IMG/VR virus record: IMGVR_UViG_3300008462_000391
Coordinates: 1-34,821 of that record
DNA: 34,821 nt
Direction: 5' to 3' (one strand)
Source: a virus
How positions within the stretch are numbered: the stretch's first letter is position 1; each line of letters starts with the position of its first letter. Shown piece after piece: positions 1-34,821 of this stretch. Made by a program: the position numbers and the translations under genes. The notes beneath the pieces are model-generated. The model saw nothing but the letters and a program-made list of their open reading frames with translations, searched no databases and was not told the DNA's origin.

Positions 1-393
1 CGCCTGGGCGTTGCAGGCAAGCAGCCATCGAGCGAACACAAGCGCGGGTTCTCGATCTCGTTCTTCGCCAAGGGCATCGGCACGGTCGAATGGTCGTCGA
101 CCGGCACCGGCCCGGTGATCGGCTTCGATGAAATTTTTGAGGCGATCTGGAGCCAGAAGGACGAGAACGCCGGCAAGGTTCCGGTGTGCAAATACACCGG
201 CTCGACGGCGCTCAAGGTCGGCAAGGGCAACACCCGCGTGCCGAAGTTCCAGCTCGTCAAGTGGGTCGCACGCGACAGCGTGCCGTGGGGAACGGAAGAC
301 AAGGCCGAAGCGCCAGCCCCTGCCCCTGCCCCCGCACCCGCAAAGAAAGCGCCGCCTCCCGCGCCTGTCGATGAAGACATCTCCTTCGCCTGA
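1..393 (+). CDS. ssDNA-binding-like protein, C-terminal part (gene begins at 34633)
   Basis: This is the C-terminal two thirds (130 residues) of a phage single-stranded-DNA-binding-like protein whose first 63 residues lie at 34633-34821. Visible here are a beta-rich core (HKRGFSISFFAKGIGTVEWSS), a run ending KVGKGNTRVPKFQLVKWV that recalls a family of small phage SSB-like proteins, a Pro/Ala-rich flexible linker, and an acidic tip DEDISFA. Known SSB proteins have the same plan: a DNA-binding core, a disordered linker and an acidic tip ending in DDDIPF that recruits replication proteins. The tip here is only similar, with an extra Ala at the end. It sits directly ahead of the primase-helicase gene, separated by a hairpin. 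The role is inferred from architecture and neighbours; an OB fold cannot be confirmed by eye. Confidence 0.7.
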   Translation, partial: RLGVAGKQPSSEHKRGFSISFFAKGIGTVEWSSTGTGPVIGFDEIFEAIWSQKDENAGKVPVCKYTGSTALKVGKGNTRVPKFQLVKWVARDSVPWGTEDKAEAPAPAPAPAPAKKAPPPAPVDEDISFA

Positions 394-407
394 TCAGGGA
401 TGCACTC

Positions 408-427
408 GCAGGGGCTGCGGCCCCTGC
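408..427 (+). terminator. GC-rich hairpin between SSB-like and primase genes
   Basis: There is a perfect 8-bp stem, GCAGGGGC (408-415) with GCCCCTGC (420-427), and a TGCG loop. The following bases TTAACTTTC are only modestly T-rich. It could be a weak terminator or attenuator reducing read-through into the primase-helicase gene 23 bases downstream. Confidence 0.5.
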
Positions 428-449
428 TTAACTTTCATCGCGGGCTACC

Positions 450-2420
450 ATGCAGGACTACAAGAACATCATCGCGGCGGTCGCGCTGCATTATTTCGGT
501 CTGCCCAACAACTCACTGTCGACGCCCGACAAGGAGCTGCGCTTTGGCACGCATGGCAGCAAGTCGGTCGACCTGGTCAAAGGCACCTGGTTCGACCATG
601 AAGCAAATGTCGGCGGCGGGGCTGCCGACCTGATCAAATACATGGAGCCAACCGCATCGGTCGTCGACCGGCTTGAACAGTTCGGGATGCCGAAGGCCGA
701 GAAGATCGAGCGCCGCGAGACCGTCTACGATTACACCGACCAGGACGGCGCGATCCGCTACCAGGTGATCCGCATCGACGACAAGAACGGCAAGACCTAT
801 CGGCAGCGGCGCATCGATGAGGCCACCGGCCAGCCCATGTGGGGCATGGCAGGCGTCACAGCCCTGCCCTACAGGCTGCATGAGCTGGCAGCCTCCACGC
901 AGCCGGTGTTCATTTGCGAGGGCGAAAAGGCTGCCGATGCGGTGGCGCGTCTCGGCCTGATCGCCACCACTAATCATGGCGGCGCGACCAAGTGGTGGCC
1001 CCCGCTCACCGAGCATTTCCGTGGCCGCCAGGTCATCATCCTGCCCGACAACGACGAGCCAGGCGAGCGTCACGCCAGGACCGTGGCGGACAGTCTCACC
1101 GGCACCGCAAAGTCGATCCGCATCCTGCGCCTGCCAGGCTTGCCCAAGAAGGGCGACGTGGTCGATTGGTTGATCGATGGCGGCACGCGCGATCAGCTCA
1201 CCGAGCTGGTGAAGCAGACGCCGATCTATGATCCGCTGCAGGCGGAACCGCTGCCGCCGGAGCCGGTGGCGACCGAGCGCCAGGCGACCATCGATGCGAC
1301 CCCGTTCCGCGCGATGGACCCGAGGCAAATCCCGGTGCGTCGGTTCATCTATGGCACGCATTACATCCGCAAGTTCGTCAGCTTGGACGTCGCGCCAGGC
1401 GGCGTCGGCAAGTCGACCCTGGTGATTGCCGAGGCTCTCGCCATCGCCAGCGGCAAGACCATCCTGGGCGAGCGGGTCCATGAGCGCGGTCGCGTTTGGT
1501 ACTTCAACGGCGAAGACCCCATGGACGAGATCAACCGGCGCGTCGTCGCGACCATGGCCTATCACCGCATCACGCCAGAGGACATCGGCGACAACTTGTT
1601 TCTCGACAGCGGCCGATCGCAGCCGATCGTGGTCGGCGTGCAGACCAGGGACGGCGCGCTGATCCAGGAGCCTGTGGTCGAGGCCGTGGTCGACGCCATC
1701 CGCCGCCACAAGATCGATGTGATGACGCTCGACCCCTTCGTCTCGACCCATCAGGTCAGCGAGAACGACAACAACGCCATCGAGCGGGTCGCCAAGACCT
1801 GGTCGCACATCGCCGATCTCACCGGCTGCAGCATCAACCTGGTGCATCACAGCCGCAAGACAGGCGGCAATGAGGTCAGCGTCGAGGATGGCCGAGGCGC
1901 GTCAGCCCTCGCCTCCGCAGCGAGATCAGCTCGAGCCTTCAATCAGATGACAGACGCCGAGGCGACAAAGGCAGGCGTCGACAACCGCCGATCCTATTTC
2001 CGCGTCGACAATGGCAAGGCCAACCTCGCCCCGCCATCGGACAAGGCGACCTGGTATCACCTGGTCGGCGTGCCGCTCGGCAATGGACCAGGCGGCACAG
2101 ATGGTGACGTCGTCGGCGTCGTCACGCAATGGGAATGGCCGGACCCGCTCGCCGATGTCTCGGTCGATATGCTGCGGGCTGCGCAGCGAGCCGTCCAGGC
2201 AGGCGGACCATGGCGCGCCGACACCCAGGCAAAGGATTGGGTCGGGCATCCCATCGGCCGCGCGATCAAGGTCGACACGACATCGAAAGCCGGCAAAGCG
2301 AAGGTCGCTGCGCTGATCAAGACATGGACCGCGACCGGGATGTTCATCGAGGTCGAAGGCAAGGACAGCAAGCGGATGCCGCGCACCTTCATCGAGGTCG
2401 GAGAGTTCGCGACAGACTGA
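450..2420 (+). CDS. Primase-helicase: TOPRIM domain fused to RepA-type AAA ATPase
   Basis: This 656-residue cytoplasmic replication protein should make primers and unwind DNA at the phage fork. The N-terminal part (about 1-130) resembles the region ahead of phage TOPRIM domains. The TOPRIM signature is FICEGEKAADA near residue 154, followed by ILPDNDEPGE near 197. The C-terminal half is a RecA-like hexameric helicase of the RepA (AAA_25) type: Walker A APGGVGKST near 315-323, Walker B IDVMTLDPF near 422-430, and LVHHSRK near 464. No N-terminal zinc-finger cysteines are seen. The start ATG at 450 has only a weak ribosome site; no better in-frame start precedes the conserved part. It is the only helicase in the genome and no polymerase accompanies it, so a host polymerase is presumably used. 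Confidence 0.88.
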   Translation: MQDYKNIIAAVALHYFGLPNNSLSTPDKELRFGTHGSKSVDLVKGTWFDHEANVGGGAADLIKYMEPTASVVDRLEQFGMPKAEKIERRETVYDYTDQDGAIRYQVIRIDDKNGKTYRQRRIDEATGQPMWGMAGVTALPYRLHELAASTQPVFICEGEKAADAVARLGLIATTNHGGATKWWPPLTEHFRGRQVIILPDNDEPGERHARTVADSLTGTAKSIRILRLPGLPKKGDVVDWLIDGGTRDQLTELVKQTPIYDPLQAEPLPPEPVATERQATIDATPFRAMDPRQIPVRRFIYGTHYIRKFVSLDVAPGGVGKSTLVIAEALAIASGKTILGERVHERGRVWYFNGEDPMDEINRRVVATMAYHRITPEDIGDNLFLDSGRSQPIVVGVQTRDGALIQEPVVEAVVDAIRRHKIDVMTLDPFVSTHQVSENDNNAIERVAKTWSHIADLTGCSINLVHHSRKTGGNEVSVEDGRGASALASAARSARAFNQMTDAEATKAGVDNRRSYFRVDNGKANLAPPSDKATWYHLVGVPLGNGPGGTDGDVVGVVTQWEWPDPLADVSVDMLRAAQRAVQAGGPWRADTQAKDWVGHPIGRAIKVDTTSKAGKAKVAALIKTWTATGMFIEVEGKDSKRMPRTFIEVGEFATD

Positions 2421-2553
2421 TCTGCCACACCTTTGAAGGTGTGGCGGGGCAACGTGTGGCAGGTGTGGCAAATGCCCTGCCACACCACCACCCCTATAGG
2501 GGTGTGGGGTGGGGCGTGGCACGGCGGGGCATGGCAAGTGGGGTGTGGCAAAG
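2421..2553. other. Repeat-dense intergenic region, candidate replication origin
   Basis: The gap between two replication genes is filled with copies of GGTGTGGCA in both orientations. Forward copies lie at 2438, 2454, 2462 and 2542, degenerate forward copies at 2514 and 2529, and reverse copies (TGCCACACC) at 2423 and 2478. They form three consecutive dyads: 2424-2445 (10-bp arms), 2462-2486 (9-bp arms, 7-base spacer) and 2489-2504 (a perfect 16-base palindrome centred on CTATAG). There is no T-tract after any stem, so simple terminators are unlikely. Iteron-like repeats beside a RepA-type helicase and an initiator-like protein are typical of theta origins. The assignment to an origin is inference. 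An AT-rich unwinding stretch is not evident. Confidence 0.5.
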
Positions 2554-3132
2554 ATGAGAAGCAAACAGGGCGTCGCGCCCAAACCGGAGAAGCCCGACCA
2601 ATGGTCGATCAGGTCGAGCGGTGATTGGATCACCCACGACATCATGCAGTCGGTGCTGTGGGACTATGACCACAAGATCATCGAGGTCGAGAAGGTGTGG
2701 GGCGTCGACCGTTTGCCGTACCTGGTCAGCGACGAGACCAGGCGCAAATGGTGGCGGGCCGTCGATGCGCTGAACCAGGCGATCCATGACGGCGATGCGG
2801 ACAAGGTGCGACGCCTGGTCGACAACCTGGTCATCGGCATCGACCGACTTGTTGTTGAGGCGCAAGGCCTCGGCGCTCACCCTCTTGCCGCCGACATATG
2901 GCAGACGCCGCTCGAGGATGGGCGGACACTGCAGATCGTCAGGACGTGGCCTGAGAGGGCGTACAGGGCCGACAAAGACCCGAATGTGGTCACCTATACC
3001 CTGGAAGAGATCGGCCGTCTGGTGGCGTCCCTGCCCCTCCTGAACGCGGTCAAGAAGCAATGGCCTGGCGCGACCGTCGAGAAGCCGATCTCGCCCCTAT
3101 CAAAGGAGCTGAACGATGACATCCCGTTTTGA
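2554..3132 (+). CDS. Unknown phage protein ending in an SSB-like DDIPF tip
   Basis: This 192-residue protein has no catalytic motif I recognise. It has a conserved-looking stretch (KVWGVDRLPYLVSDETRRKWWRA around residues 48-70), then alpha-helical segments, and a proline-bearing tail. The last residues, KELNDDIPF, match the acidic C-terminal tip by which bacterial SSB recruits partner proteins. The tip codons (3112-3129) overlap the start of the next gene at 3116. A GTG start at 2509 is possible but lies inside the repeat array, so the ATG at 2554 is preferred even though its ribosome site is weak. Its position between the primase-helicase and an initiator-like protein suggests a replication accessory factor that docks on SSB partners, or that competes with SSB for them. 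Confidence 0.65.
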   Translation: MRSKQGVAPKPEKPDQWSIRSSGDWITHDIMQSVLWDYDHKIIEVEKVWGVDRLPYLVSDETRRKWWRAVDALNQAIHDGDADKVRRLVDNLVIGIDRLVVEAQGLGAHPLAADIWQTPLEDGRTLQIVRTWPERAYRADKDPNVVTYTLEEIGRLVASLPLLNAVKKQWPGATVEKPISPLSKELNDDIPF

Positions 3133-3859
3133 TCAACCCGGTGAGAAGCGACCGTTCTGTGTGGTGCCGGTGAGGTGCCTCGCCGACAAAAAGATGAAGG
3201 ACACCGACCGCCGAGTGTTGGGCGCTCTCGGCCATTTCGCCAACCGGGCTGGCGTATGCTGGCCGTCCGTCAGGACATTGGCCGATGTCTCAGGCGTCGA
3301 GAACAATACGGTCATGGCGTCGGTCGACCGGCTTATCGATGCGGGATATGTCCGCCAGCTCAACCCGAACGACTATGACCAGAAGGCCGGCAAGTGGGGT
3401 CACTCGAACCGCTACCAGCTTCTGTGGCGAGGTGACGAGCCTGTGCCGACCTGGGAAGAAGTGCGGGACGCGAACCTGTTGCAGCCCATAGAGGACCGAG
3501 ACATCACGACAGAAGGATCGGGCGCGCGAGGGACGGTCGTCGATCACATAGATACTCGCAAGCACGTCGAGGCCTTCCGCGCTGGCGTCGAGGCGGCTGC
3601 CGGCTGGCGACCGGCCGAGGTGGCGGCGGGTCCGGCGATGGCCCTGGCCGAGGCAGGCGTTGATCCGACGGCGACCAGGCGGCAGGCCGAGGCAATGACC
3701 AGGGCGCTGGCCGCCGAGAGGCGCGGCGTGCCGAGTTTCGCGGAGGTTTCGGCCGTCTTGTTGGCCGGTGTACAAACGTCAAACGTCCGTGAGTCTGTTG
3801 TACAAGCGCCAAAACAGGGGAAGGAACGCGCAAAAAGTGGGGCAAGCGCACCAAAATGA
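3116..3859 (+). CDS. Winged-helix replication-initiator-like protein
   Basis: The protein has 247 residues. Residues 18-90 (DRRVLGALGHFANRAGVCWPSVRTLADVSGVENNTVMASVDRLIDAGYV) form a classic helix-turn-helix of the type found in phage and plasmid initiators and DnaD-like helicase-loading proteins, in which a cell-growth or replication gene reads a wHTH before a variable C-terminal part. The C-terminal part is Ala/Arg-rich, with GVDPTATRRQAEAMTRALAAERRG helical. The start is clear: AAGGAG lies seven bases before ATG 3116, overlapping the previous gene by 17 bases. The 3' end carries two copies of the dispersed motif (3770 and 3800), which encode QTSNV and QAPKQ in this frame. A function at the neighbouring candidate origin is inferred; a transcriptional regulator is the alternative. 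Confidence 0.7.
   Translation: MTSRFDQPGEKRPFCVVPVRCLADKKMKDTDRRVLGALGHFANRAGVCWPSVRTLADVSGVENNTVMASVDRLIDAGYVRQLNPNDYDQKAGKWGHSNRYQLLWRGDEPVPTWEEVRDANLLQPIEDRDITTEGSGARGTVVDHIDTRKHVEAFRAGVEAAAGWRPAEVAAGPAMALAEAGVDPTATRRQAEAMTRALAAERRGVPSFAEVSAVLLAGVQTSNVRESVVQAPKQGKERAKSGASAPK
3770..3788 (+). repeat. Dispersed motif, copy 1
   Basis: GTACAAACGTCAAACGTCC lies inside the 3' end of the winged-helix gene. It matches the consensus GTACAAACGNCAAACG completely and starts exactly 30 bases before copy 2. Confidence 0.7.
3800..3818 (+). repeat. Dispersed motif, copy 2
   Basis: GTACAAGCGCCAAAACAGG is preceded by TT, making the core TTGTACAA. It has two differences from the consensus and is in tandem with copy 1 at a 30-base (about three helical turns) spacing. 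Confidence 0.6.
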
Positions 3860-3901
3860 GTCGTCCGGCCCGGAAGGCACCTTTGCCCCCCCCGCCCCGC
3901 T

Positions 3902-3934
3902 GCCCCCGCGTGGGGGCCGTCCCGCAAAATTTTT
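3902..3934 (+). terminator. Intrinsic terminator after the replication genes
   Basis: The stem is GCCCCC (3902-3907) with GGGGGC (3912-3917) and a GCGT loop. A short spacer and the AAAATTTTT run at about 3926-3934 follow. It closes the replication operon 43 bases after its last stop codon. The gap between stem and T-tract is longer than ideal. Confidence 0.5.
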
Positions 3935-3965
3935 CCTCAATCTGGGTCAACCGTACCTTTTGAAT

Positions 3966-4016
3966 CTTGTACAATGATCGCGAAACATAAATAAACGTAC
4001 AATTATCAAACGGAGG
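3966..4016 (+). promoter_or_regulatory. Leader of the early/packaging operon with two motif copies
   Basis: A locally AT-rich leader holds a degenerate copy (GTACAATGATCGCGAAAC at 3969) and a better copy (GTACAATTATCAAACGGAGG, 3997-4016), whose end doubles as the GGAGG ribosome site of the gene at 4022. TTGTAC (3968-3973) and TAAATA (about 3989) could act as sigma-70-like boxes with a short 15-base spacer; this is weak. Confidence 0.4.
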
Positions 4017-4021
4017 GTGTG

Positions 4022-4375
4022 ATGACTGACTACACGAACGACTTGCTTGCCGACCGCGCCAACACGCACGGCAGCTATGCCCAGGTCGCCAGGCTGTCCC
4101 AGGAGCTGAAGCGGATCATCCGCTGCGGCGTCGGTTTCAGCGAGCTGCCTGCCGAGCATCAAGAGAGCCTGGAGATGCTGGCGGTGAAGATCGCGCGCAT
4201 CGTGTCGGGCCGCCCGGTCGATGAGCATTGGTGCGACGTCGAGGGCTATGCGCGCCTGGCTCGCCATCAACTAGCCTCGAGCGTCCAGGCCGCCGTCGTC
4301 GAGGCTGAGATCGCGGCGCTGGCTGCCAAGTTTGCTCCTGTCCGCCAGGAGGCTCCCGATGCACCCGCTTTGTGA
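4022..4375 (+). CDS. DUF6378-like phage protein
   Basis: This 117-residue protein has the pattern HGSYAQVARLSQELKRII ... LPAEHQESLEMLAVKIARIVSGRPVDEHWCDVEGYARLA. It is shared by a family of small phage proteins (DUF6378-like) in which the two helices carry SLEMLAVKIARI and a conserved WxDxxGYA. Its biochemical function is not known to me. The start is ATG 4022 with GGAGG at 4012-4016; the GTG three bases earlier is less likely. It is the first gene of a run of overlapping genes leading to the terminase and directly follows a terminator and a motif-bearing leader. Confidence 0.7.
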   Translation: MTDYTNDLLADRANTHGSYAQVARLSQELKRIIRCGVGFSELPAEHQESLEMLAVKIARIVSGRPVDEHWCDVEGYARLARHQLASSVQAAVVEAEIAALAAKFAPVRQEAPDAPAL

Positions 4376-4589
4376 CGCCATCGACGAGTTGCTCGACGCT
4401 TGCCAGCTCTACGGGTTTGGCAAGCCAGCAATCACCTTTCCGACCTGGGAAGACGGCATGGTCTTGGTGATCCGTGCTGGGCTGCCGATGGAGGCTCCCA
4501 CCGAGCTTGTGGAGGGCGAGCTGACGGTCCTGATCAATGGCGTGCGCGTGATTTTCCCGACGCGCGATGCATCTCGCGGAGTCGACTGA
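4359..4589 (+). CDS. Small unknown protein
   Basis: The protein has 76 residues. ATG 4359 has an ideal AGGAGG six bases upstream, inside the end of the preceding gene (17-base overlap). The product is acidic and predicted mixed alpha/beta (DELLDACQLYGFGKP, then a strand-rich VLVIRAGLP and ELTVLINGVRVIFP). No family is recognised. The stop codon overlaps the next start in a TGATG arrangement, so translational coupling with the TerS-like gene is likely. An upstream start giving eight or nine more residues (from 4332) lacks a ribosome site. Confidence 0.6.
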   Translation: MHPLCDAIDELLDACQLYGFGKPAITFPTWEDGMVLVIRAGLPMEAPTELVEGELTVLINGVRVIFPTRDASRGVD

Positions 4590-5071
4590 TGGCTCTCACC
4601 ACACGACAGGCGCGCCGCGACATTCAGTCGGCCAACACCGAGAAGCGAGAGGCTGTTCGCCAGGAGCTGGAGGCAATTGGCGCGGCGCAGATCACTGATG
4701 TCGTGTCGTGGACCGTCGACAATCGAGGAAACGCGACCGTTGAGGTCATCCCCAGCGATCAGCTCTCTGAGCGTGCGCGTCGCTCGATCAAGAAGATCAA
4801 GGTGACGCCGATGGAGCATGGCAACCAGATCGAGGTTGAGATGCACGACAAGCTGTCGGCGTTGCGTGTTTTGGCGAAGGTGGAGGGTTTGCTCAATGGA
4901 GACGACGATCAAGACAAGCGGCCAAGCCTCGTTGGGATCAACTTGCGCGGTCCATCATCCCTTTCCGACCAACGCTCCGATGCCGAAGGGCGACTGGGCG
5001 TATCAGCAAGCGACCGCGATGCTGAAGGGGATCTACACGTTGAAAGGCAGCCAGGCGAGAAAGCTGGCTGA
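4589..5071 (+). CDS. Terminase small subunit-like protein lacking the N-terminal HTH
   Basis: The protein has 160 residues. Its middle matches the C-terminal part of Terminase_2-type small subunits: ITDVVSWTVDNRGNATVEVIPSDQL, then RRSIKKIKVTP followed by IEVEMHDKLSALRVLAKVEGLL, and a tail RPSLVGINLRGP. In that family the HTH that recognises packaging DNA comes first; here the protein begins immediately at the segment after it, and the preceding gene has no HTH-like pattern. TerS normally forms a ring that loads DNA into TerL. The start overlaps the upstream stop (TGATG). The last 176 bases are shared with the reading frame at 4896-5123 in another frame. The DNA-recognition role may be supplied by another protein, possibly the one at 5879. 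Confidence 0.6.
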   Translation: MALTTRQARRDIQSANTEKREAVRQELEAIGAAQITDVVSWTVDNRGNATVEVIPSDQLSERARRSIKKIKVTPMEHGNQIEVEMHDKLSALRVLAKVEGLLNGDDDQDKRPSLVGINLRGPSSLSDQRSDAEGRLGVSASDRDAEGDLHVERQPGEKAG

Positions 5072-5123
5072 CGATATTGCGCGTGCGTTGCGTAAGGCGG
5101 CCATCAATGGTGAGCCGCGATGA
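4896..5123 (+). CDS. Small unknown protein overlapping the TerS-like gene
   Basis: This is a 75-residue frame starting at ATG 4896 after a GGAGGG-like ribosome site. A shorter start at 4980 would give 47 residues. The C-terminal half (PKGDWAYQQATAMLKGIYTLKGSQARKLADDIARAL) looks like a real amphipathic helical domain. The overlap with the TerS-like frame is unusually long (176 bases from 4896, or 92 from 4980). Its stop overlaps the next start as ATGA at 5120. No function is recognised. Confidence 0.5.
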   Translation: METTIKTSGQASLGSTCAVHHPFPTNAPMPKGDWAYQQATAMLKGIYTLKGSQARKLADDIARALRKAAINGEPR

Positions 5124-5335
5124 TTGTGCAATTGCGTCCGACGATCTGGATGAAGACGCCCAAGGGCATTGGCCTTTGTCACTTCGTCATCGATTACGGC
5201 GAAGAGCATGATCTGTTGTGGGTAGTGGCTGACGATGCAACAGGGGAATTGTGGACATGGCCCAACACGGACGTGAGGTTGATACCCAACGTGTCGCTGG
5301 CAGCGAAGAGGCAGCCAACGACAACGCAAAGCTGA
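5120..5335 (+). CDS. Small conserved-looking phage protein
   Basis: The protein has 71 residues. The pattern TPKGIGLCHFVIDYGEEHDLLWVVADDATGELWTWPNTDVR is a compact all-beta fold that I associate with short hypothetical proteins next to terminase genes in alphaproteobacterial phages; no function is known to me. The start is coupled to the upstream stop by ATGA, and the stop to the next start by TGATG at 5333-5337. Confidence 0.6.
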   Translation: MIVQLRPTIWMKTPKGIGLCHFVIDYGEEHDLLWVVADDATGELWTWPNTDVRLIPNVSLAAKRQPTTTQS

Positions 5336-5496
5336 TGCACCGCATCGAGATGCTTGAGGACGAGATCTATGGCCTCGAGATCCGCATCGACAACTTGCGC
5401 GGTCGATTGTTTGAGATCGCAAACTCAAAGCGGTCAGATGCGGAAGATCTAGCCTGGTGGGCAGAGACCGCGCTGCAAGAGGACGACAAGCTATGA
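5335..5496 (+). CDS. Short coiled-coil protein
   Basis: The protein has 53 residues, mostly one acidic heptad-rich helix (IEMLEDEIYGLEIRIDNLRGRLFEIA). ATG 5335 is chosen because it overlaps the upstream stop in TGATG, like its neighbours. An earlier ATG at 5257, with AGGGGA nine bases upstream, would give 79 residues and a 79-base overlap. No function is assigned; small coiled-coil proteins near terminase genes are sometimes packaging or scaffolding accessories. Confidence 0.5.
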   Translation: MHRIEMLEDEIYGLEIRIDNLRGRLFEIANSKRSDAEDLAWWAETALQEDDKL

Positions 5497-5882
5497 TCGA
5501 CTGCCTCATCATCGGGGATAGCATCGGCGTTGGCATCGCGCCTTACACACCGTGCAAGGTGACGGCTCAAGTTGGTCGTGCAACGTCGACGCAGGCAGCG
5601 ATCATCAAGCGCGTCAGCGCGGATCACGTTATCATCTCGCTTGGCAGCAATGATCCGTTTGATCCGGAGTTGTTGCGCAATTTGCGGAAGGTACGCGCAA
5701 GTACAAACGCCAAACGTGTGACCTGGATTGTCCCATATCACTCTTATGCGGGCGGCGCGGTTCGGCGCGTTGCTGACGCATTTGGCGATGAGATGGTTGA
5801 GCTTCGCGCTTTCAAGACAAAAGACGGCGTGCATCCGGCGAACTATCGCGGCGTGGCTGATGACGCGATGAGGAAAGAATGA
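5493..5882 (+). CDS. Small SGNH/GDSL-type hydrolase
   Basis: This 129-residue protein contains the complete SGNH signature: block I IIGDSIGVG with nucleophile Ser10, block III SLGSNDP with Asn53, and block V DGVHP with Asp111 and His114. SGNH enzymes are esterases or acylhydrolases using a Ser-His-Asp triad. At 129 residues this is a minimal version of a fold usually 180-250 residues long. No signal peptide is present, so it acts in the cytoplasm or within the virion. Possible roles include deacylation of surface polysaccharide or modification of a cell-wall precursor; the substrate cannot be read from sequence. Start and stop overlap the neighbours as ATGA. One strong copy of the dispersed motif lies inside it at 5701. 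Confidence 0.75.
   Translation: MIDCLIIGDSIGVGIAPYTPCKVTAQVGRATSTQAAIIKRVSADHVIISLGSNDPFDPELLRNLRKVRASTNAKRVTWIVPYHSYAGGAVRRVADAFGDEMVELRAFKTKDGVHPANYRGVADDAMRKE
5701..5720 (+). repeat. Dispersed motif, copy 5
   Basis: GTACAAACGCCAAACGTGTG is a perfect match to the GTACAAACGNCAAACG core. It lies within the SGNH hydrolase gene, 178 bases before the next start. Confidence 0.7.
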
Positions 5883-6490
5883 AGCTGGCTGCGTGCAACG
5901 GCAAACGCATCAAAGACATGACGCGCGCCGACATGATCAAGGCTCTCGAGCAAATGAACAACAGCTATCGCGCAATTGCGCGGCTGCAGATGGGTGATGA
6001 GCTGCCGGTGTTCAACTGGTCAATGGAAGAAGCAGATCGACGGCTTGCTGAAATCGCGCAGGGCGCAATGAGCAAAGCTTGTCGGAACTTTGGGGAACGT
6101 GTGATGCAGACGATTGAACACGAATTGCGCGAAAAGATCGCGTTGTTGGAAGAAGAGAATATCCAGTTGCGCAAGGCGCTGATGCCTCTTGAGAACCCAT
6201 TTGTGAAGCTTGATCTGACGCCGCAACAGCGCGCGTTGCTGAACGCTCTCTACATCAGGGAGGTTGCGTCGCACGAATACGTTGAACGCGTTTTGAGCGA
6301 ATGGGCGCAGATGGATCGCGGCGACCCGTGCGACGGAGATATGTATTCTCGGGCTAAGGTTGCGATCTTTAAGCTTCGCAAGCGAATGAAGCCTCATGGT
6401 GTTAAGATAAGGACCATTCACTCCACCGGCTACTTCATCGACGGCGAAGGCAAGGCGCGCTTGAAGGAGATCATCAGTGGCACGCACTAA
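5879..6490 (+). CDS. Coiled-coil plus OmpR-type winged-helix protein
   Basis: This 203-residue protein has an N-terminal helical part, a long coiled coil (about 75-103: TIEHELREKIALLEEENIQLRKAL), and a C-terminal domain from about 112. There LTPQQRALLNALY ... SRAKVAIFKLRKRMKPHGVKIRTIHSTGYFI follows the OmpR/PhoB effector fold, in which the recognition helix precedes a beta-hairpin ending in GYxI. The receiver domain of response regulators is absent. The gene starts in an ATGA overlap and ends inside the start of the terminase large subunit. That position and a TerS-like protein lacking an HTH make a role in DNA recognition for packaging plausible. A late-gene regulator is the main alternative. 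Confidence 0.65.
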   Translation: MKLAACNGKRIKDMTRADMIKALEQMNNSYRAIARLQMGDELPVFNWSMEEADRRLAEIAQGAMSKACRNFGERVMQTIEHELREKIALLEEENIQLRKALMPLENPFVKLDLTPQQRALLNALYIREVASHEYVERVLSEWAQMDRGDPCDGDMYSRAKVAIFKLRKRMKPHGVKIRTIHSTGYFIDGEGKARLKEIISGTH

Positions 6491-8039
6491 CCGCGCGACG
6501 GATCGCTCGCCACGCGGCAAGCGCCAAGGCACTGCAGATCAGGAGGCGCTGCAAGGCCTCGATCTCGACTTCTCGCGCTCGCCGACTGTGTGGCGGTTTC
6601 TCAATGATGATAGCTTTGTGCGCGGATTGTTGGGGCCTGTCGGCTCTGGCAAGTCATATGCAAGCGCCGCCGAGATCATCCTGCGCGCCGTTAAACAGAA
6701 ACCATCGCCGATCGACAATGTGCGGTACTCGCGTTTTGTGATTGTGCGCAACAGCTATCCCGAACTGCGCACGACGACGATCAAGACTTGGGCTGAGCTG
6801 TTCCCTGAGAACGTGTGGGGTCCAATGCGGTGGTCGCCGCCAATCACGCATCACATCAAGCTGCCGCCTCGACCTGGCGTGCCTGGCATTGATTGCGAGG
6901 TGATTTTCCTTGCGCTCGATCAGCCCAAGGACGTGCGCAAGCTTCTCTCACTCGAGCTGACCGGCGCATGGGTCAATGAGGCGCGCGAACTGCCGAAGGC
7001 TGTGATCGATGGCCTGACGCATCGCGTCGGTCGCTTCCCGACAAAGCAGCATGGCGGCCCGACGTGGCGCGGCATCTGGATGGACACCAACCCGATGGAC
7101 GACGACCATTGGTGGTACAAGGTCGCTGAGAAGGAGCCGATCAGGGGTCCGTATCGCTGGACGTTTTTCAAACAGCCTGGCGGCGTGATCGACACTATCG
7201 AGGGCGAAGAAGGCCAGACAATCTTTTCTGCGGGCAAGCATTGGATGGAAAACCCGCACGCCGAGAACGTCAACAACTTGCCGCCTGGTTATTATGCGCA
7301 ACAGCTCGCGGGTAAGAACCTCGATTGGATCAGGTGTTATGCCCAGGGCGAATATGTCTATGTGCAGGAGGGTCGACCTGTCTGGTCTGAATATGACGAC
7401 TCGACGATGGTCGACGATCTGCGGATCACCGAAGGCGAAGAGGTTCACATCGGCCTCGACTTTGGTCTGACGCCTGCGGCGGTCTTTGCGCAGCGCATCG
7501 AGGGGCGCTGGCACGTCGTGCATGAGCTGGTGTCGTTCTCGATGGGCCTCGAGCGGTTCACGCATATGTTGCTGTCGGAGCTGAACACCAAGTTCCGCGC
7601 CAGCCGCGCGCTGATCTGGGGCGACCCTGCCGGTGCCAAGCGCGACGAAATCTTCGAGGTGACAGCGTTCGAGCATCTGCAGTCTGTTGGACTAAAGGCG
7701 CAGCCGACAGCATCGAATGATTTCATGGTGCGTCGCGAAGCGGGAGCCGCACCCATGCAGCGTCTGGTCAATGGTCGCCCTGGTCTACTTGTCCACAGAG
7801 AATGTCACCGGCTGCGCAAGGCGCTCGCTGGCGGCTATCACTTCAAGCGCGTGGCGGTGGGCGCGGGCCATGAGCGGTTTAAGGACAGCCCGCATAAAAA
7901 CGAACACTCGCACGTCGGCGATGCGTTTGGGTACTGCATGATGGGTGGCGGTGAGCATAAATATATCACGCGCGGCCGCACGCCTTATGGCTCTCGGGGT
8001 GGCCCGATCATCGCGGCAGCGGACTTCGACGTGTTCTGA
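6477..8039 (+). CDS. terL: Terminase large subunit
   Basis: This 520-residue packaging motor cuts concatemeric DNA and pumps it into the prohead through the portal. The N-terminal ATPase has Walker A GPVGSGKS at about 53-60, a Walker B-like strand EVIFLALD at about 140-148, and a coupling acid in WVNEARE at about 165-171. The C-terminal RNase H-like nuclease shows GLDFG (about 326), IWGDPAG (about 380) and HVGDAFGY (about 477), each giving an acidic metal ligand. The start is GTG 6477, supported by GAAGGAG seven bases upstream and overlapping the preceding gene by 14 bases. The length and motif order are normal for podophage terminases. Confidence 0.95.
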   Translation: MARTNRATDRSPRGKRQGTADQEALQGLDLDFSRSPTVWRFLNDDSFVRGLLGPVGSGKSYASAAEIILRAVKQKPSPIDNVRYSRFVIVRNSYPELRTTTIKTWAELFPENVWGPMRWSPPITHHIKLPPRPGVPGIDCEVIFLALDQPKDVRKLLSLELTGAWVNEARELPKAVIDGLTHRVGRFPTKQHGGPTWRGIWMDTNPMDDDHWWYKVAEKEPIRGPYRWTFFKQPGGVIDTIEGEEGQTIFSAGKHWMENPHAENVNNLPPGYYAQQLAGKNLDWIRCYAQGEYVYVQEGRPVWSEYDDSTMVDDLRITEGEEVHIGLDFGLTPAAVFAQRIEGRWHVVHELVSFSMGLERFTHMLLSELNTKFRASRALIWGDPAGAKRDEIFEVTAFEHLQSVGLKAQPTASNDFMVRREAGAAPMQRLVNGRPGLLVHRECHRLRKALAGGYHFKRVAVGAGHERFKDSPHKNEHSHVGDAFGYCMMGGGEHKYITRGRTPYGSRGGPIIAAADFDVF

Positions 8040-8494
8040 TGCTGAAGGTCGATGTCGTTCCCTTTACCTGGCATCACGTCGCGGCTATGGATTTGCGGCC
8101 TGATGAGCTAGGTCACTTTGCGTCGATCAAAGATTATATTGCGCGCTCCAAAATCTACACGCAGCGCGGCCCTTGCTTTTCAGCGATTGTCGAAGGCGAA
8201 GGCGTCGCGATGTGCTGGGGCTTTCTGCCCTATTGGCAAGGCGTGTGGGAAGCCTGGGCGCTCACCAGCTATCTTGTTGAGCGTCATCCGATAGCAACGA
8301 TCCGGCGTGCGCAATCGGTCTTCAATCAGATCGAAAGCGATCTGCAAGCGCATCGATTGCAGATCACAGTAAAAGCAAGCAATCAGCTATCGCTGCGATT
8401 TGCCGAGGCTTTGAAATTCAAGCGCGAGGGTGTACTAACGTCATACGGACCTGATGGCTCCGATTACATCATGCTCGCGAGGACCAGGCCATGA
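8039..8494 (+). CDS. GNAT-like acetyltransferase, podophage internal type
   Basis: The protein has 151 residues. It follows the pattern of GNAT-like proteins between the terminase and portal of many podophages: an N-terminal strand and helix (DVVPFTWHHVAAMDLRPDE), a central beta sheet (CFSAIVEGEGVAMCWGFLPYWQGVWEAWAL) and the C-terminal SLRFAEALKFKREGVL, recalling the end of the GNAT fold. GNAT enzymes transfer acetyl groups from acetyl-CoA; the canonical Q/RxxGxG/A loop is not clear, so catalysis is unproven. The start overlaps the terminase stop (TGATG) and the stop overlaps the next start (ATGA). One motif copy lies near its 3' end. Confidence 0.6.
   Translation: MLKVDVVPFTWHHVAAMDLRPDELGHFASIKDYIARSKIYTQRGPCFSAIVEGEGVAMCWGFLPYWQGVWEAWALTSYLVERHPIATIRRAQSVFNQIESDLQAHRLQITVKASNQLSLRFAEALKFKREGVLTSYGPDGSDYIMLARTRP
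8432..8451 (+). repeat. Dispersed motif, copy 6
   Basis: GTACTAACGTCATACGGACC has two substitutions against GTACAAACGNCAAACGGACC. It lies 59 bases before the start at 8491. Confidence 0.6.
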
Positions 8495-8742
8495 GCGGAC
8501 TTTTTGGCGGCGGCAGCGATAACTCAGCCGCAATTGCAATGCAGCAGCAGCAGCTCGAAATGCAGAAAGAGCAGCAAGCAAAACTCGATCAGCAGGAGCG
8601 CGACCGCCAAGCGGCGTTGCTTGCCCGCTCTCGCGCTGGCGCTTCCGGCGGTATGCGTATGCTCCTATCTGGCACCTCGCTCGGCTCTTCTTCGGCCACA
8701 GGCACAGGCGGCACGTCGACGCTTGGCACCTCGGGCAGCTAA
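8491..8742 (+). CDS. Small Gln-rich head/tail accessory protein
   Basis: The protein has 83 residues. After a Gly-rich start, residues 15-45 form a polar Gln/Glu-rich helix (MQQQQLEMQKEQQAKLDQQERDRQAALLARSRAG), followed by a low-complexity Ser/Gly/Thr tail. Proteins of this type commonly sit between the acetyltransferase-like and portal genes of podophages and are thought to be minor virion components. No enzymatic motif is visible. The ATGA overlap with the previous gene implies coupled translation. Confidence 0.55.
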   Translation: MSGLFGGGSDNSAAIAMQQQQLEMQKEQQAKLDQQERDRQAALLARSRAGASGGMRMLLSGTSLGSSSATGTGGTSTLGTSGS

Positions 8743-8748
8743 TCTGCC

Positions 8749-9954
8749 ATGGCCGCTACTCTTCAATTCTCTCCAGGCGTCACGCCAGACCGTTTGTCCC
8801 CTACGGCGCGCATGATGCTACAGGGCATCACGCTGAGTAGCGGCCTACCGTCTATCACTGTGACATCGACGCATCGCGATCCGTTCGGCAATGACAAGGT
8901 CGGTGGCGCAAAAGGATCGCAGCATATTTTTGGCAATGCCATCGATGTTGATGTGAGAGGCTGGAGCGAAGACCAGAAACGACAGTTTCTCGACTCGGCC
9001 ATTCAAAACGGCGCACGCGGTGTCGGCATTTACTCGAGCGGCAACGTCATCCATGTCGATGTGCGACCGAACGCAACATTCTGGGGGCCAGATCCTGCAG
9101 CGCCATATGCCGGACAGCCGGTCGAGAAGGCTCCTGCCTGGGCGCAAGCCTCATTGCAGCGTCTCTTCTCGCAGGGCGGCGGATACGTCGCTCCACCTCC
9201 AACGCTTGCGTCTATCCGTGACAACATCACGGCGGCCGCGAACGCATACAACATCGATCCTGCATTGATGATGGCGATTGCGCGCAAAGAGAGCGGATAC
9301 AATCCTGCGGCGGAAAACAGCCGCTCAAGCGCAAAAGGCTTGTTTCAGTTCATTGATGGAACCTGGGATTACCTAAAAACGCGCTACGGCAAGCAGCTTG
9401 GTATGCCTGAAGACGCATCGCCAAAAGATCCCAAATGGGCGTCGGTAATGGCGGCCGCGATGCTGACCGAAAACAAGGGCGTCATGGAGCGCAACATCGG
9501 CCGAGCCGTCACGCCTGGTGAGCTTTACCTCGGGCAGTTCCTTGGCGCAGGCGGTGCGTCGTCGATGATCAAGATCAAAGATGAAAAGCCTGACGCGCCT
9601 GCCGCGTTGATCTTCAGTGCCGAGGCTGTCGCCAACCCGACAATCTTCTACGACAAAGAAGGCAACCCTCGATCTGTCAGTCAGGTCTACAACCTGATGA
9701 CCAATATCGATCTGAACAGCGAGAGCAATCTTCTTGCTAATGCCGCGTCGTCACAATCGCAGGCGCAGGCGCAAGTGCAAGCAAACGCTGAAGCAAAGCA
9801 GAACGCGGCTATCGGCAACTCGGTCACCTACACGCCTGTGGCGGCAGCGCGTCCCGCTATTCAGCAATTGAACCCGACACAAAAACTCGGCACCGACATG
9901 GAGCAAGCAATCGCTGCGCGCGTCGGTAACACGTCAAGAGGATTGCTTGGATGA
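8749..9954 (+). CDS. Virion peptidoglycan hydrolase: M15-like peptidase plus lytic transglycosylase
   Basis: This 401-residue protein carries two cell-wall domains. Residues 35-107 contain a peptidase M15/DacB-like zinc site: SQHIFGNAIDVD (about 58-69, His and Asp) and VIHVDVR (about 100-106, His). Residues 155-270 form an SLT-type lytic transglycosylase, with the catalytic Glu in ARKESGYNP (about 180) followed by SSAKGLFQFIDGTW. The C-terminal 100 residues are Gln/Ala-rich. No signal peptide is present. In podophages, transglycosylases carried in the virion open the peptidoglycan during DNA ejection, and the location among head genes fits that rather than lysis. The two activities together would cut both glycan and peptide bonds. 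The stop overlaps the portal start (ATGA). Confidence 0.8.
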   Translation: MAATLQFSPGVTPDRLSPTARMMLQGITLSSGLPSITVTSTHRDPFGNDKVGGAKGSQHIFGNAIDVDVRGWSEDQKRQFLDSAIQNGARGVGIYSSGNVIHVDVRPNATFWGPDPAAPYAGQPVEKAPAWAQASLQRLFSQGGGYVAPPPTLASIRDNITAAANAYNIDPALMMAIARKESGYNPAAENSRSSAKGLFQFIDGTWDYLKTRYGKQLGMPEDASPKDPKWASVMAAAMLTENKGVMERNIGRAVTPGELYLGQFLGAGGASSMIKIKDEKPDAPAALIFSAEAVANPTIFYDKEGNPRSVSQVYNLMTNIDLNSESNLLANAASSQSQAQAQVQANAEAKQNAAIGNSVTYTPVAAARPAIQQLNPTQKLGTDMEQAIAARVGNTSRGLLG

Positions 9955-11519
9955 AGACCGACCCCTTTTCTCTCGCCGAGATTATGAAGCGATCCGACAA
10001 GGCGCACGCGCGCAAGCTTAATTGGCGTGGTCTCTACCAAGACTGCTATGAGTACGCTCTGCCGCAGCGCAATCTTTACGACGGCGCATATGAGGGCGGC
10101 GTCAGCGGCCAGAAGAAAATGCAGAAGGTCTTTGACTCGACCGCGATCCATGCAACGCAGCGTTTCGCCAACCGCGTGCAGTCTGGTCTCTTTCCGCCAT
10201 ATGGGCGTTGGATGCGTCTTGAGCCTGGCACGGACATTCCGTTTGATCGTCGCGTTGAAGCCCAGGCGGCGCTTGATGTCTACTCGGAGAAGTTCTTCTC
10301 AGTGATCCGCCAAAGCAACTTCGACCTGGCGATGGGCGAGTTCTTGCTTGATCTGTGCGTCGGCACTGCGGCCATGATGATCCAGCCAGGCGATAAGGAT
10401 AAGCCGCTGCGTTACATCCCAGTGCCGGAATATCTGATCGCGTTTGAAGAAGGCCACGAAGGGGTACCGGATAACGTCTTCCGCAAGGTGAAGATGAAAT
10501 GCGAGACGATCACGCAGACTTGGCCGGACGCAGAGCTTAGTACAAACCTCAAACGGATGGTTTCAGAAAAGCCGACCGAAGAGGTCGAGCTGATCGAAGC
10601 GACTATGTACAACGACCGCAAGGGCGAGTGGGGCTATTTCGTCATCTATGCAAAGGACAAAGACTTCATCGTCAATCGTCCGATGAAATTCTCGCCTTGG
10701 GTGATTTCGCGCTACATGAAACTTGCCGGTGAAAGCTACGGCCGTGGGCCGTTGGTTACCGCCCTGCCCGACATCAAGACGCTGAACAAGACAGTCGAGC
10801 TGCTTCTGAAGAATGCAAGCTTGACAATTGCGCCGGTCTACACGGCTGCCGATGACGGCATCCTTAATCCGCAGACGGTGCGCATCGTCCCTGGCGCGAT
10901 CATCCCGGTGGCGCGTAACGGCGGCCCCCAGGGTGAGAGCCTGAAGGCCCTGCCCCGTTCCGGCGACTTCAACGTCACGCAGCTCGTCCTCCAGGACTTG
11001 CGCCTGAACGTAAAGAAGATCCTCCTCGATGACAGCCTGCCGCCAGACACCATGTCGGCGCGCAGCGCGACTGAGATCGCCGAGCGCATGAAAGAGCTGG
11101 CAACCAATATGGGCGCAGCCTTCGGCCGCCTCATCACTGAGACCATGGTCCCGGTCGTCGCCAAGACCCTCGCCATCATGGATGAGGAAGGCCTCATTGA
11201 TCTGCCGCTGAAGGTGAACGGCCTTGAGATCAAGGTCGTGCCGATCAGCCCCATCGCGCAGGCGCAGGCCATGGGCGACGTCGAGAAGATCCTGCAGTGG
11301 GCGCAGCTCTCCGCGCAGCTCGGCCCCGAGGCGGCAATGAACGTCAAACCGCTCGAGATCTCCAACCATATTGCTGACAGCCTTGGCATCCCGGCGCGCG
11401 TGCGTGCGACGCCGCAGGAGTATCAGCAAAAGATGGAAGAGATGCAGAAACAGCAACAGGCCGCGATGTTGATGCAAATGGCCCAGGGGGCTGGGGGCGC
11501 GGCACCAGCGCCACAATGA
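9951..11519 (+). CDS. Portal protein (podovirus head-tail connector)
   Basis: This 522-residue protein forms the dodecameric ring through which DNA enters and leaves the head. It matches the Head-tail_con family along its length: the N-terminal YQDCYEYALPQRN, KKMQKVFDSTAIHATQRFANRVQSGLFPP and GRWMRLEPG region, YGRGPLVTALPDIKTLNK in the middle, and SATEIAERMKELATNMGAAFGRL near residue 380. A Gln/Met-rich C-terminal tail (EMQKQQQAAMLMQMAQG) is typical of the barrel or crown end. The length is normal. A strong copy of the dispersed motif lies in the coding region at 10540. Confidence 0.95.
   Translation: MKTDPFSLAEIMKRSDKAHARKLNWRGLYQDCYEYALPQRNLYDGAYEGGVSGQKKMQKVFDSTAIHATQRFANRVQSGLFPPYGRWMRLEPGTDIPFDRRVEAQAALDVYSEKFFSVIRQSNFDLAMGEFLLDLCVGTAAMMIQPGDKDKPLRYIPVPEYLIAFEEGHEGVPDNVFRKVKMKCETITQTWPDAELSTNLKRMVSEKPTEEVELIEATMYNDRKGEWGYFVIYAKDKDFIVNRPMKFSPWVISRYMKLAGESYGRGPLVTALPDIKTLNKTVELLLKNASLTIAPVYTAADDGILNPQTVRIVPGAIIPVARNGGPQGESLKALPRSGDFNVTQLVLQDLRLNVKKILLDDSLPPDTMSARSATEIAERMKELATNMGAAFGRLITETMVPVVAKTLAIMDEEGLIDLPLKVNGLEIKVVPISPIAQAQAMGDVEKILQWAQLSAQLGPEAAMNVKPLEISNHIADSLGIPARVRATPQEYQQKMEEMQKQQQAAMLMQMAQGAGGAAPAPQ
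10540..10560 (+). repeat. Dispersed motif, copy 7
   Basis: GTACAAACCTCAAACGGA (10540-10557) keeps the full core with one change (CG to CC) and lies in the middle of the portal gene, far from any start codon. Confidence 0.65.
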
Positions 11520-11527
11520 GGTGACCC

Positions 11528-11776
11528 ATGGAGGGATGGGATTTTTTTGAGCCGCCGCCAGACCAGGCGGCGGACAGTAAGCAGGACATCGACATCCTGA
11601 TCGCCCGAACTTTTTCGACCGAGGAAGGGCGACAGGTCATTGCCTGGCTGCGCCAGGTAACCATCGAGGTGCCGTCATGGGTGCCTGGACAAGACGCTTC
11701 CTATGGCTATGCCCGCGAGGGGCAAAACAGCCTGGTGCGGGAAATTGAGCGAAGAATGGAGAGGGCAAAACTATGA
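11528..11776 (+). CDS. Bbp19-like small structural protein
   Basis: This 82-residue protein has the pattern LIARTFSTEEGRQVIAWLRQVTIE ... GYAREGQNSLVREIERRMERA. It matches small proteins related to Bbp19 of Bordetella phage BPP-1, which lie between portal and scaffold. It is predicted alpha-helical and is probably a minor head component or assembly factor. The stop overlaps the scaffold start in ATGA. This gene is one of the better clues that the head module is BPP-1-like rather than T7-like. Confidence 0.7.
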   Translation: MEGWDFFEPPPDQAADSKQDIDILIARTFSTEEGRQVIAWLRQVTIEVPSWVPGQDASYGYAREGQNSLVREIERRMERAKL

Positions 11777-12576
11777 GCGATGACAGCCTGCTTGCAGGGG
11801 CCTCTGTGGAGGCCACAGACGGCAAGGAACCGAACGAGAGCGTCTCACACGTCGAGAAGGCTCCAGAGCCGCCCAAGGCCGCCGGAGACGGCGGGACGGA
11901 GGCCTGGATCGCCTCGATGTCTGGCGCGCTCTACAAGGACGGCAAGCCAAACTATGAGATGCTGCCGGAGAAATTCTGGAAGGATGGCGCACCCCGCGTC
12001 GACGAGGCGCTGAAGGCGCGCTCCGAGTTGGAGAAGCAGTTCAAGCGCGGCGACCACAAGACGCCGGAGAACTATGACGTCTCGTTCCTGGCGGCCAAGG
12101 GCGTCACCGAGGACGATCCCCTGGTCGGTTCCTTCAAGAGCTGGGCGAAGGAGAACGGGGTCTCCCAGGCCGCGTTCCAGAAACTGGCGGAAAACTACAT
12201 CGAGCTGCAGATGCAGCAACAGAGCCAGGTCAAGATCAACGTCGAGGCCGAAAAGCAAAAGCTCGGACCCAACGCCGACCAGGTGATCTCGGAAATGGTT
12301 GCCTGGGGACAGGGCATGGTGAAGCGCGGCATCTGGTCCCAGGACGACTTTGACGAGTTCAAGATCATGGGCGGCACAGCTCGAGGCCTCAACGCATTGA
12401 TGAAGGTCCGCGAGTTCTACGGCGATATGCGCCGCATCCCGACCGACGTCGCATCAACCGCCGACCGGCCAAGCAAGGATGAGCTGCAGACCATGATCGC
12501 CGACCCTCGCTATAAGAGCGATCCTGCGTTCCGTCGAAAGGTCGAGAAGGCTTTCGAGGAAATGTACGCCGAATAG
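11773..12576 (+). CDS. Capsid scaffolding protein
   Basis: This 267-residue protein is very acidic and helical. It has a disordered N-terminal third, a segment LPEKFWKDGAPRVDEALKARSELEKQF that recurs in phage scaffolds, and a C-terminal helix DPAFRRKVEKAFEEMY. Scaffolds direct capsid shell assembly and are removed before packaging; the basic/amphipathic C-terminal helix often contacts the capsid protein. The position between portal and capsid and the length fit the role. The stop codon overlaps the dispersed motif copy at 12576. Confidence 0.85.
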   Translation: MSDDSLLAGASVEATDGKEPNESVSHVEKAPEPPKAAGDGGTEAWIASMSGALYKDGKPNYEMLPEKFWKDGAPRVDEALKARSELEKQFKRGDHKTPENYDVSFLAAKGVTEDDPLVGSFKSWAKENGVSQAAFQKLAENYIELQMQQQSQVKINVEAEKQKLGPNADQVISEMVAWGQGMVKRGIWSQDDFDEFKIMGGTARGLNALMKVREFYGDMRRIPTDVASTADRPSKDELQTMIADPRYKSDPAFRRKVEKAFEEMYAE

Positions 12577-12594
12577 TACACCCGTCATACGGAG
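12576..12594 (+). repeat. Dispersed motif, copy 8 (start of the capsid leader)
   Basis: GTACACCCGTCATACGGAG has three changes from the consensus. It begins on the last base of the scaffold stop codon and opens the 196-base capsid leader. Confidence 0.5.
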
Positions 12595-12772
12595 CGGCTG
12601 CCGCTTGAACAGTGGAGCCGCTCATGTTATTGCTTGCGATCAGATGGATACCCGCAATGCGGCCCGTCTCTGGCAACGCCCGATGGGGGCGGCGTAACCG
12701 CCCAAGCTGAGGCCCGTTCTACGGCTACCCGAGGCGACGAACCCAAAACTCAACCAGGCATAGGAGAGAGAC
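12577..12772 (+). promoter_or_regulatory. Structured leader of the capsid gene
   Basis: This 196-base gap contains two stem-loops: GAGCGGCT/AGCCGCTC (12592-12599 with 12616-12623, 16-base loop) and GGGCGG/CCGCCC (12687-12692 with 12698-12703, loop CGTAA). Neither is followed by a T-tract. There is no convincing protein-coding frame. AGGAGA precedes the capsid ATG at a normal distance. A long structured leader with a motif copy at its head suggests a separate transcript or mRNA-stabilising structure for high capsid expression. Confidence 0.5.
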
Positions 12773-13615
12773 ATGGCACAGGCCGTCTCGAATGCCTTCG
12801 TTCAGTTGTTCGACGCTGAGGTCAAGCAGGCCTATCAGGCGTCGCGTCAGCTCGCTGGTCTTACCCGTGAGCGCAACAACGTCGAAGGATCGACTGTTAA
12901 GTTCCCGAAAATCGGCGCTGGCTCTGCAACGCTGCGCGTCCCGCAGACCGACGTCACCCCGATGAACGTCAGCTACTCCCAGGTCACTTGCACCCTGCAG
13001 GACTGGAATGCTGCCGAATACTCGGACATCTTCCACCAGGCCAAAATCAACTTCGACGAACGCCGTGAACTCGTTCAGGTCGTGTCGAACGCGATTGGTC
13101 GCCGCATGGATCAGCTCGTCCTGGATGCGCTCAACGCTTCTTCGACGTCGCTGACGGTCGCCAACTCCATTGGCGGCGCGACGACCGGCCTCAACGTCGC
13201 CAAGCTGCGTCGCGCGAAGGCTCTCATGGACAAGAACAACGTGCCGGCCGAAGGCCGCACGATGATCATCCATGCGAACTCGCTCGAGTCGCTCCTCGGC
13301 GAAACGGCTGCGACCTCTGCCGACTTCAACACCGTCAAGGCGTTGGTGGCTGGCGAGATCAACACCTACCTCGGCTTCACCTTCGTGACTGTTGGTGACC
13401 GCAGCGAAGGTGGTCTGCCGATTGACGGCTCGCTTGACCGCACTTGCTATGCCTTCCACCGCGACGCTCTCGGCTTCGCTGTCGGCATGGCGATGAAGTC
13501 TGAGATCAACTACATCCCCGAAAAGACCAGCTACCTGGTCAACGGGATGTTCTCCGCTGGTGCGATCAACATTGACGATGCTGGCATCGTCAAGATCACC
13601 ACTCGCGAAAGCTAA
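12773..13615 (+). CDS. Major capsid protein
   Basis: This 280-residue protein builds the icosahedral head. It belongs to the HK97-fold group annotated as Phage_capsid_2: an N-terminal FVQLFDAEVKQAYQASRQLAGLTR helix, a VKFPKIGAGSATLRVPQTDVTPM strand region, FDERRELVQVVSNAIGRRMDQLVLDAL spine helix, and the C-terminal AFHRDALGFAVGMAMKSEINYIPEKTSYLVNGMFSAGA. The length is normal for this family. The start is ATG 12773 with AGGAGAGAG just upstream. It is followed within 13 bases by a small capsid-associated gene and then a strong hairpin. Confidence 0.93.
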   Translation: MAQAVSNAFVQLFDAEVKQAYQASRQLAGLTRERNNVEGSTVKFPKIGAGSATLRVPQTDVTPMNVSYSQVTCTLQDWNAAEYSDIFHQAKINFDERRELVQVVSNAIGRRMDQLVLDALNASSTSLTVANSIGGATTGLNVAKLRRAKALMDKNNVPAEGRTMIIHANSLESLLGETAATSADFNTVKALVAGEINTYLGFTFVTVGDRSEGGLPIDGSLDRTCYAFHRDALGFAVGMAMKSEINYIPEKTSYLVNGMFSAGAINIDDAGIVKITTRES

Positions 13616-13628
13616 GGAGGACTGACCG

Positions 13629-13901
13629 ATGGCTTTTAGCGCAACTGGTTGGAACACGGTCGCTGCCGGCAAGGCTGGCAACGCCCCGTCCATCTACACC
13701 TACAAGTCGGCTGATACGCAGGCCACGATCAACACGGCGGGTTACTTCAACTCGCTCGCGTCGATCCTCAAGGTCGGCGACGTCATCTTCATCTACGACA
13801 CGACCACCCCTTCGATGGTCATCTCGTATGTGAACGCAAACGACGGCACGACCGTCGACATTGCGGATGGCACGACCGTCTCGGCCACCGACACCGACTA
13901 A
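13629..13901 (+). CDS. Small capsid-associated protein (decoration/cement candidate)
   Basis: This 90-residue all-beta, Thr/Asp/Ala-rich protein with no Cys (IYTYKSADTQATINTAGYFNSLASILKVGDVIFIYDTT) has the form of short beta-barrel proteins encoded directly after podophage capsid genes. BPP-1 has a cement protein in a comparable place, so decoration of the shell is plausible, but I cannot prove homology. The ribosome site GGAGGA at 13616 is strong. The gene lies between the capsid and the strong terminator, so it should be expressed at capsid level. Confidence 0.6.
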   Translation: MAFSATGWNTVAAGKAGNAPSIYTYKSADTQATINTAGYFNSLASILKVGDVIFIYDTTTPSMVISYVNANDGTTVDIADGTTVSATDTD

Positions 13902-13908
13902 TGACCTG

Positions 13909-13940
13909 GGGCGGGGAGCAATCCCCGCCCTCCCCTCTTA
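13909..13940 (+). terminator. Strong hairpin after the capsid genes
   Basis: A perfect 9-bp stem, GGGCGGGGA (13909-13917) with TCCCCGCCC (13922-13930), is closed by a GCAA (GNRA) tetraloop and followed by TCCCCTCTTA. The position just after the capsid and its small partner matches the T7 late terminator, which partially stops transcription to give excess capsid over tail proteins. The T-tract is interrupted, so termination may be partial. Confidence 0.7.
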
Positions 13941-13950
13941 TGGGTGACAC

Positions 13951-14562
13951 ATGGCTGCAGGCGATACAAAACTCTCAATCTGTTCAGACGCAATGATCAT
14001 GCTCGGCGCTTCGCCGATCTCGTCGTTTGCAGAAGAGACTGACGCAGCCAAGACCGCAGATCGCCTCTACGACAATGTGCGCGACGTTCTCCTTCAGCAA
14101 TACGAATGGAGCTGGTCGCTGAAGAAGATGAAGCTTGCTCGTCTCGCGTCGGCTCCAACCAACGAGTGGAAATATGCCTATGCGCTGCCAGGCGACATCC
14201 TGGGCGTTCCGCGCGCTGTCTTCAACTCTTCCGCTGTTGGCAACCGTCCAGTTCGCGAGTGGGAACTCTACGGCACGTCGATTTACTGCAACTACGAAGA
14301 CGTGTGGATCGATTACCAATACAGCGTCGCAGAGAGCTTGATGCCCGCCTATTTTGTGCGCGTGCTGAAAGCTGCACTGGCGTCTATGTTTTCAATCCCT
14401 GTCGCTGACTCGAGTGGCAAGGCCGACTTCTTTCATGCGATGGCATATGGCCCGCCTGGCGAAAATATGCGCGGCGGCCTGATGCGTGTCGCCATGAACA
14501 TCGACGGCGGCAAGCCACCGCAAGCGATTGAGGATTTTGCGCTCATCGCCGTAAGGGGGTGA
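13951..14562 (+). CDS. Tail tubular protein A-like (head-tail adaptor)
   Basis: This 203-residue protein has the N-terminal pattern of T7 gp11-like proteins: DTKLSICSDAMIMLGASPISSF, AKTADRLYDNVRDVLLQQYEWSWSLKKMKLARL, then PGDILGVPRAVFN. These proteins form the ring between portal and tail nozzle and act as a gatekeeper. The length is close to T7 gp11 (196). A single base separates its stop from the next gene, which begins at 14564. Confidence 0.88.
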   Translation: MAAGDTKLSICSDAMIMLGASPISSFAEETDAAKTADRLYDNVRDVLLQQYEWSWSLKKMKLARLASAPTNEWKYAYALPGDILGVPRAVFNSSAVGNRPVREWELYGTSIYCNYEDVWIDYQYSVAESLMPAYFVRVLKAALASMFSIPVADSSGKADFFHAMAYGPPGENMRGGLMRVAMNIDGGKPPQAIEDFALIAVRG

Positions 14563-14563
14563 G

Positions 14564-16543
14564 ATGCAGATTATCGCGCTTCAGAACGACTTCACCACAG
14601 GGGAAATGGACCCCAAGCTGCGTGCGCGTTCTGACATCGACCAGTATCGGAGTGGTCTAGCAAAGGCCACTAACGTGACCGTCCAGCCGCAAGGCGGGGC
14701 GAAGCGCCGCCCTGGCACGCGATACATCGCGTCCCTCCCCGCGAACCTTGCGAGCCAGGGCGTGCGCATGGTTCCTTTCGAGTTCTCGACGACGACAAGC
14801 TATATGCTGGTCTTTGTGCCTGGCCGTATGTACGTCTTCAAAGACGGCGCGCTGGTAACCAATATCAATAGCAGCGGCAACGACTATCTTGCCATTGCTG
14901 GCATCACTGCATCAATCATCCCAGAGATGTGCTGGACGCAGAGCTACGACACGCTGATTGTCGTGCATCAAGATTTGCAGCCTCTGAAAATCTTCCGAGG
15001 CGGAAACGACACGACATGGACGGCGTCAACACTGTCGTTTGACTTCATCCCAAAATATGCGTTCACAGTAACGACGACAAGTGGATCGGCAAGCATCACA
15101 CCATCTGCAACAACCGGAAACATTAAGATCACATCGGCGTCGTCGATCTTCTCCGCGTCGGACGTGAACCAATATATTGTCGGCACGACAGCCTTCGGCC
15201 GCGCACGCATCATTGACTACGTCAGCGGCACCGAAGTGCGCGCTCGCGTCACCGTGCCGTTCTTCAACACTGACCGCCTATCAAGCGGGACGTGGGAGTT
15301 TGAGCGCGGATATGAAGATGCTTGGTCGTCGGCTCGCGGATGGCCCAGGACTGTTGGTTTCTATCAGGGGCGTCTATTCTTTGGCGGGTCTAAGTCTCTT
15401 CCATCGACGGTGTGGGGTTCTGTCGTCGGCAATTATTTTGACTTCAATCCAGGTGAAGGCCTGGCCGATGAGTCGGTCGAAGCCACAACAGACACCGGCC
15501 AGTACAACGCAATCGTCGATATGTATCCAGGCCGCGCGCTCCAGGTTTTTACAACTGGCGCTGAGTTCTTCGTCCCGCAGCCAAGCGATGATCCGATCAC
15601 GCCTGGCACATTCTTCTTGCGCGTTCAGACGCAGAATGGTGCAAGGCCTGGCGTTCGCGTTGTAAACGTCGAGGGCGGTACGCTTTTTATTCAGCGTCAG
15701 GGCAAGGCGCTGCAGGAGATGATCTACCTCAACACGGAGGCGGCGTTCACTGCAGCAAAGATTTCACTGTTGTCGTCTCATCTCTTGAAAGAGCCGAGCG
15801 AGATGGCGGTGCGCAAAGCAACGTCAACTGATGAAGGCGACCGGCTTCTCGTTGTCAACGACACCGATGGATCAATCGCGTGCTACACTTTGCTGCGCTC
15901 TCAAAAGGTCATTGCACCAAGCGAGTGGACGACAGATGGCAGTTTCATCTCGATTGGTGTCGACATCAGCGACGCTTATGCCGTTGTCAAGCGAACGACG
16001 GGTGGGAGCGATGTCTACTACGTCGAGCTATTCGAAGAAGAACTCACGCTTGATTGTTCAAAGCAGGCAACAGTCGCATCGTCAACCGCTAGTGTAAGCG
16101 GTTTGTCCTATCTAAACGGCCGCAGTGTCAAGGTGGTGCGCGACGGCGTCCTCGAGGCTGATAAGACTGTGGCAAGCGGATCGCTGTCTTTCACGCGCGC
16201 CGCAACGTCAAGCTATCAGATCGGCCTGACATTCACGCCGCTGATCAAGACACTGCCTCCTGCGCCGCGTATGCAAAGCGGCTCGATCCGTGGATCAAAG
16301 AAGCGCGTCTATGACATCATCCTCGATCTGTTTGAGACGCAGGACATCACGGTGCAGGGTCGTCAGATCGCGTTCCGCAACTTTGGGACGTCCGTCCTGG
16401 ATCAGCCGATTGATGAATACACGGGTCTCAAGAAGATCGAGAACTTGCTTGGATATGATCGCGAAGGCGCGATCACGATCACCCAGACGGTGCCTCTGCA
16501 GATGACCGTCTTGGGGATCGAATACAAAATATCGGTGGGGTAA
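14564..16543 (+). CDS. Tail tubular protein B-like (tail nozzle)
   Basis: This 659-residue protein begins with the family's characteristic opening, LQNDFTTGEMDPKLRARSDIDQYRSGLAKATNVTVQPQGGAKRRPGTRYI, followed by beta-rich repeats. The middle includes WPRTVGFYQGRLFFGGSKSLPSTVWGS and RQGKALQEMIY, typical of gp12-like nozzle proteins. Six copies form the distal tail tube, holding the fibres and closing the channel. The length is somewhat below T7 gp12 (794). The C-terminal region has DIILDLFETQDITVQG, also typical. Confidence 0.9.
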   Translation: MQIIALQNDFTTGEMDPKLRARSDIDQYRSGLAKATNVTVQPQGGAKRRPGTRYIASLPANLASQGVRMVPFEFSTTTSYMLVFVPGRMYVFKDGALVTNINSSGNDYLAIAGITASIIPEMCWTQSYDTLIVVHQDLQPLKIFRGGNDTTWTASTLSFDFIPKYAFTVTTTSGSASITPSATTGNIKITSASSIFSASDVNQYIVGTTAFGRARIIDYVSGTEVRARVTVPFFNTDRLSSGTWEFERGYEDAWSSARGWPRTVGFYQGRLFFGGSKSLPSTVWGSVVGNYFDFNPGEGLADESVEATTDTGQYNAIVDMYPGRALQVFTTGAEFFVPQPSDDPITPGTFFLRVQTQNGARPGVRVVNVEGGTLFIQRQGKALQEMIYLNTEAAFTAAKISLLSSHLLKEPSEMAVRKATSTDEGDRLLVVNDTDGSIACYTLLRSQKVIAPSEWTTDGSFISIGVDISDAYAVVKRTTGGSDVYYVELFEEELTLDCSKQATVASSTASVSGLSYLNGRSVKVVRDGVLEADKTVASGSLSFTRAATSSYQIGLTFTPLIKTLPPAPRMQSGSIRGSKKRVYDIILDLFETQDITVQGRQIAFRNFGTSVLDQPIDEYTGLKKIENLLGYDREGAITITQTVPLQMTVLGIEYKISVG

Positions 16544-16547
16544 GACG

Positions 16548-17165
16548 ATGGCCTTTATTGTTCCTCTTGTTGCTGCGGCAGGAACGGCAATCGGATCAGC
16601 CGGTACTGCGATTGGCGGATTGCTTGGCTCTGCCGGTGCGGCAGTTGGGTCTGCCGGTAGCGCGATTAGCAGCGCCCTGACAACGACCGCCGGAGCTGGC
16701 GGCATTCTCGGCACCGGCCTCAGCGGCTGGCAGGCGCTGTCCCTTGGCGGCTCAATCTTCTCCGGCATTGCAAGCTATTCCGCCGCGCAGCAACAGTCTG
16801 CGGCGTATCAGCTCCAAGCGACGAATGCTTTGATCCAGGGCAACCAACAGGCCATGGAATATCAGAAGCAGGGCATCGCCGTTTTGAACCGCACCATTGA
16901 GACGAATGCCTTGATCCGCGCTCGAGGCAGCGCGGGCGGCATAGATCCGTTCAGCGGCTCGGCACAAACGCTGTCTGATTACGCCATGACCAAGGGCGTC
17001 GATGAGTTCAACTGGGCGCGTAGCAATAGCGAGATGTCGATCCTGTCTGGCCGCGCCAATCAAGCAGAGTATCTCACCGCCGCCGACAATGCATCGTCGA
17101 TGGGGATGTTCAACCTGATTGGGTCGGGCCTGCTAGGTGCGACCAGACTGAAGGCGCTCGGATAA
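16548..17165 (+). CDS. Internal virion protein, gp14-like
   Basis: This 205-residue protein has an N-terminal 50 residues made of small hydrophobic, Gly/Ala-rich repeats (variants of GTAIGSAG and GAAVGSAG) that could insert in or cross a membrane. The central region is helical, with a Gln-rich segment (SYSAAQQQSAAYQLQATNALIQGNQQA). This plan matches the smallest ejection protein of T7-like phages (gp14), which enters the outer membrane during infection. The stop overlaps the next start (TAATG). Confidence 0.7.
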   Translation: MAFIVPLVAAAGTAIGSAGTAIGGLLGSAGAAVGSAGSAISSALTTTAGAGGILGTGLSGWQALSLGGSIFSGIASYSAAQQQSAAYQLQATNALIQGNQQAMEYQKQGIAVLNRTIETNALIRARGSAGGIDPFSGSAQTLSDYAMTKGVDEFNWARSNSEMSILSGRANQAEYLTAADNASSMGMFNLIGSGLLGATRLKALG

Positions 17166-18934
17166 TGGCATCACCCCTTCCCCGCTATGAGCCACTTGGC
17201 ATCCGTGTCGGAGCTGTCCAGCCGATCTACACTGCAGCGGAAGAAGCGGGTGCGCGAGCCGCAACAGCCCTGGCTGAGAACCTGACCAGGATGTCAAACT
17301 TTGCCTTTGAACAGGCGGCGGCCCAGGCAAGGGTCGAGGGTGCAGAGTATGGCGCTGCCAATGCGCCGACCATCGAACAGCTCAAAAAGGGTCAGGAGAC
17401 CGGCCAGGACGTCATGCCTGGCAACACCTCGTCGATCTTTGGCCGCGCCGCACGCGAAGCCGGTCTGAGGACCATGCAGCAAAACATCGAGATTGAGGCG
17501 CGCAACAAGCTGGCCGAGTTCGATGCAACGGCTCGCCGCAGCGATATGCCGCTCGAGGAGTACCGCAAGCAACTCGACTCGATTGTCGTCGGCTACTCGT
17601 CAGCCCTGGCGCAAGTATCGCCAGCAACCGCTGGATCGGTTCGCGCGGCGCTGACGACGCTGACGTCATCGAGCTACTCGGCGCACGCCAAGCATCTTTA
17701 TGACAAGGCGCAAGCACGCGACAAGATCGCGGTCACGCAGGCCATCGACAACGTCGTGCGCGGTGTCGACACGATTGTGCAGGCTGGCGGTCGTTTCCAG
17801 GGTGAGCCTGGTGATGAAATCTTTGTGCCGGTCGACAACGTCCTGGCGCAGGAACGCAACCGCGTTCTGCAGTTTGCCTATCGCCTGGGCGACGCAGAAC
17901 TTGCAAAGACAAAGCTCAAAGAGTTCCAAGACCAGGTCAACACATCGATCCGCAACGGCGTCGTCAAATATACCTTTGGCGAGGGCGGCGTGCCGACCTA
18001 CGCAAAGCTGCAGCAAGTTTTGCGCGGTGAGGTAAGAGGCACGCCAATTGAGCGTCTCTGGTCGCAGATGAGCGAAGAAGAGCGCACGAAGACAAAGGAC
18101 GAAATCCGCCGTCAGCTCACAGCTCAACAGTCCATGGAAACAAACATGGATGCATCGATTGAGCGCGCGCGAACAAAAGCAGTCGGCGAGACGCGCATCA
18201 AATTTATTACAGCCTGGCGTGACGGTGATGTCGAAGGCGCGCGCAATGCGCTGACCGAGATGGACAAGAACCGCGACGCCGAAGGGTTTGAAAAGTACAG
18301 CTCGATCATTGACACAGACGGCGGCAAGACGCAGCCTGGCGTTGTCTTCTTCATGGAGAATGAGCTGGCGCGTGGCAGGCTGACGCGCGAGCGCGTCATG
18401 GATGCTGTGACGGATCGTCGGCTGTCGTTTACAGACGGCCGCGCTCTTCTCGACAAGGTCAATGCGTTTGATGACAAGCGCGTTGGCGACGCGATGACCG
18501 TCGTCAAGAATATCCTCGGCTATCCTGATCGCAACATCATCAACCCGTCTGCGACAGATCGCCGCGCGATGCAGCGCGTGACGACAATCCAGAACGAGAT
18601 CATCGCGAAGAAGGCAGAGGCCGACGCAAACGACAAACCGTTCGACGCTGTCGAGTATGCGCGCAAGCGCGCTGAAGAGATCAGGGGAGCTGGGCCAAGC
18701 GCAGAACAGCTCAAGGAAGCTGAGAACCGCATCATAGGTCTGCGCGCTGTGTTGAAGAGCAAGGGCTACGACATCACCAACGAGTCCTCGCTCGAGGACG
18801 TGCGCGCCGCTCTCGCGACAGCAAACTCGCGGCAGCCGAATGAACGCGGTTATTACAACCCTGCGCAATCTGGTCAGTACATCGCCGACCTTAAGCAATT
18901 GCTCGACGCAATCAACAATACGGGGGCAAGGTAA
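17165..18934 (+). CDS. Internal virion protein, gp15-like
   Basis: This 589-residue protein is almost entirely alpha-helical and highly charged, with long helices such as AEEAGARAATALAENLTRMSNFAFEQAAAQARVEGAEYG and many Ala/Glu/Lys heptads. No catalytic motif is visible. Its order and size between a gp14-like and a much larger protein match the middle ejection protein of podoviruses (T7 gp15, 747 residues), which helps form the periplasmic tunnel for DNA. Start and stop both overlap neighbours (TAATG). The similarity is by position and composition rather than clear motifs. Confidence 0.65.
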   Translation: MASPLPRYEPLGIRVGAVQPIYTAAEEAGARAATALAENLTRMSNFAFEQAAAQARVEGAEYGAANAPTIEQLKKGQETGQDVMPGNTSSIFGRAAREAGLRTMQQNIEIEARNKLAEFDATARRSDMPLEEYRKQLDSIVVGYSSALAQVSPATAGSVRAALTTLTSSSYSAHAKHLYDKAQARDKIAVTQAIDNVVRGVDTIVQAGGRFQGEPGDEIFVPVDNVLAQERNRVLQFAYRLGDAELAKTKLKEFQDQVNTSIRNGVVKYTFGEGGVPTYAKLQQVLRGEVRGTPIERLWSQMSEEERTKTKDEIRRQLTAQQSMETNMDASIERARTKAVGETRIKFITAWRDGDVEGARNALTEMDKNRDAEGFEKYSSIIDTDGGKTQPGVVFFMENELARGRLTRERVMDAVTDRRLSFTDGRALLDKVNAFDDKRVGDAMTVVKNILGYPDRNIINPSATDRRAMQRVTTIQNEIIAKKAEADANDKPFDAVEYARKRAEEIRGAGPSAEQLKEAENRIIGLRAVLKSKGYDITNESSLEDVRAALATANSRQPNERGYYNPAQSGQYIADLKQLLDAINNTGAR

Positions 18935-21900
18935 TGGATCTCGAACGCGCCCTCAATCAGTCGTGGACAATGTTCTCAAGCGGCGTGCCGATCTACAAAG
19001 ACGGCGGCCGTCTTGTCGTTGATGAAGTTCCGACGCTGCAACTGCCGACCCCAAACGGGATGTCGCCTGACGCTGCGGCGCTTGGTGATGCCCCGTCGCC
19101 AACGTTCGGTAATGAGTTTGCAGCGGGCACAATGCGCGCCATCGGTGGCGGTCTCCGTGACACGGCGCAAGGTGTCCTAGATGTCGGCGCAGAGCTGATC
19201 GACAATCAGAATAGAATGGACAACCGCCCGCAGTTTGCGCGCGACGCAGTCAAGGGCGTGCTGCCGAACTGGGAACCTGAGTCGCTCGCCGAAGGCATTG
19301 CACGCACAGGCGTCAATGTCGTCAGCGCCTTGATGCTGACGCGCACGCTTGGCATGGGCGGTAGCACGTTTGGCAACATCGCATCCGGCGCTGTGGTCGA
19401 TATGTTGATGGACCCGACCGAAGGGAACCTGTCGACGCTCGCCAGGGATTTCGGCTTTGACAATGACCTGACGCAATTCCTAGACAATAAGGTCTCTGAA
19501 GACGCTGGCCCAGAAGAAAGGCTGCGCGCCCGTATGCTCGGCGTGCTTGAAGGCGCAGGCCTTGGTGGGCTGATCGACGGGGTGATGAGAGGCTTCAAAG
19601 TTATCAAGGACAACCCTGAGGCTGCAGCAAAAGTTGTCGGTGGTCTCGGCGTCGCTGGCCTGGGAATGCCGCAAGACGCAGAAGGTGGCCCGCTGGATAA
19701 GATCATTCGCCAGGTGATGAAGAGTGACCAGGCGACTGTTAACAGCCTGTTTAAGGGCAAGGGTTCGACCGCGCTTCGCCTGCAGGCCATGGATGAAGTC
19801 AACCGCGTTCGATCAGAGTATCCAGAAGGCGAAGGCTGGCGCGCTCTTGAGCTGGTTGGCGGCGCGATGAAGGATGGAAAGTTCGAGCCGAAGTGGAAGC
19901 AGCCAGCTTATGGATTTGACCAACCGCCGGCCGGCGTCAGCAAGGATCAGTGGAAGGGGCAGATTGTCGACAAAGTCGTTGCCGGCGTCGACGACGTTGT
20001 GAAGCGCGCGGCGCAGGGCGACAAGGACGCTGAGTTCATCTTGTCGCAGGCGTCCTGGTATCGCGATATGCGCAACCGTCTGCGCGATGAGTTCGGCGGC
20101 ATGGCCGATCTCTTCGCCGATCTACTCGGCACCACCAGCGCCCAAACAAACGTCCGCACCAACTGGGACAATGCCGTCGAAATCATGCGTCGCTTCTCGC
20201 GCGGCGAGTATGACAAAGAGATCGCGAACTATGAGCGCGCGATTGCTGCCGGAGAAGACCCGAACAAGGTCTTCTCGGCGATCCGCAAGGGTTATGAAGA
20301 AGGCGGCATGACGAAGGAAGCCGCGCTTGCCAAGGCGTTGGAGGAATATCCAATGCTAACCAAGGCGGCCGGCACGTTGTTCGGCACCAACAGCCCGACG
20401 TCGACTGGTGCACTGATCGACACCTTCCGCCAGATCAAGACCGGCGCGTCGCCGAAGACGCCTAACTTTACCGGCAACCTCATCGGCTACACCAACGAGG
20501 CGACCGTCGACGTGTGGGCGGCGCGCTATCTAACAGACCTGGCTGGCCTGCCTCGCATCCCGCCGGCCGCCGAGAAGGCTGTCAGCGGCAAGCACGGCGT
20601 CGGCTCGACCCTTGAGAACCCCCGCGTCGGCGGTGAGTTTGGGTTCGGCCAGCAAGTGTTCAGGGAAGCCGCCGAGCGCATCAACGCAAACAACATCATC
20701 CCCGGCCAGACCCTCGGGCCTGATGATCTGCAGGCTGTCGCCTGGTTTATTGAAAAGGAAAAGTGGACGAAGCAGGGCTGGACGAATAAGGCAGGCGAAG
20801 GCGGCTCTCTCGACTTTGAGGCCAACCGTGCCGGCACGTCTAACCCGGCTGCCCTCACCGACGCGCGCCGCACCATCAATGCCGGCGGCCCGTCAGACGC
20901 GGATCGCATCGCCGCGCAAGCGGAGTTGGATCAACAGATTGAGGGCGGCTTGCTGGATCGCATCGATGGGCTGCGCAAGCAGCTCCGCGACAAATCGCTC
21001 GATAAGGCGCAGCGTGATGCGCTGCAGGAACAGCTCGACACGGAACTCTACACCCGAGATCGCCTGCAAAAGATCATCCGCTCGGCGTCTCCGACAGACG
21101 CAGATCGAGCGGCTGCGCAGCAAACATTCGAGGAACTGGCGGCGCCGGTCGACCGCACCCTACTTGGCATCTCCGGCGAGCGGCCTGGCCGACCCATGTC
21201 GAACTACGCACAGGCCGAGCTGGCTGCCGAGATCGACGACGTGCTTCGTACCGATGGCAGCGTGATCATGTACAAGGCGACCAACACCTACGGCCGCTTT
21301 ATGAAGCAGGATGAGCGCGCTCTCGATGTCGAGGTCGTCACGCGCCAGGGGTTTGACCCTGCGCCGCTGGAACGCCGCGTTGTCGAGCTGGGCAAGGAAT
21401 ATGACCAAGACGCGGTCTTCGTGTCGCGTGTTCTTCGCCAGGCTCCCGACTTTACCAACGACAGCCTGGGCAAATCGGCGATGAACGCTAGACCAGGTGT
21501 CGAGATTTATTTTGCCAAGAAGCAGTCGGCCGACGCGATCCGCGAGCTTACGGACATTCTGTCCGAGAAGGGCATCGACGGGTTTACCTTTGTCACAGAT
21601 ATGCGGCATTCCGACCGCGTTAACGTCCAGGCGCGAGCTGGCGGCCCTGACACCGCTGGCCTGGTCGGCGTTCGCTTCCAATACATACCCGAGTTTGACG
21701 ACGCCTATAACTCGGCGCGCCACGCCGAGACGATGCAAGAGAAGCTGCGCATTTTCCGAGATGTCGTGGAAGAGGTCGGCCAAAGGGGTGGCGTTTCATC
21801 GGCGCAAGTCGTATGGTACGATACCAAGGTCTTCTTCAGGGGTCAGTACGATGGCATCCTCAATTCTGGAAAACCTGCTCCGCGAGACGGAAGACAAGTA

Positions 21901-21993
21901 CGGGAAGGACAGCTTCTCGGCTCGGATGCTTCGCGATCAGATCGCCAAGGAGAGCCGGGGGCAGTCGGCTCAGGAACTGTACCTGACAGGTAG
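18934..21993 (+). CDS. Large internal/ejection virion protein
   Basis: The protein has 1019 residues. The first 200 include Gly/Ala-rich hydrophobic stretches (GINVVSALMLTRTLGMGG-like). Around 385-410 is GMADLFADLLGTTSAQTNVRTNWDNAVEIMRRFSRGEYD, a domain I associate with very large phage virion proteins, followed by KTPNFTGNLIGYTNEATVDVWAARYL. The C-terminal third is mixed alpha/beta. No lytic motif is seen; that function sits in the separate protein at 8749. It probably forms part of the ejectosome. The final 47 residues are encoded in a stretch that also carries the start of the 21851 gene in another frame. Confidence 0.65.
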   Translation: MDLERALNQSWTMFSSGVPIYKDGGRLVVDEVPTLQLPTPNGMSPDAAALGDAPSPTFGNEFAAGTMRAIGGGLRDTAQGVLDVGAELIDNQNRMDNRPQFARDAVKGVLPNWEPESLAEGIARTGVNVVSALMLTRTLGMGGSTFGNIASGAVVDMLMDPTEGNLSTLARDFGFDNDLTQFLDNKVSEDAGPEERLRARMLGVLEGAGLGGLIDGVMRGFKVIKDNPEAAAKVVGGLGVAGLGMPQDAEGGPLDKIIRQVMKSDQATVNSLFKGKGSTALRLQAMDEVNRVRSEYPEGEGWRALELVGGAMKDGKFEPKWKQPAYGFDQPPAGVSKDQWKGQIVDKVVAGVDDVVKRAAQGDKDAEFILSQASWYRDMRNRLRDEFGGMADLFADLLGTTSAQTNVRTNWDNAVEIMRRFSRGEYDKEIANYERAIAAGEDPNKVFSAIRKGYEEGGMTKEAALAKALEEYPMLTKAAGTLFGTNSPTSTGALIDTFRQIKTGASPKTPNFTGNLIGYTNEATVDVWAARYLTDLAGLPRIPPAAEKAVSGKHGVGSTLENPRVGGEFGFGQQVFREAAERINANNIIPGQTLGPDDLQAVAWFIEKEKWTKQGWTNKAGEGGSLDFEANRAGTSNPAALTDARRTINAGGPSDADRIAAQAELDQQIEGGLLDRIDGLRKQLRDKSLDKAQRDALQEQLDTELYTRDRLQKIIRSASPTDADRAAAQQTFEELAAPVDRTLLGISGERPGRPMSNYAQAELAAEIDDVLRTDGSVIMYKATNTYGRFMKQDERALDVEVVTRQGFDPAPLERRVVELGKEYDQDAVFVSRVLRQAPDFTNDSLGKSAMNARPGVEIYFAKKQSADAIRELTDILSEKGIDGFTFVTDMRHSDRVNVQARAGGPDTAGLVGVRFQYIPEFDDAYNSARHAETMQEKLRIFRDVVEEVGQRGGVSSAQVVWYDTKVFFRGQYDGILNSGKPAPRDGRQVREGQLLGSDASRSDRQGEPGAVGSGTVPDR

Positions 21994-22045
21994 CGTCGCC
22001 CGCGTGAAGGGCGACAAGGCTGAGGAAGCCCCGCCCAAAAAGTAA
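21851..22045 (+). CDS. Small unknown protein overlapping the ejection-protein 3' end
   Basis: This 64-residue acidic and helical protein contains the pattern LLRETEDKYGKDSFSARMLRDQIAKESRGQSAQELYLTG, which looks like a genuine short protein. ATG 21851 is preceded by CAGGGGTC at normal spacing. The first 143 bases overlap the large upstream gene in a different frame. The product would be made between two large ejection proteins and may be a chaperone or minor internal protein; no family is recognised. Confidence 0.55.
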   Translation: MASSILENLLRETEDKYGKDSFSARMLRDQIAKESRGQSAQELYLTGSVARVKGDKAEEAPPKK

Positions 22046-22055
22046 TTCGCCCCAT

Positions 22056-22073
22056 CGAGGCCATGCTGCCTCG
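22056..22073 (+). repeat. Stem-loop in the 22046-22108 gap
   Basis: CGAGGC (22056-22061) pairs with GCCTCG (22068-22073) around a six-base loop; one A-T and one T-G pair can extend the stem. There is no T-tract. It lies just ahead of a motif copy and may be a processing or attenuation site. Confidence 0.4.
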
Positions 22074-22081
22074 GTGCGGTT

Positions 22082-22101
22082 GTACAAAAAACAACAGGAC
22101 C
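22082..22101 (+). repeat. Dispersed motif, copy 9
   Basis: GTACAAAAAACAACAGGACC retains the GTACAA start and the GGACC end, and begins 27 bases before the gene at 22109. The flanking GTTGT (22079-22083) and ACAAC (22091-22095) make it a dyad as well. Confidence 0.6.
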
Positions 22102-22108
22102 GTATGGC

Positions 22109-25072
22109 ATGGCTATTCCGACCGACCCCGCCGAGATCCTCAAGAGTGTCGTCGACTCTAACGGTACGCAGGCGGCGCTCGATCTGACGGCAACGGCGAC
22201 CCAGCCGACCAATGTCGAACAGCCGGATATGCAGATCGGCGTCGACGAGACGGCCCCTGCCCCGGCCGATGCGTCGTCCGCTGTCGCATTGGGCCAGGAA
22301 CCTCCTGCAGAGCCTGCACAGCCGGTCCAGGTGGCCGGCCGCATGAACACCATCAGGGACATCGGGAATGCCGTCCTTGAGCGGTTTAACCGCCGCGTTG
22401 ACGATGCGCAGACCCGCACCCAGCCGCCGATGAAGGATGAGCCGATCCAGTTTGTCGGCGACTTTGCCCTGGTCCGCCCGATGACGGATGAAGAGGCGCT
22501 GCGCATTGATGCTGCCCTAGGCGGCCAGTACAAGAAGGGCATCAACTTCCCCAAGATCGCGCAGGAGATCGGCGACCTGGACCTGGCCGACTACACGGCC
22601 CGCCTAAAGGACGCCAACCGTGAGCTGTTTGAAGAGGCCCGTCGCGGCACGCTTAACTTTGAGGCGCTCCTCGAGAAGGCCAACAACAAGGCGGTCGACC
22701 AGACGGTCTTTGAATGGATGAAACGGTCGGCCGGTGAAGGTGCGGCGGCCGAGGACGTTCTGGCCGGTTACCTGGTCACGGTCGGCCTGCGCGGTGAAAC
22801 CGAGGCGGCGACCAAGGCGGCCTTCGCAATCACCGAGCCGGAGGCGCGAGCTGCCGCCATGGCGCGTGCCAGGCAAATGGCGAACATCGAGGCTGTCATG
22901 CTCGCCAACATCAGCGGCGCAGGCTCTGAGGCCGGCCGCACGCTGTATGTCATCTCGCAGATGGGCAAGGTCACCGGGGCCGATGTCTCGACCCGCAGCC
23001 AGGAGCTGGTCAAGCTGTTCGGTTCGGAAACGGTCGAAGACATCGAACACCAGATGACCGCCTATATGTCGATCAAAGATCCGACAAAGCGGTCGAACTT
23101 CCTCAAGGGCGGCATCGTCAACAAGTCGATGGACGTGATGGCAGAGGTCTACGTCAACAGCCTCCTGTCCAATCCCGTGTCGCACATCCTCAACGTCTCC
23201 GGCAACGCGATCTTTGGCATGACGCGCGTCATGGAGACAGCCATTGCCGGCGTGATCGGCGGCGCGCGTTCGACCGTTACCGGCAACATGGACCGTGTCG
23301 TCGTGCGCGAGGCCTTTGCTGAGGCGCAGGGCATCGCCGAGGGTTGGAAAGATGGCCTAGTTGTCGCAGCCGATGTGCTGCGCACCGAAGGCCCGCAGGA
23401 CATTGCCTCAAAGCTCGAGGTGAGGAACCGCCGCGCCATTGGCACGTCGGGCGACGTTGGCGAGATCTACGAACAGTTCCGCACCGGCAATTATGGCGCA
23501 GGCGCGGTCAATGCTCTAGGCGTCGCAGTCCGTATGCCTGGTCGTTTCCTCCTGGCCGAGGACGAGTTCTTTAAGGCCATCGGCTATCGCATGGGTCTCA
23601 ACCGCGAGGCCGTCATCGCGCAGCACAAGGTCTTCGACGAGGCCATCGCCCTGGGCAAGAGCGAGGCCGACGCGACGCGCCTGGCAGAGGCCGAGCGCCT
23701 GCGCATCCTCAATGACCCGCCTGCCGTTGTCACGCAGCGCATCCAGGATGCTGCGAAGGAGATGACATTCCAGAAAGGCTTTGAGCCTGGCTCGATGCTG
23801 GCTGGCGCGCAGACCGCGTTCGCACATCCTGTCGGCAAGCTTGTCGTCCCGTTCTTCCGCACGCCGATGCGCATTGGCGAGGCCGTCCTCGAGCGCCTGC
23901 CGATCCCGATCATGCCGAGCCAGTACAAAGCCCTGACGGCTGGCGGCCGTGAGGCGGACATCGCCATGGCGAAGATGAGCATGGGCGCGATGCTCATGGG
24001 GACGATTGCCTATTCATCCTGGGGCAACCAGATGGATGGCGAGGTCATCATCAACGGCAATGGACCGGCCAACCCGAACGCACGCGAAGCCTGGCTGCGC
24101 CTGGGCCACCAGCCCTACTCGATCTCGGTGAAGCAGGACGACGGCGGCTACAAGAGCATCAGCTACAACCGCTTCGATCCGCTGTCTGGCATGATCGGCA
24201 TCGCGGCTGACTATGCCTACTACGCCAACTATGAGAGCGGGCCTGACGTCCTCGACAAGCTGTCGATGGCGGCGGTCGGCACGTCCATCGCCAACTATGC
24301 TCTCGAGCTGCCGCTCATCCAGGGCGTCGCCGATCTGACTGCGGCGATGCGTATCCAGAACCGCCAGGAGCGCACCGAGAAGATCGCTCAGTTCTTCGCC
24401 GAGAAGGCTGCCGGTGGCGTCTTGGCCTTTGTCCCTGGCGGCGGTGGATTGGGCGGCGCAATCTCGAGGTCTCGCGACCCGATTGCAAAGAACACGATGC
24501 CGCCTGAGAAGGGCTTGTTTGGCGAGGACGTCACCGAACTCGACGACATGACGAAGGGTTTCTACACGGCCCTGCAGAAATTCAAGGCGCAGAACCCGTT
24601 CTTCAACAAAGAGCTGCCGCCGCGCCTCAATGAGTGGGCCGAGCCGATGGTTGCCGGATATGGCAACGCCTGGGATTTCCTGTCGCCGGTCAAGATCAAG
24701 AAGGCCGACTACAGCATGGTCGACCAGGAGATCGTCAACATCGGCGGCGGGTTCGCGCTGACGCCAAAGAAGATCAACGGCGTCGATCTGAATGCGCTGC
24801 AGTACAATCGACTGATCACACTTGCTAACACGCTCGACCTGTCTGGCGAAGGCGCAGGCCGCTTGCCTGATAGCAACGGCTACGATGGGTCGCAGACATT
24901 GCTGCCAACGCTGCAGCGCCTGATCACCAGCGAAGACTATCTCAAGCTTCCAACGAAAGACGACAAGGCAGCGGAGATCAACCGCATGGTCTCGCTGTTC
25001 CGCAAAGCCGCTCGCGCGAGGCTGATGCAAGAAGACCCTCTGCTTGAGGCGAAGATCAACTCCAACCCTTGA
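22109..25072 (+). CDS. Large internal/ejection virion protein
   Basis: The protein has 987 residues. It starts with a Thr/Ala/Pro-rich disordered 100 residues. Around 230-330 is a helical region (AAFAITEPEARAAAMARARQMANIEAVM). Around 345-385 there is YVNSLLSNPVSHILNVSGNAIFG, followed by a hydrophobic helix, a pattern seen in large virion proteins that insert into membranes. A second hydrophobic stretch (MSMGAMLMGTIAYSS) is near 620-635. The C-terminal part includes Gly-rich GGVLAFVPGGGGLGG. No enzymatic motif is seen. It probably functions with the 18934 protein in DNA ejection, as T7 gp16 does. A motif copy lies immediately upstream. Confidence 0.65.
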   Translation: MAIPTDPAEILKSVVDSNGTQAALDLTATATQPTNVEQPDMQIGVDETAPAPADASSAVALGQEPPAEPAQPVQVAGRMNTIRDIGNAVLERFNRRVDDAQTRTQPPMKDEPIQFVGDFALVRPMTDEEALRIDAALGGQYKKGINFPKIAQEIGDLDLADYTARLKDANRELFEEARRGTLNFEALLEKANNKAVDQTVFEWMKRSAGEGAAAEDVLAGYLVTVGLRGETEAATKAAFAITEPEARAAAMARARQMANIEAVMLANISGAGSEAGRTLYVISQMGKVTGADVSTRSQELVKLFGSETVEDIEHQMTAYMSIKDPTKRSNFLKGGIVNKSMDVMAEVYVNSLLSNPVSHILNVSGNAIFGMTRVMETAIAGVIGGARSTVTGNMDRVVVREAFAEAQGIAEGWKDGLVVAADVLRTEGPQDIASKLEVRNRRAIGTSGDVGEIYEQFRTGNYGAGAVNALGVAVRMPGRFLLAEDEFFKAIGYRMGLNREAVIAQHKVFDEAIALGKSEADATRLAEAERLRILNDPPAVVTQRIQDAAKEMTFQKGFEPGSMLAGAQTAFAHPVGKLVVPFFRTPMRIGEAVLERLPIPIMPSQYKALTAGGREADIAMAKMSMGAMLMGTIAYSSWGNQMDGEVIINGNGPANPNAREAWLRLGHQPYSISVKQDDGGYKSISYNRFDPLSGMIGIAADYAYYANYESGPDVLDKLSMAAVGTSIANYALELPLIQGVADLTAAMRIQNRQERTEKIAQFFAEKAAGGVLAFVPGGGGLGGAISRSRDPIAKNTMPPEKGLFGEDVTELDDMTKGFYTALQKFKAQNPFFNKELPPRLNEWAEPMVAGYGNAWDFLSPVKIKKADYSMVDQEIVNIGGGFALTPKKINGVDLNALQYNRLITLANTLDLSGEGAGRLPDSNGYDGSQTLLPTLQRLITSEDYLKLPTKDDKAAEINRMVSLFRKAARARLMQEDPLLEAKINSNP

Positions 25073-25076
25073 TGAT

Positions 25077-25100
25077 GTACAAACGACAAAAGGACTGACC
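25077..25100 (+). repeat. Dispersed motif, copy 10 (upstream of the tail fibre)
   Basis: GTACAAACGACAAAAGGAC plus TGACC lies 25 bases before the tail-fibre start. The AAAGGA in it serves as the ribosome site, so any transcript starting beyond the motif would be leaderless; this argues that the motif is not simply a promoter here. Confidence 0.65.
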
Positions 25101-25101
25101 G

Positions 25102-27795
25102 ATGGCCGATTACTCGATCAATGCAGTGACCCGCAGAGTGGTCTACACTGGCTCGGCAGGCGTCGGGCCTTATGCGTTTTCCTTTGAGGTTCTCGCGGCG
25201 ACCGACATCGCCGTCTACAAGAACTCGACCAAGCTGACGCTGACGACCAACTACACTGTGACGATCAACGCCAACGGCACCGGCTCGGTGACGCTGACCA
25301 GCGCCGCGACCGGCAGCGATACGATCACCATCATTGGCTCACGCGCCATCGAGCGCACGACTGACTTTGTGACGGCTGGCGATCTGCTGGCCGCGTCGCT
25401 GAATGAACAGCTCGACAGCCAGATCGTGATGATCCAACAGCTCGCTGAAGAGAACAAGCGCACGCTGAAGGCTCCGCAGTATGACCCTGCAGCGGTCGAG
25501 GACGGCGGCACCGTTAACATGGTCCTGCCAGTTGCCTCGTCTCGCGCAAGCAAGACACTTGCCTTTGATGTAAACGGCAATCCGATTGCTGGCCCAACGG
25601 TGAGCGAAGTCTCGAATGCGCAGACCTATGCGACCAATGCTGCCGCGTCGGCATCGGCTGCGGCTGCGTCTGCCGCAACGTCTTCCTCCGCTGCAGCATC
25701 AACGGCCGCCAACGTGACATCCGCTGCAGCAAGCGCGGCATCGGCGACGTCTTCCGCCTCAACAGCGACAAGCGCCGCGTCTAGCGCAAGCAGCTCTGCT
25801 TCATCCGCAACCGCGTCCGCATCGACCGCAACGACGAAGGCAAGCGAGGCGTCCGCCTCCGCTGCGCTCGCCAATGATTGGGCGACAAAGACGACCGGCA
25901 CGGTGGCCGGCGGCGAGTACAGCGCCAAGTATCACGCCCAGGCCGCTGCCACGTCTGCGTCGACGGCATCGTCGGCTGCGTCCTCCGCGTTGTCAGCTCA
26001 GACTGCGGCAGAGGCTGCACGCGATGCGACGCTCGCGTCGTTCGATAGCTTCGATGATCGATACCTCGGCGTAAAGGCAAGCGACCCGGCAACCGACAAT
26101 GACGGCAATGCTCTTGTCGCTGGCGCGTTGTATTTCAGCTCCGCAGTCGGTGGCATGAAGGTCTACACTGGCAGCGCGTGGGTTGCCGCTTACATCTCTG
26201 GGTCTGGCTATCTGGCCGCAGCCAACAATCTGTCTGACGTACAAAGTGTAGCAACGGCGCGCACGAATCTTGGTTTGGGTTCAATCTCTACATTGTCTGC
26301 GCCGAGCGGCACCGTTGTTGGAACAACAGACACTCAAACGCTGACAAATAAAACAATCAGCGGGTCAAGCAACACAATTACAAATGTGTCTTTGACATCT
26401 GGTGTAACAGGTACGCTTCCTGCTGCAAATGGCGGTACTGGTATTACATCACCGGGTACTGCTGGTAATCTGTTAACATCTGACGGCACGAACTGGGTGT
26501 CGCAGGCTCCGGCAACTCCAGCAGGCGTTCCAACTGGCGGCATTATCTACTATCCTTCATCAACCGCACCAACTGGCTATCTAAAGTGCGATGGAACGAT
26601 TTATAACCGTTCGTCTTATTCTGCACTTTCTACGGTCATTGGTTCCCCAATGCTGCCGTCCAGTGAGACGTTGCGTAATTCTAGTTTGGCAATGGCTTCT
26701 AACACAGCAACAGCGGGTTCTTACATAACTTCCGTTAACAACACGGTATTTATGAACGGCTCTGCAAACGTACCAGTATTATCATCAACTGCAAATGCTC
26801 TTCGCACGTCAACTGACGGCATTACATTCACACTGCGAACTGCTGCTGCGCCGTACATTAAGGAAGGCACAGTTACCTACTTCGCTTCTACTTATGTGAT
26901 GATTACAAAAATGTATCCGGTAGTTAACTCAACGGTTAACTATCAGACAAGTACAGACTTGGCAACCTGGACACAGAGAACATTTACGGCTGGAACAAAT
27001 GCTGGCTCTGCTTTGGCTATTGCAGGAAACCAAACATGGGGCCGTGGAATTATGAACACGGCTACGTCATATTGGAATGGCTGTGACGATGTTTTTACAA
27101 ACCCCTTCTATTGGTACTATTCCACCAATGGTACAACATGGACGGCTGCTTCTTCGCCCCCAACGAACACGCTAGGTTTTGAACCACATTGTGTGCAGGC
27201 TGGAACCAGCAGCGCACTTGCTCTTTACACTCCGTCAGCAACAACATGGCAGCTTTGGTATACTGCAGACGGAAATACATGGAGCAATGTGACTTCAAAC
27301 ATTACTTCTTCTTTCCCAAGCGTTACCAACCTTTATAAGATTATCTGGACTGGAACGTATTTTTATGCGTTCTGCAACCTTGGGATTGTCTTGCGTAGCA
27401 CGACAGGCGCAAGTGGCTCGTGGTCTCAAACAACCAACACACTTGGGCTTGGAAATACAGGTGGTACCGATCCATATCTTTCGTTGAAAAATAATTATAA
27501 CACTTACACAACAGATGGAACCTATCATGTCATTGCAAATAGCAATGGCGCGTATTGGTATTCATCAGACCTTGTAAACTGGGGATATATCTCTGGTCGT
27601 CTTGGCTATTATGGTGCCGTCTCTGGATCAAATTTTGTTGGTCGCTCTGCAACAGGTAGCACGACTAACACATACACCACTACTGGTGCTGGCTATACAA
27701 CAGCAACTCAGTTTCCTGTTCCTAATCTTTTGCCTGCTTCAGCAAGTGCATTTGGTACATTTGCGCCTGCTCCTATCCCATACATCAAAACTTGA
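25102..27795 (+). CDS. Tail fibre with T7-type adaptor, Ala/Ser stalk and propeller-like tip
   Basis: The protein has 897 residues. About 1-150 is a T7-type fibre anchor (RRVVYTGSAGVGPYAFSFEVL, then LLAASLNEQLDSQIVMIQQLAEENKRTL). About 170-320 is a highly repetitive Ala/Ser/Thr stalk. About 370-480 is a typical fibre segment (NNLSDVQSVATARTNLGL, TLTNKTI, LPAANGGTGI), then a tail-collar-like GGIIYYPSSTAPTGYLKCDG. The C-terminal 330 residues contain six Asp-box-like repeats (STDGITF, STDLATW, STNGTTW, TADGNTW, STTGASGSW, SSDLVNW), each followed by a strand, which suggests a six-bladed beta-propeller. That would be the receptor-binding head. From about 26230 on, the DNA is clearly richer in A/T than its surroundings, as if replaced by transfer. 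Confidence 0.85.
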   Translation: MADYSINAVTRRVVYTGSAGVGPYAFSFEVLAATDIAVYKNSTKLTLTTNYTVTINANGTGSVTLTSAATGSDTITIIGSRAIERTTDFVTAGDLLAASLNEQLDSQIVMIQQLAEENKRTLKAPQYDPAAVEDGGTVNMVLPVASSRASKTLAFDVNGNPIAGPTVSEVSNAQTYATNAAASASAAAASAATSSSAAASTAANVTSAAASAASATSSASTATSAASSASSSASSATASASTATTKASEASASAALANDWATKTTGTVAGGEYSAKYHAQAAATSASTASSAASSALSAQTAAEAARDATLASFDSFDDRYLGVKASDPATDNDGNALVAGALYFSSAVGGMKVYTGSAWVAAYISGSGYLAAANNLSDVQSVATARTNLGLGSISTLSAPSGTVVGTTDTQTLTNKTISGSSNTITNVSLTSGVTGTLPAANGGTGITSPGTAGNLLTSDGTNWVSQAPATPAGVPTGGIIYYPSSTAPTGYLKCDGTIYNRSSYSALSTVIGSPMLPSSETLRNSSLAMASNTATAGSYITSVNNTVFMNGSANVPVLSSTANALRTSTDGITFTLRTAAAPYIKEGTVTYFASTYVMITKMYPVVNSTVNYQTSTDLATWTQRTFTAGTNAGSALAIAGNQTWGRGIMNTATSYWNGCDDVFTNPFYWYYSTNGTTWTAASSPPTNTLGFEPHCVQAGTSSALALYTPSATTWQLWYTADGNTWSNVTSNITSSFPSVTNLYKIIWTGTYFYAFCNLGIVLRSTTGASGSWSQTTNTLGLGNTGGTDPYLSLKNNYNTYTTDGTYHVIANSNGAYWYSSDLVNWGYISGRLGYYGAVSGSNFVGRSATGSTTNTYTTTGAGYTTATQFPVPNLLPASASAFGTFAPAPIPYIKT

Positions 27796-27803
27796 GGTGA
27801 GCC

Positions 27804-28073
27804 GTGTCTAACACCTATCGCATCTACCAGTATGATTATGCCGGGTACTACCACGGCATCTATCAAGACATCCCAGAAGGGCAAGGGTACCAGCCCGGTC
27901 CTTGGACCGATGTTTCTGTTCCAGAAATTCCAAATGGACAGTTTGCTGTGTTTGATGGAACGGAATGGTTTCTTACTTCAGAGCAAGAACCGCCTCGGCC
28001 ACCTGAGCCTGAGCCTGAGGTCACAGTACTAACTGGTCCTGAAGCAACTGGCCCAACACCTACGGTGATCTGA
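27804..28073 (+). CDS. Small tail accessory protein, fibre-assembly-like
   Basis: This 89-residue protein has an N-terminal half (YRIYQYDYAGYYHGIYQDIPEGQGYQPG) and FAVFDGTEWFL that recall small fibre-assembly or fibre-associated proteins. A Pro/Glu-rich tail (EPPRPPEPEPEVTV) is probably flexible. The start is GTG 27804 with GAGGTGA upstream, 9 bases after the fibre stop. The A/T-rich composition is shared with the fibre tip, so both may have moved together. The stop overlaps the next start (TGATG). Confidence 0.5.
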   Translation: MSNTYRIYQYDYAGYYHGIYQDIPEGQGYQPGPWTDVSVPEIPNGQFAVFDGTEWFLTSEQEPPRPPEPEPEVTVLTGPEATGPTPTVI

Positions 28074-28351
28074 TGAGCCCAATGAATTGGACAGAACTAG
28101 CATTGGGTAAATTGAAAGGCAGCATCTATGATGCTGTTGCAGAGGGGGATATTCTTCCTATGCATAATCATGATGAAGCAACAGTACACATCACCATCGT
28201 GGCGCGGGGCTCGTTCAAAGCACATGGCGATGGATGGGAAATGACAGCAAAAGCAGGCGATGTGATCGACTGGAAAGTCGGACAGCGCCATGAACTGATC
28301 GCGCTCGAGGCCAACTCTAGGTTTGTGAACATCATCAAGGGTGGCAACTAA
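28073..28351 (+). CDS. Small cupin-fold protein
   Basis: This 92-residue protein has a cupin pattern: first motif MHNHDEATVHITIVARGSF (His31, His33, Glu35, His39) and second motif GDVIDWKVGQRHELIALE with His73. The ligands fit the HxHxnE...H metal site of the fold. Cupins range from isomerases and dioxygenases to non-enzymatic sugar or ligand binders. Its position among tail-fibre and lysis genes suggests a carbohydrate or cell-surface role, but none can be proved. Start and stop are tightly spaced with the neighbours. Confidence 0.7.
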   Translation: MSPMNWTELALGKLKGSIYDAVAEGDILPMHNHDEATVHITIVARGSFKAHGDGWEMTAKAGDVIDWKVGQRHELIALEANSRFVNIIKGGN

Positions 28352-28352
28352 T

Positions 28353-28535
28353 ATGGCGACGGCAATGGCACAGATAAGCGAAACAGAGGCACGGCTCAAC
28401 TCACATGAGGAGGTGTGCAAGATTAGATACGAAGCGATCAATGCGCGCTTAAAGCGGATCGAGCAAATCCTCATGGCCTCTGCGGCGTTCATCATCGCGA
28501 CGCTTGGGGCGATTGCGTTAAAGCTACCGCACTAA
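28353..28535 (+). CDS. XhlA-like coiled-coil membrane protein
   Basis: This 60-residue protein has an N-terminal coiled coil (ISETEARLNSHEEVCKIRYEAINARLKRIEQIL) followed by a single C-terminal transmembrane helix (MASAAFIIATLGAIAL). This plan matches haemolysin XhlA-type proteins, which work with phage holins and endolysins at the membrane. ATG 28353 is chosen; an in-frame GTG at 28341 would add four residues. The stop overlaps the next start as TAATG. It is the best holin-like candidate near the endolysin. Confidence 0.6.
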   Translation: MATAMAQISETEARLNSHEEVCKIRYEAINARLKRIEQILMASAAFIIATLGAIALKLPH

Positions 28536-28993
28536 TGCTCGACCCCTTCACCATACTCGCCACTGCAAAGGCGGCGACGGAGGGCATCAAGCAAGCCATC
28601 GCGCTTGGCAAAGATGTCCACGCATTGGTGAAGGATATGTCAGCAATCATGGGCGCTGAGGCGGACCTGGCAAAGCTTGCCGCTGATCCGCCTCGAGGGT
28701 GGGGCGTCCAGGGAAGCGCAGAAGAGATCGCGCTGCAGGCTCTCACGGCGCGCAAGCAAGTCGAGGCGCTGAAGCAGCAAGTGCAGAACGAGCTGGTCGC
28801 GCAGTACGGCCTGCGCATCATCGATGAACTGAATAAAGAGATCACCGAGGTACGCAAACGACAAAAGGCTGCGGCGTTAAAAGCAGCGAAGGAACGCGAA
28901 GAGTTTGTCCGCATGATGATGTGGGCCGTGCCTGCCGTTGGTGTGCCGCTCATCATCCTGATCATTGTCGCAATCGCTATCGTCACCCACTAA
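28535..28993 (+). CDS. Membrane-anchored coiled-coil protein of the lysis region
   Basis: This 152-residue protein has an amphipathic N-terminal region (ILATAKAATEGIKQAIALGKDVHALVKDMSAIMG), a coiled coil (about 65-125) and a hydrophobic C-terminal helix (MMMWAVPAVGVPLIILIIVAIAIVTH). Proteins with this plan are frequent beside podophage lysins and may be holin-like or virion-associated. A partial motif-like run (GTACGCAAACGACAAAAGG, 28850) is present but has a 2-base insertion. No function is assigned with confidence. Confidence 0.5.
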   Translation: MLDPFTILATAKAATEGIKQAIALGKDVHALVKDMSAIMGAEADLAKLAADPPRGWGVQGSAEEIALQALTARKQVEALKQQVQNELVAQYGLRIIDELNKEITEVRKRQKAAALKAAKEREEFVRMMMWAVPAVGVPLIILIIVAIAIVTH

Positions 28994-29003
28994 GGAAACG
29001 CCA

Positions 29004-29813
29004 ATGTCGACATCTCTCTACGAAGACCTCTGCGCTCTTGCTCCTCGAGCAAAGAAAGATTTGTTGAAGCAGTTCGCCAAAGTAGCGCCTGCCGTCCTGG
29101 CCGAGTACCAGATCAACACGCCGCTGCGCGAGGCTCACTTCTGGGCGCAGGCTGCGCATGAGACCGGCGGCTTCAAATTCATGCATGAGATATGGGGTCC
29201 GACCGACGCGCAGAAACGGTACGAGGGACGCAAAGACTTGGGCAACATTGAGCCTGGTGACGGCAAGCGGTATGCTGGCCGTGGCATCTTCCAGCTCACG
29301 GGCCGCGCCAACTACAAGAAGTATGGCGACATCCTGGGCATCGATCTTGTCAACGATCCTGACAAGGCGGCAGACCCTGAGACATCGCTGCGGATTGCTT
29401 GCGAGTATTGGAAGAGCCGGAACATCAACGCCTGCGCCGACAAGGATGACATCGTCGCCGTCACGAAGAAGATCAACGGCGGCACCAATGGCATCGCCGA
29501 CCGGCGCGTCTGCCTCGCCACAGCGAAGAAGATGTGGGCCGACAATTACGAGAGCGAGATGGTGCCGGTGCCAAAGCAAGAGCGCACCATTGTCGAAAGC
29601 AAGCAAGGCAACAGCGCGGTCGCCATCGGCGCTCTCGGTTCTGTCGGCGCAGCCAAAGAGGTGGTTGAGCAAGTACAAGAAGCAAACGATATGTTTGGCA
29701 CTGTGATGGGACTGTTCAGCAATCCGCAGTTCCTGATGATGGCTGCAATCGTCGGCCTCGGCGCAGCGATCTGGTACTGGCGCAAGAAGCACATGGAGGC
29801 GCACGGTGTTTAG
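29004..29813 (+). CDS. GH19 chitinase-like endolysin with C-terminal membrane segment
   Basis: This 269-residue protein carries a GH19 muramidase/chitinase-type domain in residues 1-185: HETGGF with catalytic Glu53, KRYAGRGIFQLTGRANYKKYG, and KKINGGTNGIADRR. The enzyme would cleave peptidoglycan glycan chains at lysis. No N-terminal signal or SAR helix is present. Uncommonly, a hydrophobic helix lies near the C-terminus (FLMMAAIVGLGAAIWYW) and is followed by RKKH. By the positive-inside rule the C-terminus should face the cytoplasm, leaving the catalytic domain's path to the periplasm unexplained. Start ATG 29004 has AAGGAA nine bases upstream. Confidence 0.82.
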   Translation: MSTSLYEDLCALAPRAKKDLLKQFAKVAPAVLAEYQINTPLREAHFWAQAAHETGGFKFMHEIWGPTDAQKRYEGRKDLGNIEPGDGKRYAGRGIFQLTGRANYKKYGDILGIDLVNDPDKAADPETSLRIACEYWKSRNINACADKDDIVAVTKKINGGTNGIADRRVCLATAKKMWADNYESEMVPVPKQERTIVESKQGNSAVAIGALGSVGAAKEVVEQVQEANDMFGTVMGLFSNPQFLMMAAIVGLGAAIWYWRKKHMEAHGV

Positions 29814-30036
29814 TCTCCTCTTCACCCCACTCGGCCGCTACCTGGCGATTGCTGCGCTCGTCGTCGCGATCCTGGGCGGGGCTTACCTGAAAATCCGCGC
29901 CGACGCTGTCGCGGAGATCGAGGCGGCTGCGACCGCCGACGCACTACGGAGGACAAGCGATGCGATACGCGCTGGCGATCTTGTGCCTGTCAGCCCTGAC
30001 CGGCTGCGGGAGCATGACCGCAACCAAAGAGACTAA
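29806..30036 (+). CDS. Rz-like inner-membrane spanin
   Basis: This 76-residue protein has a single N-terminal transmembrane helix (YLAIAALVVAILGGAYLKI) followed by a polar, helical periplasmic domain with many Ala/Glu/Arg. The GTG start at 29806 has GGAGG eight bases upstream and overlaps the endolysin stop. The 3' part overlaps the o-spanin gene (29960) in another frame, the standard Rz/Rz1 arrangement. Spanins fuse the inner and outer membranes in the last step of lysis. The family is assigned by size, topology and overlap. Confidence 0.72.
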   Translation: MFSLLFTPLGRYLAIAALVVAILGGAYLKIRADAVAEIEAAATADALRRTSDAIRAGDLVPVSPDRLREHDRNQRD

Positions 30037-30160
30037 CCTGTCGGCCTGCGCTGTCTGGAAGGACATCACCTGGTCGAAAAAGGACACCGATCAGACGATC
30101 ACCGAGATCAAGGTCAACAACGCGCGCCGCGATGCGTGGTGCCAGGGAGAAAGGAAGTAA
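29960..30160 (+). CDS. Rz1-like outer-membrane lipoprotein spanin
   Basis: This 66-residue protein has a lipoprotein signal (MRYALAILCLSALTGC) with a lipobox LTGC at Cys16, so about 50 residues after processing. The mature part (CAVWKDITWSKKDTDQTITEIKVNNARRDAWC) follows the pattern of Rz1-like proteins in many phages, with an I..W/Y..DT motif and a C-terminal WC. It overlaps the i-spanin by 77 bases in another frame. GGAGG precedes the ATG. Together with the Rz-like gene it completes a spanin pair. Confidence 0.8.
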   Translation: MRYALAILCLSALTGCGSMTATKETNLSACAVWKDITWSKKDTDQTITEIKVNNARRDAWCQGERK

Positions 30161-30162
30161 GC

Positions 30163-30432
30163 ATGGGACCGGAAAGCTACCTCGCCAGCATCGGCTGGTT
30201 CGCTGGCAATTTCCCGCCGAAGGGCTGGCTGCTTTGCGATGGGCATCAACTGTCGATCCAACAGAACACCGCCTTGTTCGCGCTTCTCGGCACAATGTAT
30301 GGCGGCGACGGCATCCGCAATTTTGCCCTGCCCGATCTGCGGCCGAAGGATAACACCGGCCGCATCATTCCCTGGGGCGAAGCGCCTCAGCCATGCATCT
30401 GCGTCGAGGGCATCTTCCCTTCGCGCTGGTAA
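30163..30432 (+). CDS. Stand-alone tail-collar domain protein
   Basis: This 89-residue protein matches the tail-collar (Phage_Collar) pattern: IGWFAGNFPPKGWLLCDGHQLSIQQNTALFALLGTMYGGDGIRNFALPDLRPK. The domain usually sits within fibres or microcystin-dependent-protein-like fibres; here it is the whole protein, followed by a short Trp-ending tail. AAGGAA precedes ATG 30163. Its place after the spanins, at the end of the late operon, suggests a mobile fibre module or a decoration of the fibre, whose own collar-like segment lies near residue 480. Confidence 0.75.
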   Translation: MGPESYLASIGWFAGNFPPKGWLLCDGHQLSIQQNTALFALLGTMYGGDGIRNFALPDLRPKDNTGRIIPWGEAPQPCICVEGIFPSRW

Positions 30433-30436
30433 AGCA

Positions 30437-30461
30437 AAGGGCCGGGTAATCCCCGGCCCTT
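30437..30461. terminator. Bidirectional intrinsic terminator between convergent operons
   Basis: A perfect 10-bp stem, AAGGGCCGGG with CCCGGCCCTT, encloses loop TAATC. On the + strand it is followed by CTTCTT; on the - strand by TGCTTTACC after a T run, so it can end both the late rightward operon (stop at 30432) and the leftward one (stop at 30466). Confidence 0.88.
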
Positions 30462-30465
30462 CTTC

Positions 30466-31428
30466 TTACGCTGTACTCAGATCTTTGATCTCAAGTGTTT
30501 TAAGCCTCACCTGGTACGCCTCCTTTGCAGGCTGCGTCTTTGCAGGCTGCGCCTTGTATTTTCGGATGGGCCAGCGCACCCGGTACTGGTGCCCGTCGTC
30601 GTCGGTGACGATGCCCTCGGTGTGGTTGCCAAGCATCTCCATGAGAGCGGCGCTGGCTGCCTCTAGCGTGGCCTCTGACGCCTTGATCACCTCGCGGGCG
30701 GTGAGGATATCGTCGACCAGCGCAGCGGCGTCAGCGCCCAGCGTAACGGGCGGCGCGTCTTCCTCGGCCGTGGCCCAAGTTCTCGCTGCGTCGGCCGCGC
30801 TGACCGGCGGATACCAATCAGGGCCAAGCTTCCGCCGCTCAAACTGGGTGACCGCATCAGTGATCTGATCATGCACCGCCTGCAGCTTTGGGTAGACAAA
30901 GACCCGCATCTCGATGCCACGATACAAAACGCACACCGCGCCCCAGTTGAAGCCGGTGCACATCATGCAGCCCTGAAGCTGGATCGGCCCGCGATAGGCG
31001 GCCGGCTCATCTTCCGGCGCGCTCTGGGTCAGCTTGCTCTCAAGGATACCAGGTCCGTCGACTATTACGCTGTCGGCGCCAAGGACATAGATGCCGCGCT
31101 CGGGATCGGTGACGATCTCGAACGGCTCGCCGACCGGGTGGCCGATGCCGTCGACCGATGCATTCAGCTTAATGCCTGGCGCGGTGAAGGGCACCGTCGG
31201 ACACTCAAGCATGACGCCGAGGCGCGTGGCCGCCTCCTCCAGGATCATGCGCTCCATGCGGTCACCCCACCTGGTCGCCTCGTTCCCGTTCCAGGTCGAG
31301 GTCTTTCCGGCCATGGCATCGATGGTCTTTGCCAGCTCATCATTGGGCGTCGACCAGGGCGACAGCCCCATGACAGCCGGCAGGCGTGAGCATGACAGCT
31401 CTGTGTCTGGTGTGAGTTTACCCACCAT
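30466..31428 (-). CDS. YqaJ/lambda-exonuclease-type recombination nuclease
   Basis: This 320-residue protein is of the PD-(D/E)XK superfamily: TELSCSRLPAVMGLSPWSTP near the N-terminus, a conserved Glu in GDRMERMI (about 59), Asp93 in NASVDGIG, ILESKL with Glu130 and Lys132, and YRGPIQLQG with Gln150. This is the motif order of YqaJ-type viral exonucleases, which resect double-stranded ends to give 3' tails for annealing. A cognate annealing protein is not obvious; the SSB-like protein could serve. The start is ATG 31428, with AGGAGGG seven bases upstream on the - strand, rather than 31452. It lies one base from the stop of a small upstream gene. Confidence 0.82.
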   Translation of the reverse strand: MVGKLTPDTELSCSRLPAVMGLSPWSTPNDELAKTIDAMAGKTSTWNGNEATRWGDRMERMILEEAATRLGVMLECPTVPFTAPGIKLNASVDGIGHPVGEPFEIVTDPERGIYVLGADSVIVDGPGILESKLTQSAPEDEPAAYRGPIQLQGCMMCTGFNWGAVCVLYRGIEMRVFVYPKLQAVHDQITDAVTQFERRKLGPDWYPPVSAADAARTWATAEEDAPPVTLGADAAALVDDILTAREVIKASEATLEAASAALMEMLGNHTEGIVTDDDGHQYRVRWPIRKYKAQPAKTQPAKEAYQVRLKTLEIKDLSTA

Positions 31429-31429
31429 G

Positions 31430-31597
31430 TCACTGCCCTCCTGCCACGACAAGGTCGAGGATTGCAGCCACAGACATCACAACATATGCTGTGCCGAACA
31501 GTGCCACGACGGCGACAACGTCGCAGACGCGACACAATATGTTGTGTTTGTTGCGCCATGTGACACAATATTGATTATGCGAATGGAACCTACTCAT
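31430..31597 (-). CDS. 55-residue membrane protein upstream of the exonuclease
   Basis: This is a short frame with a strong ribosome site: AGGAGG five bases before ATG at 31597. It encodes MSRFHSHNQYCVTWRNKHN, then LCRVCDVVAVVALFGTAYVVM, a single hydrophobic helix, and ends in AGGQ. The stop lies one base before the exonuclease start, so translation is probably coupled. Four residues are Cys or His near the membrane, but no known family is recognised. It contains three related palindrome-like repeats (near 31478, 31532 and 31563), which may be sequence coincidence or an operator embedded in the gene. A leader peptide or small anti-host membrane protein are possible. Confidence 0.65.
   Translation of the reverse strand: MSRFHSHNQYCVTWRNKHNILCRVCDVVAVVALFGTAYVVMSVAAILDLVVAGGQ
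31478..31573. repeat. Three CACAA(C/T)AT-type dyads
   Basis: CACAACATATGCTGTG (31478-31493, one mismatch), ACACAATATGTTGTGT (31532-31547, 6-bp perfect arms) and ACACAATATTG (31563-31573, half site) share a core. The second and third are about 31 bases apart. They could be repressor operators for the leftward operon, but all lie within a likely coding sequence. Confidence 0.4.
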
Positions 31598-31650
31598 CCC
31601 AGCCTCCTGTCAGATAAATCGCCAGCATTTAGCGACTGTTTCAGAATTTG

Positions 31651-31670
31651 TTACCGTTTGTCATTTGTAC
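31651..31670 (-). repeat. Dispersed motif, minus-strand copy
   Basis: On the - strand this reads GTACAAATGACAAACGGTAA, 73 bases before the small membrane gene at 31597. It is the only good copy that points leftward, and it lies in the only leftward gene block. A partial + copy (GTACAAACG at 31667) shares the central GTAC, so the site is a partial palindrome. Confidence 0.65.
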
Positions 31671-31710
31671 AAACGCTTCACTCAATCACACCCACTAGAT
31701 CTTGTTTCCC

Positions 31711-32040
31711 TCACCTCGCGCCTTTGTAAGAAACTCCACCCTTCAGGGTCTTGTGCGCCGCCTGGATGACCCAGCGCGCCTCAAACACCTTGCCTGCAAC
31801 TGAGCCAGGGTCGTCCGCAATCCGTTTCAGCTCATGCCCCAAGGCCTCCAAGATCAACCCTGCGTCGCGTACCTGATCGACCGTCACACACGGGATGGTC
31901 AGCCGCGCGCAGTTCCGACCGCCAAGGTAACAGTGAGAGTTCCACGCGTCTTCGCGCGCGTGGTTTAACACTACGACCATGGCCGGATCTCCCCTACGCT
32001 TAACCTTACGCTTACCTTTTTGTGACGGTTTGGCTGCCAT
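31711..32040 (-). CDS. Unknown basic protein
   Basis: This 109-residue protein has a strongly basic N-terminus (PSQKGKRKVKRRG) that could contact nucleic acid. The middle has NSHCYLGGRNCARLTIPCVTVDQVRDAGLILEALGHELKRI, followed by a helical tail. No family is recognised. The ribosome site on the - strand is weak. The gap to the next leftward gene (31598-31710) carries the leftward dispersed motif and no other visible gene. The gap 32041-32128 holds nothing that I can identify. Confidence 0.5.
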   Translation of the reverse strand: MAAKPSQKGKRKVKRRGDPAMVVVLNHAREDAWNSHCYLGGRNCARLTIPCVTVDQVRDAGLILEALGHELKRIADDPGSVAGKVFEARWVIQAAHKTLKGGVSYKGAR

Positions 32041-32128
32041 AGTGGTTCACCGATCAACAAGATATTTTTAGGGGGTGACAAAACATGACCAGCAAACCAT
32101 TTTGATCACCTTCAACTTGAGCTTTGGC

Positions 32129-32395
32129 TCAACCAGCAAGCCACAGATAGAGATAGTAAATGAGGCTCAGCACGGTGATCCCCATCACCACCCAGTCAAC
32201 CGCCTGCTCACCGCGTGTTCGTCTTTCGGGATCGCGTCCCGCTGCCTTTTCTTCCAGCCACCACACAGCACTGGACCGGTTGCCGCATTCGCGGCTGTCG
32301 CCGTTTGGCCTGATCGCCATAATCATGTCGTCGCGCTCAAGTATGCAGCCGATGCTGCGCCCCTGCCGGTCGGTGACGTCGTCCAGCTTATGCAT
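32129..32395 (-). CDS. Small C-terminal membrane-anchored protein
   Basis: This 88-residue protein has an N-terminal half that is polar, starting MHKLDDVTDRQGRSIGCILERDD, and a hydrophobic C-terminal helix (VDWVVMGITVLSLIYYLYLWLAG) at the end of the chain, suggesting a tail-anchored protein with a cytoplasmic N-terminus. It starts five bases after the recombinase stop, with a GGAGGG 12 bases upstream. Function unknown; small membrane proteins beside exonuclease and recombinase genes are often anti-host or exclusion factors. Confidence 0.55.
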   Translation of the reverse strand: MHKLDDVTDRQGRSIGCILERDDMIMAIRPNGDSRECGNRSSAVWWLEEKAAGRDPERRTRGEQAVDWVVMGITVLSLIYYLYLWLAG

Positions 32396-32400
32396 GGCGG

Positions 32401-33081
32401 TTACTTACCCTCCATCCGCACACAATAATTGCGTACCGTTGAAGCGAACCATTCTCCGCCGCGTGCCGTCGCAACGCCGCGCGCATTGAGCGCCTCGGCC
32501 AGCTCGCGATAGGTCGACAGACCCTTGCGGCGCAGATCACGGATGATCGGCATGACATTCTCGGCAAAGTTGTCGGCCTTCTCGGCCGCCACCTTGCCGG
32601 CAAAGTCAGCGGCACGCTTGGGGTCGGGGCTGCCCAACTTGACGCCGCGCTTTTTGGCGGCTGCCAGCGCCGCTTTGGTGCGCTCGCTGATCAGCTCGGC
32701 CTCATGCTCGGCGACACCGGCCAAGATATGGATGGTCAGCTTACTGGCATGAGGATTGTCGACACAGACAAAGTCGACGCGGTCATGCATCAGCTTGGCG
32801 ACAAAGTAGGCGTTGCGATACAAGCGGTCGAGCTTGGCAACAATGAGCGTTGCCTTCTGCTTTTTGGCAAGCGCAATGGCGGCCTCAAGCTGCGGGCGCC
32901 GTGACCGGCGGCCGCTCTCCACTTCAGTTAACTCACCGACCAGCGTCCAGGTGCCGCCGTTCAAGTAGCGGCGCACCGCGTCTTGCTGTGCCTCAAGGCC
33001 GAGACCTGACTTGCCCTGCTTGTCCGTCGACACGCGGTAGTAGGCAACATATTTGCCATTGTGCGGCTTGCCTGCGGTCAT
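32401..33081 (-). CDS. Serine recombinase of the resolvase/invertase family
   Basis: This 226-residue protein has an N-terminal catalytic domain with YYRVSTDKQ, nucleophile Ser18 and Arg16, followed by GLGLEAQQDAVRRYL, the conserved SGRRSRRPQLEAAIALAKKQKATLIVAKLDRLYRN, and HILAGVAEHEAELISERTKAALAAAKKRG. A short C-terminal region (about 180-226) with a Tyr-rich helix and TYRELAEALNARGVATARGGEWFASTV resembles a HTH-like DNA-binding domain. The size matches resolvases and invertases rather than large serine integrases (450-600). Start ATG 33081 has GAAGGGA eight bases upstream on the - strand. It could resolve multimers, invert a segment, or integrate the phage. Confidence 0.85.
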   Translation of the reverse strand: MTAGKPHNGKYVAYYRVSTDKQGKSGLGLEAQQDAVRRYLNGGTWTLVGELTEVESGRRSRRPQLEAAIALAKKQKATLIVAKLDRLYRNAYFVAKLMHDRVDFVCVDNPHASKLTIHILAGVAEHEAELISERTKAALAAAKKRGVKLGSPDPKRAADFAGKVAAEKADNFAENVMPIIRDLRRKGLSTYRELAEALNARGVATARGGEWFASTVRNYCVRMEGK

Positions 33082-33123
33082 TGGTCCAATCCCTTCGATT
33101 GCTATCTGTACGCTATCTAATCG

Positions 33124-33141
33124 ATACAAGAGCCAAACGTC
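33124..33141 (+). repeat. Degenerate copy of the dispersed motif
   Basis: ATACAAGAGCCAAACGTC has three or four differences from the consensus and overlaps the stop of the leftward gene at 33140. It faces away from the recombinase; low weight. Confidence 0.35.
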
Positions 33142-33484
33142 AAGTGCCCTGCTCCGTTTGCGCATCGTGCAGATCGGCGACGAAGCCGGACAAGCGCGGC
33201 GCAGGCCAGCGATTGCCTTGCAACCCATGATCATTGGGGCGCAGCCAGATGCGGCCGGTGTCAGGGAAATAATAAAGCGCCGCCGCCCATTGTTGTTTTG
33301 AAAATGGGAAGACAACCAAAACACCGCGAATTATCCAATAATTCCGATCATAATGACGCGCCTCACATTGCCGCGTGCGCCCCTCAAAAGTGACATCTAG
33401 CACGCCGTCAACGTGACCGAATTGCTGGCAGAACGGTGACTGGGTTTCGTCTGGGGTGAAGGTCTCAATGTAAATACGCACCAT
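33140..33484 (-). CDS. Unknown protein at the head of the leftward block
   Basis: This 114-residue protein has a strand-rich part (MVRIYIETFTPDE, then HVDGVLDVTFEGRTRQCEARHYDRNYWIIRGVLVVF) and an aromatic middle (WAAALYYFPDTGRIWL). No family is recognised. The start at 33484 has GGAGGG seven bases upstream on the - strand and is preferred over 33499. Its stop lies 58 bases before the recombinase start. Confidence 0.55.
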   Translation of the reverse strand: MVRIYIETFTPDETQSPFCQQFGHVDGVLDVTFEGRTRQCEARHYDRNYWIIRGVLVVFPFSKQQWAAALYYFPDTGRIWLRPNDHGLQGNRWPAPRLSGFVADLHDAQTEQGT

Positions 33485-33499
33485 ACTCGTACCCTCCAA

Positions 33500-33691
33500 A
33501 GTAACTTAGCTGTAATAATTAACGACGGGTTAACATTCGTGTATAGAGAACAAACGCAGCATTTGTACCCAAAAAATTTGTTTTGACTCATTTTGAGTCG
33601 CTCATCCACAGCGAAGCGCAAGCGGAACGATTGCCAAGCGCCAGCAAATCACCATACACAAGCCAAACGGACCTCATGAAGGAGCTATTAC
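33500..33691. promoter_or_regulatory. Divergent control region
   Basis: This 192-base gap between divergent genes is A/T-richer than its surroundings. It contains the perfect dyad GACTCA-TTT-TGAGTC at 33585-33599, a half-match of the dispersed motif on the - strand (GTACAAATG near 33560), and a + copy at 33654-33673. No clear sigma-70 promoter pair can be asserted. The dyad is a reasonable operator candidate for a regulator controlling both directions. Confidence 0.55.
33654..33673 (+). repeat. Dispersed motif, copy 11
   Basis: ATACACAAGCCAAACGGACC has two to three differences in the first half but a perfect CAAACGGACC end, and lies 38 bases before the gene at 33692. Confidence 0.55.
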
Positions 33692-33883
33692 ATGGACCCG
33701 CTGAAGCCTGTCTGCGTGCGCCTGCGCACCTCGACCTACGAGGCGATCCGTCGCGCGCAGCAACAGTCGAACCACCGCACCATGGCCGCCTTCATCGACG
33801 CCATCCTGCGCGATCACCTCATCAAGCAAGGCGAGCCGAGCCTTGATCAGCGCCTGCGCCAGGCTGCGGGGTCAAGCAAATGA
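33692..33883 (+). CDS. Ribbon-helix-helix-like small protein
   Basis: This 63-residue protein has a beta strand followed by two helices (LKPVCVRLRTSTYEAIRRAQQQSNHRTMAAFIDAILRDHL), the pattern of Arc/CopG RHH DNA-binding proteins, which form dimers and bind palindromic operators. AAGGAG lies seven bases before the ATG. The first gene after the divergent region, it is the best small-regulator candidate in the genome, perhaps acting on the dyad at 33585 or on the dispersed motifs. This is inference. The stop overlaps the next start (ATGA). Confidence 0.62.
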   Translation: MDPLKPVCVRLRTSTYEAIRRAQQQSNHRTMAAFIDAILRDHLIKQGEPSLDQRLRQAAGSSK

Positions 33884-34116
33884 CAACGGCCGAACGCCTC
33901 GCGCTCACCTTCCGCGACGCCATCAACGATGAGGTTGAGTTGTACCTCAACACGGTGATCGATGAGCGTGGCGATATCCACGAAGCACTTGAGCTTTCGA
34001 CGGCGATCTTGTTGGGCATCACGTCTCGCGTCGCATCCAAGCGCGTAGATCGCCGTCGTTTCCTGCATTGCTGCGACAAGTCCTGGGACATCTTTGTCGA
34101 GAGGCGAGACGTCTGA
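33880..34116 (+). CDS. Small unknown protein
   Basis: This 78-residue helical, acidic protein (FRDAINDEVELYLNTVIDERGDIHEALELSTAILLGITSRVA) is rich in basic residues near the C-terminus (KRVDRRRFLHCCDKSWD). The ATGA start and TGATG stop overlaps make it part of the early operon with the RHH-like and RuvC-like genes. No family is recognised. Confidence 0.55.
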   Translation: MTTAERLALTFRDAINDEVELYLNTVIDERGDIHEALELSTAILLGITSRVASKRVDRRRFLHCCDKSWDIFVERRDV

Positions 34117-34583
34117 TGAAAGTCTGCGGCATCGACCCCGGCATCAATGGCGCGCTCGCGTTCTTCGACACGCTGCGCGGCGAAGTTCTCATCATCGATA
34201 TGCCGACCGGCGTCGTCGAGCGCAACGGCAAGGCGAAGCGAGAGATCTCGGCGGCGATGATCGCGGCCGTGTTGCAAACGCACCGGCCCGACGTCGCGTT
34301 CATCGAGCGCGTCGGCGCAATGCCTGGTCAAGGCCTGTCGTCGACCTGGTCATTCGCGATGGGCGTTGGGCAACTCGTCGGCGTCCTGGCGGCGCTCGAG
34401 ATCGAGACGCACTGGGTGGCGCCCCGCGTTTGGCAGAAGGCCTGCGATATGCGCGGCGGAAAAGACGGCGGCCGCCTGCGCGCAGCCGAACTCATGCCCG
34501 CAGCGGCGGGGCAATTCGCAAGAGCAAAAGACAATGGCCGCAGCGATGCGGCGCTGATCGCCTGGTACGGGGCGACACGGTGA
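34116..34583 (+). CDS. RuvC-like Holliday junction resolvase
   Basis: This 155-residue protein has the RNase H-fold signature of RuvC: MKVCGIDPGINGALAFFD with Asp7, FIERVGAMPGQG with Glu64, then GKDGGRLRAAELMPAAA and KDNGRSDAALIAWYG, with acidic residues at 139 and 144 giving the C-terminal metal ligands. RuvC cleaves four-way junctions in replicating or recombining DNA. It fits the exonuclease and SSB-like proteins as part of a recombination-dependent replication or packaging pathway. The start at 34116 is coupled to the upstream stop (TGATG), and the length is close to cellular RuvC (173). Confidence 0.85.
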   Translation: MKVCGIDPGINGALAFFDTLRGEVLIIDMPTGVVERNGKAKREISAAMIAAVLQTHRPDVAFIERVGAMPGQGLSSTWSFAMGVGQLVGVLAALEIETHWVAPRVWQKACDMRGGKDGGRLRAAELMPAAAGQFARAKDNGRSDAALIAWYGATR

Positions 34584-34632
34584 GGGATCGCACGCAATCC
34601 GCGTGCGTGTTTAAGGTGAAAGGTAAAAGGCA

Positions 34633-34821
34633 ATGAGCATTCTCAACATCAACAACGGCGGCAGCGGCGGAAACTACATTCGCTTCATGCCATCGGCGAA
34701 CGCCTGGGTCTTCAACAAGGATGAGACCGCGCTCGACGTCGTCGTCTTCGATCACGACACGGTCAAGACCGGCTGGGGCAAGATGAGCGAAGGCAACCCG
34801 CCGGAATGGCAGTGGGATGAG
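34633..34821 (+). CDS. ssDNA-binding-like protein, N-terminal part (continues at base 1)
   Basis: These are the first 63 residues of the protein that ends at base 393. The opening MSILNINNGGSGGNYIRFMPS, followed by WVFNKDETALDVVVFDHDTVKTGWGKMSEGNPPEWQWDE, matches the N-terminal part of small phage ssDNA-binding-like proteins. AAAAGG precedes the ATG. The ORF has no stop before the end of the window, and the last codon is complete, so it joins exactly to frame 1. The full protein would be 193 residues. Confidence 0.7.
   Translation, partial: MSILNINNGGSGGNYIRFMPSANAWVFNKDETALDVVVFDHDTVKTGWGKMSEGNPPEWQWDE

Follow-up and report, generated by a model that had tools for sequence, protein, structure and literature searches.

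Covariation links the winged helix of a RepA-like phage primase-helicase to the repeat words of its probable replication origin

The window, by which we mean the whole analyzed stretch of viral DNA (34,821 nt), codes for terminase, portal, head-tail connector, and tail proteins, a whole-phage gene set. No tRNA was found in it. Positions 34633-34821 join positions 1-393 in frame to give one 193-aa protein, and homologues of this protein are intact in the related loci L001 (84%) and L021 (68%). This makes it probable that the 34.8-kb genome is complete, and that it is circular or circularly permuted. Genes for a serine recombinase (32401-33324, minus strand), a YqaJ/RecE-like exonuclease (30466-31452, minus strand), and a RuvC-like resolvase (34068-34583, plus strand) make a temperate or plasmid-like lifestyle plausible.

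Gene 450-2420 (plus strand) encodes a RepA-like primase-helicase of 656 aa, the proposed initiator. It consists of a Toprim-like part, an AAA_25/RSF1010-RepA-like motor, and a C-terminal winged helix. The protein matches PHROG DNA primase/helicase families and Pfam AAA_25; its Pfam Toprim match reached 22.9 bits, below the cut-off of 27.2. The best Foldseek matches of a 386-residue model (pLDDT 94) were structures of RSF1010 RepA (1nlf, E 2e-14; 1g8y, E 4e-14). AlphaFold2 confidently predicted the winged helix at residues 582-656 (positions 2193-2417, plus strand; pLDDT 88), with helices and a wing hairpin of strands 632-638 and 644-650, which would make residues 639-643 the wing-tip loop. Fold matches of this domain were weak (winged helices of RecQ, MukF, and PadR; best Z 5.5) and indicate the fold class only, and a PDB sequence search found no relative of it. 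Behind the array described below lie a small open reading frame (2554-3132), which belongs to no known family and for which homologues were found in 11 of the 145 loci with arrays, and a gene for a helix-turn-helix (HTH) protein (3116-3859), which starts 560 bp downstream of the array and matches O-like/initiator PHROG families and HTH_36.

The gap between the helicase stop codon and the ATG at 2554 is occupied by an iteron-like array (2421-2553), the proposed replication origin. Eight matches to GGTGTGGC/GCCACACC with at most one mismatch lie in both orientations around a 16-bp palindrome. The word GTGTGGCA is present on the plus strand at 2454-2461, 2463-2470, and 2543-2550 (GGTGTGGC match starts 2453, 2462, and 2542), the last copy directly before the ATG, and on the minus strand, read as TGCCACAC, at 2423-2430 and 2478-2485 (GGTGTGGC/GCCACACC match starts 2424 and 2479). 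The plus-strand copy GTGTGGCG is located at 2439-2446 (match start 2438), and the degenerate plus-strand copies GTGTGGGG and GTGGGGCG at 2502-2509 and 2509-2516 (match starts 2501 and 2508). The exact palindrome CACCCCTATAGGGGTG at 2489-2504 is the putative central hairpin element. The array center reads CCCCTATAGGGG, and pattern scans found the palindrome core CACC[A/C]CCCCTATAGGGG again in other contigs.

Exact GTGTGGCA/TGCCACAC occurs five times in 34.8 kb, every time within the array. The best-word score of the array was 6.2, compared to a mean of 2.1 and a maximum of 3.4 in dinucleotide-preserving shuffles, none of which (0/300) reached the array. When the whole window was scanned, the two top grid windows overlapped the array (4.8 and 4.4), and the best score elsewhere was 3.2. 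An earlier note had described eight copies in two orientations with a 16-base palindrome, had called them the densest structural repeat of the genome, and had placed them beside a RepA-type helicase. The site count and the exact palindrome confirm the first of these points; the shuffles, and the lack of any other stretch in 34.8 kb that comes close, bear out the second; and the neighboring gene does encode an AAA_25 ATPase of the RepA type that includes a Toprim-like primase part. The positions given in that note are also correct. Tandem Repeats Finder did not list the array, because its copies are dispersed and inverted. No promoter or terminator overlapped the array, and its region contained neither a T-run terminator nor a promoter-like site. 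A clear AT-rich melting element was not found in the window, and an Rfam search of the array returned no family, with one sub-threshold chance match.

Since the isolated-phage collection has few close relatives, these were gathered by protein-based scans of viral contigs, by pattern scans, and from plasmids and bacterial genomes. Only two records of the isolated-phage collection match a typical member (L064) of the helicase group at E 1e-20 or better, and the group seems to be nearly absent from cultured phages. A scan of genome contigs gave a single distant relative. Absence of the repeats from relatives had been named in the earlier note as an argument against an origin; what we found was that relatives keep the array and change its words. 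In L001, with a helicase 89% identical, the array lies at the same place and is built on GGTGGCGCA instead of GGTGTGGCA, and in a 42% relative the array word is TGATGCA. The L001-type word is GTGGCGCA. Among 157 loci, we counted 54 distinct words, mostly of the form [G/C]TG-NN-G[C/A]A.

The word cluster lies directly 3' of the helicase stop codon in most loci; among 145 loci chosen because an array lies downstream, the first word was found at most 40 nt from the stop codon in 141. Words in the same orientation are mostly spaced by 8-11 bp. Where words converge, a hairpin often lies between them. With gaps of 21-60 nt, stems averaged 6.3 bp compared to 3.7 bp in shuffles and reached at least 6 bp in 52 of 79 cases; stem sequences range from GC-rich to AT-rich. 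Array polarity was as in the window in 112 of the 145 loci, reversed relative to the helicase gene in 26 (e.g., L009, L026, L154, and L206), and undecided in 7. The reversed arrays suggest that array function is independent of the direction of transcription. A few relatives had no array in the flanks covered (e.g., L006, L028, and L357). Arrays were also seen behind or near the 3' end of more distant primase/helicase genes, in L007 (approximately 5690-5890; Rhizobium phage RHph_Y3_1) and L008 (approximately 6060-6140). Their words are quite different (CGTTCCCA/TGGGAACG; GCTAAAG/TTAGCA), and word arrays behind helicases may therefore extend beyond the helicase family of the window.

Each word position was then compared, in an unbiased scan of 103 loci, with 369 helicase alignment columns without prior choice; words were called and oriented from the DNA alone. 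The signal of base 1 was strongest at residue 593, that of base 5 at residues 643 and 641, and that of base 7 at residue 642, with the next-best columns giving about half the signal or less. Base 4 pointed weakly to residue 643, and the remaining bases hardly vary among these loci. The corresponding residues of the window protein are Q593 (codon 2226-2228, plus strand) and K641-R642-M643 at the wing tip (codons 2370-2378, plus strand). In the combined set of 157 loci, R642 was accompanied by C7 in 119/120 cases and other residues at this position in 5/37. Q593 occurred with G1 (86/89) and R593 with C1 (56/60), and H643 occurred with C5 (22/22) and M643 with G5 (26/32). For K643 and R643, base 5 is ambiguous.

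Independent changes were counted on a tree restricted to the ATPase columns, with the C-terminal columns left out. This tree requires 67 or more changes of the full word. Independent pairs changed in the predicted direction at ratios of approximately 9:0 for base 1, 8:0 for base 7, 10:0 for C5 with K/H643, and 9:0 for G5 with M/N/E/D643. Simple rules for A5 (R or Q at 643) and for base 4 were not significant on the same tree; residues 643 and 641 both contribute to base 4, and no clean rule was found for decoding it. Distant proteins sharing a word had the same residue 593 in 92% and the same residue 642 in 88% of the comparisons; for different words, the values were 43% and 57%. Both the array architecture and the residue-base covariation are thus shown computationally.

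The rules were fixed before the test loci were fetched. These 38 new loci each had a clear array and shared no more than 90% identity with the training set. The rules gave the right base at word position 1 in 33/36 loci, at position 5 in 24/29, and at position 7 in 35/38; for some residues, the base-5 rules permit two bases. Guessing from the nearest relative gave 24/36, 9/29, and 26/38, and the shuffled means were 17, 12, and 26, respectively. Misses include wings carrying an extra residue. The rules were also obeyed in loci lacking a strong array directly behind the gene, for which the best word cluster within approximately 3 kb was taken after inspection: base 1 was correct in 18/19, base 5 in 16/19, and base 7 in 18/19 loci, with arrays up to 2.7 kb from the gene. 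This second test used a slightly wider base-5 rule (Q to A; K whatever the residue at 642), two arrays start within the end of the gene, and some proteins are similar to training proteins; it is therefore supportive and less than fully independent.

Some pairs of close relatives indicate that the proposed reading domain is rapidly replaced or exchanged. In L147/L229, the motors are 99% and the winged helices 44% identical, and the words are CTGGAGCA/CTGCCGCA; in L168/L170, the values are 99% and 65%, with the words CTGGCGCA/CTGATGCA. Different words were also found in L148/L173 (motor 100%, winged helix 54%) and L069/L070 (98% and 74%).

Since residues of the winged helix predict the repeat word, the helicase, rather than the HTH protein of gene 3116-3859, is the likely reader of the array. 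The earlier note had suggested the HTH protein as binder, and this part of its proposal is not borne out: among the 145 array loci, with flanks of a few kilobases, an HTH homologue was present only in the window itself. The other part, an iteron-like origin, still explains the data best, and its support has grown considerably. We consider it very probable, judging from sequence comparison, that the array is the replication origin of the phage (or phage-plasmid) and that the upstream RepA-like primase-helicase is its own initiator, the winged helix of which reads GTGTGGCA. As in iteron-type origins, several copies of one short word are clustered beside an initiator gene, and covariation together with held-out prediction points to recognition of the word by the element's own initiator.

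We strongly infer that the winged helix (582-656) binds the repeated word directly. Bases 5 and 7 would be read by the wing-tip residues 641-643, and base 1 by residue 593, which lies immediately before the first helix. For the origin function, which we infer, several subunits would align on words approximately 8-11 bp apart on both sides of the central hairpin. More speculatively, the aligned subunits could place the hexameric helicase ring at the array, and the Toprim-like primase could begin synthesis near the hairpin. Word and wing would change together in evolution, providing related elements with private origins.

Plasmids carrying the gene and the array were searched for three other initiator families. 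In the circular plasmids pR24_3 and Rhodoplanes plasmid 1, no RP-C, Rep_3, or RPA was found; RepC of a Microvirga plasmid was detected and served as positive control. In pVL1_6, there was a sub-threshold RP-C match only (L100, approximately 15289-15402; 344-aa open frame), and this frame is possibly a divergent second initiator. GC skew, a check named in the earlier note, did not locate the origin consistently; in the Microvirga plasmid with RepC, the minimum was near repC.

Covariation indicates recognition and says nothing on its purpose. The array read by the helicase might therefore be an operator or serve control in another way (autoregulation, copy-number control, or handcuffing), with replication starting elsewhere, and iterons can indeed also serve control in known plasmids. 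We regard this as unlikely: the array follows the helicase gene, occurs in both polarities, and is sometimes 0.2-2.7 kb off, which is ill-suited to an operator of that gene, and its region showed no promoter-like site. Lambda-O-like binding of the array by the HTH protein, with the helicase merely recruited, would fit the initiator-like matches of this protein and its position close to the array. It is highly improbable given that, in flanks of a few kilobases, its homologue was found beside a single array of 145, that of the window, and that the word follows helicase residues. We give equally little credence to hitch-hiking, in which wing residues and words would be passed on jointly as linked parts of one module that make no contact. 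Most arrays are indeed a few hundred base pairs or less from the gene, and module exchange clearly occurs; however, the residue-base pairing recurs in independent changes and in distant proteins sharing a word, beats the nearest-relative guess in held-out data, and holds in displaced arrays, and linkage would not pick out the wing tip. Finally, although dyads and a GC-rich hairpin follow the stop codon, a role of the array at the RNA level, as terminator, attenuator, or stabilizing hairpins of the mRNA, is very unlikely, since there is no T-run or Rfam family, direct copies outside the hairpins change with the word, polarity is reversed in 26/145 loci, and words follow protein residues.

The proposed origin reading by the helicase itself can be compared with known systems. 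The alpha protein of P4 has another helicase type, whereas the motor here is RSF1010-RepA/RecA-like, and the words differ. Like the window protein (PHROG, AAA_25, and AlphaFold2 results), P4 alpha unites primase, helicase, and winged helix, which binds origin repeats (PMC4234260); its DNA-binding domain was not among the fold matches listed for our winged helix. RSF1010 shares the RepA motor fold as well as iterons and priming hairpins at the origin. There, the iterons are read by a separate protein, RepC (PMC4234260), whereas the helicase of the window carries the proposed reading domain in its own chain, and matches to RSF1010-like plasmid RepA end before the winged helix. The pRN1 protein Orf904 is a primase-helicase with a C-terminal winged helix and an essential origin just downstream of its gene (PMC4234260), an arrangement like that of the window. 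In contrast to the window, it has an archaeo-eukaryotic primase, and the origin is a large stem-loop without iterons.

An Escherichia coli PICI was shown experimentally to replicate from an iteron-containing origin directly 3' of its pri-rep gene (PMC6092414). SaPI/PICI elements resemble the window in this placement and in having two iteron sets around a central element. The PICI center is AT-rich, whereas here it is often a GC-rich hairpin, ranging from GC-rich to AT-rich in relatives, and these elements are satellites without their own full virion gene set, unlike the whole phage of the window. In Vibrio cholerae PLE, the DNA-binding domain of RepA and ori covary as exchangeable modules, and the phage nuclease Odn attacks ori (PMC8263062). 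The module covariation is similar to that described here, but the initiator belongs to the RepA_N family, only two variants exist, and no base-to-residue code was reported.

Self-initiating primase-helicases with 3' iterons are thus a known kind. As far as the open-access literature that we searched shows, there is no earlier report of a RepA-type helicase class as origin reader or of such a base-to-residue code. Initiator-origin pairs were known to covary as whole modules; here, single bases and residues are resolved over more than 50 natural words, and the comparison includes near-identical helicases differing mainly in reading domain and word. Origin recognition by a replicative helicase thereby becomes testable through point mutations, and the rules offer a sequence-based route to origins in uncultured phages and plasmids. 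The arrays are a source of mutually independent origins, and their rapidly changing words call for an explanation. The turnover could be driven, by analogy, by origin-directed nuclease pressure, as in PLE, or by avoided interference between co-resident relatives. There is, in our estimation, an even chance that in a class of mostly uncultured phages and plasmids the helicase winged helix reads the origin by a nearly one-residue-per-base code, with fast turnover keeping origins private. If this is true, origin specificity would be predictable from sequence and perhaps reprogrammable, and the turnover would fit selection for private origins as a protection from relatives or origin-directed nucleases.
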